IMG/VR virus record: IMGVR_UViG_3300009124_000023 | Span: 1 to 51,643 of that record | Length of the DNA: 51,643 bases | From: a virus | Direction: 5' to 3' (one strand) | Part shown: piece after piece, positions 1 to 51,643 of the stretch | How positions within the stretch are numbered: position 1 is the stretch's first letter | How the letters are laid out: the number at the start of each line of letters is the position of its first letter | Notes under the pieces: generated by a model | The model's input: the letters and a program-made list of their open reading frames with translations, nothing else | The model's database searches: none | Told to the model about the DNA's origin: nothing | Position numbers and translations under genes: made by a program

Positions 1-882
1 AATGGTCATGCAAGAATGGCTATTGATAACCTTGCTTTGTCTGGTTCTTTGGTATTTGACATAGATGAATCAGCTTTAGTAGCTGGTCAGAATATGGAAA
101 TCTATCCCGGTAAAATCTTTAGAAGACAAGCTGGGATGCCGGGACAAGCCATTTATGGTTTAAAGTTCCCGAACACTGCACCTGAAAACATGATGATGTT
201 TGATAGGTTTAGACAGTTAGCTGATGAGCAAACAGGCATACCAAGTTACTCGCATGGTCAAACAGGAGTACAAAGTATGACTAGAACTGCTTCCGGCATG
301 TCAATGTTATTAGGAGCAGCAAGTTTAAATATTAAAACAGTTGTTAAGAATCTTGACGACTTTTTATTAAAGCCTTTAGGAGAAGCATACTTCCAATGGA
401 ACATGCAATTCTTTGAAGGTGATTTAGACGTTAAAGGTGATTTAGAAGTTAAAGCAACTGGTACCAATAGCTTAATGCAGAAAGAAGTTAGGTCACAAAG
501 ACTAACTATGTTTTTACAAACTGCACAAAGTCCAGCCATTGCACCATTTGTTAAGATTTCTAAGTTGGTTAGTGAACTTGCCTACAGTCTTGATTTGGAC
601 CCTGATGAAATACTCAATGACCCAGAAGAGGCTGCAATGATGGCACAAATAATAGGTATGCAAAATGTTAGACAAGAAACTGGCGAAGAAGCTCAACCTC
701 TTGGTGAACAACCGGGAGCTATGGGAGGCATTCAAGGAACACCTCAACAACCAACGGAACTTGGACCTACAGGCACTGGTGGTGGCAACATCGGAGTTGG
801 AAATGTACCGGTTGCAGGGGAAGATACGTTTAGTGGGACAGTTGGAGCAGCTGCAGCAGCAGGTGCAGGAAGCCCTGAATAG
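1..882 (+). CDS. Portal protein, C-terminal fragment cut by the window edge
   Basis: The reading frame is open from base 1 and matches the last 293 residues of the complete portal gene at 48547-50787. The portal forms the dodecameric ring through which DNA enters the capsid; this part holds the C-terminal crown/wing region and a glycine/proline-rich tail. It is the 5'-truncated second occurrence of the gene, not an independent short gene: the first in-frame ATG (16) has no ribosome binding site and lies inside conserved portal sequence. It differs from the complete copy by about 29 bases, almost all synonymous, plus a few residue changes such as Q/A near the middle and T/S close to the end. 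Confidence 0.9.
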   Translation, partial: NGHARMAIDNLALSGSLVFDIDESALVAGQNMEIYPGKIFRRQAGMPGQAIYGLKFPNTAPENMMMFDRFRQLADEQTGIPSYSHGQTGVQSMTRTASGMSMLLGAASLNIKTVVKNLDDFLLKPLGEAYFQWNMQFFEGDLDVKGDLEVKATGTNSLMQKEVRSQRLTMFLQTAQSPAIAPFVKISKLVSELAYSLDLDPDEILNDPEEAAMMAQIIGMQNVRQETGEEAQPLGEQPGAMGGIQGTPQQPTELGPTGTGGGNIGVGNVPVAGEDTFSGTVGAAAAAGAGSPE

Positions 883-899
883 AAAAGAGGAGAAATAAA

Positions 900-1880
900 A
901 TGGCACTACTAGGAGACCAAAGAGAAATAGATGCAAATAAAGATGGCGAAATAACTGCCAAAGACTTTGAAATGTTAAGAGAACAAAGAATGAGTGGTGG
1001 TCTACTAGATGATGACATGGATAGACTTGCTTTAGCTGAAGGCAATAAAGATGATGGTAATTTACGAGCCATGCTTATGCAGCAAAAAGCTATGCAGATG
1101 ATGCAAAAAAGTCCGTTAGATGATGTTGCTTATGACCAAATGATAATGGATATAGAAGAAAATCCAAATATATCTGGGTTTAGAAAAGCTCAAAGTGGTT
1201 TTGATATGTTTATTCAAGACCAAGAATCTAAAGATATGTTTTTAAATTTACTAAAAAATAGAGACGAAATATTAGAAAGAGAACAAAAAGCTGATGGTGG
1301 CGAAATGGATGAAATGGAAGGTTTGCCATTTGCTCCAGAATATGAAATGGAAGAAGAAAAGGAAATGCTACCTGACGAAGAAATGGAACAAAACTTTATA
1401 GACTTTATAGTGGACGAAGCATTGTCCGAAGAAGAAGAGTCTATGTTAATGGAACAACTAGAAGCTAATCCTGAGTTGAGCATGGTGTTTGACAAAGTGA
1501 TTGAAAAAGCTTCCGAGTTTACTGGAGCCGGTCCTGTTGATGGTCCGGGGACAGGCACTTCAGATGATATACCTGCTAGGTTATCAGATGGAGAATTTGT
1601 CTTTACTGCCAAAGCAGTTGAGCAGATTGGTGCAGACAACCTCATGCAAATGATGAAGGATGCCGAAGCTGCTTACGATGCTGGTGGTGAAAGAGAAGCT
1701 ATGCAAGAGGGTGGTGAAGCCCAATTAGAGGAAGATGATAAGAAAGTTGAAGTCGAATACTCTGTTAAAAGACCAATGACAGCTGAGCAATCACTGTTAG
1801 GTCAAATGCAACCAGAGTCCGAGACGGATGTTGAAATCAAGAAATCTATGATGTCACCATTCGGACATGTGCGTAGTTAA
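900..1880 (+). CDS. Acidic post-portal virion protein with EF-hand/dockerin-like loop
   Basis: A 326-residue, very acidic protein between portal and scaffold. Residues 11-22 match a calcium-binding loop (D-x-N-x-D-G-x-I-x-x-x-D), with Asp rather than Glu at position 12 as in dockerin repeats. The middle is Glu/Met-rich. Residues about 215-245 carry the GPGTGTSDDIPARLSDGEFV segment, which I know from many phage structural-region proteins of unknown role. A GAGGAG ribosome site lies just upstream. It is probably a minor virion or assembly protein; no enzymatic motif is visible. The other end of the window holds an allele with an entirely different N-terminal part. Confidence 0.75.
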   Translation: MALLGDQREIDANKDGEITAKDFEMLREQRMSGGLLDDDMDRLALAEGNKDDGNLRAMLMQQKAMQMMQKSPLDDVAYDQMIMDIEENPNISGFRKAQSGFDMFIQDQESKDMFLNLLKNRDEILEREQKADGGEMDEMEGLPFAPEYEMEEEKEMLPDEEMEQNFIDFIVDEALSEEEESMLMEQLEANPELSMVFDKVIEKASEFTGAGPVDGPGTGTSDDIPARLSDGEFVFTAKAVEQIGADNLMQMMKDAEAAYDAGGEREAMQEGGEAQLEEDDKKVEVEYSVKRPMTAEQSLLGQMQPESETDVEIKKSMMSPFGHVRS

Positions 1881-1971
1881 AGATTAACCGAAAGGCGACC
1901 TTTGCAAGACAAGCCCTGCCCGTACAGCAGCTACCTTGTAATATTTGTTAAGCCCTGAATAGGAGAAAAAG

Positions 1972-2832
1972 ATGGCTAAAGAAGAAAAGGCTAACCCGTA
2001 TAATGCGGATAAAAGTTGGCACAAAGTAGAGCAGAAAGTTTTTGTTGATTCAAACAACTTATTCTTTCCAGACCCCGAAGAAGAAACTGAAGAAGTAGAA
2101 GCAGAGGGGGTAAATGAAGAACAGGAAGTCAAAGAGACAAAATCTGATGATAAACCCTACAAGCGACCCGACTATAAAAAACGTTATGATGACTTAAAAA
2201 GACATTATGATAGTAAGCTCAATGAGTTTAAACAGAGAGAGCAAGAGTTATTAGACCAAGCTCGTGAAGGACAACCAAAATATACTCCTCCAAAATCTGA
2301 AGAAGAACTTGCTGAGTTTAAACAAAAATATCCTGATGTCTACGATGTAGTGGAAACTGTTGCATCTATGCAAAGCGAAAGCCGAGCAAAGACTCTAGAA
2401 GAGAAGGTTAAACTTCTACAAGAAAGAGAGCAAGAGTTAGTAAGACTAGATGCTGAGAAAGAACTCAAATCAAGGCATCCTGATTTTGATGATATCAGAA
2501 ACAGTGATGATTTCCATGATTGGGCAAAAGCTCAACCTGAGTCAATTCAAGGCTGGATTTACAGCAATGCAAATGACCCAGAAGCAGCAAGTCGAGCATT
2601 AGATTTATTTAAGTCTGACATGGGAGTAAGTAGCCCTAAGAAAAAGTCATCGGCAGGTTCTAAATCCAAAGCTTCAGCGGCTGACATGGTTTCTGCAAAG
2701 ACAACCAACGTTGAGCCAAAACAAGCTAAAGTTTGGACCGAAAAGGAGATTCTAGCTTTATCTCCAGCTGAGTTTGATAGACTTGAAAAAGAAATCGACA
2801 AGGCTTGGGAAGAAGGTAGAATCAGTAGATAA
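1972..2832 (+). CDS. Capsid scaffolding protein
   Basis: A 286-residue highly charged protein directly before the major capsid gene, the usual place for a scaffold. The N-terminal third is acidic, residues 60-160 are Lys/Glu/Gln-rich and predicted coiled coil, and the C-terminus is a short mixed-charge helical tail of the kind that contacts capsid subunits. It would chaperone procapsid assembly and then leave the shell. An AGGAGA ribosome site precedes the ATG. Assignment rests on position, composition and length; scaffolds diverge too fast for motif recognition. Confidence 0.8.
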   Translation: MAKEEKANPYNADKSWHKVEQKVFVDSNNLFFPDPEEETEEVEAEGVNEEQEVKETKSDDKPYKRPDYKKRYDDLKRHYDSKLNEFKQREQELLDQAREGQPKYTPPKSEEELAEFKQKYPDVYDVVETVASMQSESRAKTLEEKVKLLQEREQELVRLDAEKELKSRHPDFDDIRNSDDFHDWAKAQPESIQGWIYSNANDPEAASRALDLFKSDMGVSSPKKKSSAGSKSKASAADMVSAKTTNVEPKQAKVWTEKEILALSPAEFDRLEKEIDKAWEEGRISR

Positions 2833-2860
2833 ACTTTTATATTAACCCAAGGAGTAAAAA

Positions 2861-3832
2861 ATGGCACAGTATTTTGAACCAACCCCAGATACAAATGCAA
2901 ACTTTGGTAACTCCGTAGCCGGTCAAAATAATAGTTTCTTCCTGCCTTCCATATATTCTGCTAAAGTTTTAAACTTTTTCAGAAAGGCATCAGTGGTAGA
3001 AGCTATTACAAATACTGACTACTCCGGAGAAATCAGCAATTATGGTGATTCTGTTAAAATTATCAAAGAGCCAGTAATCTCAGTGTATGACTACACAAGA
3101 GGTTCTGACACAACCGAAACCAAGCTAACCGACCAAGAGCTAACACTCGTAGTCGATTCAGCAAAAGCTTTCAAATTCATCGTAGATGATATTGAGAGAG
3201 ATATGTCTCACGTCAACTTTAAAGAAGTTGCAACATCTTCAGCAGCTTATGCTCTAAGAGATTCATTCGATAGCTCAGTTATTGAATCAATGTTCTCAGG
3301 TGTCGCTTCTTCTTCACCAGACCATGTACTAGGTGCAGACTCAGCAACAAAATTAGCTGCTGACGTTTACGATGGTGCAGGTTCTATTGACCTAGGTGCT
3401 GATAGTGAAACAGACCCATTAAACGTACTTGCAAGAATGGCAAGACTATTAGATGATGCAAACGTTCCTGAAGAAGGTAGATGGTTTGTAGCTTCACCAG
3501 AATTTTATGAGCAACTGTCTCAGTCTGGTTCTAAGCTTCTTTCTGTTGACTTCAACGCAGGACAAGGCTCAATCAGAAATGGTCTAGTATCTAGCGGTAA
3601 GTTAAGAGGTTTCAACATGTACAAATCTAATAACATTGCAGCTGTTTCAAGTGCTACAGGAAAATGTCTAGCTGGACATATTTCTTCAACAGCAACAGCT
3701 CAAACAATCATCTCAACTGAAGTCCTAAGAGACCCAAGTTCATTCGGTGATATTGTTAGAGGCTTACATGTATATGGAGCAAAAGTATTGAGAGATGATG
3801 CATTAGTATCAGCTTTCTACACTATTGACTAA
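2861..3832 (+). CDS. Major capsid protein, HK97-fold type
   Basis: A 323-residue protein starting with an extended polar N-arm (residues 1-30), followed by the alternating helix/strand pattern typical of short-tailed marine phage capsid proteins, including an E-loop-like segment near residues 55-85 and a conserved late stretch with R-G-L-H-V-Y-G-A-K-V. Good AAGGAG ribosome site, no signal peptide. It follows the scaffold gene and is itself followed by a strong terminator, consistent with high, separately limited expression. Forms the icosahedral shell. Confidence 0.9.
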   Translation: MAQYFEPTPDTNANFGNSVAGQNNSFFLPSIYSAKVLNFFRKASVVEAITNTDYSGEISNYGDSVKIIKEPVISVYDYTRGSDTTETKLTDQELTLVVDSAKAFKFIVDDIERDMSHVNFKEVATSSAAYALRDSFDSSVIESMFSGVASSSPDHVLGADSATKLAADVYDGAGSIDLGADSETDPLNVLARMARLLDDANVPEEGRWFVASPEFYEQLSQSGSKLLSVDFNAGQGSIRNGLVSSGKLRGFNMYKSNNIAAVSSATGKCLAGHISSTATAQTIISTEVLRDPSSFGDIVRGLHVYGAKVLRDDALVSAFYTID

Positions 3833-3842
3833 TTATAGTCAC

Positions 3843-3870
3843 GGGGGAGTCTTCGGACTCCTCCATTTTT
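3843..3870 (+). terminator. Rho-independent terminator after the capsid gene
   Basis: A 9-bp stem (3843-3851 with 3856-3864, one G-T pair) closed by the very stable TTCG tetraloop and followed by ATTTTT. It lies 11 bases after the capsid stop and would attenuate read-through into the tail genes. Confidence 0.9.
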
Positions 3871-3885
3871 ACAAGGAGAAATAAA

Positions 3886-4176
3886 ATGCAAAAAAGAAAA
3901 CCTTATAGGATGGGTGGAAACATGGGAGTTCCTGTAGGTAAAGGTTCTGGTATCGGTGTAATCCGTGAAAGAAAAAGACCTGCAAAACCACAAGCAAAAA
4001 GAAACCAAGAAGGTATGTATGGATTTAGTAAAGGTGGACGTGTTGAAAAAGTTGATGGTATCATGGATGGCAATAAAGCAGCTAGACGTGAAATGAAAAA
4101 AGGCGGCAAAATGAGATATGGTTATCAGGATGGCGGTCTTGTTGAAAAATCAATGAAAAAGGCTATGCCTTGCTAA
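3886..4176 (+). CDS. Small basic Gly/Lys/Arg-rich protein
   Basis: A 96-residue protein with pI clearly basic and repeated G-G motifs; ribosome site AAGGAG 8 bases before the ATG. Located between capsid and tail-adaptor genes, where short basic proteins of unknown function are common in marine phages. It may bind DNA or the head vertex, but nothing in the sequence proves that. No domain recognised. Confidence 0.7.
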   Translation: MQKRKPYRMGGNMGVPVGKGSGIGVIRERKRPAKPQAKRNQEGMYGFSKGGRVEKVDGIMDGNKAARREMKKGGKMRYGYQDGGLVEKSMKKAMPC

Positions 4177-4177
4177 C

Positions 4178-4324
4178 ATGAAAGTACCAGCACCTAAAGG
4201 ATATCATTGGATGAAAAGCGGTAAAAGCTTTAAACTAATGAAAGACCCTGTTGGCGGTTATAAGCCACATAAAGGAGCCAGTAAATCAGCAAACTTTGAA
4301 ATACAAAAAATACATAAGAAATAA
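4178..4324 (+). CDS. Small basic protein, 48 residues
   Basis: Starts two bases after the preceding stop and ends in TAATG, sharing its last base with the next start, so it is embedded in a translationally coupled run. The product begins M-K-V-P-A-P-K-G-Y-H-W-M and is Lys/Gly-rich; short PKGYHWM-type proteins are frequent near capsid genes of marine phages. Function unknown. Without it the interval would be a 147-base gap, and its coupling on both sides supports it being real. Confidence 0.65.
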   Translation: MKVPAPKGYHWMKSGKSFKLMKDPVGGYKPHKGASKSANFEIQKIHKK

Positions 4325-5091
4325 TGGCAACAACATATTTAGATATAACTAACGAGGTTCTAAGAGAACTAAACGAAGTACCACTAACTGCAGCAAACTT
4401 TGCAAGTGCGATAGGACTACAAAAGTTTGTTAAAGATTCAGTCAACAAAGCATTGTTTGACGTAGCTAACGAAGAACCTCAGTTGCCTTTTTTCTCAGCA
4501 GGATTAAGTGGTAGTACAGACCCTTTTTATGGGAATGTTACAGTAGAAACAGTAGCAGGTACCAGATGGTATTTGTTAAAGTCAGGTAGTTCCAGTATTA
4601 CAACAGACTATGCATCAATAGATTGGGACGACTTTTATCTGACAACAATTAATGTCTCAGGTGAATCAGCACCTTACGTCTCACAAGGTTTAAAATATTT
4701 AGACCATGCAGACTGGGCTAGATACTACAGAGACCAAGAAAATGAAGACGATGCAAACGGACAAAAATATGGTGAACCAAAATATGTTATACAATCACCA
4801 GATGCTAGGAAATTTGGTCTAAGTCCTATACCAGACAAAGTTTATAATGTGCATTTTTATGCCTTTGACAGACCAACAGCTTTATCAGCTTATGACGATA
4901 CAATAGTTTTACCAGAACAATACAGTAATGTCATTACATCGAGAACTAGATATTATGTTTGGCAATTTAAAGAATCTCCACAACAAGCAGCATTTGCTTT
5001 AGAGGACTTTAAAAAAGCTATGAAATACATGAAGTCAAACTTAATCAATCAAGCTCCGTCAAGAATGACAGACGACAGAACTTATTTTTAA
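4324..5091 (+). CDS. Tail tubular protein A / head-tail adaptor
   Basis: A 255-residue protein with the N-terminal helical segment (TYLDITNEVLRELNEV) typical of T7 gp11-like and related adaptor proteins, then a beta-rich middle with many aromatics and a helical C-terminus. The order capsid, adaptor, nozzle, fibre is that of short-tailed phages. It would form the ring below the portal to which the nozzle attaches. Confidence 0.75.
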   Translation: MATTYLDITNEVLRELNEVPLTAANFASAIGLQKFVKDSVNKALFDVANEEPQLPFFSAGLSGSTDPFYGNVTVETVAGTRWYLLKSGSSSITTDYASIDWDDFYLTTINVSGESAPYVSQGLKYLDHADWARYYRDQENEDDANGQKYGEPKYVIQSPDARKFGLSPIPDKVYNVHFYAFDRPTALSAYDDTIVLPEQYSNVITSRTRYYVWQFKESPQQAAFALEDFKKAMKYMKSNLINQAPSRMTDDRTYF

Positions 5092-5094
5092 TTT

Positions 5095-6702
5095 ATGGCA
5101 CGTTCACAACCTTATACAGTAGCTTGTAGTGGTGGTTTAGTTAAGTCAGCTAACTCTATAGACTTATTAAGAACTCCCGGTGCAGCCACAGTTTTACAAA
5201 ACTTTGAAGTGGCTATTGAGGGTGGCTACAGAAGAATAAATGGTTTTGCTAAGTTTGGTGGTGCTAGTGCGACACAACCAACAGGAGGAACTACTGAAAT
5301 ATTTGGTGTTAGACCTTATGCCGATGGAGTCATAGTTGTAGCAGGTAATGCGTTATATTTTAGTCAAGACGGCATTACATGGTTACAGATAAATAAATTG
5401 TCTGCTGGTGGTGGAGATAATTATGCTACTTTTACTGGTAAATCAGCTTCGGTAAGAACAGGACAAGAACAAGCAACTTTTGCTTTATTTGAAAGTTCTG
5501 GTATGGATTATGGTGAAATATTTATTGCTGATAATTCTACTGCAGATATTTTTTCATTTAGAATGGAAGGTACTGGAGATTTAACAACCAGAACATTTTT
5601 TGCTAAAGAAATACAACCTAACGGAGCCAATACTCCAGTAAAATTTATTACATCGCATGACCACCACCTAATAGCATCAGGTGTTGAAGATGAGGAAACT
5701 ACTGTTTATTACAGTGTTTATAATGACCCTAATAATTTTACAGGAGTTGGAGCAGGAAGTGTAACAATATCCGATACTATTGTTGGTATTAGAGGTTTCC
5801 GTGAAGACTTAATTGTTTTTTGTGAAAACAGTTTACATAAATTAATTAATATAAACGATGCAGCAAATATACAAATTGACCCTATTGCTGAGAACGTAGG
5901 ATGTTTAAGTGGCTATAGCATACAAGAGATTGGTGGTGACTTAGTATTCTTAGCACCAGATGGCATTAGAACAGTGGCTGGTACTGCAAGAATTGGTGAC
6001 GTTGAGTTAGGTACAGTATCAAAACAGATACAACCTATTATTAATGACTTAGCAAGAAACGTTAATGACTATGTTATTAGTAGCATGGTACATAGAGACA
6101 AGTCACAATATAGATTATTTTATACCAATAGAGGTTTTGTTGAAGCAGACCAAAAAGGTATTATAGGAACATTAAGACCAGATGGCTTTCAATGGTCTGA
6201 AATCAAAGGTATAGAAGTTACAAGTATTGGTACAGCCTTTAATGAGGTAGGAATTGAAGAACATTATCATGGTTCACAAACAGGTTACATATATGAGCAT
6301 GATATTGGTGATGATTTTGATGGTGCTAATGTAGATGCTAGATATCAAACACCTGATTACGATTATGGTGATTTTGGTACTTTAAAAACATTACATTACA
6401 TTAAAATGTCCATTGGACCAGAAAATGAAGTCCAGCCAACCTTAAGAGTTAGGTTTGATTACGATAGTAATGAAACACCACAACCTAGTGATATTGTTTT
6501 GGATTCTGTTCCAGCACCAGCTAAATTTGGTACAGCTATATTTGGCACAGCTAAATTTGGTGCAGCTGAACAGCCTCTAGTAAGAATACCATTAGTCGGC
6601 AGTGGTTATAGTAATAGTTTTAGGGTTCTTAGTGAAGACACAAATGCACCTTATATTATAAACGGATTTTATGTAGATTATATACCTTCGGGTAGGAGAT
6701 AA
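5095..6702 (+). CDS. Tail tubular protein B / nozzle protein
   Basis: A 535-residue, beta-strand-rich protein, following the adaptor gene after 3 bases. Its opening (SGGLVKSANSIDLLRTPGAATVLQNFE is the region, residues 12-38) resembles the start of many podovirus nozzle/tail-tube-B proteins, with an R-R-I-N-G-F motif soon after; the body has blade-like repeated strands as in a beta-propeller. Near the end a short duplicated A-K-F-G-T-A unit occurs. It would form the distal tail tube. Confidence 0.75.
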   Translation: MARSQPYTVACSGGLVKSANSIDLLRTPGAATVLQNFEVAIEGGYRRINGFAKFGGASATQPTGGTTEIFGVRPYADGVIVVAGNALYFSQDGITWLQINKLSAGGGDNYATFTGKSASVRTGQEQATFALFESSGMDYGEIFIADNSTADIFSFRMEGTGDLTTRTFFAKEIQPNGANTPVKFITSHDHHLIASGVEDEETTVYYSVYNDPNNFTGVGAGSVTISDTIVGIRGFREDLIVFCENSLHKLININDAANIQIDPIAENVGCLSGYSIQEIGGDLVFLAPDGIRTVAGTARIGDVELGTVSKQIQPIINDLARNVNDYVISSMVHRDKSQYRLFYTNRGFVEADQKGIIGTLRPDGFQWSEIKGIEVTSIGTAFNEVGIEEHYHGSQTGYIYEHDIGDDFDGANVDARYQTPDYDYGDFGTLKTLHYIKMSIGPENEVQPTLRVRFDYDSNETPQPSDIVLDSVPAPAKFGTAIFGTAKFGAAEQPLVRIPLVGSGYSNSFRVLSEDTNAPYIINGFYVDYIPSGRR

Positions 6703-6707
6703 AAATT

Positions 6708-9700
6708 ATGGCAGGTTATACACGACAAAGTACATTCGCAGATGGCGATACCATCACAGCTGCGTTATTTAATAACGAATACAATCAATTAGTAAATGCA
6801 TTTAGCAATACTTCAGGACACGCACACGATGGCACAGCAGGTGAAGGTCCTGTTATAGGACTAATAGGTGATGCTGGAGAAACTACACCTTTAAACAAAG
6901 TTTTAATAGATACTGTAAATAATTACATAGAGTTTTATGTTGATGTTTCTTCCTCATCAGTACAACAACTTTATATAGCCGATGGTGCTATTGTTCCTGT
7001 CACAGATAATGACATCGACTTAGGAACTTCTTCTTTAGAATTTAAAGACTTATATATTGATGGTACTGCCAACCTCGATAGCTTAGTTCTAGGTAGTGGC
7101 TCAACAGTTACTGCTATTTTAGATGAAGACGATTTAAGTTCTGACAGTGCAACTTCATTAGCAACACAACAGTCTATTAAAGCTTATGTTGATGCTCAAG
7201 TAACAGCACAAGACTTAGACTTCCAAGGGGACTCAGGTGGTGCTTTAAGTATTGACCTCGACAGCGAATCATTGACTATCGCTGGTGGGACAGGTATCGA
7301 CACGTCAGGAGCTACCAATACTTTAACAGTAGCTATCGATTCAACTGTCGCAACACTGACAGGCTCACAAACACTAACAAACAAAACCATAGATGTTGAT
7401 AACAACACAGTATCTAATATTGAAGTAGACAATTTCAAAGCCTCAGCCATCGTTTTAGAGTCAGAAGGTATTGGTTCTAATGACAATGATACAACTTTAC
7501 CAACTTCAGCAGCAGTTAAAGATTACGTTGATACTCAACTAACTGCCGAAGACCTAGACTTTCAAGGTGATACAGGTGGAGCATTATCAATAGACTTAGA
7601 TAGCGAAACTTTAACTATTGCAGGTGGTACTGGTATCGACACTTCTGGTGCAACCAATACACTAACAGTAGCTATTGATAGTACAGTTGCAACATTAACA
7701 GGAACACAAACATTAACCAATAAAACTATAGATGCCGCTTCAAATACTTTATCTAATATTGCCAATAGTTCGCTTACAAATTCGTCAGTGTCTTATGGCG
7801 GTGTTAGTGTATCTCTTGGAGGGTCAGATGCTACTCCGGCTTTTGACTTATCTGATGCGACAGCTTACCCGGGTGACTCAAGCCTTGTCACAGTTGGTGC
7901 TTTAAACTCTGGTAGTATTACTTCAGGGTTCGGAGCTATTGACAATGGTTCGTCAGCTATTACCACAACAGGAACAATTACTTATGGTTCATTATCAGAT
8001 GGAGTAATAACCATTACAGCCTTTGCTGATGAAGACGACATGGTTTCAAACTCAGCAACCTTAGTCCCAACTCAACAATCCGTTAAAGCTTATGTCGATG
8101 CTCAAATCACAGCAGAAGACTTAGATGTCTCTGATGGAACTGCAAGTATTGCTATTGACCTTGACAGTGAAACGCTAGGTATCTTAGGTGGTACTGGTTT
8201 GACTTCAAGTGCTTCTGGTAACAATGTAACTTTATCAGTCGATGCATCTCAGACACAAATTACCTCAGTCGGCACACTAGCAGACCTAACAGTTTCAGGT
8301 GATTTAACAGTAGATACAAATACTTTTTATGTTGATTCTACTAACAATAGAATTGGAATTGGTACTACAAGCCCAAATGCTTCTTCTGTTCATGTTGATG
8401 GTGGCGGACAAAATTCAGCACTATTTTTATATTCAAATGATACCGACACCTTTATAACAATAAGTGATGACGATGGTGCAGCAGAAATAAGAACCAAAGA
8501 TGGTGGAGCATTACAGTTTTCAACAGGTGGCACAACAAACACATTAGCAGACTCAACAACAGCTATGTATATAAATAGCTCACAAAATGTTGGTATTGGT
8601 ACTACAAGTCCTAACCAATTATTGCATTTAGAAAACTCAACTTTAGCTGCCGATGATGCCAGAATAAGAGTTGTATCTGGTACATCTGGAGAAGCATCTA
8701 TAATATTTGGTGATTCAGACTACGGTTCAAGAGGAAGATTTGTTTATGACAATGCTACTGATTCATTGCAATTTTGGGGTGCAGATAGCACAACTTCAGC
8801 AGAAAGAATGCGTATTGATTCTTCAGGCAACGTAGGTATCGGTGGCGATACTACAACAGCAACTTCATTAAATAATCTATCTATTGGTGCATATGCTGAC
8901 GCTTCTTCAGGAATTGTTTTAAGAGGTACAACAGCTTCAGCACTTAATTTTGAAGATAATTCATCTGTTACAGCTGCAAGAGTTTATTACAACCATGCTA
9001 GTGGATATATGGCTTTCAATACTGAACAAACTGAAAGACTCAGAATTGACAGTTCAGGTCGTGTTGCTATCGGAAGAACACCTCAATCAAATAGAAATCT
9101 TGAAGTATTTAAGTCAGACTCAGGAAATGATGTTAGGGGAGAAATACAAAATGGTAGCAATACTACTGGCTCTAATGCTGTTATTGGTACATTAGTTGCA
9201 GGAAGTTCTGGTGGCGACCCTTTTACTTCATATACAGTATCAGGAGTAACAAGTTGGTCAGAAGGTATAGACAATTCAGATTCTGATAAATTTAAAATAT
9301 CCAACAATTTTGGACCCGGCACTAACGATTATTTAACTATCGACACTTCAGGCAACGTGGGTATCGGAGAAACTGTGCCTTCAAATTATGGAAAATTTGT
9401 TGTCGCTGCTGCAGGAATTGGTAATCACATTAATTCAACTTCTGGTGCTGGTGGTATTAATTTTTATGAAGGTGGTTCTGGTAGATTTAGTCTAAGAACC
9501 CTTAATGGTTCTGCTGGTTTAGCATTTTATGACACCTTTAATGCGGCAGAACGCATGAGAATAGATTCTTCAGGCAACGTAGGTATCGGTACAACAAGTC
9601 CAGCATTTCAAAACGCTAATGCAGGATTGCATATTGTAGATGCAACTGCTCCCGGTATTAGATTACAAGATTCAAACGCAGTTAATTCAGATTTTGAAAT

Positions 9701-11288
9701 CTATTCACCAGACGGAGTTAATAATTTAAGAATTGCTAAAGCTGGTACAGACTTTATGGCTCTTGACAGTTCTGGAGTAGGTATCGGTACAACCAACCCT
9801 TTACAATTATTACACCTATCAGATACAGCCGATACAGGTATTCAATTAACTAAAGAAGGTGTTGTAGCTTCAAGAATACAATCTGTTACTACTGGTTTGA
9901 AGTTTGGTGTTGATACTTCAAATGGTGATACAGAACGCATGAGAATCGACTCCTCAGGCAACGTAGGTATTGGTATAACAGCACCTGAAGCTAAATTACA
10001 TGTTGATGACAATACAGTTATATTTGGTAATGGTGCTAGTGGTTATGCTACTGTTAATTTTCATTCTGCATCCACAGGTTCAGCTAGGTATGCTTCTATA
10101 AGAAAAAATTACGATTCACCATTTGATATGCGTATCAGAGCAAACAATTCAACAGGTGGTGTTCCTTTAATATTTGAAGGTGGAAGTGATACTGAATATG
10201 CTAGATTTGATAATACTGGCAACTTAGGTATTGGTACAAGTAGTCCTGATACCTTATTAGAGCTTTCAAAAGCAGCAGGGACAGGAACAAGTTTAGTAAA
10301 ATTAGCAAATACTTCAGGTGGAGCTACAAGCAATATTGCACAAATAGATTTTGAGTTAAATAACACTTTCTCAGGTGCAAATGTTGATGTTCAAATTGGT
10401 GCTATTAAAACTAATGCAGGTAATGAAGAATCAGCATTTTATATTAATACCACAAGTGGCACAGGTACACCAACAGAAAGACTAAGGATAGACAGTTCAG
10501 GCAGACACGCTATGGGTAACACCCCATCAATCAGCAACAACTACATTTTATCCATTGATTCAGATGCTAGTGGACAAGCAGCAGGGATTCACTTTACACA
10601 TGGCACAAAGAATCTTTACTTGGGTTACATCGCAACCACAGCTACAGATAACGCTGAAATGTGGAACGCTGCCAATGGTTTTTTAAGATTTGCTACAAAT
10701 AATTTAGAACGCATGAGGATTGATTCTTCAGGAAACTTAGGTATCGGTACAACAACTCCTTCATCAACGCTACATATTAGATATAATGTTAACGGAACTG
10801 AAGCAGACTCACATTTTCAAATTCAAGGTAGTGGATATTCTGCTTTTCATTGGTTAGATGGTACAGCTTATTATATTGGACAAAATTCTGGTGCAAGGTC
10901 ATTAAGGATGTATGCAGGAGCAGAAACTGCTGGAGTAGAATTGTCAGCAGGTGGTACATCTTTTGGCACTTTTTCGGATGAAAGATTAAAGGAAAATATA
11001 CAAGATATTGGTTCTGTAACAGAAAAAATAAAAGACATAAGATGTGTAAGTTTTAATAGAATTGATATAGAAGATTCAAAAGAAACCATAGGTTTTATAG
11101 CACAAGATTTTGTAGGTAAGTTTGACCAAGTTTTAGATAAAACTAAATTAAGAGATGGTGATGAAGAAGAATACTACTCAATTAAATATTCAGAAACTAT
11201 ACCTGTATTAATGAAAGCTATCCAAGAACAACAAGAACAAATCGAATCACTAAAAAGTGAAATAGAGCTATTAAAAGGAGGAAACTAA
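6708..11288 (+). CDS. Long tail fibre with S74 chaperone domain
   Basis: A 1526-residue fibre. Residues 1-80 look like a virion-attachment domain (N-terminal ALFNNEYNQLVNAF helix). Residues about 140-520 hold three related modules of the YVDAQ-T-A-E-D-L-D type, the first two nearly identical at the protein level. Residues 540-1350 carry about eleven copies of the E-R-M-R-I-D-S-S-G-N-V-G-I-G-T beta-solenoid/collar motif. The C-terminus, from S1423-D1424-E-R-L-K-E-N-I, is a Peptidase_S74 intramolecular chaperone, which trimerises the fibre and in the family then cleaves itself off, and ends in a coiled coil. Receptor binding is the expected role. It is the only obvious receptor-binding protein in the window. 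Confidence 0.92.
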   Translation: MAGYTRQSTFADGDTITAALFNNEYNQLVNAFSNTSGHAHDGTAGEGPVIGLIGDAGETTPLNKVLIDTVNNYIEFYVDVSSSSVQQLYIADGAIVPVTDNDIDLGTSSLEFKDLYIDGTANLDSLVLGSGSTVTAILDEDDLSSDSATSLATQQSIKAYVDAQVTAQDLDFQGDSGGALSIDLDSESLTIAGGTGIDTSGATNTLTVAIDSTVATLTGSQTLTNKTIDVDNNTVSNIEVDNFKASAIVLESEGIGSNDNDTTLPTSAAVKDYVDTQLTAEDLDFQGDTGGALSIDLDSETLTIAGGTGIDTSGATNTLTVAIDSTVATLTGTQTLTNKTIDAASNTLSNIANSSLTNSSVSYGGVSVSLGGSDATPAFDLSDATAYPGDSSLVTVGALNSGSITSGFGAIDNGSSAITTTGTITYGSLSDGVITITAFADEDDMVSNSATLVPTQQSVKAYVDAQITAEDLDVSDGTASIAIDLDSETLGILGGTGLTSSASGNNVTLSVDASQTQITSVGTLADLTVSGDLTVDTNTFYVDSTNNRIGIGTTSPNASSVHVDGGGQNSALFLYSNDTDTFITISDDDGAAEIRTKDGGALQFSTGGTTNTLADSTTAMYINSSQNVGIGTTSPNQLLHLENSTLAADDARIRVVSGTSGEASIIFGDSDYGSRGRFVYDNATDSLQFWGADSTTSAERMRIDSSGNVGIGGDTTTATSLNNLSIGAYADASSGIVLRGTTASALNFEDNSSVTAARVYYNHASGYMAFNTEQTERLRIDSSGRVAIGRTPQSNRNLEVFKSDSGNDVRGEIQNGSNTTGSNAVIGTLVAGSSGGDPFTSYTVSGVTSWSEGIDNSDSDKFKISNNFGPGTNDYLTIDTSGNVGIGETVPSNYGKFVVAAAGIGNHINSTSGAGGINFYEGGSGRFSLRTLNGSAGLAFYDTFNAAERMRIDSSGNVGIGTTSPAFQNANAGLHIVDATAPGIRLQDSNAVNSDFEIYSPDGVNNLRIAKAGTDFMALDSSGVGIGTTNPLQLLHLSDTADTGIQLTKEGVVASRIQSVTTGLKFGVDTSNGDTERMRIDSSGNVGIGITAPEAKLHVDDNTVIFGNGASGYATVNFHSASTGSARYASIRKNYDSPFDMRIRANNSTGGVPLIFEGGSDTEYARFDNTGNLGIGTSSPDTLLELSKAAGTGTSLVKLANTSGGATSNIAQIDFELNNTFSGANVDVQIGAIKTNAGNEESAFYINTTSGTGTPTERLRIDSSGRHAMGNTPSISNNYILSIDSDASGQAAGIHFTHGTKNLYLGYIATTATDNAEMWNAANGFLRFATNNLERMRIDSSGNLGIGTTTPSSTLHIRYNVNGTEADSHFQIQGSGYSAFHWLDGTAYYIGQNSGARSLRMYAGAETAGVELSAGGTSFGTFSDERLKENIQDIGSVTEKIKDIRCVSFNRIDIEDSKETIGFIAQDFVGKFDQVLDKTKLRDGDEEEYYSIKYSETIPVLMKAIQEQQEQIESLKSEIELLKGGN
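7189..7737 (+). repeat. Duplicated module inside the tail fibre
   Basis: Two copies of a segment of about 65 residues (centred on D-F-Q-G-D-x-G-G-A-L-S-I-D-L-D-S-E) repeat with a period of 339 bases (113 residues). Protein identity is very high while many third positions differ, so the duplication is old and held by selection on the protein. A weaker third copy follows near 8085-8270. Confidence 0.8.
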
Positions 11289-11289
11289 A

Positions 11290-11658
11290 ATGGCTATATC
11301 ATATACTTGGGATGTATCAAACGTGGACACTTATCCCAGCCACACTGACAGTCAAGACCCAGCCAACACTGAGTCTGATGTCATCTATAACGTTCACTGG
11401 CGATTAAACGGTGAAGACGATGCTAATAACGATGCTAATGGCAACCCACAATCAGGGTCTGTCTATGGCTCAGTTGGACTAAGCGTTGAGGACTTATCAG
11501 GCTTCACAGCTTTTGACAGTGTAACTTTATCTGATGTGCAAGGCTGGGTTGAAACAGCTCTTGGGTCTGACGAAGTGACAGCACTGAAAGCTGGTATTGA
11601 TGCTCAGATAGCAGAAAAGATTACCCCAACCAGCGAAAGCAAAGTTATAGGAAGCTAA
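11290..11658 (+). CDS. Fibre-associated small conserved protein
   Basis: A 122-residue acidic protein starting M-A-I-S-Y-T-W-D-V, beginning immediately after the fibre stop and preceded by GGAGGA at the fibre's 3' end. Proteins with this Y-T-W opening and a final A-x-I-D-A-Q-I segment are found beside fibre genes in several marine phage groups. The role is unknown; a fibre or neck accessory is a reasonable inference from position. Confidence 0.7.
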   Translation: MAISYTWDVSNVDTYPSHTDSQDPANTESDVIYNVHWRLNGEDDANNDANGNPQSGSVYGSVGLSVEDLSGFTAFDSVTLSDVQGWVETALGSDEVTALKAGIDAQIAEKITPTSESKVIGS

Positions 11659-11659
11659 C

Positions 11660-11923
11660 ATGGAACTAACCCCATATTTATTTTGGAACATTTTTATAAC
11701 TTTGGTACTTGCTCCATTGATGTATGGGATTAGAGCCAATGCTTCAGAACTTAAAAGACAAGACATATTGCTTAATAAGACTCGTGAGGAGATTGCTAAG
11801 TATTATGTTACTAAACCAGAAGTTAGAACTGAAATGGATTTAATACTTGAAAGGTTTGAAAAGCTTGAAGAGAAGATAGATAAAATCTTTGAGATGATGT
11901 ATAATAAAAATGCACAAAGGTAA
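11660..11923 (+). CDS. Small membrane protein with coiled coil
   Basis: An 87-residue protein with one hydrophobic segment (residues 6-24) followed by a long charged helix, predicted coiled coil (residues 28-80). This one-TM-plus-coiled-coil plan resembles haemolysin XhlA-like and holin-accessory proteins. It sits in the tail/internal-protein operon away from the lysozyme, so it could equally be a membrane-anchored virion or ejection component. Confidence 0.65.
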   Translation: MELTPYLFWNIFITLVLAPLMYGIRANASELKRQDILLNKTREEIAKYYVTKPEVRTEMDLILERFEKLEEKIDKIFEMMYNKNAQR

Positions 11924-12017
11924 AGGCATAGCAGTCTTCATAGCACTAGGAGTACCCGAAGGTAAGGTATTGAAAAATTTAAAGAGAAGGAAAAATGGCA
12001 AGAAAAAGAAAAACTAA
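11910..12017 (+). CDS. Possible 35-residue basic peptide
   Basis: An ATG-initiated frame filling the gap between two genes and overlapping both (14 and 23 bases). The peptide starts M-H-K-G-K-G-I-A-V-F and ends in a Lys/Arg-rich tail. Only coupling and composition support it; no clear ribosome site. Confidence 0.4.
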   Translation: MHKGKGIAVFIALGVPEGKVLKNLKRRKNGKKKKN

Positions 12018-15015
12018 TTTAAAGAAAGTTAAAAGAACTAAAAGACAGATAGGCGGTCTTAATCAAAGTTCTTTAGACCCTAGAAAACAACCACCTAGAA
12101 TGCCACCAGAAGATGATGTAGTTATTGGTGCTCCTGTACCTCCAGAACAACCACCTGCAGTAGAACCAACAATGAGAACTATGCCATACATGCCTGAAGG
12201 TGTTGAAACAAGCGTAAATTTACCACCAGAGTTTTTTGGCAGTCAAGCACAACAACTTCCTCAAGGAGCCAAACCAGCTGGAGTACAAACTCAAGCACAG
12301 CCACAACAACAGCAGCAGCAGCAGCAGCAGCAAACATATGAGTTTGACCCTGATGTTGATTTATGGTGGCAGAATTTAGGATATAGTTCTCCTCAAGAAG
12401 CTATAAAAGATGGATGGCAGTTTGATGCGGCTACAGGACAATGGGTACAAAAGTCATATACTGGTACAACTACAGGAGGAGAAGCTGGTACAACTACAAC
12501 AACTACTGCTACCAATGAAGAACTTGTAGCTCAGCAAGAAGCAGCAAGAGCAAGAGCAGAACAATTAATAGCTGATTATGAAGCTAATAAATTAAGTCCA
12601 GAAGACTTAAAACAGGTTGACCCAAATATTGCAGCTCAATTACAAACTATGGGAACTGTTGCTCCGGTAGGATTAGTAGAAGCCGTTGCACCTCAAGCAG
12701 CACAAGTTGTAACTGCACCCGCTGCTGAACAAGTTGATTTACCAAAAGATATATCTCCTGCAGACTATGAAGCCGTATTAGCTGACCAACCTGAAGATGT
12801 AAAAGCAGCAATAGGTGAATTATCAGATGAATCTAAGGCAAGTGTTGTTGAGTTAAGTAAATTAACAAGTCCTGCACAAGCTGCAGAGTTTGCTAAAAAA
12901 GATATAGAAGCTGCTAAAGCAGAAACAATAGAGGCAGTTATTTCTGGAGGAGCTTTTGTCCCAGAAGTTACTGGTATTACTTCTCAAATATCAGAAACAC
13001 CTCAAGCTGAACAACAATCTAGAGAAGCCATTATAGGAGAATCAGCAACTCAAGGAGAAGCAGCTCAGATAGTTGGACAAGTAGGTTATGAAGCAGCTAA
13101 ACAAAGAGTAGTTAAAGGAACAGCTGCTAAAGGTGCTGCAGCTCAAATGATTGCTGAAACTGCTGACTTACCACCAGAAATATCATCAGCTATTGTTGAA
13201 GACCCAGCAACTGTTGAAGCACAAATAGACAATGAACCAATAGAAGTTCAAGCAGCCGTTGCTGCCTTACCACAAGAAGCTTTAGTTTCTTCACAAATGG
13301 AAACACTCTTAGGTGGTTTAGAAGATGGTGAAATACCTGTATGGGCTAGACCAGCAGTTGATTTAGTTAATCAGAGAATGGCACAACGAGGTATGTTAGC
13401 TTCGACAGTAGGTAGAGATGCTTTATTTAATTCTATTATACAAAGTGCCTTTCCTTTAGCACAAGGTAATGCACAGGCTTTACAGGCTAGAGCTGCACAA
13501 AACTTAAGTAATGAACAACAAGCCAACTTACAAGAAGCTACACAGGCTCAACAGCTTAAGATGCAAAACTTAGCCAATAGACAAGATGCAGCTTCACAGA
13601 CAGCTCAGTTTGCTCAACAAATGGGTGTTATGCAAAGTCAGTTTAGACAACAAGCTGTTATTACAACTGCTGAACAACAACAACAAGTTAGATTACAAAA
13701 TCTAAATAATCAACAACAAGCTGCTGTTTTAAATGCTCAGAACCAACAAGCTATAAATGCTCAGAATTTAGGCAATGAGCAACAAGTAAATTTGGCAAAC
13801 TTGCAAGTTGAAGCACAAGTTCAAGGAGCTAACCAAGCTGCAGAAAATCAACAGCAGTTAGCAGAGATGCAAATAGCTGCAGATTTCTTAGCTAAGAATG
13901 CTGGGTTTAAACAGCAAATGGATTTAGCAAACTTGTCAAATGACCAGCAAATGAGATTGGCAAACTTGACTGCTTTAAACCAAGCAGGTGCCGATAATCT
14001 AAACGCAGCCCAACAAACTGAATTAGCTAACTTAAATGCTCAAATGAATATGAACATTAAGAATGCTGAAATTGCTCAACAGATGGGTATAGCAAATCTT
14101 AATGTTGCTCAACAAAGAGCTATGGCAAATGCCAACATGGTTGCTAATATGGACATGGCTAAGTTTAACAATGCTCAGCAAGTTGAATTAGCTAATAGTA
14201 AATTTATGCAAACTGTTACATTAACAGACTTTAATGCTGAACAACAAGCAGCTATGCAAAATGCTACAGCAATGGCTTCACTTGATTTAGCAACTGCTGA
14301 CCAAAGAACTAAAATAGCTATACAGAATGCTCAGGCATTTTTACAAATGGATATGGCTAATCTTAACAATGAACAACAAGCTAATATGATGAGAAGTCAA
14401 CAAGAACAGCAAAGATTGTTGTCTGACCAAGCAGCTCAAAATGCTGCTAGACAGTTTAATGCAACATCTGAAAATCAAACTAATCAGTTCATGGCATCTC
14501 TTGGGCAACAGGCTCAGATATTTAATGCATCTGAAGTTAATAAAAATGCTCAGTTTAATGCTCAACAAGAAAATGCTAGGAATGCTATGGTATTTCAAGT
14601 TGAAGCCGATTTAGAAAAAGCTAATGCAGCTATGGCAAATGAAATAAATAAGTTCAATACACAAATTGATTTCAATAGAGAACAGTTTAATATTCAACAA
14701 TCTAATGCCATTGAGCAATCAAATGTAGCATGGCGAAGACAAGCTAATACTGTTAATACTGCAGCTGAAAATGCTGTAATGCAACAGAATGCACAAAATG
14801 CATTTGGACTATCTTCACAAGCTATGTCTTTCTTATGGCAAGAATTAAGAGACCAAGCAGACTATGATTTTAGAAGGTCAGAAGGTGCAGCAAATAGAGA
14901 AGCTCAGTTATATGCCACAGCTATTGCTAATGAAGCAAATGGTGCTCAAAACTGGGGTACTATGACAAGTCAGATAGGAACATTAATAAGTACATTATTC
15001 GGAGGAAAAAAATAA
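11995..15015 (+). CDS. Large Q/N/A-rich internal virion protein
   Basis: A 1006-residue protein. Residues 1-30 are Arg/Lys-rich; 30-115 Pro/Gln-rich with a ten-Gln run; 130-420 an Ala/Glu-rich helical part; and from about 480 to 950 a long array of degenerate repeats around N-L-x-N-x-Q-Q-A and A-N-L-N, extremely rich in Gln, Asn and Ala. No catalytic motif is visible. Placed with other large proteins after the fibre, it is most likely ejected with DNA or lines the head interior. AGAAGGA ribosome site. The composition is prion-like, but amphipathic coiled coil is the simpler reading. Confidence 0.75.
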   Translation: MARKRKTNLKKVKRTKRQIGGLNQSSLDPRKQPPRMPPEDDVVIGAPVPPEQPPAVEPTMRTMPYMPEGVETSVNLPPEFFGSQAQQLPQGAKPAGVQTQAQPQQQQQQQQQQTYEFDPDVDLWWQNLGYSSPQEAIKDGWQFDAATGQWVQKSYTGTTTGGEAGTTTTTTATNEELVAQQEAARARAEQLIADYEANKLSPEDLKQVDPNIAAQLQTMGTVAPVGLVEAVAPQAAQVVTAPAAEQVDLPKDISPADYEAVLADQPEDVKAAIGELSDESKASVVELSKLTSPAQAAEFAKKDIEAAKAETIEAVISGGAFVPEVTGITSQISETPQAEQQSREAIIGESATQGEAAQIVGQVGYEAAKQRVVKGTAAKGAAAQMIAETADLPPEISSAIVEDPATVEAQIDNEPIEVQAAVAALPQEALVSSQMETLLGGLEDGEIPVWARPAVDLVNQRMAQRGMLASTVGRDALFNSIIQSAFPLAQGNAQALQARAAQNLSNEQQANLQEATQAQQLKMQNLANRQDAASQTAQFAQQMGVMQSQFRQQAVITTAEQQQQVRLQNLNNQQQAAVLNAQNQQAINAQNLGNEQQVNLANLQVEAQVQGANQAAENQQQLAEMQIAADFLAKNAGFKQQMDLANLSNDQQMRLANLTALNQAGADNLNAAQQTELANLNAQMNMNIKNAEIAQQMGIANLNVAQQRAMANANMVANMDMAKFNNAQQVELANSKFMQTVTLTDFNAEQQAAMQNATAMASLDLATADQRTKIAIQNAQAFLQMDMANLNNEQQANMMRSQQEQQRLLSDQAAQNAARQFNATSENQTNQFMASLGQQAQIFNASEVNKNAQFNAQQENARNAMVFQVEADLEKANAAMANEINKFNTQIDFNREQFNIQQSNAIEQSNVAWRRQANTVNTAAENAVMQQNAQNAFGLSSQAMSFLWQELRDQADYDFRRSEGAANREAQLYATAIANEANGAQNWGTMTSQIGTLISTLFGGKK
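12302..12332 (+). repeat. CAG/CAA glutamine-codon microsatellite
   Basis: A run of about ten Gln codons, mostly CAG, inside the internal virion protein. Perfect trinucleotide runs of this length are unusual in compact phage genomes and are candidates for length variation by slippage. Confidence 0.85.
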
Positions 15016-15017
15016 TC

Positions 15018-15884
15018 ATGGGTATTTTTAAGAAAATATTTAAAGGTGTAAAAAACGTATTTAAAAAAGTTGGTAAAGGTATTAAAAAAGTAGCCAAAGG
15101 AGTAGGTAAAGTATTAGGTAAAATTGCAAAACCTTTTCAAAAGTTTGGATTAGTTGGGCAAATAGCTTTAGGCTTTATAATGCCTTGGGCGATAGGCAGT
15201 GTGTTTGGTGGACTCACGTCAACTGCATTCGGCACATTTGCTAAAGGTTTAGCACAAAGTGGTAACATTTTTGCTAAGGCAGCAGGTTATGCTTTTCAAG
15301 GTATTCACTGGGGAGCAACGCAAGTATCTAATGCTTATTCATTTATTAGTGATAAAATATCCAGTGGTATTGAAGGACTAACTAATAAAGCAAAATCATT
15401 GTTTGGTAAGGGAGCAGATGCTTCAACCCTAATTGATGATGCTGTTATAAATGCTCCTGAATTTAAAGAAAGCTATCTTGATGATTTATTAACACAACCT
15501 AGTTTTGATGAGCAAGGATTTAATGTTGCTAAGCTTGGTGAACTGGGAGGTAAAACAACAGTAAGTGCTAGTGTTGAAAAAAGCTTAATGGGTAAAGTAG
15601 GAGAAGCAGCTATGACAGGTGTTGTCTCAGGTGTTACCTCTGGAGCACAAGACCTTGTTTATCAAGGTATAATGGGAGAAGAAGGTGAAGGCGGTTCATG
15701 GGGAGGTATCGTAGATTTTACAGACCAAAGCTTACAATATGGTAAAGCCAACGAAACAGATTTATTACTACAAAACAATGGTTTAAATTATGGTGGACCT
15801 TCATATAATTTAAATACAATTTACAGTAGTTTTGGACAGAGTGAAAATTTTAACTGGTTTAACAATGAACCAGTAGCAGCATAA
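15018..15884 (+). CDS. Internal virion protein with amphipathic Lys/Gly N-terminus
   Basis: A 288-residue protein. Residues 1-42 are a run of K-K/G-x amphipathic helix with roughly one Lys in three and no acidic residue, followed by a hydrophobic segment (45-70, one or two membrane-spanning stretches) and a Gly/Ala/Ser-rich remainder. Such architecture suits a membrane-active ejection protein. It starts two bases after the Q/N-rich gene and is followed 9 bases later by the next gene. No enzyme motif. Confidence 0.7.
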   Translation: MGIFKKIFKGVKNVFKKVGKGIKKVAKGVGKVLGKIAKPFQKFGLVGQIALGFIMPWAIGSVFGGLTSTAFGTFAKGLAQSGNIFAKAAGYAFQGIHWGATQVSNAYSFISDKISSGIEGLTNKAKSLFGKGADASTLIDDAVINAPEFKESYLDDLLTQPSFDEQGFNVAKLGELGGKTTVSASVEKSLMGKVGEAAMTGVVSGVTSGAQDLVYQGIMGEEGEGGSWGGIVDFTDQSLQYGKANETDLLLQNNGLNYGGPSYNLNTIYSSFGQSENFNWFNNEPVAA

Positions 15885-15893
15885 GGAAATAAA

Positions 15894-16499
15894 ATGGCAG
15901 AAGTAGAATATAAAAATTTTGAACAAGAGGGCTTAGATTTTTTAGCTAATAGGGGTAGACCGATACCGGGACAATCATTAACAAACAGTCCTGATGAATC
16001 TTACGCATGGGAGAAGACTCCTCAGTTTACAAATTTACAATCAGCTACAGATGCCTTATTTGTAGAACTTACAGAACCGGAAGTTTATGATTCAGTATTA
16101 ACAATGATAGAACAGGGTGAGTCTATTGCTAATGTGGCACAAGTTGTATTATATGATGGCTTTCAAAAAGGTATGTTTAATCCAGACCTAATGATGTTGT
16201 TAATTGAACCCACCATGTACATTTTAATGGCACTGGCTGAGAAAGGTGGTATCGATGATTATAAAATATATAATGGTGAGGAAGAAGATGAGTTAGATGA
16301 CGAATCTGAACTTGAGGGTATGGATAGAGTAATGGATGTTGCTAAACAAAAGTTAGCACCTAAAATGAAATCAGGAGTATTGCCAAGAGATATTGAGGCT
16401 AAGATTGATGAATTGGAAATACCTGAAAGACCTAGTTTATTAGAAAGGCAAGAAATGCCTCAAGAAGAACCAAGCTTATTAGATAGAGGAGAAGAGTAA
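15894..16499 (+). CDS. Conserved virion-region protein, 201 residues
   Basis: Acidic, mostly helical protein with a hydrophobic middle (residues 95-115, L-M-M-L-L-I-E-P-T-M-Y-I-L-M-A-L-A) and a Glu/Pro-rich tail containing two R-P-S-L-L-E-R-like repeats. AAGGA ribosome site. The stop overlaps the next start (TAATG). Short acidic proteins of this type accompany internal virion proteins in several marine phages; I cannot assign a function. Confidence 0.65.
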   Translation: MAEVEYKNFEQEGLDFLANRGRPIPGQSLTNSPDESYAWEKTPQFTNLQSATDALFVELTEPEVYDSVLTMIEQGESIANVAQVVLYDGFQKGMFNPDLMMLLIEPTMYILMALAEKGGIDDYKIYNGEEEDELDDESELEGMDRVMDVAKQKLAPKMKSGVLPRDIEAKIDELEIPERPSLLERQEMPQEEPSLLDRGEE

Positions 16500-18253
16500 T
16501 GGCACAAGACATTAAAGCTTTAGGCGAGTCTTTACTAGCAGGAGCTAGGCAAAGAAGAAAAAAAGAAGAAAAAAGAGCTAAAATATTTGGCGGTTTGATG
16601 CTAGGTGTAAGTATTGGTAATCATTTTTTAAGACAAAAAGCTGAAAGAAGAATGATGGAGTTTGCTAATTCTAGTAAAAATATGGTTCGAGATGCTGAAA
16701 GAAACTTTACACAAGGTGTAGATTTTTGGACCAACCATAACAATATGCTTAAAAATGCTAAATTAGAAAGTAATCCTGATGCATGGGAAGAGGCATATAA
16801 AATTCAATATAGAGATACTTGGTTAAAACAAAATCCTTTAAAAGAAAGTCAATACGATGCACAGGCTTTAAATAAAATTATTGATGAAGAAACAAAAGAT
16901 GATATTTCAGCTTATGGAAAACAGTTAGAAGCTATGCAAGAATTTCAAGGTTATAAGGCAGCTGATAAACCTGCTTATATGGCTCCTATCACACAAACAT
17001 TTAAAAAAGTTGGCGAAAGGTTCAAAAAAGATTACACAGTTGGTGGAGTCTTATTAGAAGGTTTAGGTCTTAGAAAAAGTCCTAAATTAAAAGATGTTAA
17101 AATTGGTGAAGTATCTTTAAAACTTCCTGAAAGTATGGAAGGAACTATTGAGTTTGAAAATCTTAAAACTTTCTTACATAATTCTGCAGCACAACAAGTT
17201 AGAATTAGAGATGCTAAAGAAGGATATGTTTTTGAAATTGAAGCTGAGCCTTCTCAGTCTCCTGAAACAAGAGCTAAAATTGATGTTATTAAAAAACGTT
17301 CTACCTTTAAAGTAGATGCAGGAATACAAACAATGGCAGATAATTATTTTGTTGATGGTATAACTAATGAAGAGAAAAAAAGATATACCATAACTTTAAA
17401 AACAGGTGATGATACAGAACAAACATTTAATGCGTATGATATTGTTAGTGGTTTAGATTCTAACTTTGTTAATGGTGTTAGTGTACAAGAAAGTTTTCAA
17501 GGTGATGTTGTAAGATATGCAAGTATTTTAAAATCCATGTATGCTGAAAATTCAGAGTTATTAACAATGCCTCCGGATGCTCAAATTATGTCAGAAGCCT
17601 ATCAAATTATAGGACAAAAAGTTCGAGTAGCCACTAATCCAAATTGGGTTGAAGGACTTTTTCAGTCTCAAGAATTTACCTATGATACTATAAATAAAGC
17701 AACTCTTACTGATTTAGCTGTACGAAATTTTCAAGAACAAACAGGTAATTCAGATGTCAATATTCCTGAAAGTATTCAAGATGATTTGAGTACAGAAACT
17801 TCTTCAACTGAGCCACCTCCTAGAACTTCTGTTCCAGAAATGAATAATGAACAGCTTATTAATTTTGCACAATTTGTAAGTAAAGACCAAGGATTTGAAA
17901 ATGTAGATGAAGTTAATACGTTTTTTAAACCACTTATTGAAAGAGCTAACATATTAGAAAGTTCTGCAACAGTTGAACAACTTCAGTCATTAAAGGAAAG
18001 TTCTTTACAGAAATTTGAAGTTAAAGTTGAGGATGATGAATCGCCTGTAATGGGACCGGGAGGAATGGTTGAGTCTAGAAATCTTTTTGAAGATTTTAAA
18101 AATTTACAAACTAGAAAAGATATTAACATTTTAAATAGATATGTTAATGAAGGTTATCCTAATACAGCTGTTCTTAAAAGAATATTGCGTAAATATGGCT
18201 TAGATGAAAATGCTAGTCCATCAACTGTTTCCAACTTTTTAGAATCAATTTAG
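16499..18253 (+). CDS. Internal virion/structural protein, 584 residues
   Basis: A charged, mainly helical protein with a basic N-terminal stretch (residues 15-32, R-Q-R-R-K-K-E-E-K-R) next to a short hydrophobic segment (30-45). Residues 190-330 look beta-rich and the C-terminal third is helical with Ser/Pro linkers. Its start shares one base with the upstream stop, in the run of large proteins between fibre and lysozyme. Probably packaged in or on the virion; no recognisable domain. Confidence 0.65.
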   Translation: MAQDIKALGESLLAGARQRRKKEEKRAKIFGGLMLGVSIGNHFLRQKAERRMMEFANSSKNMVRDAERNFTQGVDFWTNHNNMLKNAKLESNPDAWEEAYKIQYRDTWLKQNPLKESQYDAQALNKIIDEETKDDISAYGKQLEAMQEFQGYKAADKPAYMAPITQTFKKVGERFKKDYTVGGVLLEGLGLRKSPKLKDVKIGEVSLKLPESMEGTIEFENLKTFLHNSAAQQVRIRDAKEGYVFEIEAEPSQSPETRAKIDVIKKRSTFKVDAGIQTMADNYFVDGITNEEKKRYTITLKTGDDTEQTFNAYDIVSGLDSNFVNGVSVQESFQGDVVRYASILKSMYAENSELLTMPPDAQIMSEAYQIIGQKVRVATNPNWVEGLFQSQEFTYDTINKATLTDLAVRNFQEQTGNSDVNIPESIQDDLSTETSSTEPPPRTSVPEMNNEQLINFAQFVSKDQGFENVDEVNTFFKPLIERANILESSATVEQLQSLKESSLQKFEVKVEDDESPVMGPGGMVESRNLFEDFKNLQTRKDINILNRYVNEGYPNTAVLKRILRKYGLDENASPSTVSNFLESI

Positions 18254-18261
18254 TTTAACTT

Positions 18262-21200
18262 ATGGTTAATGAATCAGACATAATTAACAAATATTTATCT
18301 TTATATTATTCTGAAGAAGAAGAAAAAGAAGATAAATATAAAGAGCAGTTAGAGCAATTAGAAGATATTGGAGAGACTCCGATAGAGTATCCTGAAATTG
18401 AAGAACCTCCAGTTGAACAAGTTGTACAAGCCGAACAAATTCAAGAAGATATTATTCCTGATAGTGATACAAACATCGTTAATAAATATTTAGATTTATA
18501 TTACAAACAAGAAGAAACTCCTTTCCGTGCAGAAATTCTTCCTCAGCCAGAGGATTCTGAAGTTACAGTTGCCCAGAAAACTGAACTAGGTGTTCGTTTA
18601 GAAAAAACAACATTAGGTAATCTATGGAATCTGTTTAAAGCAGGAAGCCTAAGTTTATCTAATAACAAATCTTTAACCGATAATATCAAATTAATTGAAG
18701 AAGAAAGAATAAATAAAGTCTACCAAGACATGCAAGAAAAATATGGTATTGATTTTAGAGCTTCTGAAAATGATGCTGCAGTTTTTGCAGGTCGAGCATT
18801 AGTTGCTTTAGGAGACCCAGTTACTTTCTTTTTACCTTGGGCAAAATTTGCCAAACTTGGCTTATTAAAAAATGCAGCTATAGGTTCAGGAATAGCTTCT
18901 GCAGATATGGCTTTATATGACTATGCAACCAACGGAGAAGTTAATCCTAATAATGTTTTATTTGCCGCTGGTTTAGGTGGTGTATCTTCAGCAGCTGGTA
19001 CAGTAATAGCTAATAGAGTTTTTGGACCTAAAGATAAAAATATTAATTTAGGAAAGCTCGATGGTGATGAGAATGTTGTCGTGCAAAGTACGGCAAAAGA
19101 CAACCCAGTTGTAACTTTAAATTTAAAAGATTCTGAAGCTTTAGATGATGTAGCTGGTAAAGTAGCAACAGAATATCAAGCACTGTTCAAAGAAATGGAA
19201 AGTACTGTTCATTTGAACACAATGCTCACAAAAGCTCAAGCCGATATTAAAGCTTACAAAGATGCATTAAAAATAATTGATAAGGCAGCTGATAAAAGTG
19301 GACAGTTGGAATTACCTATTTTAAATAAAATTAAACCAGTATCTCCGCAGAAGTTATCAGCTTTAAAGAAAAAACGAGATGAAGCTATAAAATTTATTAA
19401 TGACGATTTACCTGAAGTTATGGGTAAATATGCTAGAGGACAAGTTGATTTATTAGATGCAACCTTTAAAAAATTACATGAAAGACCTCAGTATGAAATA
19501 AGCCAAAATGTATTAAGGGGTGTTCTTGATAATTTTACTAGACCTTTCTTAGGAGCTGGTGTTGGTTTTTCCATAGGAACTTTTTTAAACGATGATGATG
19601 AATATGGTCTTCCAATATCTTTTATGATGGCAGGTGCAGGATTAGGAGCAGCACAAAAATGGATGCAAAAAACACCTTATTTAACTAAGGGTATGAAAGA
19701 GGAAGGATTAAGTATATTAGAAAATAATCAAATGATTGCTTTGCACAACTTTTTAAAAGTTCAAAGTGCAGGTACTTTAGCAAGTAAGGGTATTGCTCAT
19801 GGTGGTCAAAATGAAACTTTAGCTAGAATGTTATTTCATATCCAAGATGGAAAACAAAGAAATATATTTTCTGCTGAACAAGCTACCGATGCTTTTAATT
19901 CATATTTTTCAAAAGAAATAAATAAAGTTGTTGGTAATTCATCTTTAAATCAACAACGTGCCGCATGGCGAATCGTTAGAGAATTAGATACAGAACAAGG
20001 TGTAATAAAAAAATTTAATCTAACTGATGATGATATGTTAAATGTTAGAACACTTGTTAAAAATACTAATGAATTTAAAAATATGTTTAACAATGGCTAC
20101 GTTAGAAAAGCAGGAGTATCTTTTGGTGAAATAGAGAATTATGGTTTACCTCAATTTTACAATGATAAAATATTCTCAGATGCCAGTGGATTTAAAAAAG
20201 CAATCAGAGCAGCTATAAAAGAAGAAGACTCAGATATAATTACAAAGTTTGGTAAAGATAAAGTTAAGTTAAAAAAATATCTTGATAAAAGAACAGATGA
20301 TATTTTCAATAACATGACTGGTAGAGGAGCAACCAAAGTATTTGATGAAAATGAAAAATTTACCGGAATACCTCTATTAAAGAACTTTGAGAAAAAAAGA
20401 TATTTTAAAAAATTATCAGCTGTTAAAAAATTAGAACCTTACCTTGAAGACAACTTACATAATGTTTTAATTCAATGGACAAGAAATACTACTAAAGGTG
20501 TTGAATTTGCTAGAAAATTTGGACAACGTGGTGAACTTTTAAAACAGTTAAAATATAATTTAAGAAGTGATTATAGGGCTGGTAAGTTATCTGAAGCCCA
20601 ATATAAATCTAAAAGAGAACTACTCGAAAATACTGTAAATGCTTACTTCGGTACTCATGGCGGTAGAGTATCTGATGGACATAAAACATTAATGTCTATA
20701 CTAACTTTCTTAAGTAACACAACTATGTTGCCTAGGGCAGCTATAGCTCAGATGGGTGACTTTATTCAACCATTACAGAACAGTAGCTCAGGAGCAGCAA
20801 TTAGAGGAATATTTTCAAAATTTAGGAAAGATAGAAACTTTGCAGACCAAGCAGGTATTGCTAATAAATCATCATCTACAATAGAAAAAGATATTGAAGC
20901 TTTATATACAGCAGGTGTTAATCCTAATACACAAATACAATTACTTCTTGGAAACTGGACAAGAAAGTTTTTTAAATTAAATTTAATGGCTCCTTTGACA
21001 GATAGAGGAGCTAGATTTGCTTACAATGTTGGTGTCGAAGATGCGTTTTTAATGGCAAAGAAAAATGCTAATAAAACTAAACTAGGTAAGGCAACTGTAG
21101 AAAAATTACAATTTATGAGCTTAGATAAAAATGAGCTTAAATATTTAAATAAATTTGATAAAGTTACAGATGCTTGGAATGATTCAACTGGTAGAAGTTT

Positions 21201-21978
21201 ATTAAGTAAAGCAGCTTTTAAAGTAATGAATAGAGATGTTTTAATACCTCAAGTAGGTAATAGGATGTTGTTTGCCCAAAGTCAAAATCCATACATTAGA
21301 AGTTTTGGACTATTTTTATCATGGGCACAGGCTAAAACATCACAGTTAAATGGTTTGATATCTAGAGTAGAATCAGGTGACGCTAAGTTAGCTTTAAAAA
21401 TGATGGGTGCTATAACTGTATTTGGTGGCTTGAGAGAGTTACAAATCATGGCAAGTCCTGCTCAAAAATATTATGCTGAAAATGAACCACCAAACTTTAG
21501 TGCAAAATGGTGGCAAGAAGCTGCTCAGTTATCAGGAAATGTAGATTGGAGAATTGAAAAATTTGCTAGGTTCTTTGGGGGACCTTCATTACGAAACCCT
21601 ATTGAAAATTTAAGTCCAGCTGTAGCTCAAGCAAGTAGAATTTTAGCAGCTCCATCAAAAATAAAAGCTAATATTGATGAAGGAGATTACGAGGGAGTTT
21701 TAGTTCAATTATTTAGACCAACACCAATAAATGAAATTACAGCTAGAGTATTAGAAGATGAGCCGAATAGAGAAGAAAAGAAAAAAGGTTTATCACAAAG
21801 AGCAGGTTTTAGTGTTGGTGGAGAAGTAAGAAAACAATACTTTGAAGGTCAAAAAGTTTCAAAAGATTATCCAGTTAGTGATGTCGAAGATATTCCAGCC
21901 GATAGAATCAATCCTTATACTGGCGAATCTTACTCAGGTAAAACAGAACTAGAGAAACAAATGGAAGAATTAATATAA
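18262..21978 (+). CDS. Large internal virion protein, 1238 residues
   Basis: The longest protein of the ejection-protein group. Two copies of an N-K-Y-L-x-L-Y-Y-x-x-E-E motif lie near residues 9 and 75, then hydrophobic helical segments around 175-250 and 425-470, and a long Lys-rich helical body. There is no transglycosylase or peptidase motif that I can recognise. T7-like phages use proteins of this size and place in the operon (gp15/gp16) to build the periplasm-spanning ejection channel; that analogy is inference. The stop overlaps the lysozyme ATG. Confidence 0.7.
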   Translation: MVNESDIINKYLSLYYSEEEEKEDKYKEQLEQLEDIGETPIEYPEIEEPPVEQVVQAEQIQEDIIPDSDTNIVNKYLDLYYKQEETPFRAEILPQPEDSEVTVAQKTELGVRLEKTTLGNLWNLFKAGSLSLSNNKSLTDNIKLIEEERINKVYQDMQEKYGIDFRASENDAAVFAGRALVALGDPVTFFLPWAKFAKLGLLKNAAIGSGIASADMALYDYATNGEVNPNNVLFAAGLGGVSSAAGTVIANRVFGPKDKNINLGKLDGDENVVVQSTAKDNPVVTLNLKDSEALDDVAGKVATEYQALFKEMESTVHLNTMLTKAQADIKAYKDALKIIDKAADKSGQLELPILNKIKPVSPQKLSALKKKRDEAIKFINDDLPEVMGKYARGQVDLLDATFKKLHERPQYEISQNVLRGVLDNFTRPFLGAGVGFSIGTFLNDDDEYGLPISFMMAGAGLGAAQKWMQKTPYLTKGMKEEGLSILENNQMIALHNFLKVQSAGTLASKGIAHGGQNETLARMLFHIQDGKQRNIFSAEQATDAFNSYFSKEINKVVGNSSLNQQRAAWRIVRELDTEQGVIKKFNLTDDDMLNVRTLVKNTNEFKNMFNNGYVRKAGVSFGEIENYGLPQFYNDKIFSDASGFKKAIRAAIKEEDSDIITKFGKDKVKLKKYLDKRTDDIFNNMTGRGATKVFDENEKFTGIPLLKNFEKKRYFKKLSAVKKLEPYLEDNLHNVLIQWTRNTTKGVEFARKFGQRGELLKQLKYNLRSDYRAGKLSEAQYKSKRELLENTVNAYFGTHGGRVSDGHKTLMSILTFLSNTTMLPRAAIAQMGDFIQPLQNSSSGAAIRGIFSKFRKDRNFADQAGIANKSSSTIEKDIEALYTAGVNPNTQIQLLLGNWTRKFFKLNLMAPLTDRGARFAYNVGVEDAFLMAKKNANKTKLGKATVEKLQFMSLDKNELKYLNKFDKVTDAWNDSTGRSLLSKAAFKVMNRDVLIPQVGNRMLFAQSQNPYIRSFGLFLSWAQAKTSQLNGLISRVESGDAKLALKMMGAITVFGGLRELQIMASPAQKYYAENEPPNFSAKWWQEAAQLSGNVDWRIEKFARFFGGPSLRNPIENLSPAVAQASRILAAPSKIKANIDEGDYEGVLVQLFRPTPINEITARVLEDEPNREEKKKGLSQRAGFSVGGEVRKQYFEGQKVSKDYPVSDVEDIPADRINPYTGESYSGKTELEKQMEELI

Positions 21979-22433
21979 TGAATATAGAACTATGCAAACA
22001 AGAAATAAAAAGACACGAGGGCGAACTACTCGAAGTCTATGTCGATTCTTTGGGTTACAAAACCTTAGGAGTAGGGCATTTAATACAGCCACAAGACCCC
22101 GAACATGGTTGGGAAGTTGGTACTCCAATAACTCAAGAAGTATCTGACATATATTTTGAAGACGATTTCAATAAACATTTAGTAGAGGCGATACATGTGT
22201 TTGGTGAAGAAGAATCTTTTTATTTATTACCAGATGCTATTCAAAGAGTCTTGGTTAATATGTGCTTTAACTTAGGCGGTACAAGATTAAGCAAATTTCA
22301 AAACATGTTGAAAGCTTGTCGGTCACATGATTGGCAAGAAATGGCAAATCAAATGGAAGATAGTAAGTGGTTTAGACAAGTGGGACGAAGAAGTAAAGAG
22401 TTAAAAGAATTAGTATTAGGAGAAGTAAAATGA
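21978..22433 (+). CDS. Endolysin, T4-type lysozyme (GH24)
   Basis: A 151-residue muramidase cutting the MurNAc-GlcNAc bond of peptidoglycan. The catalytic triad has exact T4 lysozyme spacing: E14, D23 and T29 (9 and 6 residues apart), in the context H-E-G and D-S-L-G-Y-K-T-L-G-V-G-H. A late R-V-L-V-N-M-C-F-N-L-G segment is also family-typical. There is no signal peptide, so release depends on the adjacent holin. ATGA overlap with the holin start. Confidence 0.93.
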   Translation: MNIELCKQEIKRHEGELLEVYVDSLGYKTLGVGHLIQPQDPEHGWEVGTPITQEVSDIYFEDDFNKHLVEAIHVFGEEESFYLLPDAIQRVLVNMCFNLGGTRLSKFQNMLKACRSHDWQEMANQMEDSKWFRQVGRRSKELKELVLGEVK

Positions 22434-22903
22434 AAAACTTATTAAAGAATATCGTTGGTGCAGTTGCTCCTACTCTAGGTACTGCTTTAGGCGGTCCTAT
22501 GGGCGGTATGGCTGCGAATATGATTGCCGATGTGCTTGGGTGTCCAAATAACCCTAAAGCCATTGAGAAAGCCGTTGCTGAAGCCACACCAGAGCAGATG
22601 CTAGAACTTAAAAAAGCTGAACAAGCTTTTGAAGTACAGATGAAAGAGTTAGATGTTGATGTCTACAGATTAGAAGTAGCAGATACTCAAGATGCTAGAA
22701 AGAACTTTAGTAAAGACTGGACAGCCCGTATCATGGGTATAGCTACAGTCGGTGGTTTCTTAGGTTACATATTCTTAGTAACCCTACAGCCACCAGAACA
22801 GAACTCTGAAGCTCTTATTAACCTTGTTTTAGGTTACTTAGGAGGTTTGGCAAGTGCTGTAATATCTTTCTACTTTGGAGCTTCAAACTCAAGTAATAAG
22901 TAG
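22430..22903 (+). CDS. Holin, three-helix type
   Basis: A 157-residue protein with a hydrophobic N-terminal segment (residues 5-38), a charged helix with D-V-D-V-Y-R-L-E-V-A-D-T-Q-D-A-R, and two C-terminal membrane helices ending in I-S-F-Y-F-G-A-S-N-S-S, which is typical of a common phage/GTA holin family. It would time lysis and let the endolysin reach the wall. Flanked by lysozyme and a one-TM coiled-coil protein. Confidence 0.88.
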   Translation: MKNLLKNIVGAVAPTLGTALGGPMGGMAANMIADVLGCPNNPKAIEKAVAEATPEQMLELKKAEQAFEVQMKELDVDVYRLEVADTQDARKNFSKDWTARIMGIATVGGFLGYIFLVTLQPPEQNSEALINLVLGYLGGLASAVISFYFGASNSSNK

Positions 22904-23253
22904 TGGAAGAGATAGTCACTATAATACAACAAGTAGGTTTTCCTATTGCTGCGGCATTAGGGCTAGGTTGGTTTATTTACAAACTAATCATGCGTATTGT
23001 CGATGGTATGGAAACCAAACTTGATGTTGTTGATGAGAAAGTAGCTGAACAAATAACAGCTATGGAACAGAGACTAGGGACAAAGTTAGATAGTCAATAC
23101 GGCATTATTGTTAGTCTGATTGACAGAGTGAGGGCTTTGGACAATCAAACGATTAGACAAGACGTTCTTTTGAAAACATTGCTGGGTGTGCCAAATTTAA
23201 TAGATTTAGAAAAAGTTGCAAAAGCAGATAGAGATGACCAAAGAAAAGATTAA
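22903..23253 (+). CDS. Lysis-accessory membrane/coiled-coil protein
   Basis: A 116-residue protein with GTG start overlapping the holin TAG by one base. One membrane segment (residues 12-30, G-F-P-I-A-A-A-L-G-L-G-W-F) is followed by a charged coiled coil. This plan recurs directly after holins in marine phages and may represent an antiholin or inner spanin subunit; the sequence does not decide which. It is the last gene before the curli-like cassette. Confidence 0.75.
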   Translation: MEEIVTIIQQVGFPIAAALGLGWFIYKLIMRIVDGMETKLDVVDEKVAEQITAMEQRLGTKLDSQYGIIVSLIDRVRALDNQTIRQDVLLKTLLGVPNLIDLEKVAKADRDDQRKD

Positions 23254-23266
23254 GGAGAAGTTAGAA

Positions 23267-23722
23267 ATGAAAATATTAGTAACAACATTTATCGTGTTGC
23301 TGTTAGGTGTTAATGGTAATTTAATTGCAGATGAAATAGTGCATAAATTTAAATCACCTTCCTTCAGTGGTATAGGTACTTCAGCTCATTATCTAACAAT
23401 AGAGAATCAAGAGTTCAATAGAAAGGAAGCCAACAAAGCAGAACTCAAAGCCTACAAAGAACAGCTTAAAAGAGAAGCTGAGAATACCACACTTGCAAGA
23501 TTTATTAGAAACTTAGAGTCTAGAATCTATGCACAATTATCAAGACAACTTGTTGATGCTTTATTTGGTGAGGACCCAAGTACAAGCGGAACATTAGAGC
23601 TATTAGGAAATACCATTGAATACAGTGTCAGTGAAGATGGCACCATGATAACTTTAACAATCACAGATGCAGAAGGGAATACTACAGAGATTACTGTTCC
23701 TATCGGTTCTTTTACTTTCTAG
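23267..23722 (+). CDS. csgF: CsgF-like curli assembly factor
   Basis: Start set at 23267, where AAGGAG lies 7-8 bases upstream and the product begins with a clean signal peptide (about 20 residues, ending N-L-I-A-D-E); longer in-frame starts overlap the previous gene and lack a ribosome site. The mature 130-residue protein keeps the CsgF layout: an N-terminal F-K-S-P-S-F-S-G segment matching the F-R-N-P-N-F-G-G that in E. coli plugs the CsgG pore, a helical middle, and a C-terminal beta domain with D-A-E-G-N-T-T-E-I-T-V-P. In bacteria CsgF sits on CsgG at the outer membrane and couples secretion to fibre nucleation. Confidence 0.87.
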   Translation: MKILVTTFIVLLLGVNGNLIADEIVHKFKSPSFSGIGTSAHYLTIENQEFNRKEANKAELKAYKEQLKREAENTTLARFIRNLESRIYAQLSRQLVDALFGEDPSTSGTLELLGNTIEYSVSEDGTMITLTITDAEGNTTEITVPIGSFTF

Positions 23723-24485
23723 TTGTACAAGCTGGAGGCATTCTGGTCTGTTAGATGAGGATATTCCCGGAGCTTATTCAAAGAGACAAGCAAGTACTGT
23801 TTTAGAATTACAATCTCAAGAATTATACAATCTACCAGCGGCTAAAGTTAAGCCGACTATTGCTATATATCCTAATAGTTTTACAGACTTAACAGGACAA
23901 CGTAAGAGTAATAGTACCTTTGCTTTGTTTAGCTCAGCAATAACACAGTCACCAGATGCATTTTTAATTAGAGCTTTTAAACATGCTGCAGGTGGTAAGT
24001 TTTTTACAGTTGTTGAACGTATAGGTTTAGATAACCTGACAAAAGAACGACAAATAATTAGAACAACTCGGCAGGACTTTGATGACGATACCGAACTCAA
24101 TCCTTTAATCTTTGCTGGGTTATTAGTTCAAGGTGGTGTTATAGGTTATGACACTAATTTGAAAAGTGGTGGACGAGGAGCCAGATACTTAGGTGTCGGT
24201 CAAAGCCGCCAGTATCGTGAAGATACAGTTACAGTTTCTTTGCGATTGGTTTCTGTTAATACAGGGGAAGTATTATTAGAAGTCCTGACATCTAAGACTA
24301 TTCTATCTGTTGGAGTATCTAGTGATGTCTTTAGATTCTATGAAGCTGGGACTAAGTTAGTGGAATTAGAATCTGGTGTAGCACAAAATGAAAGTGTTTC
24401 TATTGCCCTCCAAAAAGCGATAGAGACAAGTGTACTAGAAATAGTACGACAAGGAATAGAGAGGAGATATTGGAGATATGAATAG
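23667..24485 (+). CDS. csgG: CsgG-like outer-membrane curli secretion channel lipoprotein
   Basis: A 272-residue lipoprotein, about the length of E. coli CsgG (277). Signal peptide 1-19 with lipobox L-S-S-C20. Residues N-L-T-K-E-R-Q-I-I-R and later I-G-Y-D-T-N-L-K-S-G-G-R-G-A-R-Y and T-S-K-T-I-L-S align almost word for word with E. coli CsgG. CsgG forms a nonameric 36-strand beta-barrel that exports curli subunits. In the pore-constriction loop the E. coli Phe56 position appears conserved, while the Tyr51/Asn55 positions are changed. Its signal-peptide coding region lies inside the 3' end of csgF (56-base overlap). No frameshift or truncation. Confidence 0.93.
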   Translation: MQKGILQRLLFLSVLLLSSCTSWRHSGLLDEDIPGAYSKRQASTVLELQSQELYNLPAAKVKPTIAIYPNSFTDLTGQRKSNSTFALFSSAITQSPDAFLIRAFKHAAGGKFFTVVERIGLDNLTKERQIIRTTRQDFDDDTELNPLIFAGLLVQGGVIGYDTNLKSGGRGARYLGVGQSRQYREDTVTVSLRLVSVNTGEVLLEVLTSKTILSVGVSSDVFRFYEAGTKLVELESGVAQNESVSIALQKAIETSVLEIVRQGIERRYWRYE

Positions 24486-25182
24486 ATTACTTTTTTTAAT
24501 TGCTTTAGTAGGCTTTGTTGTAAAAGCTGATAATGAAATATATATTAATCAAGTTGGTGCAACTCTTAACTTAGACGTTGAACAGCTTGGTAGCTCTAAC
24601 ATCATAGGCGGACTTGATGCAGTAACAGGGACGATGACTGCATTTAATTTAACTGGTGCTAATATGACGTTGGACATCAATCAACTTGGTGATACTAACA
24701 AATTCTTAGGTGACATAGTACTGGATTCTTTAACAGGTTTCTTTGAGTTTGATGGTGATAGCAACAACTTTGAAATACAAGTAGACCCAACCAATACTTA
24801 TAGTGCCGATGGTGGTAACTATTATGTTGATGTTACAGGGTCCAGCAATGACTTTGAATTAAACATTGCTACAAATGCTTTATCAGAATATCTAGACTTA
24901 GATTGGATTATTAATGGTGATAGTAACCAACTGGATTTTACTATTGATATTGATAGTGCCACATCTTATGTCGATATAGATGGTGACTCAAACATTGTTA
25001 ATTATACAGGTAGTGGTTATGCTGGTGGTTATTTTTACTTAGACCAAACAGGTAACAGCAGAACCTTTAATATTACACAAGCATCAACCTTAGCAAGTGA
25101 TTGGCTCAAGATTACTTCTTCTGGTAATAGTGGTACTGTGTGTGTCGTTCAAAACGATGGCGGCACAAGCACAAGCTGCTAG
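24478..25182 (+). CDS. Curlin-repeat (CsgA/CsgB-like) secreted protein
   Basis: A 234-residue protein with a signal peptide (residues 1-17, ending V-K-A). The mature part opens with two curlin-type units (I-N-Q-V-G and V-E-Q-L-G-S-S-N; then D-I-N-Q-L-G-D-T-N) and continues with six more G-[DSN]-S-[NRG] turns spaced about 20-30 residues apart, each flanked by alternating hydrophobic strands. This is the strand-turn rhythm of curli amyloid subunits, here longer and Asp-rich. Two Cys lie in the last 15 residues. It overlaps csgG by 8 bases with GAGAGGAG upstream. Its place after csgF-csgG makes it the likely substrate of the channel (inference). Confidence 0.75.
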   Translation: MNRLLFLIALVGFVVKADNEIYINQVGATLNLDVEQLGSSNIIGGLDAVTGTMTAFNLTGANMTLDINQLGDTNKFLGDIVLDSLTGFFEFDGDSNNFEIQVDPTNTYSADGGNYYVDVTGSSNDFELNIATNALSEYLDLDWIINGDSNQLDFTIDIDSATSYVDIDGDSNIVNYTGSGYAGGYFYLDQTGNSRTFNITQASTLASDWLKITSSGNSGTVCVVQNDGGTSTSC

Positions 25183-26209
25183 TATCGGAAGTATTACAGA
25201 ACTAAAAGGCATAGGCAGAGTAGTAAGGGAACAAGACCCTTTCTCTGCTGCCCTTGCTTTTGGTATTAATAGTTTTGACAACGTTGAAACTTCCAATGGT
25301 CGGATAGGTATAACCTTTCTAGATGAATCTCAAGTTCGTCTAACCGAACATTCACAACTCGTTATAGATGAATTTATCTATGACCCTGACCCATCTAAAT
25401 CTAAGATGGCTCTCAAGTTTGCTAGTGGTACAGCTCGTTTTATTACCGGTAAACTTGCCACTATAAACAAAGAAAATATCCAGATAGAAACTCCTAGTGC
25501 CACTATAGGTATTAGAGGTACTGACTTTACAGTGACTGTAGATGAGCTTGGTAGGTCCTTAATAATTTTACTACCAAAGGAAGATGGACTCTCTTCAGGC
25601 GAAATAGTTGTCTCAACTGCTGCGGGACAAGTAGTGCTTAATAAGCCCTATGAAGCTACCACAGTAGAGCTGTTTGAGTCAGCACCAAGTAGACCAGTCA
25701 TATTAGACTTAACTCTGGATATTATTGACAACATGTTGATAGTTAATCCACCGAAACGAGACCCTAACTTTATTAATGAAGGGGAACAAGCAGAAGGTTC
25801 AGATAATATCTTAGATGTTGATTACCTAGAGTTTGATGAACTAGAAACAGATTACTTAGCTCAAGACGAACTAGAGTTTAGTGAACTCGATATTAATTAT
25901 TTAGATGTCAACTTCTTAGAAGACTTACTAGATATTATTGAAGAAGCCGATGAGCTGGAAAAGAATCAGCTCTCAGGAGGCGATATAGACGTGAAGGGTA
26001 CATCCTTTGGTTACGATGGTACCACTCAAGTCAATACATTTATTACGGATTCAGTCATAACCTTTTACCGACAGGTACAAGATACAGTTAGGTTGGACTT
26101 AGATACCGGCAACAGTTATACAGTTTTAATTATACAAGATGGCAAAGCAGTTACTATTACTCTTAATGGCGGTGGTAACTCTTCCATTACTATCAAGCAA
26201 TCTCAGTGA
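25097..26209 (+). CDS. Secreted FecR-domain protein with acidic pentad repeats
   Basis: Start chosen at GTG 25097 because it supplies a signal peptide (residues 1-27, ending A-Q-A) while the first internal ATG does not; this puts 86 bases over the end of the curlin-like gene. Residues 30-190 are a FecR domain: V-x-T-x-x-x-G-R-I-G-I-T-F-L-D-E-S-Q-V-R-L and T-P-S-A-T-I-G-I-R-G-T-D-F are the family's signature. Residues about 238-280 form eight five-residue units of the x-[DSN]-[YEF]-L-[EDA] kind. A beta-rich C-terminal domain (300-370) follows. FecR domains act in the periplasm or at the surface, often paired with membrane signalling proteins; the cyclase two genes on is a natural partner (inference). 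Confidence 0.85.
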   Translation: MIGSRLLLLVIVVLCVSFKTMAAQAQAASIGSITELKGIGRVVREQDPFSAALAFGINSFDNVETSNGRIGITFLDESQVRLTEHSQLVIDEFIYDPDPSKSKMALKFASGTARFITGKLATINKENIQIETPSATIGIRGTDFTVTVDELGRSLIILLPKEDGLSSGEIVVSTAAGQVVLNKPYEATTVELFESAPSRPVILDLTLDIIDNMLIVNPPKRDPNFINEGEQAEGSDNILDVDYLEFDELETDYLAQDELEFSELDINYLDVNFLEDLLDIIEEADELEKNQLSGGDIDVKGTSFGYDGTTQVNTFITDSVITFYRQVQDTVRLDLDTGNSYTVLIIQDGKAVTITLNGGGNSSITIKQSQ

Positions 26210-26630
26210 TAAGCCTGATATATATTGGAAGATTACAAAAGCACCTTACAGTAAAGAATTTTTAGCACAACAACAAAAAGAAGAATTAATCTTTGTAGAA
26301 GATACTTTGTATCTACCAGAAAGAAAAACAGTATCTAATTGGGAATGGGGTTTGTTTTGGACCTTACAAGCTTTAGATATTTATACCACTACTAAAGTTT
26401 TGCAATACGATTGTGTTTATGAAGCAAATATTTTATTACCAAGAAAACCAGATTTAAATGATTTAGTGAGACATAAAGCACTTATCTTTATACCAACTTT
26501 TATATTCTTACCAGTTTATAAATTAAATGAAGGTGGATTAACATTTAGTAATACCTTGACTGCTGCTGTAGTTGCTAATAATTTTGCTGTTAATAAAAGA
26601 GCTAAAGCCAAAGGCTGTCAGAAACTATGA
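26139..26630 (+). CDS. Small membrane protein of the curli/cyclase cassette
   Basis: A 163-residue protein with a signal peptide or N-terminal membrane anchor (residues 2-20), encoded over the last 71 bases of the FecR gene. The central part has W-x-L-Q-A-L-D-I-Y-T-T-T-K and later Y-E-A-N-I-L-L-P, followed by two hydrophobic helices (residues about 108-125 and 135-150). The D-x-x-T-T ... E-A-N pattern resembles DUF5658-type membrane proteins, whose function is unknown. Position between FecR and cyclase suggests a shared signalling or envelope role. Confidence 0.7.
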   Translation: MAKQLLLLLMAVVTLPLLSSNLSDKPDIYWKITKAPYSKEFLAQQQKEELIFVEDTLYLPERKTVSNWEWGLFWTLQALDIYTTTKVLQYDCVYEANILLPRKPDLNDLVRHKALIFIPTFIFLPVYKLNEGGLTFSNTLTAAVVANNFAVNKRAKAKGCQKL

Positions 26631-28363
26631 AGTGGGCTAGTATATTATTATTATTTCTGACACTGCCTCTAGTGTTCAATGCTCCACCTCTGGAGATAAT
26701 GCGGCTCAAGACTTTTGATTATCTTGTCGAGACTCCAGAGCCTACAGGTTACTTTACTATCTTAAATATAGATGAAGAATATCTTGACAAACAAGGCGGT
26801 TATCCACTTCCTAGAGCCACATTAGCAGATATCCATCTAAAACTTTTACAAAAAGGTGCGTTAGGTGTTGGTTGGGTTATGTTGTTTCCCCATCCTGATA
26901 GGCTCGGTGGTGATGAAGACTTTGCCTACATGCTCAGCTTAGCTCCTAGTGTGATAGCTATGCCTGAAATAAATAATGACCAGTATCCAGAAACACATGG
27001 TACAGTTATACTTGGTCCTGATGTTACATTACCACAGGCTCAAGGCTTTTTAGAAAATATTCCCCTACTGAAAGAAGCATCTGCTCAAGGAGCAGTCTCA
27101 GTCCCTGTCGATGTCGATAACTTAGTCAGACAGATTCCTCTCATACAACAGACTCCAGAGGGCTGGGTAGCTTCCTTCGGTACAGAAGTATTAAAGATAC
27201 TAGGTGGTGGTAACACTTATCAAATTAAAACCAACGAGAATGGTATTGAGATGGTTAGAGTCAAGGGCATACCAGCTATACCCACAGATAGCCTAGGTAA
27301 GAAATGGATTAGTTGGGTTGATACTCCTCAAACAAATTTAACAGAGATGGATGTTGAAGGTAAGTTTGTCTTTGTTGGGTTTACAGCTAAAGGTATCATG
27401 CCACAAGTTGCAACTCCTGCAGGTTTGTTAGAACCTCATAAAATACAAGCAGCACTTGCAGAATCTATTTTATTAGAGACACCAAGTATTCCAGACTATA
27501 GATTAGTAGTTGAACTAATGTTATTAGTAGTCTCAGGCTTCATAGTTGCAGCTCTAATTAATTATTTAGGTATCACCTTAGGATTGACCTTAGTTACAAT
27601 TTACAAGACTGCTATCAGCTATTTAGGACTTTACCTCATTTCACAAAATGTGTTAATAGATGTAACTTGGACACTTGTTGCAACTTTTATAATCGCTTCA
27701 CAACAATTTTATTTAAACTTTAGAAAGCAATACAAACTAAGACAACAGATTAAAAAACAATTTGAACATTATCTTGACCCTAGACAAGTTAAAAGATTGC
27801 AAAGTAATCCAGAGTTGTTAAAACTAGGTGGCGAAAAAAGAAGATGTACTTTCTTGTTTACCGATGTAAGAGGTTTTACTTCTTTGTCTGAAAGACTAGA
27901 GCCAGAGGAAGTGACAGAGATAATGAACAAAGCTTTGACCATTCAAGCCAATGCAGTAAAAGCAAACGATGGTATGGTGGATAAGTATATTGGTGATGCG
28001 ATGATGGCGATATTCAATGCACCTTTAGATTTAGACAACCATGAAGACAGAGCTATTAAGACAGCTCTTCAAATAGCACACGACATGCAAGAAGCACAGT
28101 TAGGCATTGATATTGGTATCGGAATAAATACAGGCAAAGCTGTTGTAGGTAATATGGGTAGTTCTTCACGATTCGATTATACAGCTATAGGTGATGCAGT
28201 TAATTTAGCAGCTAGACTTGAAAGCTCAACCAAAGAAGTTCAACAAGATATTGTTATTGGTGAGGAGACTATGAAGGGTTCTTCCTACGATTTAGTTGCT
28301 TTAGAGCCTATAAAGGTCAAAGGTAAGGAAAAATCCATCAAAATCTACACAATTTTAGGCTAA
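26627..28363 (+). CDS. CHASE2-domain class III adenylate cyclase
   Basis: A 578-residue transmembrane sensor cyclase. Order: N-terminal membrane helix (4-18), extracytoplasmic CHASE2 domain (about 20-285), three membrane helices (about 292-360), linker, cytoplasmic class III catalytic domain (405-578). Catalytic residues are complete: metal ligands D413 (F-T-D-V-R-G-F) and D457 (K-Y-I-G-D-A), substrate-selecting K453 and T519 (Lys/Thr pair as in adenylate rather than guanylate cyclases), ribose-orienting N526 and transition-state R530. It should convert ATP to cAMP in response to an outside signal. The start overlaps the previous stop (ATGA). Full length, no sign of decay; last gene of the plus-strand operon. 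Confidence 0.93.
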   Translation: MKWASILLLFLTLPLVFNAPPLEIMRLKTFDYLVETPEPTGYFTILNIDEEYLDKQGGYPLPRATLADIHLKLLQKGALGVGWVMLFPHPDRLGGDEDFAYMLSLAPSVIAMPEINNDQYPETHGTVILGPDVTLPQAQGFLENIPLLKEASAQGAVSVPVDVDNLVRQIPLIQQTPEGWVASFGTEVLKILGGGNTYQIKTNENGIEMVRVKGIPAIPTDSLGKKWISWVDTPQTNLTEMDVEGKFVFVGFTAKGIMPQVATPAGLLEPHKIQAALAESILLETPSIPDYRLVVELMLLVVSGFIVAALINYLGITLGLTLVTIYKTAISYLGLYLISQNVLIDVTWTLVATFIIASQQFYLNFRKQYKLRQQIKKQFEHYLDPRQVKRLQSNPELLKLGGEKRRCTFLFTDVRGFTSLSERLEPEEVTEIMNKALTIQANAVKANDGMVDKYIGDAMMAIFNAPLDLDNHEDRAIKTALQIAHDMQEAQLGIDIGIGINTGKAVVGNMGSSSRFDYTAIGDAVNLAARLESSTKEVQQDIVIGEETMKGSSYDLVALEPIKVKGKEKSIKIYTILG

Positions 28364-28483
28364 ACTGCATAGGAGACTCTCAGAGGCTCTGTAACGAATT
28401 TAATAGCTTTTTGGACGTATAGTATTCCTTACTCTTAATCAATACGTTACAGGCGATTCTATGAGGTCATTTTTTAAAAAATT
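28364..28483. other. Convergent-transcription junction with inverted repeats
   Basis: Here the plus-strand late operon meets the minus-strand replication operon. CTGTAACG (28389-28396) and CGTTACAG (28445-28452) form a perfect 8-bp inverted repeat around 48 bases. Next to it is a 14-bp A/T palindrome (28469-28482) usable as a T-run in either direction. A bidirectional terminator is the likely role; no GC-rich hairpin with a U tract is obvious. Confidence 0.5.
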
Positions 28484-28705
28484 CTAATTTTTGATGGCAT
28501 TTATTTCACCTTCAAGATAATGATGAATTTTATTTAATTTTTCTCGACCTTGCTTAATTATTGTTTCCATAATCTTAGCTTCGTGTCCAGTAAAAACTTT
28601 CTCCACATCTTTTAAAGGTAGTCCGGAAACTTCAGTTATTAATTTTCCAGTGTCATCAAACAATATTCTATAGGATAAAATATTTGCTTCTCTTGTTTGG
28701 TCCAT
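28484..28705 (-). CDS. Hypothetical protein, 73 residues
   Basis: The last gene of the minus-strand replication operon, coupled to nrdB by a TAATG overlap. The product is charged, with an N-terminal beta-like half (I-L-S-Y-R-I-L-F-D-D-T-G-K-L-I-T-E-V) and a helical C-terminal half. I do not recognise the family. Coupling to nrdB suggests co-expression with nucleotide metabolism genes. Confidence 0.6.
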   Translation of the reverse strand: MDQTREANILSYRILFDDTGKLITEVSGLPLKDVEKVFTGHEAKIMETIIKQGREKLNKIHHYLEGEINAIKN

Positions 28706-29676
28706 TATTCAATATCACTAAATGTAATTTTATCTTGCTTACCTCTTAGTCCTGCTTTCATATATGAAGTGGCTCTACCCTCAAAGAAGTTTTGATGTTC
28801 AACACCCATAACTTCATCTAACCATGGTAACGGATTATCTCTTTGGTCATAATTGGTTTTTAATCCCAACTGCAATAATCTTCTATCAGCTATGTATCTA
28901 TTGTATTTATACATATCTTCTTTTGTTAGTCCTTCGATGTCTCCCATCTCAAATACTAAGTCTAAGAACCTATCCTCAAGTTCTACCATCTTACGACAGA
29001 TGTCATAGATTTCTTTTTTGAAATCGTCAGTCCAGATAGAAATGTTTTCTTTGATAAATTCTCTAAAGACTTTAGTCATACCTTCCACATGTAAAGATTC
29101 ATCACGGATAGAATAGGTAACTATTTGACCCATGCCTTTCATCTTACCGAACCTTGGAAAGTTTAACAAAATTGCAAAGCTAGAAAATAACTGTAAGCCT
29201 TCAGTAAATGCAGAATAAACTGCTAACGTTTTGGCAATCGTTTCTTTATTTGCTTTAGATGGTTTGAAGTTACCAATGTAATCATGTTTGTTAGCCATCT
29301 CTTCATACTCAGCAAAGGCTTGGTATTCTGCTTCTGGCATTCCAACTGTGTCTAATAATAAACTGTAAGCATGTTGATGGATGGATTCCATATTAGCAAA
29401 AGAAGTCATCATCATTCTTGCTTCAGGTTTTTTAAATAACCTCATATACTTATTGGTATAACCTTCACCAACATCCACATCAGACTGCGTAAACAGTCTA
29501 AAGATTTGTGTTAATAAATTCTTTTCATTGTCTGTCAAGTCTTGCCAGTCTTTAACATCAGTGTGTAAAGGTACTGACTCCGGCATCCAATGCATTTGAT
29601 TCTGTAAGACATAGTAGTCAAACATCCAAGGGTATTCAAAAGGTTTGTAGTATTCTCTTCTAGTTAGTAAGCTCAT
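28705..29676 (-). CDS. nrdB: Ribonucleotide reductase class I, beta (radical) subunit
   Basis: A 323-residue protein with both diiron motifs: E97-S-I-H100 and, later, R-D-E-S-L-H, plus a Glu in T-E-G-L-Q-L-F. Y104 lies seven residues after E97, the spacing of the radical Tyr122 of E. coli NrdB, so this looks like a tyrosyl-radical enzyme. With NrdA it reduces ribonucleotides to deoxyribonucleotides for phage DNA synthesis. Somewhat shorter than the E. coli protein (about 375), as is usual in phages. Confidence 0.95.
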   Translation of the reverse strand: MSLLTRREYYKPFEYPWMFDYYVLQNQMHWMPESVPLHTDVKDWQDLTDNEKNLLTQIFRLFTQSDVDVGEGYTNKYMRLFKKPEARMMMTSFANMESIHQHAYSLLLDTVGMPEAEYQAFAEYEEMANKHDYIGNFKPSKANKETIAKTLAVYSAFTEGLQLFSSFAILLNFPRFGKMKGMGQIVTYSIRDESLHVEGMTKVFREFIKENISIWTDDFKKEIYDICRKMVELEDRFLDLVFEMGDIEGLTKEDMYKYNRYIADRRLLQLGLKTNYDQRDNPLPWLDEVMGVEHQNFFEGRATSYMKAGLRGKQDKITFSDIE

Positions 29677-29889
29677 TTATTCTCCAAAATATTTATTTAG
29701 CATCTCAAGCTTATCATCATAACTCGCCATCAATTCTAATTCTTTTTCAATCGTCTCCATAATGTCTGGATGTTCTGCAACACCCACACCTTTCCATAAT
29801 AAAACTTCAATGTTCATTCTGTGTTTATGTACACTTGCTAATAAATGTTTTTTTGAAGCTTCTATTATTTCTCCTCTAAATTCGTCCAT
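29677..29889 (-). CDS. Hypothetical protein between nrdA and nrdB
   Basis: A 70-residue helical, acidic protein lying immediately before nrdB (stop and nrdB start adjacent) and coupled to the upstream small gene by TAATG. Short helical proteins like this are commonly found between phage nrd genes. No motif recognised. Confidence 0.65.
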   Translation of the reverse strand: MDEFRGEIIEASKKHLLASVHKHRMNIEVLLWKGVGVAEHPDIMETIEKELELMASYDDKLEMLNKYFGE

Positions 29890-30041
29890 TATTTTCCTTG
29901 TCCTCTATATTTTTTAAAGTTACGTTTATAATTTTTATTCATGGTAGAAGTTGCTAAGTTCTTTCTACCTTGACTTGTTTTCTTTCCTCTTATACCGGTA
30001 ACTGGTACATGAGTTGTTCCACTATTCCACTTAGCTGCCAT
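29889..30041 (-). CDS. Small basic protein, 50 residues, inside the nrd operon
   Basis: An ATG at 30041 overlaps the nrdA stop (TAATG) and the frame ends in another TAATG overlap with the next gene, so it fills the 153-base interval exactly. The product begins M-A-A-K-W-N-S-G-T-T-H-V-P-V and ends in a Lys/Arg/Asn-rich tail. Double coupling and gap-filling make it credible. Function unknown. Confidence 0.65.
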   Translation of the reverse strand: MAAKWNSGTTHVPVTGIRGKKTSQGRKNLATSTMNKNYKRNFKKYRGQGK

Positions 30042-31933
30042 TACCCCTCACAAGCGATACAGTCAACCTCGTCAAGTTTGATACGAGGTACTTTAACATT
30101 TACATTCTCAGTAGCTCTTGCAGCATTTGACCTGAAGTAGTAAAGTGATTTTAGTTTATGCATACCATACCAATGAACATCATTAATATATTGCATATAG
30201 TCTGTATGAGTATCTTGAGGTGCTGTCGCACTTGGTAAATTGAAAAATAGATTTACACTCTGTGCTTGGCAAACAAACTCTTGTCTTTTATAAGCATGTT
30301 CAATTACCCATATCTGATTTATCTCATCAGCAGTTTTAAATATTTCTTTTTCATCATCTGTAAAAATATCTAGATGTTGAATAGAACCATTACTACCTGA
30401 GATATCTTTCCATAGTTTTTCTTTCTCATCTTTAGTTAGTTTCTTTTTATTAACAACATTTTCTAAGTATCTATTCTTAACTTGGTAAGTGCCTGAGAGA
30501 GTCTTGTGTGTATAAACGTTAGCACGATATGGCTCAATCGAAGGAGATGTCCCCCCACAAATAATACTAGAAGAGGCATTAGGAGCAATAGCAAGAAGAT
30601 GCATATTACGAATGTTGTTACTGCCTGAGTCAGGACATGCACCACGTCTGTCTGCAAGTTCTTTAGTTGCTTTGACAGCTTTGCTTTTGATGTGTTTGAA
30701 ACATTGATAGTTGACTCCAGTTGCTGACATCCCTTCAAAAGGTATTCCTTTAGATTGGAGATAGGCATGGAAACCCATTGCTCCCAAACCGATTGACCTT
30801 TCTCGGTATGCTGAGAAGGCTGCTCTGGCATAACCTTCTTTTTCTTCTTTGAGGTATTTTGTAAATCTTTTATAGTTGGCATTGTATTCTCCTAGTGCTT
30901 CAACATCCACAACCTGTTCAATAAAGTGTTGAATAACATTATCTAACATAGTAATTAAATCAGGAATGAATTGTTTATTATCTTTCCAATCGTCAAACTT
31001 TTCTAAATTAACACTGGACAAACAACAGACTGCGGTTCTTTCCTCATTCGTGGCTAATGTTATTTCAGAACATAAATTACTTTGTTTTATTTCTAGTCCT
31101 AAATCTTTTTGTGACTTTGGTAAATGCTCATTACAGGTATCAATATTAATCATATAAGGTTCACCTGTCTCTGCTCTAGCATTTATTAGTTGCCACCATA
31201 AGGCACGAGCATTAAGGGTTCTTACCGGTTTATTTGTTTTAGGGTCAATCAATCTCCAGTCTTCATCATTCTTTACAGCTTGTAAAAAATCATTAGTTAG
31301 ATTAACTCCGTTGTGTAAGTTTAAACACTTTCTATTTATATCACCACCAGATTCTTTTCTCATGTTGATAAACTCTTCAATCTCAGGATGTGAAATATCA
31401 AGATAAGCAGCATAACTACCACGTCTTGTCACTCCTTGATTGAAGGCTAACATCTGTGAATCTACCACATGCATGAATGGTATGCAACCAGTAGACTTAC
31501 TGCCGTTAGAAGTAGATATGCCATTGCTACGGATATCTCCCCAATATCCACCGATGCCTCCACCTGCACTTGCCAACCAAATGTTCTCGTCATAATGAGA
31601 AGATAGCCCAGTCCTACTGTCAGGTACATAATTAAGGAAGCAGCTGATAGGTAGACCACGACTGGTTCCTCCGTTACTAAGGATAGGAGTGCTAAACATG
31701 AACCAATGTAAGGAACTGTAATCATAAAGTCTCTGAGCCAACTCAAAGTCTGTAGTGTGTTTAAACGTGGCAGCAAAGACTGCAGCCCTTGCCAAAGCTT
31801 CTTGAGCATGTGTTTCCTCCTTCCAGAAATATCTATCTTTTAATGTATCTAAACTAAATTTATCAAACTTAGTTTCTCTATTGTAATCTATTGTTATACC
31901 TAAGTATTCTTTTTTGCCTACTTTATCTACCAT
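30041..31933 (-). CDS. nrdA: Ribonucleotide reductase class I, alpha (catalytic) subunit
   Basis: A 630-residue catalytic subunit lacking the N-terminal ATP-cone, so it should miss the usual dATP activity control. Family landmarks: N-G-G-T-S-R-G-L-P-I-S-C-F near residue 85 (first redox Cys), N-L-C-S-E-I around residue 286 (active-site Cys), and A-P-N-A-S-S-S-I-I-C-G-G-T-S-P late in the barrel. The C-terminal C-I-A-C-E-G provides the shuttle cysteines that pass electrons from a host thioredoxin or glutaredoxin. Works with the NrdB encoded downstream. Confidence 0.95.
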   Translation of the reverse strand: MVDKVGKKEYLGITIDYNRETKFDKFSLDTLKDRYFWKEETHAQEALARAAVFAATFKHTTDFELAQRLYDYSSLHWFMFSTPILSNGGTSRGLPISCFLNYVPDSRTGLSSHYDENIWLASAGGGIGGYWGDIRSNGISTSNGSKSTGCIPFMHVVDSQMLAFNQGVTRRGSYAAYLDISHPEIEEFINMRKESGGDINRKCLNLHNGVNLTNDFLQAVKNDEDWRLIDPKTNKPVRTLNARALWWQLINARAETGEPYMINIDTCNEHLPKSQKDLGLEIKQSNLCSEITLATNEERTAVCCLSSVNLEKFDDWKDNKQFIPDLITMLDNVIQHFIEQVVDVEALGEYNANYKRFTKYLKEEKEGYARAAFSAYRERSIGLGAMGFHAYLQSKGIPFEGMSATGVNYQCFKHIKSKAVKATKELADRRGACPDSGSNNIRNMHLLAIAPNASSSIICGGTSPSIEPYRANVYTHKTLSGTYQVKNRYLENVVNKKKLTKDEKEKLWKDISGSNGSIQHLDIFTDDEKEIFKTADEINQIWVIEHAYKRQEFVCQAQSVNLFFNLPSATAPQDTHTDYMQYINDVHWYGMHKLKSLYYFRSNAARATENVNVKVPRIKLDEVDCIACEG

Positions 31934-32214
31934 TATTCTCCTGTCTTAAAAAATTTATCTGTTTCATCGTGTATGTGTAACATAATTATACCATAGTGTA
32001 GTATCTTCATTAAGTCTTTTCTATTACGACCTTCTTTATTACCATAACGTTTGGCATATTTCATAATGTTGCCCATGCAAAACCCTGTCCCATGTCCAGA
32101 ATCAATAATAACATCTGTAGCTTGGTACTTATCTGTAGCATAATGTTGACCATAGGTGTCATATATATATCGTTGTAGTTCTTCAACTAATTTATCTTCA
32201 TTAAATTTATACAT
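31933..32214 (-). CDS. DUF3310-type protein (SaV-like)
   Basis: A 93-residue protein with the DUF3310 core: a G-F-C-M-G-N-I-M-K-Y-A-K-R-Y-G-N-K motif followed by a helical D-L-M-K-I-L-H-Y-G. The family is widespread in phages beside nucleotide metabolism genes and has been called nucleotide-kinase-like, without firm biochemistry. Its stop overlaps the nrdA start (TAATG). Confidence 0.8.
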   Translation of the reverse strand: MYKFNEDKLVEELQRYIYDTYGQHYATDKYQATDVIIDSGHGTGFCMGNIMKYAKRYGNKEGRNRKDLMKILHYGIIMLHIHDETDKFFKTGE

Positions 32215-32464
32215 TTGGTATTCCTAAATCTTTTAATGTTACCTCTGGGTTTTTCTTTACCTGTTTATAAAACCAACGTAAAGAATAAGCACTTAACATT
32301 AATTTATTATTAGCAAAGATATGAGTCTGTTGAGGTAAGAACTCATCTAAGTTATTTATTGTTATCTTTGAAGTGTCCTCACCTTCCGGCACCATAGTCT
32401 TTAACCATTCAATGAGCAGTTCTTTACTTCGTCTTCTTAATTGTTTAGCTTTCTTTCCGTTCAT
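32207..32464 (-). CDS. Hypothetical protein, 85 residues
   Basis: A basic N-terminus (K-K-A-K-Q-L-R-R-R-S-K) followed by a helical protein with Y-S-L-R-W-F-Y-K-Q-V-K-K. It overlaps genes on both sides (8 and 20 bases). Proteins of this pattern occur in marine phage replication operons; function unknown. The basic helix could bind nucleic acid. Confidence 0.65.
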   Translation of the reverse strand: MNGKKAKQLRRRSKELLIEWLKTMVPEGEDTSKITINNLDEFLPQQTHIFANNKLMLSAYSLRWFYKQVKKNPEVTLKDLGIPNV

Positions 32465-33329
32465 ATTTTATCTCATCTACTCTAGGTGGATTAGGTGTCT
32501 GTGTCATATAAACTAAGCCCTTAGAGTACTTGAATACCCTAAGTCCCTGACCTTCGTTGGAATCTTTATGACACTCGAATTTGTGACGGCAATAGGTACA
32601 CTCACGAGGGAGTTTCATGTTACCTAATTTACCCTCAGGTATATTATTATAGCAAAAATCTGGGGGACTGTCAATAGCTATGACGTTTTTAACGTCCTTT
32701 ATTTTCTTCTTAATGTTTGGCTTGTCAAAATTATCAGGTTTGAATAAAGCCAACTCACCACTTTCTTTATTGAGGGCTAAGAAAGCACCACCATTTGTGC
32801 CTTCAGCTGCTTCATAACCAGTCAACTGAGCCATGTAACCAAAAGCATCATCTTCTGGTAAAGTTCCGTCTTTAAATTTTCTAAAGCCATAGCCTGAAGC
32901 CGTCTTAACATCAACAACTTCGCCATCTATGATACAGTCCATATGTCCTTTTATACCTTCAACTTCAATGGCTTTTTGTTCACCGGTTACTGTATGCCCA
33001 GACATTTTAACTAAGAATAAAACTATCTCTTCTAATAAATGTCCATACAAAAACTTAATAAAAACTGAGGGTGGTATCTTCTCTGGTTCTGAGTCCGACT
33101 TTACATCATACCAGAGTTGTCGTAGTGGTCTTCCAATATTAGACATTCTTAATTTCTCATTACTACGAGGTTCAGGGTTGGACCACTTGCGTAGTATTTC
33201 TTTCATTGACTCACCGAACTTGTCAATGTCCTTCTCTTTAATGTCTAATGAACCACCCTCGCCAAGGACTGAGAGTTTCTCATATATATCTGATACTAAG
33301 GTATCAATCGTTTTCTTTTTCTTCGGCAT
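32445..33329 (-). CDS. PD-(D/E)XK exonuclease, Cas4/RecB-like
   Basis: A 294-residue nuclease. The active site is visible as G-H-M-D-C-I-I-D followed by E-V-V-D-V-K-T (Asp then D-x-K), typical of the RecB/Cas4 group; the C-terminal C-T-Y-C-R-H-K-F-E-C cluster, with a Cys further upstream, could hold an iron-sulphur centre as in Cas4/AddB. Likely role: trimming DNA ends during phage recombination, replication or host DNA breakdown. Clustered with polymerase, primase-helicase and a second nuclease. Confidence 0.8.
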   Translation of the reverse strand: MPKKKKTIDTLVSDIYEKLSVLGEGGSLDIKEKDIDKFGESMKEILRKWSNPEPRSNEKLRMSNIGRPLRQLWYDVKSDSEPEKIPPSVFIKFLYGHLLEEIVLFLVKMSGHTVTGEQKAIEVEGIKGHMDCIIDGEVVDVKTASGYGFRKFKDGTLPEDDAFGYMAQLTGYEAAEGTNGGAFLALNKESGELALFKPDNFDKPNIKKKIKDVKNVIAIDSPPDFCYNNIPEGKLGNMKLPRECTYCRHKFECHKDSNEGQGLRVFKYSKGLVYMTQTPNPPRVDEIKYERKES

Positions 33330-33735
33330 CTGCCAACTCCTTAAATGCTTTAACTACATCTGATGAAAATAATTTAGGTAAGTTGACAAGATACATTCGA
33401 CTTGCATTACCATCACCACCTGCCACACTTCTAAAATTATCTAACTGAGAGACAATCTTTTTTAATGTTGAGGTTTTAAAAACTAAAGTACAATACTCAT
33501 CTTCACCAATGCAAAGATTATGAAACCAGTAGTCTGATTCAGTTGCCATAATACCAGAGGGTTTGTTCCAGCATTCATATTCAATAGCAATGTTGCCACT
33601 CTTTTGCCAAATATCACGTTCAGATTTAACTTCTATTTTAGCTTTGGAAAATATATCTGCTATCTTGTCTTCTCGTATTTGACCATACTTTAAGTCTAGG
33701 TCAAACTTTTTTCTGTCTTCTTTTTTAGGTTTCAT
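33304..33735 (-). CDS. Putative PD-(D/E)XK endonuclease
   Basis: A 143-residue protein. Residues 18-65 contain R-E-D-K-I-A-D-I-F followed by I-E-V-K-S-E-R-D and N-I-A-I-E-Y-E-C, a pattern consistent with a small restriction-endonuclease/Holliday-resolvase-like fold found next to phage family A polymerases. Catalysis is inferred from the pattern, not proven. Overlaps neighbours on both sides. Confidence 0.65.
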   Translation of the reverse strand: MKPKKEDRKKFDLDLKYGQIREDKIADIFSKAKIEVKSERDIWQKSGNIAIEYECWNKPSGIMATESDYWFHNLCIGEDEYCTLVFKTSTLKKIVSQLDNFRSVAGGDGNASRMYLVNLPKLFSSDVVKAFKELADAEEKEND

Positions 33736-34333
33736 CTTTTAATTCTACCTCATCAATAAAAAATTTTGTTAAGAAACTTTCTATACTACCTGTTTGATAA
33801 TATGTTTTATTCCATTTACCATCAGAATTTTTGTTTCGCCACTTACCTTCACCTATAATATATTGATAATAATATCTTTTTCTATTTCCTTTACCATCTT
33901 TTCTAGGAATAATTTTACTAATTAACGTAGCTACATTACCATCTATTGTATGTTCTATCTTAGCATAATTTAAAACTTGAGTAACATCTTCAACTGTTTC
34001 TATACTGCTTTTAAATGCTGGTGTTTCTTGTTTAGCAGTTAAAAATCTTTCATAAAAATCTTTAATGCCTTTTGAGTGGTAATGTTTTTCGGGATAATTA
34101 CTTTTTTTAGAGAAAGGTGCCCATCTTCCTGTAGTATAATAATATGCATAAGATTTATTTTTATAATATATCCAAAGCATCGTGGCTCCCTGTCTTACAT
34201 CATATTCTAATTTTTTCTTATCTAAAAAATCAGTAACCTCATCAAGTGTTTCTGAAGTATGATGTTTAAAGATAACTTTATTTTTAGAATTTCTTCTACT
34301 AAAACTCCAATTATATTCGTTAGTGTGTTTCAC
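33725..34333 (-). CDS. Hypothetical protein with internally duplicated domain
   Basis: A 202-residue protein made of two similar halves: residues about 28-93 and 113-192 each start T-[LV]-[DE]-[ED]-V-T, continue to a Y-Y-Y/Y-Y-Q aromatic strand and G-[RK]-W, and end in G-[IS]-[KI]-[DE]-[FS]-[YF]. Rich in Lys and Tyr. The halves would form a pseudo-dimer. It lies between DNA polymerase and the endonuclease; a DNA-contacting role is possible but unproven. Confidence 0.65.
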   Translation of the reverse strand: MKHTNEYNWSFSRRNSKNKVIFKHHTSETLDEVTDFLDKKKLEYDVRQGATMLWIYYKNKSYAYYYTTGRWAPFSKKSNYPEKHYHSKGIKDFYERFLTAKQETPAFKSSIETVEDVTQVLNYAKIEHTIDGNVATLISKIIPRKDGKGNRKRYYYQYIIGEGKWRNKNSDGKWNKTYYQTGSIESFLTKFFIDEVELKDET

Positions 34334-36047
34334 TCCAGTTTTCTCCTACTTTAAATTCACCATCAAGAGGACATCTTAAATTATAATGTTCTCCTGCATC
34401 AATTATAGATTGTACAGCTAACTGCCCAACCTTATTGACTTGGCATTGTCTAACTTCTATCTGCCACTCATCGTGTATGTTGGCAACAAACTTATAATCA
34501 ATGTCAGATAATTGTAATCTATTATCTAACAGAGCTAAACCTTTTTTCATAACAATAGCACCTGCACTTTGTAATAAAGTATTCAAAGCAGCATGTGCCG
34601 TTCTAACAAATACCTTTCTGCCGTCTAATGCCTTGAGGTATTTTTTTGTTGCTGCTCTTTGAACCCTATCTCTAAGTGTCTTGAATGATGGCTTATTAGC
34701 AAAGAAATGTTTTCTAATTCTTGAACCATCTCCTTTAGTTCCTCCAACCACTTTTCCAAGCTTTTCATCTCCTGCTCCGTACATGAGGGCATAGATGAAT
34801 GTCTTCGCCTGATTTCTAGATTCAAGTCCAGCAAGTTTTTGATTAGAGGTGTGTACGTCTCCATTAATGATTTCATTTATAAAGTCCTCATCTTTCATGT
34901 AGTGAGCTAACATTCTTATTTCAAGACCACTAGCATCCACTCCAATTAATTTATAATCTTCATCGACAATCCAACAAGCACGACATTCCTTACCATAAGG
35001 TGAAGCAAGGCTAGGAACTTGAGCCATGTTAGGATTTCTATGTGTCATCCTGCCGGTGATTGTACCATTAGGAATAACAAAACCATGCACACGACCATCA
35101 TCTCGGACTGCTTCAATCCATGAATCAATCTGTGCTATGCGTTTTTGTAGTAATAAATATTCAGCTATAAGTTTAGCTTCATAAATATGTGTAATCTCAG
35201 ATAGAGTTTTCTCATCAACAATCGGTTGTCCTGTCGGAGTAAATCTCTCCGGCTTCCAACCCATCTCTGTTAAGTATTCTCCTATCTGTTTTCTAGAACC
35301 AAGATTGAATGGCTCAAGCTTTCGTCTCATAAAAGGTTTAGTGTCACCCGTACTCAGACAGTCCTGATATTCGTCATCAGTCAAACCTCTTTTAGAAAGA
35401 GAGCCATCCTTCTTGATATATGGTGTTACAAGTTTATCGTCTACCCATCTAGGTTTAAACGTCTTGTGAACTTCGTCTTCAACTTCTTGTAGTCTTTCTC
35501 TGAGCTGAGCAAGTAAAAGAGCAGCAGCTTTACCATCAAACTTAAAGCCGTTGTCTTCCTGTGTTCGCATAACTTTCGCTACTTGATGTTCAAGTTCAAC
35601 ACTTTCTTTAGAGAATCCTATTGATTCTTGTTTAAGTTTTTTATAAACCAAAGTATTTAATTGCACATCCCTTACACAATATTGCAACATTTCAGAAGAA
35701 TAATTTTGATAGTCTTCAAATTCAATCTTACGATAACGTAAACGATATCCCCAGTTGTCAAGGCTATGTCCACCTTCTCGTGTTGGATTAAACAATCTTG
35801 ATAAGACTAAAGTATCAACAACATTGTCAGTTAATTTAACATCACTAAACTTTTCAACCATTGGAATATCAAAGCCAAGTATGTTATGACCTATAAGTTG
35901 CTCAGCAGATTCTAAGAGTTCATAACCTTTGTCCAAATTATCTGGACCAAACTTATAAATCTTGTTTGAATCTACATCTTGAGCAACGATACACCAAATC
36001 TTAGTGGCATTTAAATCATCTGTCTCAATGTCAAATACTAATTTCAA
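34320..36047 (-). CDS. DNA polymerase, family A with 3'-5' exonuclease
   Basis: A 575-residue replicative polymerase. Exonuclease: D6-I-E8-T-D (Exo I), G-H-N-I-L-G-F-D (Exo II), Y-C-V-R-D (Exo III), all acidic residues present. Polymerase: motif A with D371 (G-V-D-A-S-G-L-E-I-R), motif B with K415 (A-K-T-F-I-Y419-A-L-M-Y-G), motif C with H-D526-E. Y419 is the position of E. coli Phe762; Tyr there is the T7-type state and favours fast synthesis. It is shorter than T7 gp5 (704), with a reduced thumb or insertion regions. Start overlaps the primase-helicase stop (ATGA). Confidence 0.95.
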   Translation of the reverse strand: MKLVFDIETDDLNATKIWCIVAQDVDSNKIYKFGPDNLDKGYELLESAEQLIGHNILGFDIPMVEKFSDVKLTDNVVDTLVLSRLFNPTREGGHSLDNWGYRLRYRKIEFEDYQNYSSEMLQYCVRDVQLNTLVYKKLKQESIGFSKESVELEHQVAKVMRTQEDNGFKFDGKAAALLLAQLRERLQEVEDEVHKTFKPRWVDDKLVTPYIKKDGSLSKRGLTDDEYQDCLSTGDTKPFMRRKLEPFNLGSRKQIGEYLTEMGWKPERFTPTGQPIVDEKTLSEITHIYEAKLIAEYLLLQKRIAQIDSWIEAVRDDGRVHGFVIPNGTITGRMTHRNPNMAQVPSLASPYGKECRACWIVDEDYKLIGVDASGLEIRMLAHYMKDEDFINEIINGDVHTSNQKLAGLESRNQAKTFIYALMYGAGDEKLGKVVGGTKGDGSRIRKHFFANKPSFKTLRDRVQRAATKKYLKALDGRKVFVRTAHAALNTLLQSAGAIVMKKGLALLDNRLQLSDIDYKFVANIHDEWQIEVRQCQVNKVGQLAVQSIIDAGEHYNLRCPLDGEFKVGENWSETH

Positions 36048-37735
36048 AAAGCTTCTCCTGCTTCTCCTTTCAAGTCATCAAAGTCTTCTACTATTTCTGA
36101 TAGACGACCTGTATCACCATCGTAAATTAAACTTGTAGCCAAGCCAACATCACCAGTGTAACGAGACTTTAATATACGCATCCTTGTAGTGCGTGACTCA
36201 TCTGGGTCAGTTGATTGTTGGTTACGTTCAAGGGCAATTACACAATCAGATAACTGAGCAATACTGTTAGACCCTCTCAAATGTGAGAGACTAACTTGTA
36301 TGCCGTTCTCGTGTCCCTTATTACCATCAACACGTCTGAGGTGTGAGACCAGAATAATACCTGCTCCTGTTTCCTCAACCATGCTTCTTAGTCTGGTCAT
36401 AATATTATCAATAGCTCTACGTTCATCACCTTCAGATGTAGCACTTACTAACATGTGAAGATGGTCAACAACCACCCACTTACAACCACAACCGACAATC
36501 ATAAATCTTAACTTACTAAAGATTTCTTCAATGTCATTGGTGCCGAAGTGAGCATGAACCCATACTCTATTTTTATTTTCACCATCATAAAGAATATCAA
36601 ACAGCTTATCTATTTCTTCTTGAGAAAACTGTTCTCTAACTTGGTCAATGTAAAGTCTAGCATTAGCTTCGATGGAAAGAATACCATCAATGGTTCTCCT
36701 CCAATCTTCTTCTAAGGCTATGACACCTACGTTGTCGTTAGTCTGTTTGATGAGCCAGTGTTCTAACTCTCGTGTTACTGATGACTTACCAAGTCCAGTT
36801 CCTCCAGTTACAGTAAGCAACTCACCTTGTCTTATACCATAGAGTTTCTTGTTTAAACCTTCCCAAGGATAAGGAATGCTTTCTTTCTTTTCTCTGTTAT
36901 GAAATTTATCTCTAGCTTCAGAGACATTGATAACTCCACTCGGAGTATAAGTCTTAGCACTCCACCAAGCTTCAACAAACTCTTTATGCTTGTTGTTTTT
37001 GAGCATGTCGTTAGGGTCTTTCCACCCATTCGGCATGGTCATTATCTTACACTTAGATGGTTTAAACAGTCTAGCAACTTTTATGGCAGCTTCGTTACCT
37101 GCTTTATCATTATCAAAAGCAAGGATAACATTCTCAAACTGCTCTAAAAATTCAAGACTTTCTTTGATATCTTTAACAGCACCAGCAGCTCCACGTTTAA
37201 TTGAAACCACTGCCCACTTACTACCAAGCAACTCATAAGCCGCCATTGCATCACATTCACCTTCGGTTACAGTAATGTATTTGCCTGACTTAAATAGTTG
37301 TTGCCCAAACAAACCAGTCTCTTCAAAAGAACCTGAGAGATAAAACCTCTTGTCTTTTGCATACCTAGTTTTGGTAGCACTTAGTTCATGTGCTGTGTAA
37401 TAAGGATAGAAATGTTGAATAACATCTCCAGCTCTATCGTGTAAGACAGTCACACCATATCGTTGTGCTGTTGCCTTACTTATTCTCCTGTCGGTTAAGT
37501 CAGCAAACGTGCCTTGACCAACTGGATTATCATAAGAGGTAGATGTCTTCGGTGTTTCTTTTACAACTTTCATAATCTCTCCATCGAATAAATTATCATA
37601 GTCTTTCATAAATTCACCACAACTAAAACATTTAGCTGAACCATCTTTGTTGACACCAACTGCATCGCTGGAATCACAAAGAGGACAAGGTTGATGAACC
37701 TTATCAAAGCCATTATCCATTGTCGCCCTCATCAT
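36044..37735 (-). CDS. Primase-helicase, T7 gp4 type
   Basis: A 563-residue bifunctional protein, close to T7 gp4A (566). Zinc-binding domain: C17, C20, C36, C39. TOPRIM primase core: E158 (T-E-G-E-C-D-A) and D208/D210 (A-F-D-N-D). DnaB-type helicase: Walker A G-G-T-G-L-G-K-S at 311-318, Walker B V-V-V-D-H-L-H, and S-H-L-R-R and L-R-G-S-N-S-I-A-Q late motifs. It unwinds the fork and lays primers for the adjacent polymerase. Start uncertain by a few residues (ATGATG region). Confidence 0.95.
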   Translation of the reverse strand: MMRATMDNGFDKVHQPCPLCDSSDAVGVNKDGSAKCFSCGEFMKDYDNLFDGEIMKVVKETPKTSTSYDNPVGQGTFADLTDRRISKATAQRYGVTVLHDRAGDVIQHFYPYYTAHELSATKTRYAKDKRFYLSGSFEETGLFGQQLFKSGKYITVTEGECDAMAAYELLGSKWAVVSIKRGAAGAVKDIKESLEFLEQFENVILAFDNDKAGNEAAIKVARLFKPSKCKIMTMPNGWKDPNDMLKNNKHKEFVEAWWSAKTYTPSGVINVSEARDKFHNREKKESIPYPWEGLNKKLYGIRQGELLTVTGGTGLGKSSVTRELEHWLIKQTNDNVGVIALEEDWRRTIDGILSIEANARLYIDQVREQFSQEEIDKLFDILYDGENKNRVWVHAHFGTNDIEEIFSKLRFMIVGCGCKWVVVDHLHMLVSATSEGDERRAIDNIMTRLRSMVEETGAGIILVSHLRRVDGNKGHENGIQVSLSHLRGSNSIAQLSDCVIALERNQQSTDPDESRTTRMRILKSRYTGDVGLATSLIYDGDTGRLSEIVEDFDDLKGEAGEAF

Positions 37736-37737
37736 GC

Positions 37738-37977
37738 TTAGCTATCTTTCTTAGCTTTCGAATCAGATTCTTCTTTAGCAGTTTCTTGTTCTACTAAAGC
37801 TTCTTCTGTAAGCAAAGGTCTCAACTCTTCTTGCAACTTATCGTTGGATTTCTGAATTGATATTTGAAACTGATTGTTAAAAGCAATCTGACTTACATAA
37901 GCTTGAACTTGTTGTCTAGCTTGAGGGTCAGTAAGCTTTTCAGTTTCATACGTTTTACCATCAAAATTAATTATCAT
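37738..37977 (-). CDS. Hypothetical protein, 79 residues
   Basis: Begins M-I-I-N-F-D-G-K-T-Y-E, followed by a helical Gln-rich segment and an acidic/Lys C-terminus. Proteins with this M-I-I-N-F-D-G-K opening are common in marine phages without known function. Separated by two bases from each neighbour in the replication operon. Confidence 0.65.
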   Translation of the reverse strand: MIINFDGKTYETEKLTDPQARQQVQAYVSQIAFNNQFQISIQKSNDKLQEELRPLLTEEALVEQETAKEESDSKAKKDS

Positions 37978-37979
37978 AA

Positions 37980-38384
37980 TTAAAACTCCTCATTATCAGG
38001 GTCTTGTTCCCCATACTCAACTAACTTAGTTACCTTCACAGCTACTAGCTCTGCAAATGTACCGAAGTCATTTGAATAAGATTTAAATTTAACAGTCACT
38101 TCACTACCATTACCAACCAAAGTATCTAAGTCATTACCATCGGTATCGACTAGCCTAGGTGCTGGATTGGTAGCTCCATCTCTGTTAGCTACACGCTTCG
38201 CAAATTTGAATGCTGGTTGGTCATACTTCTCTTGTCCAGATTTATCTCTGACACGAGAAAGACCCATACCTTCAAGCCTATCTGCTTCTGCTTCATCAGT
38301 CAATAAGTATATAACATACTGACCGAACTTATTAGGAGTGGACACACTAGCCCACATCGCATTTCCGTTAGCATATTCTGCCAT
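37980..38384 (-). CDS. Putative single-stranded DNA-binding protein
   Basis: A 134-residue protein, first gene of the replication operon. Beta-rich body with aromatic residues (W11, F20, Y23) and a late V-T-V-K-F-K-S-Y-S-N segment compatible with an OB fold. The C-terminal tail (G-E-Q-D-P-D-N-E-E-F) is acidic and ends in Phe, the classic feature of phage and bacterial ssDNA-binding proteins that recruits polymerase and helicase. GGAGG ribosome site 8 bases upstream. Confidence 0.78.
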   Translation of the reverse strand: MAEYANGNAMWASVSTPNKFGQYVIYLLTDEAEADRLEGMGLSRVRDKSGQEKYDQPAFKFAKRVANRDGATNPAPRLVDTDGNDLDTLVGNGSEVTVKFKSYSNDFGTFAELVAVKVTKLVEYGEQDPDNEEF

Positions 38385-38419
38385 ATTTATAATCCTCCAT
38401 TAGATTAATTTACTGCAAA

Positions 38420-38448
38420 AGTCTAGCACATTTTTGCTCATTTGTAAA
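38420..38448 (-). promoter_or_regulatory. Candidate sigma-70 promoter of the replication operon
   Basis: On the minus strand TTTACA (38443-38448), a 17-base spacer and TAGACT (38420-38425) would start transcription near 38413, about 30 bases before the ssDNA-binding gene. It lies immediately after the terminator of the early operon, as expected for a new unit. Confidence 0.5.
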
Positions 38449-38458
38449 ATATTTGTTT

Positions 38459-38501
38459 GAAAAAAAGAATGCCTGTTTGAGGTATGGACAGGCTGCCATT
38501 C
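38459..38501 (-). terminator. Rho-independent terminator of the early small-gene operon
   Basis: On the minus strand GCCTGT and ACAGGC (plus 38488-38493 and 38471-38476) pair around an 11-base loop, with GAAT/ATTC extending the stem across a bulge, followed by seven T. It separates the early cluster (38.6-41.9 kb) from the replication operon. Confidence 0.75.
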
Positions 38502-38513
38502 AAGCAGATTTGA

Positions 38514-38564
38514 GTAACACACAGAGAGGTTATAATTAATACGAGGGCGATGTGTTACACCTCT
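38514..38564. other. Interleaved inverted repeats (pseudoknot-like order)
   Basis: GTAACACA (38514-38521) pairs with TGTGTTAC (38551-38558) and AGAGGT (38525-38530) with ACCTCT (38559-38564). The arms are interleaved (a-b-a'-b'), so as RNA they could form an H-type pseudoknot, or as DNA overlapping operator half-sites. The remaining sequence of the 38385-38628 gap holds only the terminator and candidate promoter described separately. Confidence 0.45.
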
Positions 38565-38628
38565 AAAAAAATCGTGACTAGGATTTAAGGGAGATTTAAT
38601 ATGAATAAACATTGGTGTTCTCCTTAGG

Positions 38629-38733
38629 CTATCCTAGCCACAAACTAAAAGCAAGGGGTTGTTCATATAGAGTAGCGTAGTCTTTAGTTAAAAAGTCAAA
38701 CTCTCTAAACAGGATTGTTCCTTTAAGTCCCAT
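38629..38733 (-). CDS. Possible 34-residue peptide
   Basis: An ATG preceded by AAGAGGA, giving M-G-L-K-G-T-I-L-F-R-E-F-D-F. A longer in-frame start (38832) would overlap the preceding gene by 71 bases and has a less plausible N-terminus. Last frame of the early operon, just before its terminator. Weak evidence. Confidence 0.35.
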   Translation of the reverse strand: MGLKGTILFREFDFLTKDYATLYEQPLAFSLWLG

Positions 38734-38761
38734 CCTCTTCTTAGGACACCTTGCAAACTGT

Positions 38762-39244
38762 TTAAACACTCCACCAAATGGGTCTGGCTCTGCCCTTCTC
38801 CCATTTAGCATAGTGCTTCTCATGTATGACATAATCTCTATATGCCAATACAGGGTCTTGTTTCTTATATTGGTCTGGCATTGCTAAGGCAACAGGGGTC
38901 ATATCTGTTTGAGATATGTTTACAGGAGTTCTCGACAATGCCACTACCAATCTTTTACATGCGTGTTCTTTAGTGTATCTGTATTCATATTCGTCTAACA
39001 AGCTGGTAAAGTGTTTAAACAACCAGTTATAATTACTAGACGATGCTCTTGCCCAAACTGTGCAAGGATGATTCTTATATGCTTCTTTGTATAACCCTAC
39101 CTCATCGGCATACTCATTACCATCCAACACTCTATGAGCTGTGCAAAGCATTTGTGCAGTTTCTAATACCATCTTGACTAACATCTTATCGGGTTGTGAA
39201 ATTGCTGCAACCTTTGCATTTGTATCTGTAAAAAATATATTCAT
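38762..39244 (-). CDS. Conserved phage protein, endonuclease V-like in marine phages
   Basis: A 160-residue protein with the widespread opening M-N-I-F-x-x-D-x-x-A followed by D-K-M-L-V-K-M-V-L-E-T-A-Q-M-L-C-T-A-H-R, then K-N-H-P-C-T-V-W-A-R-A-S and N-Y-N-W-L. In marine phages proteins of this family are usually hypothetical, sometimes annotated as pyrimidine-dimer glycosylase. The His/Lys/Glu pattern would allow catalysis, but the function is unproven. ATGA overlap with the upstream gene. Confidence 0.75.
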   Translation of the reverse strand: MNIFFTDTNAKVAAISQPDKMLVKMVLETAQMLCTAHRVLDGNEYADEVGLYKEAYKNHPCTVWARASSSNYNWLFKHFTSLLDEYEYRYTKEHACKRLVVALSRTPVNISQTDMTPVALAMPDQYKKQDPVLAYRDYVIHEKHYAKWEKGRARPIWWSV

Positions 39245-39486
39245 TGTGTTACTTCACTTAACAGTGGTTCAACCAAATCAAACACACCATCATCAAACAA
39301 GAATAAAATATTACCATTGTTTGTAATGTGAGTATTATAAGTAATCTTGTCATCATAGTCAAACTCTTCTTCCAACCTTTGCTTAAATTTTTCAGCATTC
39401 TTTGGAGTCAAAGACCAAGCATACTGAATAGGTGCTTCAGGATGTTCTTCGTGATATGTGCCTCTGTAACCCTCTACTTCACTCAT
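39241..39486 (-). CDS. Hypothetical protein, 81 residues
   Basis: Acidic alpha/beta protein with Y-A-W-S-L-T-P-K-N-A-E-K-F-K-Q-R-L and a late N-I-L-F-L-F-D-D-G-V strand. Overlaps by 4 bases with both neighbours. Family not recognised; part of the early small-gene cluster. Confidence 0.6.
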   Translation of the reverse strand: MSEVEGYRGTYHEEHPEAPIQYAWSLTPKNAEKFKQRLEEEFDYDDKITYNTHITNNGNILFLFDDGVFDLVEPLLSEVTQ

Positions 39487-39737
39487 GCCGCACCTATTTG
39501 TTCTGCCATATCATTGATATCTTTGTTTGAGATAGAATCAATAGCTTGTTTAGATAAAAACCTTATCATAGATTTATAGATAAACATATCGTTTATAGTT
39601 GTCGGAGTTGTCAATGCTTCTTCAGTAACAAACTCTAAGCAATCGTTAAGCAAATCTTTTCTTTCAAATAAAACCCACTCGTCTTTAACAACATCTACTA
39701 CTCGTTCTTTAATTTGTGTATTCACATCATTACTCAT
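39483..39737 (-). CDS. Hypothetical protein, 84 residues
   Basis: Start placed at 39737 (M-S-N-D-V-N-T-Q-I-K-E-R), where GGAGAA lies upstream; the in-frame ATG 21 bases earlier falls within the previous gene and has no ribosome site. The product is acidic and helical. Function unknown. Confidence 0.6.
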   Translation of the reverse strand: MSNDVNTQIKERVVDVVKDEWVLFERKDLLNDCLEFVTEEALTTPTTINDMFIYKSMIRFLSKQAIDSISNKDINDMAEQIGAA

Positions 39738-39915
39738 TATCGTTCTCCGTAAAATCAAATTTCATTTCATACATTTCTTCAAATATCTTTTTACCTTCTG
39801 TAAAAGATAATTCTTTTTCACCATATATATATCTTTCTTCGTTAGTTAATTGTAACCAATAACTAAAGTTCTGATAAGGTGTTAATTTATCATCCCATTT
39901 CCAAACTTTATCCAT
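39730..39915 (-). CDS. Hypothetical protein, 61 residues, GTTTAAAC between ribosome site and start
   Basis: M-D-K-V-W-K-W-D-D-K-L-T-P-Y-Q, an acidic aromatic-rich helical protein. The leader reads GGAGG, then GTTTAAAC, then ATG, so the ribosome-binding region overlaps one of the recurrent palindromes. First gene after the 9-bp repeat array; function unknown. Confidence 0.6.
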   Translation of the reverse strand: MDKVWKWDDKLTPYQNFSYWLQLTNEERYIYGEKELSFTEGKKIFEEMYEMKFDFTENDNE

Positions 39916-39939
39916 CGTTTAAACCTCCTTAAAGTTTAT

Positions 39940-40011
39940 ATTATAAGTATTATAAATATTATAAGTATTATAAATATTATAAGTATTATAAGTATTATAA
40001 ATATTATAACA
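39940..40011. repeat. Nine-base tandem repeat array, ATTATAAGT/ATTATAAAT
   Basis: Eight head-to-tail nonamers, alternating mostly between ATTATAAGT and ATTATAAAT, inside a 183-base non-coding gap (39925-40107) that is almost pure A/T. It would melt readily and could be a replication unwinding element or a binding array. Directly upstream (minus strand) of the 39730-39915 gene. Confidence 0.9.
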
Positions 40012-40107
40012 TATATTATAAATAATATTTATATTAATATTATAATCATTATTATTATTTATATTATAATATCTTGTAAGATAGGGTAGCATTTTTTAAA
40101 ACAAAAG

Positions 40108-40317
40108 TCAAGAAATTAATCTACTTTTTTTCTTCCTGTCTTGCCACCAAGTTAGCTTCAGTTTAAATTTGAGGTTAAGTTCCTCGTTTTCACACCAATC
40201 TCTAACAAAGTATGCCCACTTCCTACCTTCGTAGACATCAAATAATTTATAACCACAAGGCACATTACGACCTTCGTTGCCATAAAAATATATTTGATAT
40301 CTACCTATACACTTCAT
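40108..40317 (-). CDS. Hypothetical protein, 69 residues
   Basis: Start set at 40317, giving ATGA overlap with the preceding gene; the upstream in-frame ATG lies inside that gene. M-K-C-I-G-R-Y-Q-I-Y-F-Y-G-N-E-G, aromatic-rich, ending in a basic K-K-K-S-R tail. Followed by the A/T repeat array. Function unknown. Confidence 0.6.
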   Translation of the reverse strand: MKCIGRYQIYFYGNEGRNVPCGYKLFDVYEGRKWAYFVRDWCENEELNLKFKLKLTWWQDRKKKSRLIS

Positions 40318-40502
40318 AATAATTTCAATACCCAATTCTCTGCCACATCTTCAGCATAGCTTTCTGAATGGTCATAACATTCCACAGTTCTGATATAATC
40401 ATCACCTTTGTAAAGCCTTACACAATACCCATTAGTGGTTTTCATTACATCAGCATTCCTCTTATGAGGCTCTCCATATTTCGATACAAGTTCAACTTTC
40501 AT
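40314..40502 (-). CDS. Hypothetical protein, 62 residues
   Basis: M-K-V-E-L-V-S-K-Y-G-E-P-H-K-R, small alpha/beta protein, with GGAAGAA upstream of its start and overlaps on both sides (11 and 4 bases). No family recognised. Confidence 0.6.
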   Translation of the reverse strand: MKVELVSKYGEPHKRNADVMKTTNGYCVRLYKGDDYIRTVECYDHSESYAEDVAENWVLKLL

Positions 40503-40764
40503 TGTATTCTTCCTCCAATTTTAAAATTACAAAGTCAAGAAAGGACTGTTTAAACATGTCCATATCCCAACCCCTTCTAGTATGTGTAACAAATTCCAAG
40601 ATTAAATCGTTAGAAACCTTAACACTCTTGCCAAGTTCTGCCATTCTCTCTCGTACACTTGCTACATCTACTGCCCAAATAACTCTCGCTGAGTTGTTGT
40701 CTTCCCAATCTGACAAGCCTTGCCAATCTGGATTCGTTCTGCGTTTCTCAAACTTTGTCATCAT
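40492..40764 (-). CDS. Hypothetical protein, 90 residues
   Basis: Start set at the ATGATG pair (40764 or 40761), which overlaps the end of the previous gene; a longer frame would run further back over that gene. M-T-K-F-E-K-R-R-T-N-P-D-W-Q-G-L-S, basic at first, then helical and acidic at the C-terminus. A GTTTAAAC palindrome (40548-40555) lies inside the coding sequence. Confidence 0.55.
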   Translation of the reverse strand: MMTKFEKRRTNPDWQGLSDWEDNNSARVIWAVDVASVRERMAELGKSVKVSNDLILEFVTHTRRGWDMDMFKQSFLDFVILKLEEEYNES

Positions 40765-40933
40765 TATCTTTAAAAGCCCATAGAGTAATATCTGTTTCAA
40801 AGTTTAGTTCATAACTTTTCTTACCTATCTCAATCGTTGGATAATCAATAACGCTAACTTTGGTATCAAGTTCTGTACTAATATATCTAATGATTGCTTC
40901 TGTTACTTCCTCGCCATCTAATTTAATTCTCAT
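40748..40933 (-). CDS. Hypothetical protein, 61 residues
   Basis: M-R-I-K-L-D-G-E-E-V-T-E-A-I-I-R-Y-I, acidic alpha/beta; strong AGGAGG ribosome site six bases upstream, located in the end of the preceding gene, with ATGA coupling. Function unknown. Confidence 0.62.
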   Translation of the reverse strand: MRIKLDGEEVTEAIIRYISTELDTKVSVIDYPTIEIGKKSYELNFETDITLWAFKDNDDKV

Positions 40934-41106
40934 TTCACCTCCTGCTTGTAATCTTTTAATGCCATATCAATAGCTGTTTCTGGTCTACCATCAATAGGAA
41001 AATACCAATCTCTGAAACCTTTGGGATATTTCAAGCCTCTAATTTTAACTGTAAAGGCAATAGGTTTCCCTTTGTTGTGAGCTACCTTAGCTATTTTAAC
41101 TTTCAT
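40930..41106 (-). CDS. Hypothetical protein, 58 residues
   Basis: The frame fills the gap between two genes, with ATGA overlap at its end and GGAGGTAAC upstream of its ATG. M-K-V-K-I-A-K-V-A-H-N-K-G-K-P, a basic beta-rich N-terminal half, then Y-P-K-G-F-R-D-W-Y-F-P-I-D-G. Function unknown. Confidence 0.62.
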   Translation of the reverse strand: MKVKIAKVAHNKGKPIAFTVKIRGLKYPKGFRDWYFPIDGRPETAIDMALKDYKQEVK

Positions 41107-41278
41107 TAGTTACCTCCTCAATACCAAATTCTAGATAAACATTCTCATCTAAATCATCTAACCAGACATCTTGCACTTCATACCAGACCTCCTCACCATC
41201 TTCGTTCTGAGTTAGAAGCTCAACAGAAGCTTTAGGATTACAGTCTTTTAAGTAATCTAATAATTGTTTAACTCTCAT
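41096..41278 (-). CDS. Hypothetical acidic protein, 60 residues
   Basis: Start set at 41278 (M-R-V-K-Q-L-L-D-Y-L), with GAGGAG upstream; the longer frame from 41359 would begin in the middle of the zinc-ribbon gene. Very acidic second half with D-V-W-L-D-D-L-D-E-N. The pattern K-Q-L-L-D-x-L ... E-V ... V-x-L is common among small phage proteins of unknown role. Confidence 0.62.
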   Translation of the reverse strand: MRVKQLLDYLKDCNPKASVELLTQNEDGEEVWYEVQDVWLDDLDENVYLEFGIEEVTNES

Positions 41279-41423
41279 TATTCTCCTCCTCATAACAAAC
41301 ACCACAAAGCATTGCATCTTTAGGCACTTCATTAATAGTTTTATAACCTTTACTTTCATAATTGTTATAGTCGGTTATATAATCAGCTTTATAACCACAC
41401 TCGTTGCAACAACCTCTACTCAT
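41268..41423 (-). CDS. Small zinc-ribbon protein, 51 residues
   Basis: Contains two C-x-x-C knuckles (C-N-E-C near the start and C-G-V-C near residue 40), the layout of a zinc ribbon. Strong GAGGAGGTG ribosome site; ATG at 41423 or the adjacent one at 41426. Overlaps both neighbours. Early phage zinc ribbons often bind nucleic acid or host transcription proteins, which is only a possibility here. Confidence 0.6.
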   Translation of the reverse strand: MSRGCCNECGYKADYITDYNNYESKGYKTINEVPKDAMLCGVCYEEENNES

Positions 41424-41508
41424 CATTCACCTCCTCTTTGTTATCTTCTCCTACGATACCTTTAACAATCATATCAACGTAGTCATCAATTACTTTATCA
41501 TCAATCAT
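41416..41508 (-). CDS. Possible 30-residue acidic peptide
   Basis: M-I-D-D-K-V-I-D-D-Y-V-D-M-I, with GGAGG upstream and ATGA coupling to the previous gene; it spans a gap that is otherwise empty. Very short, so the call is tentative. Confidence 0.45.
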   Translation of the reverse strand: MIDDKVIDDYVDMIVKGIVGEDNKEEVNDE

Positions 41509-41756
41509 ACTGCCTCCGTTAAGACCTTGCAAGAATCATCAACAATATTGTCTAAACTAAATCTCTTTGTCTGACCTGTGCCAACTTCTCTTGCTGTGAT
41601 ATACTCTGGATGTATCTCTCTGACCGATACTAGCCGTTGAGATATCTCCTCAATCTCGTCATACTTGACATACCTAAAAGATAACAAAACGCTATCAATA
41701 TCTACATTGCTATACAAAGCTTGTGCAATCGCATATTCGTTTTTAGTTAGTTCCAT
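41505..41756 (-). CDS. Hypothetical protein, 83 residues
   Basis: M-E-L-T-K-N-E-Y-A-I-A-Q-A-L, helical N-terminus then a beta-rich part with V-R-E-I-H-P-E-Y-I-T-A-R and K-R-F-S-L-D-N-I. GGAGGAA ribosome site, 14-base overlap with the upstream gene. Function unknown. Confidence 0.6.
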   Translation of the reverse strand: MELTKNEYAIAQALYSNVDIDSVLLSFRYVKYDEIEEISQRLVSVREIHPEYITAREVGTGQTKRFSLDNIVDDSCKVLTEAV

Positions 41757-41913
41757 TCTTCCTCCTTACAACATAACCTTGATTATTTATTTTATACTCT
41801 TTTAATTGTTGCCAAGTCAAGCCACCCATATAAATATTAGAATACTTATCTTCAGCATTCACTTTAAAATTTACAAAATATTTTTTGCCCTGATAGTAAT
41901 AAAAATCTATCAT
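41743..41913 (-). CDS. Hypothetical protein, 56 residues, first gene after the structured leader
   Basis: Start set at 41913, five bases after a GGAGGTG ribosome site; the in-frame ATG at 41940 has no site and would include the GTTTAAAC palindrome. M-I-D-F-Y-Y-Y-Q-G-K-K-Y-F, Tyr-rich, ending basic. It is preceded by the four-way-junction fold. Function unknown. Confidence 0.6.
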   Translation of the reverse strand: MIDFYYYQGKKYFVNFKVNAEDKYSNIYMGGLTWQQLKEYKINNQGYVVRRKNGTN

Positions 41914-41946
41914 GTTACACCTCCGTTTAAACACCCTCAAAAAACT

Positions 41947-42053
41947 TTGGCTCAGTCGTGAGATAATTAAAGGCTATCTCGTTACCCCCATTGAAACCTA
42001 TCAATGGCTCGAAATTATTTGAGGATAAATCTCCATTTAAATAACTGAGCCAA
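41947..42053 (-). ncRNA. Candidate four-way-junction RNA element in the early-operon leader
   Basis: A perfect 10-bp closing stem (TTGGCTCAGT at 41947-41956 with ACTGAGCCAA at 42044-42053) encloses three hairpins: GAGATA/TATCTC (41960-41965, 41975-41980), CCATTG/CAATGG (41988-41993, 42002-42007) and TTATTT/AAATAA (about 42015-42044, extended by GGA/TCC). The topology is cloverleaf-like but lacks the T-loop and CCA end of a tRNA. A predicted minus-strand promoter lies upstream and the first small gene 34 bases downstream, so it would be a 5' leader. The strand is inferred. Confidence 0.6.
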
Positions 42054-42119
42054 GCCCTCAACCCTTTTGAATATACAGTAGAGCTGAACTGTAAGACTAA
42101 ATAATATTAGTATGATTTT

Positions 42120-42148
42120 ATTTAATAACCTCTAGAAAATATTGTCAA
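42120..42148 (-). promoter_or_regulatory. Candidate sigma-70 promoter of the early small-gene operon
   Basis: On the minus strand TTGACA (42143-42148), 17-base spacer and TTAAAT (42120-42125). Transcription would begin near 42113 and run through the four-way junction into the 41913 gene. A second TTGACA lies 11 bases upstream (42154-42159). The rest of the 41914-42302 gap holds the structures listed and no credible gene. Confidence 0.5.
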
Positions 42149-42169
42149 GCCTTTGTCAAAATTAATATA

Positions 42170-42185
42170 CTGTTATTTTATACAG
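42170..42185. promoter_or_regulatory. LexA-like box, CTGT-N8-ACAG
   Basis: CTGTTATTTTATACAG, flanked by TA on each side, fits the gamma/betaproteobacterial SOS-box consensus (taCTGT-N8-ACAGta, A/T-rich centre). It lies about 22 bases upstream of the candidate early promoter and 4 bases from a GTTTAAAC palindrome at 42190-42197. Confidence 0.6.
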
Positions 42186-42251
42186 TAGTGTTTAAACACT
42201 TGCCAAGTTATAGAGTTAGCCTGTTTAAACACCTTATAAAAATTTATACAA

Positions 42252-42292
42252 TAAAAAAAGGGCTACCCAAAAAATGATAAAAGGATAGCCCA
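42252..42292 (-). terminator. Rho-independent terminator after the 42303-42704 gene
   Basis: On the minus strand GGGCTATCC (42283-42291) pairs with GG-TAGCCC (42260-42268, one bulge), followed by TTTTTTT. It begins about 12 bases after the stop of the upstream gene and closes the 42.3-43.2 kb unit. Confidence 0.85.
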
Positions 42293-42302
42293 AGGGGAGA
42301 TA

Positions 42303-42704
42303 CTATATATTATCTATATAAGGCGATAAATCTAGCTTATCGTTATCGTAATCTCTGCCGTATTTGTGGTCATATTTACCACCTCGCCAAATATAATCCT
42401 TCATACTAGATGGTTTTGGTATGCCTTCACTTTTAAATATCTGTTTCTCAGCTTGGCTTGGTGTCATCTCGCCCTGTTGCAGTTTTTCTAAAAGTTCTGT
42501 TCTTTCGCCAATAGGCAAAAAGAAATAGGCAGTATCAAGCATAAGACCAAAAGCTTTAGTAAACTCATGGTACTCTGCATTCGTTATATTTAAATCCTCT
42601 TTGTTAAGTATGTATTGCAATATATCTTCTGTTAAAGCTAACAGTTTGATATTGTCTACACATCCTTGCTCGAATTTATCTTTAATAAACTTTCTTTTCA
42701 TCAT
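42303..42704 (-). CDS. Hypothetical protein, 133 residues
   Basis: M-M-K-R-K-F-I-K-D-K-F-E-Q-G, a largely helical protein with a Pro/Tyr/Asp-rich C-terminal tail (Y-D-H-K-Y-G-R-D-Y-D-N-D). GGGG-type ribosome site. It is the last gene of a three-gene unit ending in a strong terminator. Family not recognised. Confidence 0.62.
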   Translation of the reverse strand: MMKRKFIKDKFEQGCVDNIKLLALTEDILQYILNKEDLNITNAEYHEFTKAFGLMLDTAYFFLPIGERTELLEKLQQGEMTPSQAEKQIFKSEGIPKPSSMKDYIWRGGKYDHKYGRDYDNDKLDLSPYIDNI

Positions 42705-42712
42705 TAACCCCT

Positions 42713-42937
42713 TTAATACCTGTCTACACCTTCGTTATATAAACTTAGGTCTTCTACATACACATCTTTTACCTGTGGGAAACAATCATAGCAATAAAAA
42801 ACAGTTTCAAACTCTGTCATTTTTACTGCTCCATTTTTGTAATGGTCGTAGCGTTTCCAATCGTTCCAATCTGAATTATTAGATTGACTTTCTAAGACTC
42901 CCCCCTTTGGGGTTGCCTTGCAATTTTCGCAATGCAT
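42713..42937 (-). CDS. Small Cys-rich (zinc-ribbon-like) protein, 74 residues
   Basis: C-E-N-C at residues 3-6 and C-Y-D-C near residue 49 give two paired-Cys knuckles. The leader reads GGGGGTG then GTTTAAAC then ATG, the palindrome occupying the spacer. Rich in Asp/Tyr/Trp between the knuckles. Probably a zinc-binding regulator or nucleic-acid protein; unproven. Confidence 0.62.
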   Translation of the reverse strand: MHCENCKATPKGGVLESQSNNSDWNDWKRYDHYKNGAVKMTEFETVFYCYDCFPQVKDVYVEDLSLYNEGVDRY

Positions 42938-42955
42938 GTTTAAACACCCCCTTAG

Positions 42956-43249
42956 TTAAACTTTATTTAAATTAGTTAGAGTAAAAACCCCGTCTTCTAT
43001 CAACTCTAATACTTTCTTTTTGTTGAGGTCGTATCCCCACTGACTTAAGAAATTATATAAATGCTTCATTGTAGTTCTGGAATAGTCCCAATAATATTCA
43101 TCTAAATATACGGCACTATCCTCAGCTCTAACTTGAGCAATGATAGAATTATAACTTTGAAAGAATGTAGAATTATCAGTATCTACAATCTCAAATTGGT
43201 TGGCAACTTTGTTACCATTCGCATTAGTAATATTTTTAACTTTAATCAT
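42956..43249 (-). CDS. Conserved phage protein of unknown function, 97 residues
   Basis: Begins M-I-K-V-K-N-I-T-N-A-N-G-N-K-V-A-N-Q-F and has F-Q-S-Y-N-S-I-I-A and Y-W-D-Y-S-R-T-T, a sequence pattern I know from many phages (often listed as a DUF). AGAGG ribosome site. First gene of its unit, downstream of the intergenic segment 43250-43547. Confidence 0.72.
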   Translation of the reverse strand: MIKVKNITNANGNKVANQFEIVDTDNSTFFQSYNSIIAQVRAEDSAVYLDEYYWDYSRTTMKHLYNFLSQWGYDLNKKKVLELIEDGVFTLTNLNKV

Positions 43250-43450
43250 TTTAAAACCTCTCTTAAATAATTAATATTATTTATAGTCAGTCATTGGTTA
43301 GGAAATGTCAAGCAATATTTTAATTATTTTTTTGTGACAATTTGCTAAAAATACTTGACTTTTCTAAAACTTATTTAAATTTGTTTTTAATGCTAAGGTA
43401 TGGCAAAGCTTAAAAATTGCTTAGAGAGCAAATAAGAAGCTTTTAGAATG

Positions 43451-43466
43451 CTGTATATGCATACAG
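43451..43466. promoter_or_regulatory. Second LexA-like box, CTGT-N8-ACAG
   Basis: CTGTATATGCATACAG followed by TA, very close to the SOS-box consensus, with GTTTAAAC three bases on (43470-43477). It lies about 200 bases upstream of the 42956-43249 gene on the minus strand. The remainder of the 43250-43547 gap is A/T-rich with several TTGACA/TTGTCA elements but no convincing gene. Confidence 0.65.
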
Positions 43467-43498
43467 TATGTTTAAACAGTCTAACCAGAAACAAGGGA

Positions 43499-43527
43499 CA
43501 AAAAAAACCCCCATATTTCAGGGGGTT
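43499..43527 (-). terminator. Rho-independent terminator after the SprT-like gene
   Basis: On the minus strand AACCCCC and GGGGGTT (7 bp, plus 43521-43527 with 43506-43512) enclose an 8-base loop and are followed by a T run. It starts 21 bases after the stop of 43548-44126. Confidence 0.88.
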
Positions 43528-43547
43528 AGTTTAGGGGATGGTATTAC

Positions 43548-44126
43548 TTAGAGTTCGGGGATTAGTTCACTCTCTAAGCATGAGGGACAGTCCCAATTGT
43601 TAACCCTTGCAATGTTAGCCCTTGAAGTCCTAAAGGAAAACTCACAAGAACTACAAGCAACCTTTATATTCCGAACTGTTTGCTTTTTCCTGTTGCTCAA
43701 ATCTACTTGAGCATGAGGATACTTCCCAAGCTTTTTAGATATTGCTTCTAATTGCTCCGTCAGTTCTTCACCGGCTACTGTTGCCGTCATCTTGCCTTCA
43801 AGTCCTATGGCTAGGGCTATTTTTCTAAACAATCCCTTATGTCCACTTTTACAATCATCAATAGCGTGGATTAGTTCATGCGTTAAGACATCCAACACCC
43901 TTATTGAATCATCCAAAGACGGACTGATATTTATTTCATTCACTCCAGCTTTGCTCAAGGCTCGAGGGAAACAAGTCCCTAGGGTTCTAGACTTTTGCCC
44001 AGCGTTGCCAGATGGTGACCAACTGCAAGAGATTTTCACATCCTTTGGCACTTCATACCCATGCTGTTTAAACACTTGCGAATTCAAAAGCTTTGATGCT
44101 TTTGTTAAATATTCTTCTCTATTCAT
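43548..44126 (-). CDS. SprT-like zinc metallopeptidase
   Basis: A 192-residue protein with H83-E-L-I-H87 (HExxH; two zinc ligands plus catalytic Glu) and H97 in S-G-H-K-G-L-F as third ligand, followed by a C-terminal zinc ribbon (C158-S-S-C161, C180-P-S-C183). This is the SprT/Spartan layout, whose cellular members digest DNA-crosslinked proteins. As a promoter-proximal early gene it may clear host DNA-bound proteins (inference). Own terminator. Confidence 0.85.
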   Translation of the reverse strand: MNREEYLTKASKLLNSQVFKQHGYEVPKDVKISCSWSPSGNAGQKSRTLGTCFPRALSKAGVNEINISPSLDDSIRVLDVLTHELIHAIDDCKSGHKGLFRKIALAIGLEGKMTATVAGEELTEQLEAISKKLGKYPHAQVDLSNRKKQTVRNIKVACSSCEFSFRTSRANIARVNNWDCPSCLESELIPEL

Positions 44127-44245
44127 TTTTTAAAACTCCCGTTTTAGTTAACAAGTATATTGAGACAAATTAAAACAAAAATATCAAGCAAATATTAAAA
44201 ATAATAGGGGTTAATTTGTTTAAACGGGGTTAAATTTATGCAACC

Positions 44246-44437
44246 TTTGCAAAATAAATATAATTTTACAACCGCATAACATTTTGCAAATGTCCGTTTA
44301 CTAGATTTTGCAATTTGTCAAGCTTTGTAAAATCTTTTTAAAATCCTTGACAAATTTTACAAAATGCAGTAAGGGCTAAAAAAACCCTTGCACAATTTTG
44401 CAAAATGTAGTAAGGAAAATTAATTGTGACAATTTGC
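44246..44437. repeat. Iteron-like TTTTGCAAAAT repeats
   Basis: About seven variants of the palindromic core TTTTGCAAAAT occur within 190 bases (near 44246, 44281, 44305, 44323, 44354, 44394 and 44431). Two belong to a 23-base direct repeat (44352-44374 and 44393-44415, three mismatches, 41 bases apart) ending in AGTAAGG. Arrays like this serve as replication-initiator or repressor sites. Confidence 0.65.
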
Positions 44438-44595
44438 ACAAAAGGCTTGACGGGGTTTTAAAATTTTGATAGGGGGAGGCAGGATGCACATGGGGGGTAC
44501 TACCCTATATATATAGTTGACGTATATTTTACACAAGTTTTATACGTTTACCAGTTGTCTAAAAACCCCCTAGTTCTGATATAAATTTTAACAAG

Positions 44596-44634
44596 GTTTG
44601 ACAGGGGTATGTGTATGTTGCAACCCTGCCAAAC
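44596..44634. other. Strong hairpin upstream of the terminase promoter
   Basis: GTTTG and CAAAC, then CAGGG and CCCTG, pair with one A/C mismatch between them, giving a ten-pair stem around a 17-base loop. It is followed by T-rich sequence, so it may terminate transcripts entering from the left, or act as an operator. Confidence 0.55.
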
Positions 44635-44732
44635 TTACAGTTTTATTATACACTTTTTTTTCCCATTTGTCAAGGGGTATTATCATGTAGTAACGTAAAG
44701 GTTACATTTGATTATAAAATACTTGTTAGGAC

Positions 44733-44761
44733 TTGACAAATGATAATTCATACTGTATAAT
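44733..44761 (+). promoter_or_regulatory. Perfect sigma-70 promoter, probably giving a leaderless mRNA
   Basis: TTGACA (44733-44738), exactly 17 bases, TATAAT (44756-44761). The predicted start, six to eight bases on, coincides with the ATG of the small terminase gene at 44768, which has no ribosome binding site. This should drive the rightward terminase-structural operon using host polymerase. Confidence 0.85.
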
Positions 44762-44767
44762 AAGCTT

Positions 44768-45193
44768 ATGAGTTATTTAGAACCTCGTAAGAAAACTCTT
44801 ACTGAGAAGCAACAAAAGTTTTTAGATTGTTTAGTGGAAACACAAGGCAATCCTAAACAAGCAGCCGAACTTGCAGGATACTCAGGCAACTACCATCAAG
44901 TACTGAAATCGTTAAAAGAAGAAGTGATAGATTTAGCCTCGGAAGTATTAGCAAGGTCAGCACCTAGAGCAGCTTTTAAGTTGATTGAGGTTATGGAGTC
45001 CGATAGACCCGTACCTCAAGCATCCAATAAGCTCCAAGCAGCCCAGACTATTCTAGATAGGGTGGGTGTTGCTAAAACAGAACGCATCAATGTTAATCAT
45101 ACGACAGGTGGGGGTATCTTTATCCTCCCTGAGAAGAATGATGTTACCGATGCTGATTATGAGGTAATTGAGAGTGAAGATATTCCTGACTGA
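44768..45193 (+). CDS. terS: Terminase small subunit
   Basis: A 141-residue protein with the typical opening L-T-E-K-Q-Q-K-F-L-D-C-L-V, then an HTH-like K-Q-A-A-E-L-A-G-Y-S-G-N-Y-H-Q-V segment for DNA recognition, a helical oligomerisation region, and an acidic C-terminus that would contact the large subunit. It selects phage DNA for packaging. The mRNA is predicted leaderless. TerL lies 1.7 kb downstream, separated by small basic genes. Confidence 0.88.
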   Translation: MSYLEPRKKTLTEKQQKFLDCLVETQGNPKQAAELAGYSGNYHQVLKSLKEEVIDLASEVLARSAPRAAFKLIEVMESDRPVPQASNKLQAAQTILDRVGVAKTERINVNHTTGGGIFILPEKNDVTDADYEVIESEDIPD

Positions 45194-45356
45194 AGTGACA
45201 GACCCAGTTGATGATAAAAAGTTAATTGGTCCTTATATTAAGGCTGAAACTTTTGAGGAAGCTGAAAAAATCGCTTTTGAATATGAACTAGGTTTGATAG
45301 GGGAACTCCATGAGTTGATTACCGATGAGAATGACCCAAGAATAACATTACATTAA
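45174..45356 (+). CDS. Hypothetical protein, 60 residues
   Basis: Start chosen at GTG 45174, nine bases after GAGG; a TTG two codons earlier is less likely. M-K-I-F-L-T-E-V-T-D-P, with K-A-E-T-F-E-E-A-E-K-I-A-F, acidic alpha/beta. Overlaps the small terminase by 20 bases. Short K-A-x-T-x-E-E-A-E-x-I-A proteins are common in phages; function unknown. Confidence 0.62.
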   Translation: MKIFLTEVTDPVDDKKLIGPYIKAETFEEAEKIAFEYELGLIGELHELITDENDPRITLH

Positions 45357-45357
45357 T

Positions 45358-45654
45358 ATGGCACACGAAGATAGAAAAGCATCAATGCTTAAAAGATACA
45401 AGCTGAAAGGAGTTAATAAACCTAAAAAAACTCCACAGCATCCAAAAAAGTCCCATATGGTGTTAGCTCAAGAAGGACATAAGTTAAAACTTATTCGTTT
45501 TGGCGAACAAGGTGCCAAGACAGCTGGTAAGCCTAAAGCAGGTGAATCAGAACGAATGAAGAAGAAACGTAAGAGTTTCAAAGCTCGTCATGCAAAGAAC
45601 ATTGCCAAAGGCAAGATGTCAGCCGCATATTGGGCAGATAAAGTAAAATGGTAA
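45358..45654 (+). CDS. Conserved basic marine-phage protein, 98 residues
   Basis: M-A-H-E-D-R-K-A-S-M-L-K-R-Y-K-L-K-G-V-N-K-P-K-K-T-P, then K-S-H-M-V-L-A-Q-E-G and a final R-H-A-K-N-I-A-K-G-K-M-S-A-A-Y-W-A-D-K-V-K-W. Very basic and likely nucleic-acid binding. Highly similar proteins occur near terminase genes in many marine phages, function unknown. Confidence 0.75.
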   Translation: MAHEDRKASMLKRYKLKGVNKPKKTPQHPKKSHMVLAQEGHKLKLIRFGEQGAKTAGKPKAGESERMKKKRKSFKARHAKNIAKGKMSAAYWADKVKW

Positions 45655-45727
45655 ACGTTCAAGCCTAATGGCTCGGAAGTAGACTGGTTGTAGTTGAAGG
45701 AACGCACATCTGATAAGGAGGTGCAGT
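45655..45727 (+). other. Possible structured leader before a short coding sequence
   Basis: A 73-base gap with CGTTC (45656-45660) paired to GAACG (45700-45704) and an inner AGCC/GGCT hairpin (45662-45665, 45670-45673), then a perfect AAGGAGGTG ribosome site. It may be a translation-control element for the 33-residue gene that follows. Confidence 0.35.
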
Positions 45728-45829
45728 ATGTCAATTACAACACAACTAACTTTGAAAAAAGTTTTACAAACTAAGAAATTAAAACAACGAGAACAAGCAT
45801 TTAAATTGTTCTTACTAAAAAGGAAATAA
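45728..45829 (+). CDS. Small basic peptide, 33 residues
   Basis: M-S-I-T-T-Q-L-T-L-K-K-V-L-Q-T-K-K, ending in F-L-L-K-R-K. Preceded by a perfect AAGGAGGTG ribosome site at proper distance, which makes translation likely despite the length. Function unknown. Confidence 0.6.
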   Translation: MSITTQLTLKKVLQTKKLKQREQAFKLFLLKRK

Positions 45830-45830
45830 A

Positions 45831-45968
45831 ATGGAATATTTATTAGTAATTATATTTGCTGTAGCAGTTGCTGCAGTTGCATTACATGCGTTTAAACCTG
45901 AATGGTTTGCACCAGTAAAAGAATTAATCAATAAAAAGAAATTAAGCAGAAGCAGTAAGAAGAAGTAA
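45831..45968 (+). CDS. Small single-pass membrane protein, 45 residues
   Basis: An N-terminal hydrophobic helix (residues 3-20, V-I-I-F-A-V-A-V-A-A-V-A-L) is followed by a basic tail (K-K-K ... S-S-K-K-K), so it should insert with the tail in the cytoplasm. AAAGGAAA upstream; TAATG coupling to the next gene. A GTTTAAAC site lies in the coding sequence. Role unknown. Confidence 0.62.
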   Translation: MEYLLVIIFAVAVAAVALHAFKPEWFAPVKELINKKKLSRSSKKK

Positions 45969-46129
45969 TGCCACAAATCGGAAGTCCGGATAAACCGGTA
46001 ACATTTAAATCAGGCACTATTGCTGGGAAGGGTTCCAAAGCCCGTCCCGGTGTTTACACTAAAGAATACAGAGACAACTTTGATAGGATATTTGGAAATG
46101 CCAAGAAAAAAAAGCACAACAAAAAGTAA
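45968..46129 (+). CDS. Small basic protein, 53 residues
   Basis: M-P-Q-I-G-S-P-D-K-P-V-T-F-K-S-G-T-I-A-G-K, ending K-K-K-K-H-N-K-K. Coupled to the membrane peptide gene by TAATG and overlapping the next start by 32 bases. Probably nucleic-acid binding by composition. Confidence 0.58.
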   Translation: MPQIGSPDKPVTFKSGTIAGKGSKARPGVYTKEYRDNFDRIFGNAKKKKHNKK

Positions 46130-46295
46130 AAGCAAGGTAAATCAAGCTGGTAACTATACGAAACCAGCAATGCGTAAGAGGCTTTTCGAGAAAATCAAAG
46201 CCGGTTCTAAAGGTGGTAAACCCGGACAGTGGTCGGCTCGGAAAGCCCAGCTTTTAGCTTCTGAATACAAGAAGAAAGGCGGAGGCTATAAGTAA
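46098..46295 (+). CDS. Conserved small basic protein, 65 residues
   Basis: Start set at 46098 (M-P-R-K-K-S-T-T-K-S-K-S-K). The core N-Y-T-K-P-A-M-R-K-R-L-F-E-K-I-K-A-G-S-K-G-G-K-P is a widely shared motif among marine phages and bacteria, with a final G-Q-W-S-A-R-K-A-Q. An upstream in-frame ATG (46020) lies deep in the previous gene. Unknown function; strongly basic. Confidence 0.78.
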   Translation: MPRKKSTTKSKSKVNQAGNYTKPAMRKRLFEKIKAGSKGGKPGQWSARKAQLLASEYKKKGGGYK

Positions 46296-46420
46296 TGTTG
46301 TATGGAGTCGAAGAAGCATTTAGATTTGTTAAGGAATGGTTAAGAAACGATGCCGTTGAAAAAGGGAAAAAGTCAAAAGGTCGTCAGCGAAAACATTCGC
46401 AGACTAAGAAAAGAAGGTAA
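46295..46420 (+). CDS. Possible 41-residue basic protein
   Basis: M-L-Y-G-V-E-E-A-F-R-F-V-K-E-W-L, then a Lys/Arg-rich tail. Coupled by TAATG to the gene before it with GGAGG nine bases upstream, and overlapping the next gene by 71 bases in another frame. Plausible but short. Confidence 0.5.
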   Translation: MLYGVEEAFRFVKEWLRNDAVEKGKKSKGRQRKHSQTKKRR

Positions 46421-46502
46421 ACCACAGAAACAAGCTGTGGCGATTGCCTTATCTAAAAGTAAGAAGTATGGCAAAAGCAAAGTCGCAAAGAAGTCTAGAT
46501 AG
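46350..46502 (+). CDS. Conserved small protein, 50 residues (M-P-L-K-K-G-K-S type)
   Basis: M-P-L-K-K-G-K-S-Q-K-V-V-S-E-N-I-R-R-L-R followed by G-K-P-Q-K-Q-A-V-A-I-A-L-S-K. This P-L-K-K-G-K-S ... P-x-K-Q-A-V-A-I-A-L pattern is shared by a large family of small phage proteins. Basic, helical, function unknown. Overlaps both neighbours in different frames. Confidence 0.75.
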   Translation: MPLKKGKSQKVVSENIRRLRKEGKPQKQAVAIALSKSKKYGKSKVAKKSR

Positions 46503-46710
46503 ATGGACCAAACAAAAATGGACAACAGCTAGTGGTAAAAAATCTAGTAAGACTGGTGAAGTTTACGCACCTAAGAAGACCATAGAGAAATTAAAGTCCA
46601 CTGCTGCAGGTCGTAAGAAACTTGCCGCTGCTACTAAGAAAAAACGAGCAGCTACTAAGAAAGGTAAACAATATGCTAAGCACGGACTACATAAAGGCAA
46701 GAAACGATGA
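46468..46710 (+). CDS. Conserved basic protein, 80 residues (DUF5872-like)
   Basis: Start set at 46468 (M-A-K-A-K-S-Q-R-S-L-D-R-W-T-K-Q-K-W). The segment T-A-S-G-K-K-S-S-K-T-G-E-V-Y-A-P is typical of the DUF5872-like group. The C-terminus is a Lys/Ala/Thr repeat similar to histone H1 tails. Likely DNA-binding; role unknown. Overlaps the previous gene by 35 bases. Confidence 0.75.
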   Translation: MAKAKSQRSLDRWTKQKWTTASGKKSSKTGEVYAPKKTIEKLKSTAAGRKKLAAATKKKRAATKKGKQYAKHGLHKGKKR

Positions 46711-46976
46711 TGATGTTACCCGATGGTTACATTAAAAGAAAAACCTCAACCATTCCTTTTGGTTATGCCGAATCCGATATTGATGGTTATTTTAAACCCG
46801 TGCCAGAAGAGTTAGAAGCTCTTGAGGTTGTTGAAGAAATGCTCAACAATCAAGAAATAAGTCTGCAAATTGCTTCAGACTGGTTAGGCTACAAAGTTGG
46901 TCGTACTATGTCAAAAGCTGGACTGAAGAAACACATGGATAAAAAATATGGCAAAACGAGGCAGACCTTCGCTTGA
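46707..46976 (+). CDS. HTH-like protein preceding TerL
   Basis: An 89-residue protein with I-S-L-Q-I-A-S-D-W-L-G-Y-K-V-G-R-T-M-S-K-A-G-L-K-K-H, resembling a helix-turn-helix of resolvase or small-terminase type. It overlaps the TerL start by 29 bases. It may assist DNA recognition during packaging, or be regulatory. Confidence 0.65.
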   Translation: MMMLPDGYIKRKTSTIPFGYAESDIDGYFKPVPEELEALEVVEEMLNNQEISLQIASDWLGYKVGRTMSKAGLKKHMDKKYGKTRQTFA

Positions 46977-48543
46977 TGAAGTTCTTAGCGATGTTAATAA
47001 AGCTAAGCAACATAAAACCAAAGTCAAACGAACTTTAAAATCCAAAGAAGACCAGATTAAAAAGCTAGAAATAGCTTTAAGCAACAAACGCAATTCCCTT
47101 AAAAAATCCAAAGAAGTTTTAGCAAAGCTTGACAAGACTGCTGACAATCAAGTTGTTAGTGAAGAACAGTTGCAAGATTTGCCCAAGGCTGTACAAGATG
47201 CTGTCACTTCTGACAATGTTTTATTTCAACCCAACGAAGGACCACAGACAGACTTTCTAGCAGCCGATGAAAAAGATGTGTTGTATGGAGGTGCTGCCGG
47301 TGGTGGTAAATCCTATGCCATGTTGGTTGACCCTTTAAGATACTGTCATAAGAAAGCTCATCGTGCTTTGATACTTAGAAGGTCCATGCCAGAACTACGA
47401 GAGTTGATTGATAAGTCTCGTGAATTATATCCCCAAGCATTTCCCGGTGCTAAGTTTCGAGAAGTTGAAAAGGTTTGGAACTTTCCGTCAGGAGCTAAAA
47501 TAGAATTTGGCTTCTTGGAAAAAGATGCTGACGTTTATCGTTATCAAGGTCAAGCCTATTCTTGGATTGGTTTTGATGAGATTACCCACTTACCGACAGA
47601 GTTTGGGTGGAACTATCTAGCTTCTCGACTTAGAACCACTGACAAATCATTAAAGACTTATCTTCGCTGTACTGCTAACCCCGGTGGTGTTGGTGCAGCT
47701 TGGGTAAAGAAAAGATACGTTGAACCAGCAGAACCTAATAATTCTTTTAAGGGTTCTGATGGCTTGACTAGAAAATTCATTCCAGCATTACTACAAGATA
47801 ACCCATACCTATCTGAAGATGGTGTTTATGAAACTATGCTGAAATCTTTACCAGCAACACAACGTAAACAACTACTTGAAGGTAACTGGGACATTGCCGA
47901 AGGTGCAGCCTTTAGTGAATTTGATGTTGGATTGCATATTGTTGACCCCTTTCAGATACCTCCACACTGGCAAAGAGTTAAAGGAATTGACTATGGATAT
48001 GCTTCAGAATCGTGTTGTTTATGGGGTGCAGTCGATATAAATGACGGAACTTTGATAATTTATAGGGAATTATACCAAAAAGGCTTGACAGGAGAGGAAT
48101 TAGGTGGTATAATAACTAATATGGAACTAGAAGACCCAATCTCAGTTTCAGGTGTACTTGATACTGCAGCTTGGGCAAGAACAGGAACGACTGGTCCTAC
48201 TGTTGGAGAAACTCTGCAAAAAATGGGTCACAAACTCAGACGAGCAGACAAAAATAGAATACAAGGAAAAATACAGATACATGAGTATTTGAAAGAGCAG
48301 CCTAGCGGAAGACCTAGACTGCAAATATTTAGTACTTGTAAGAATTTGATAAGGGAGTTACAAACGATTCCACTATCAAAGAATAACTCTGAAGATGTGG
48401 ATACTCATGCTTCTGACCACGCATACGATGCATTAAGGTATATGATAATGAGTAGACCTAGAATCCAATCAACTTACGATGAGTTGAGAAGGATAAAAGA
48501 AGAGTCATTGTTTAATCCAGCAGATTCGACTTTTGGATATTAA
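46948..48543 (+). CDS. terL: Terminase large subunit
   Basis: A 531-residue packaging motor. N-terminal Lys-rich coiled coil (1-65). ATPase: Walker A G-G-A-A-G-G-G-K-S at 114-122, Walker B with D210-E211 (W-I-G-F-D-E), motif C C-T-A-N-P-G-G near 241. Nuclease: first acidic D348 (K-G-I-D-Y-G), D405 (G-V-L-D-T-A-A-W), and a C-terminal D-H-A-Y-D-A-L-R-Y. It cuts concatemers and pumps DNA through the portal encoded 3 bases downstream. Confidence 0.95.
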   Translation: MAKRGRPSLDEVLSDVNKAKQHKTKVKRTLKSKEDQIKKLEIALSNKRNSLKKSKEVLAKLDKTADNQVVSEEQLQDLPKAVQDAVTSDNVLFQPNEGPQTDFLAADEKDVLYGGAAGGGKSYAMLVDPLRYCHKKAHRALILRRSMPELRELIDKSRELYPQAFPGAKFREVEKVWNFPSGAKIEFGFLEKDADVYRYQGQAYSWIGFDEITHLPTEFGWNYLASRLRTTDKSLKTYLRCTANPGGVGAAWVKKRYVEPAEPNNSFKGSDGLTRKFIPALLQDNPYLSEDGVYETMLKSLPATQRKQLLEGNWDIAEGAAFSEFDVGLHIVDPFQIPPHWQRVKGIDYGYASESCCLWGAVDINDGTLIIYRELYQKGLTGEELGGIITNMELEDPISVSGVLDTAAWARTGTTGPTVGETLQKMGHKLRRADKNRIQGKIQIHEYLKEQPSGRPRLQIFSTCKNLIRELQTIPLSKNNSEDVDTHASDHAYDALRYMIMSRPRIQSTYDELRRIKEESLFNPADSTFGY

Positions 48544-48546
48544 TAA

Positions 48547-50787
48547 ATGGCAGAAGATAACAACAACGAAAATTCTTTTTTAAATGCCGACTACATCTAT
48601 GAAGATGTTGAAGGTGAAGCAGGAAAAAATTTAAATCTCATTCCTGACCAAAAGAATAATTTAGTCGGACTTATTCAAAGTCGTTTTACTGTTGCTGAAG
48701 AAGCTAGAGACGTTGATGAACGTAGATGGCTTGAAGCCTATGAAAACTACAGAGGACTTTACGGCAAACGTGTTAAGTTTAGAGAATCCGAAAAGTCTCG
48801 TATCTTTATTAAGATAACAAAAACAAAAGTACTAGCTGCTTTTGGTCAATTAGTCGATGTACTATTTGGCACAGGTAAGTTTCCTATTGGTATTAGTGAA
48901 ACTAAAATACCTGAGGGTGAAAGAGAAGATGCTCATTTAGATTTTCAAAATCCACAACCCGGTATCGAAACTTCACAACCTGAGCAAATGCCTGACAATA
49001 TTGGTAATCTTGTCGGTGGTCCATTTGACATAGGTTATGAAGGTGATGGTAAAGTTCTGAAACCGGGAGCTACATTTGGCGATGGGATGTTTGAAGAATC
49101 TGAACAATCCTTAGAAGACAAAGCTGAACAATTAGGCATCTTACGAGAAGGTACTTCACCAGACCCACAAAAGTTAGAACTATCTCCAGCACAAAGAGCT
49201 GCGAGAAGAATGGAAAAATTAATCCATGACCAAATTGAAGAATCAAATGGTTCTTCTGAAATGAGAAGTGCATTACTAGAATCAGCACTATTAGGAACAG
49301 GAATTATTAAGGGTCCTTTTAATTTCAACAAAACTCTTAATAATTGGCAAGTTAATGAAGAAGGTGAAAGAGTATATTCACCTGTCAAGGTTAGAGTACC
49401 GAGAATTGAATTTGTAAGTTGCTGGGACTTTTACCCAGACCCCGGTGCAACTAATATCGAAGAATGTGAGTATATTATTCATAGACATAGAATGAATACT
49501 TCACAGTTAAGAGCATTGAAAAACATGCCTTACTTTGATAACGATGCTATCCGTGAAGCAATTCAAAATGGTCCTAACTACATAGAAAAAGACTTTGAAA
49601 GTCAAATCAAGGACGACTACTCTCCTGAAGAAGCATACTCAAATGCGTTTGAAGTAGTTGAATACTGGGGTATCATGGATGCTCAGTATGCTAGAGAAGT
49701 AGGTATCGAACTTGAAGATGACATAGACGATTTAGATGAAGTGCAAGTTAATGCATGGATTTGTGGTGATAAGTTATTAAGGGCGGTAATTAACCCATTC
49801 ACACCTTACAGAATACCTTATCATGCTTTCCCATACGAAAGGAATCCTTATAATTTCTTTGGTGTTGGAGTAGCTGAGAATATGAATGATTCACAGCAGA
49901 TTATGAATGGTCATGCAAGAATGGCTATTGATAACCTTGCTTTGTCTGGTTCTTTGGTATTTGACATAGATGAATCAGCTTTGGTAGCTGGTCAGAATAT
50001 GGAAATATATCCCGGTAAAATCTTTAGAAGACAAGCTGGGATGCCGGGACAAGCCATTTATGGTTTAAAGTTCCCAAACACTGCACCTGAAAACATGATG
50101 ATGTTTGATAGGTTTAGACAGTTAGCGGATGAGCAAACAGGTATACCAAGTTACTCACATGGTCAAACAGGAGTACAAAGTATGACAAGAACTGCTTCCG
50201 GTATGTCAATGTTATTAGGAGCAGCAAGTTTAAACATTAAAACAGTTGTTAAGAATCTTGACGACTTTTTATTGAAGCCTTTAGGAGAAGCTTATTTCGC
50301 ATGGAATATGCAATTCTTTGAAGGTGATTTAGACGTTAAAGGTGATTTAGAAGTTAAGGCTACTGGTACCAATAGCTTGATGCAGAAAGAAGTTAGAAGT
50401 CAAAGATTGACAATGTTCTTACAAACTGCACAAAGTCCAGCCATTGCACCATTTGTTAAGATTTCTAAGTTGGTTAGTGAACTTGCCTACAGTCTTGATT
50501 TGGACCCTGATGAAATACTCAATGACCCAGAAGAGGCTGCAATGATGGCACAAATAATAGGTATGCAAAATGTTAGACAAGAAACTGGCGAAGAAGCTCA
50601 ACCTCTTGGTGAACAACCGGGAGCTATGGGAGGCATTCAAGGAACACCTCAACAACCAACGGAACTTGGACCTACAGGCACTGGTGGTGGCAACATCGGA
50701 GTTGGAAATGTACCGGTTGCAGGGGAAGATTCGTTTAGTGGGACAGTTGGAGCAGTTACAGCAGCAGGTGCAGGAAGCCCTGAATAG
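48547..50787 (+). CDS. Portal protein, complete copy
   Basis: A 746-residue portal of the short-tailed marine phage type. Long acidic N-terminal part (1-230, including a Pro/Glu-rich loop), central V-E-Y-W-G-I-M wing region and a stem/crown segment with Y-N-F-F-G-V-G-V-A-E-N-M-N-D-S-Q-Q (residues about 435-452) that is well conserved. The C-terminal tail is Gly/Pro/Gln-rich. Its last 294 residues are duplicated at the start of the window. Confidence 0.93.
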   Translation: MAEDNNNENSFLNADYIYEDVEGEAGKNLNLIPDQKNNLVGLIQSRFTVAEEARDVDERRWLEAYENYRGLYGKRVKFRESEKSRIFIKITKTKVLAAFGQLVDVLFGTGKFPIGISETKIPEGEREDAHLDFQNPQPGIETSQPEQMPDNIGNLVGGPFDIGYEGDGKVLKPGATFGDGMFEESEQSLEDKAEQLGILREGTSPDPQKLELSPAQRAARRMEKLIHDQIEESNGSSEMRSALLESALLGTGIIKGPFNFNKTLNNWQVNEEGERVYSPVKVRVPRIEFVSCWDFYPDPGATNIEECEYIIHRHRMNTSQLRALKNMPYFDNDAIREAIQNGPNYIEKDFESQIKDDYSPEEAYSNAFEVVEYWGIMDAQYAREVGIELEDDIDDLDEVQVNAWICGDKLLRAVINPFTPYRIPYHAFPYERNPYNFFGVGVAENMNDSQQIMNGHARMAIDNLALSGSLVFDIDESALVAGQNMEIYPGKIFRRQAGMPGQAIYGLKFPNTAPENMMMFDRFRQLADEQTGIPSYSHGQTGVQSMTRTASGMSMLLGAASLNIKTVVKNLDDFLLKPLGEAYFAWNMQFFEGDLDVKGDLEVKATGTNSLMQKEVRSQRLTMFLQTAQSPAIAPFVKISKLVSELAYSLDLDPDEILNDPEEAAMMAQIIGMQNVRQETGEEAQPLGEQPGAMGGIQGTPQQPTELGPTGTGGGNIGVGNVPVAGEDSFSGTVGAVTAAGAGSPE
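49906..50787 (+). repeat. Long repeat matching bases 1-882
   Basis: Same length, no indels, offset 49905, about 29 mismatches. Most differences fall in the first 520 bases; 512-823 of the first copy is identical to the second. It is the overlap produced when the contig closes on itself, with sequence from two variants. After the portal stop the two copies stop matching until near 1275 and 51535. Confidence 0.92.
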
Positions 50788-50799
50788 AAAAGAGGAAGC

Positions 50800-51643
50800 A
50801 TGAGAAATTTATTAGATGACGATAATAAAAGATTAGAAGGACCAGAACAAAGAGTTGTTGATTTTGGTATGCGAGACGACTATGTTAATCAAGGTATTTT
50901 AACAGGAATTATTAGTGAAGTTAAAATGATTAACAAATATAAAGATACTAAAAAATATGACAGTCCTGAAAAATTAGAAGCTCATCTAAATGAATATATA
51001 AATGAAGTAGCAGATAATACCAAAGATTTAGGTTCTCTTAATAAAGAAGTTATGAGGGATGAATTTAGAAAAGAACTTGGTATTTATGAAAAAAGAAAAG
51101 AATTAAAAGATGGTGGCGACCCAAACGAAGGTATAACAGAATTAAGGAAAGTTGCACCTGAAGTAGTTGAAAGAATGGGTTTTCAAGAGGGCGGCGAAAA
51201 TGATGCTCCAGAACTTGATAGAAAAATATACACAAGTCCTGAAAAGATAAAAGAATATGCAGATTATTATGGCATATCAGAGAAAGAAGTCATAGACAGA
51301 CATCAACAATGGAATTTAGGACAATGGCAAAACATATTTAAAAAAGTAGGATTTGATGTTGATAATGATTATGAATTAAATAGATTGCAAGATTATGGCG
51401 AAGGACAAACATTAAATACAAAACTTAAAAAAGAATTATTTAATAAATATAACCTACCTGAAGATTCATCAAAAGAAGATGTACTGGAATTTGTAAAAGA
51501 AGTAAGACCAGATTCTGCAGAAAAAGGTTTATTTGAAAGAGAACAAAAAGCTGAAGGTGGCGAAATGGAAATGCTACCTGACGAAGAAATGGAACAAAAC
51601 TTTATAGACTTTATAGTGGACGAAGCATTGTCCGAAGAAGAAG
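50800..51643 (+). CDS. Post-portal virion protein, second allele (truncated by window end)
   Basis: The frame is open to the end (281 codons). It starts M-R-N-L-L-D-D-D-N-K-R after AGAGGA and is unrelated to the N-terminal part of the 900-1880 protein: no EF-hand-like loop, instead a charged helical domain of 245 residues. From 51535 the two alleles become nearly identical (E-R-E-Q-K-A ... D-E-A-L-S-E-E-E), the second lacking 54 bases (18 codons) present in the first. A mosaic, domain-swapped version of the same gene. Confidence 0.85.
   Translation, partial: MRNLLDDDNKRLEGPEQRVVDFGMRDDYVNQGILTGIISEVKMINKYKDTKKYDSPEKLEAHLNEYINEVADNTKDLGSLNKEVMRDEFRKELGIYEKRKELKDGGDPNEGITELRKVAPEVVERMGFQEGGENDAPELDRKIYTSPEKIKEYADYYGISEKEVIDRHQQWNLGQWQNIFKKVGFDVDNDYELNRLQDYGEGQTLNTKLKKELFNKYNLPEDSSKEDVLEFVKEVRPDSAEKGLFEREQKAEGGEMEMLPDEEMEQNFIDFIVDEALSEEE

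Follow-up and report, generated by a model that had tools for sequence, protein, structure and literature searches.

The stretch of DNA analysed here (the window) is the record of a marine phage, IMGVR_UViG_3300009124_000023, of 51,643 nt. Between positions 23267 and 28363 it carries six ORFs, all on the plus strand, which a first-pass annotation made from the sequence alone had described as intact, co-directional and translationally packed. An ORF check of the window bears this out: all six are open and tightly packed, with overlaps of about 56, 8, 86, 71 and 4 nt, values which depend on the choice of start codon. The csgF gene likely starts at the ATG at 23267; a TTG at 23216 is a possible alternative. 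The cassette itself begins one gene earlier, at 22903, with a conserved 116 aa gene that the annotation overlooked (Table 1). Its list of six members thus holds for the core genes, but not for the 163 aa gene as a stable member.

Table 1. Genes of the phage cassette and its upstream context, with positions in the window.
Feature	Positions	Strand	Evidence
Phage lysozyme/endolysin; upstream context, outside cassette	21978..22433	+	PF00959 2.7e-9; phrog_7 endolysin 1e-17
Small membrane protein of 157 aa, its position and apparent hydrophobic segments holin-like; context	22430..22903	+	phrog_1544 6e-27 (function unknown)
Seventh cassette gene, 116 aa, TM and coiled coil	22903..23253	+	Adjacency to csgF
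CsgF	23267..23722	+	PF10614 4e-16
CsgG outer-membrane pore lipoprotein, lipobox LLSSC	23667..24485	+	PF03783 5e-48
Curlin-like secreted beta-repeat protein, presumed export substrate	24478..25182	+	Family profile vs curlin-repeat structures
Secreted FecR-domain protein	25097..26209	+	PF04773 4e-12
163 aa small membrane protein, accessory/variable	26139..26630	+	DUF5658-like, E 0.09, sub-threshold
CHASE2-class III adenylate cyclase	26627..28363	+	PF05226 4e-26; PF00211 (Guanylate_cyc) 2e-21

The domain assignments of the annotation stood up to profile searches, in which CsgF, CsgG, FecR, CHASE2 and Guanylate_cyc all exceed the Pfam curated cut-offs. CsgF, CsgG, FecR and the cyclase each fall into an existing PHROG family without assigned function, a first hint that the gene set had been seen earlier. 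The placement right after the lysis genes was also correct, the cassette standing behind the lysozyme. The 157 aa gene lies 5′ of the cassette in many loci and 3′ of the cyclase in others. Late expression of the cassette would be plausible; a scan of the cassette for promoters and terminators returned sites no more numerous than in shuffled sequence.

The first half of the cassette is concerned with export. CsgF is 44-46% identical to the CsgF proteins of HTVC008M and Melnitz and has no match among solved structures, while the CsgG profile matches solved CsgG structures at 1e-61. The claim that the third protein carries curlin repeats holds at the level of the family and fails for the window protein alone, which scores 8 bits against the Curlin_rpt cut-off of 20.7 in Pfam. 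A family profile was used for this reason: an alignment of 38 curlin-like relatives matches the curlin-repeat structures 8c50 (2e-10) and 8enq (0.0015), and Curlin_rpt is found at E<1 in 25 of the 38. The AlphaFold model of the protein is all-beta with about 18 strands (pLDDT 86.6, pTM 0.82), and a Foldseek fold search of the model against the PDB gave no significant match. A search for CsgE, the pore gate, found none, so the pore may be ungated.

This cassette is an instance of a curli (type VIII secretion) module already known from phages. CsgF-CsgG-CsgA/B-FecR-AC was described as the phage type VIII module from pelagimyophages and the genomes of nine HTVC023P-type podophages, in which one or two “histidine kinase” genes stand ahead of it; the module is expressed in metatranscriptomes and has an alphaproteobacterial origin (Wittmers et al., 2022; PMC9599517). 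The window has this defining order of CsgF, CsgG, curlin-repeat protein, FecR and AC, and HTVC008M and Melnitz (Kyanoviridae) encode CsgF, CsgG, curlin, FecR, a second curlin and the cyclase in the same order. The suggestion that a complete set including the cyclase might be less described was therefore wrong. The window shares with these modules the order of genes, a variable gene before the cyclase, one or two small ORFs ahead of csgF and the lack of CsgE. It differs in the lineage of its phage, in an upstream small gene that has no kinase domain and in the small membrane protein that replaces the second curlin of the myophages. Canonical bacterial curli systems (csgBAC, csgDEFG) have CsgF, CsgG and a curlin-repeat substrate in common with the phage cassette, the last recognised here by the family profile. 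In contrast to them, no CsgE was detected and no CsgD-type regulator is seen in the cassette; the phage operon holds FecR and a cyclase instead.

Cassette loci were collected by four scans of IMG/VR, and a survey of their gene neighbourhoods agrees with the expectation that related phages share the cassette: departures from the order csgF-csgG-curlin-FecR-AC are rare. The five core genes are under purifying selection, with dN/dS mostly 0.07-0.19 (about 0.10 for the curlin-like gene), ratios which are rough in the several cases where dS is above 1. Divergence is correlated among the core proteins (Spearman 0.76-0.89), which partly reflects the common ancestry of the phages. In a tree of concatenated CsgG, FecR, AC and CsgF from 107 cassettes, in which deep support is uneven and lineage labels come from flanking genes only, most podophage cassettes are separated from those of myophages, and cassettes flanked by the same genes as in the window fall, with few exceptions, into one group. 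This pattern points to a small number of transfers between lineages and to vertical descent thereafter.

The second half of the cassette resembles a signalling system of bacteria. The cyclase has the features of class III adenylate cyclases, namely two metal-binding Asp residues (D413 and D457), the adenine Lys (K453) and the transition-state Asn (N526) and Arg (R530). Residues D413, K453, D457, N526 and R530 are kept in 107, 106, 106, 103 and 106 of 107 sequences, respectively, and the active site is predicted to be intact as well as conserved. Clusters of CHASE2-AC and FecR have been independently reported in Campylobacterota (PMC9239204). Among 80 bacterial CHASE2-cyclase loci from one scan of a genome collection, 28 had a FecR gene, in most cases no more than 1.5 kb from the cyclase; these were found with the phage FecR profile, which can miss distant FecR proteins, and the loci are a sample, not a census. 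None of the 80 loci contained csg genes. Conversely, CsgF was above cut-off in 5 of 385 alphaproteobacterial genomes, and neither FecR nor a cyclase was detected within about 10 kb of those five csgFG loci. Curli export and FecR-CHASE2 signalling thus appear to be two separate bacterial modules which, in the samples taken, are joined only in phages. The bacterial pairs place the same two domain types side by side as the phage does; the phage version differs in being built into a curli module and in having a FecR protein with a curlin-like C-terminal signature.

Evidence from the rest of the genome places the cassette in a phage of a further lineage. About 0.9 kb at the two ends of the window overlap at ~97% identity, and more matching patches extend to 1.4 kb, meaning that the genome closes on itself. 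It is near-complete, about 50 kb long and either circular or permuted, and shows some variation between strains where the ends meet. Its TerL is 64% identical to those of the pelagiphages HTVC115P, HTVC104P and HTVC103P and about 47% to that of HMO-2011, and HTVC115P homologues were found for portal, capsid, PolA, NrdA and NrdB. With TerL, portal, capsid, PolA and RNR all related, the window phage belongs with the HTVC103P/HMO-2011-type phages. HTVC103P-type phages possess HMO-2011-type packaging modules (PMC8528129). CsgG, FecR and the cyclase have no match in cultured phages of this type, and curli are unmentioned in the literature examined on these groups. The cassette is thus placed in a phage lineage for which no earlier report of it was found, and which is different from the HTVC023P-type podophages and the pelagimyophages. 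The window's TerL occurs at 70-76% identity in 9 of 30 long contigs; some contigs of 55-64 kb are without it. Judged from phage kinship only, SAR11 or a relative is the probable host.

The first-pass annotation had raised the worry that a bacterial contaminant was joined to the phage by misassembly. Each part of the cassette does have bacterial homologues, and a bacterial fragment of this kind, or a passenger without function, would account for them. In many independent IMG/VR contigs, however, the arrangement lysozyme - 157 aa gene - 116 aa gene - csgF ... AC - nrdB/nrdA runs across both junctions. This recurrence, together with the closing genome, rules out the artefact, while dN/dS well under 1 and the failure to find both halves together in any bacterial locus sampled leave the wider idea of a fragment or passenger with a negligible probability.

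The 116 aa gene is a newly recognised and probably mislabelled extra member of the cassette. Its product has a single N-terminal TM/hydrophobic segment, a coiled coil, which would be cytoplasmic by the positive-inside rule, and a conserved C-terminal end, D-x-R-K-D. Of the 257 viral loci whose upstream sequence is long enough, 246 have one or two homologues adjoining csgF, 6 have them at another place on the contig and 5 lack them; two copies are present in 68. These counts include some loci fetched twice. In the reverse direction csgF accompanies the gene in 247/251 cases, a figure biased by the many loci fetched through CsgG. When IMG/VR was scanned with the 116 aa gene alone, a single-sequence query from a family short of conserved stretches, every locus with downstream room also had csgF. 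Among the 50,697 phage records of INPHARED, only HTVC008M and Melnitz phages encode near-full-length relatives. The divergence of this protein is less tied to that of the core (Spearman 0.58-0.65). Because position, size and a copy number of “sometimes two” agree, the gene is probably the “histidine kinase” (HK) of Wittmers et al. Neither HisKA nor HATPase was found in any of 13 family members, and the protein is predicted not to be a histidine kinase; it corresponds to the HK of the phage type VIII module by position and not by kinase identity.

The 163 aa gene behaves differently. No Pfam or PHROG family matches its product above threshold, and most relatives lack the gene or have another in its place. 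Its position is variable and its evolution fast, with a dN/dS of 0.63 in the single informative comparison. It occupies the site between FecR and AC where a second curlin is frequent, though not universal, in the module and where many relatives have nothing.

The phage “FecR” is a secreted FecR-domain protein and not an anti-sigma regulator. It consists of a signal peptide, a FecR domain (29-190), a disordered linker and a C-terminal beta domain ending in ITIKQ. The signal helix (3-19) leads directly into the FecR domain, whose model matches the cell-surface signalling domain of PupR (6ovk, E 8e-5), and the last 70 residues are modelled as a separate, confident beta domain after the linker. 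A FecR-type anti-sigma regulator was considered and rejected, since the protein has neither a cytoplasmic anti-sigma part nor a TM helix ahead of the FecR domain. The same features bear on the suggestion that the pore imports nutrients or large molecules such as siderophores and cofactors, with FecR as an iron-linked regulator (PMC7029224; PMC9599517). The name and fold of FecR speak for import; the signal peptide and missing anti-sigma part, the pairing of bacterial cyclase relatives with FecR-domain proteins and the presence of a curlin and CsgF, neither of which import requires, make it improbable.

The C-terminus of the FecR protein links it to the curlins. Its final Gln is invariant in an alignment of 52 sequences, members below 40% identity included. 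A strand ending in Gln (strand-Q) closes 187 of 188 distinct phage FecR sequences, 173/197 curlin-1 proteins (slightly looser pattern) and 21 of 32 second curlins, against a background in other ORFs of 1.2% (strict) and 3.6% (loose); the pattern was picked after viewing the sequences, and as these are related to one another the counts cannot be taken as independent events. Strand-Q is absent from the products of all 26 FecR genes in the vicinity of bacterial CHASE2 cyclases. In hhalign, the FecR tail and the curlins align in register at both C-termini with a probability of 6%. The tail was rejected as a proven curlin repeat given this value and the lack of Pfam or PDB support, and is kept as a signature only. 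As a lead, the FecR protein may dock on the fibre or share the export/assembly signal of the fibre.

The best explanation for the cassette, and a moderately probable one, is the export of a phage curlin-like fibre through CsgFG coupled to a FecR-CHASE2 circuit which reports the state of the fibre or envelope as cAMP. CsgG with CsgF would form an outer-membrane channel during infection and export the phage's own curlin-like protein, which by homology would probably assemble into beta-solenoid fibres on the infected cell. The FecR protein would cross the inner membrane, contact the periplasmic CHASE2 domain and set cytoplasmic cAMP production, a signalling pair we infer from the bacterial gene pairs and the intact active site. 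Because FecR and the curlins end in the common strand-Q signature, the FecR tail may dock on the fibre subunit or the pore, so that the cyclase would report the state of export or of the envelope. The payoff would most likely be an altered surface of the infected cell, through adhesion or aggregation (“sibling capture”) or the exclusion of other phages. The annotation's idea that the phage supplies both an export pore and the substrate for it, together with a cyclase that senses the surface, fits the evidence, its export part being well supported by the sequences and its circuit part more conjectural. In favour are the domain profiles, the order in HTVC008M and Melnitz and across IMG/VR, purifying selection, correlated divergence, the active site, the bacterial FecR-CHASE2 pairs and strand-Q. 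Counted against it are the absence of CsgE, the 6% hhalign probability of the FecR tail with curlins, a curlin model with no significant Foldseek match, a host that is itself inferred and the observation that no clumping was seen in Melnitz infection (PMC9004378).

A different role has been proposed for the CsgG of Melnitz, that of a pore in lysis, partly because its authors found no curlin gene (PMC9004378). Under such a scheme CsgG would mainly weaken or depolarise the envelope late in infection and time lysis, with the other genes regulating the pore. The missing CsgE gate agrees with this, as does the position of the cassette after a lysozyme and a holin-like gene in the window's lineage; in the myophages, however, the module lies away from lysis genes. 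Melnitz does have a curlin-like gene that scores above the Pfam curlin cut-off, weakening the argument from curlin absence, and a pore alone needs no curlin-like substrate, CsgF or FecR held in order under strong purifying selection. A lysis pore is accordingly judged unlikely, though less so than import.

Returning to fibre export with cAMP signalling, a more specific and tentative version, which we consider rather unlikely, makes FecR a fibre-linked transducer. Its tail would bind the fibre subunit or the CsgFG pore and its FecR domain CHASE2, converting the state of the phage fibre into cAMP, with the 116 aa TM/coiled-coil protein as inner-membrane partner. The module is widespread in ocean phages; curli genes are reportedly absent from hosts such as Pelagibacter. 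The window adds a further lineage that keeps the module and calls two labels into question, FecR as an iron regulator and the small gene as a histidine kinase. Together with these corrections, the C-terminal signature of FecR and the curlins yields testable predictions on binding and signalling.

The window represents a circular or permuted genome whose assembly mixes slightly different strains. Its ends (1-1437 and 49906-51643) overlap at ~97% with small indel differences, and the portal C-terminus is present twice. The glutamine riboswitch precedes the terminase and the remaining late + strand; glutamine riboswitches have been reported in the phage Melnitz too.

Positions of the small membrane protein genes (coordinates within each locus for relatives) and the riboswitch
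Feature	Location	Strand	Support
DUF5658-like small membrane protein, fast-evolving	window 26139-26630		
DUF5658-like small membrane protein, fast-evolving	L049:6821-7192		
DUF5658-like small membrane protein, fast-evolving	L010:10473-10922		
Glutamine riboswitch	window 45654-45708	+	RF01739, 52 bits

The second curlin-like protein of HTVC008M (L002:9971-11296) contains a PA14 domain (2.7e-6) alongside curlin repeats (5e-8), which suggests a possible glycan-binding part of the fibre.

These DUF5658-like small membrane proteins form one family with two placements, either the FecR-cyclase gap or close to the holin-like gene. The small TM/coiled-coil gene, which lies directly upstream of csgF in the window, is also found elsewhere: some relatives of the HTVC008M cassette (L172-L177) carry one copy inside the csgF-csgG interval, and a pair occurs at another contig position in L194, L195, L223, L226, L228 and L234.
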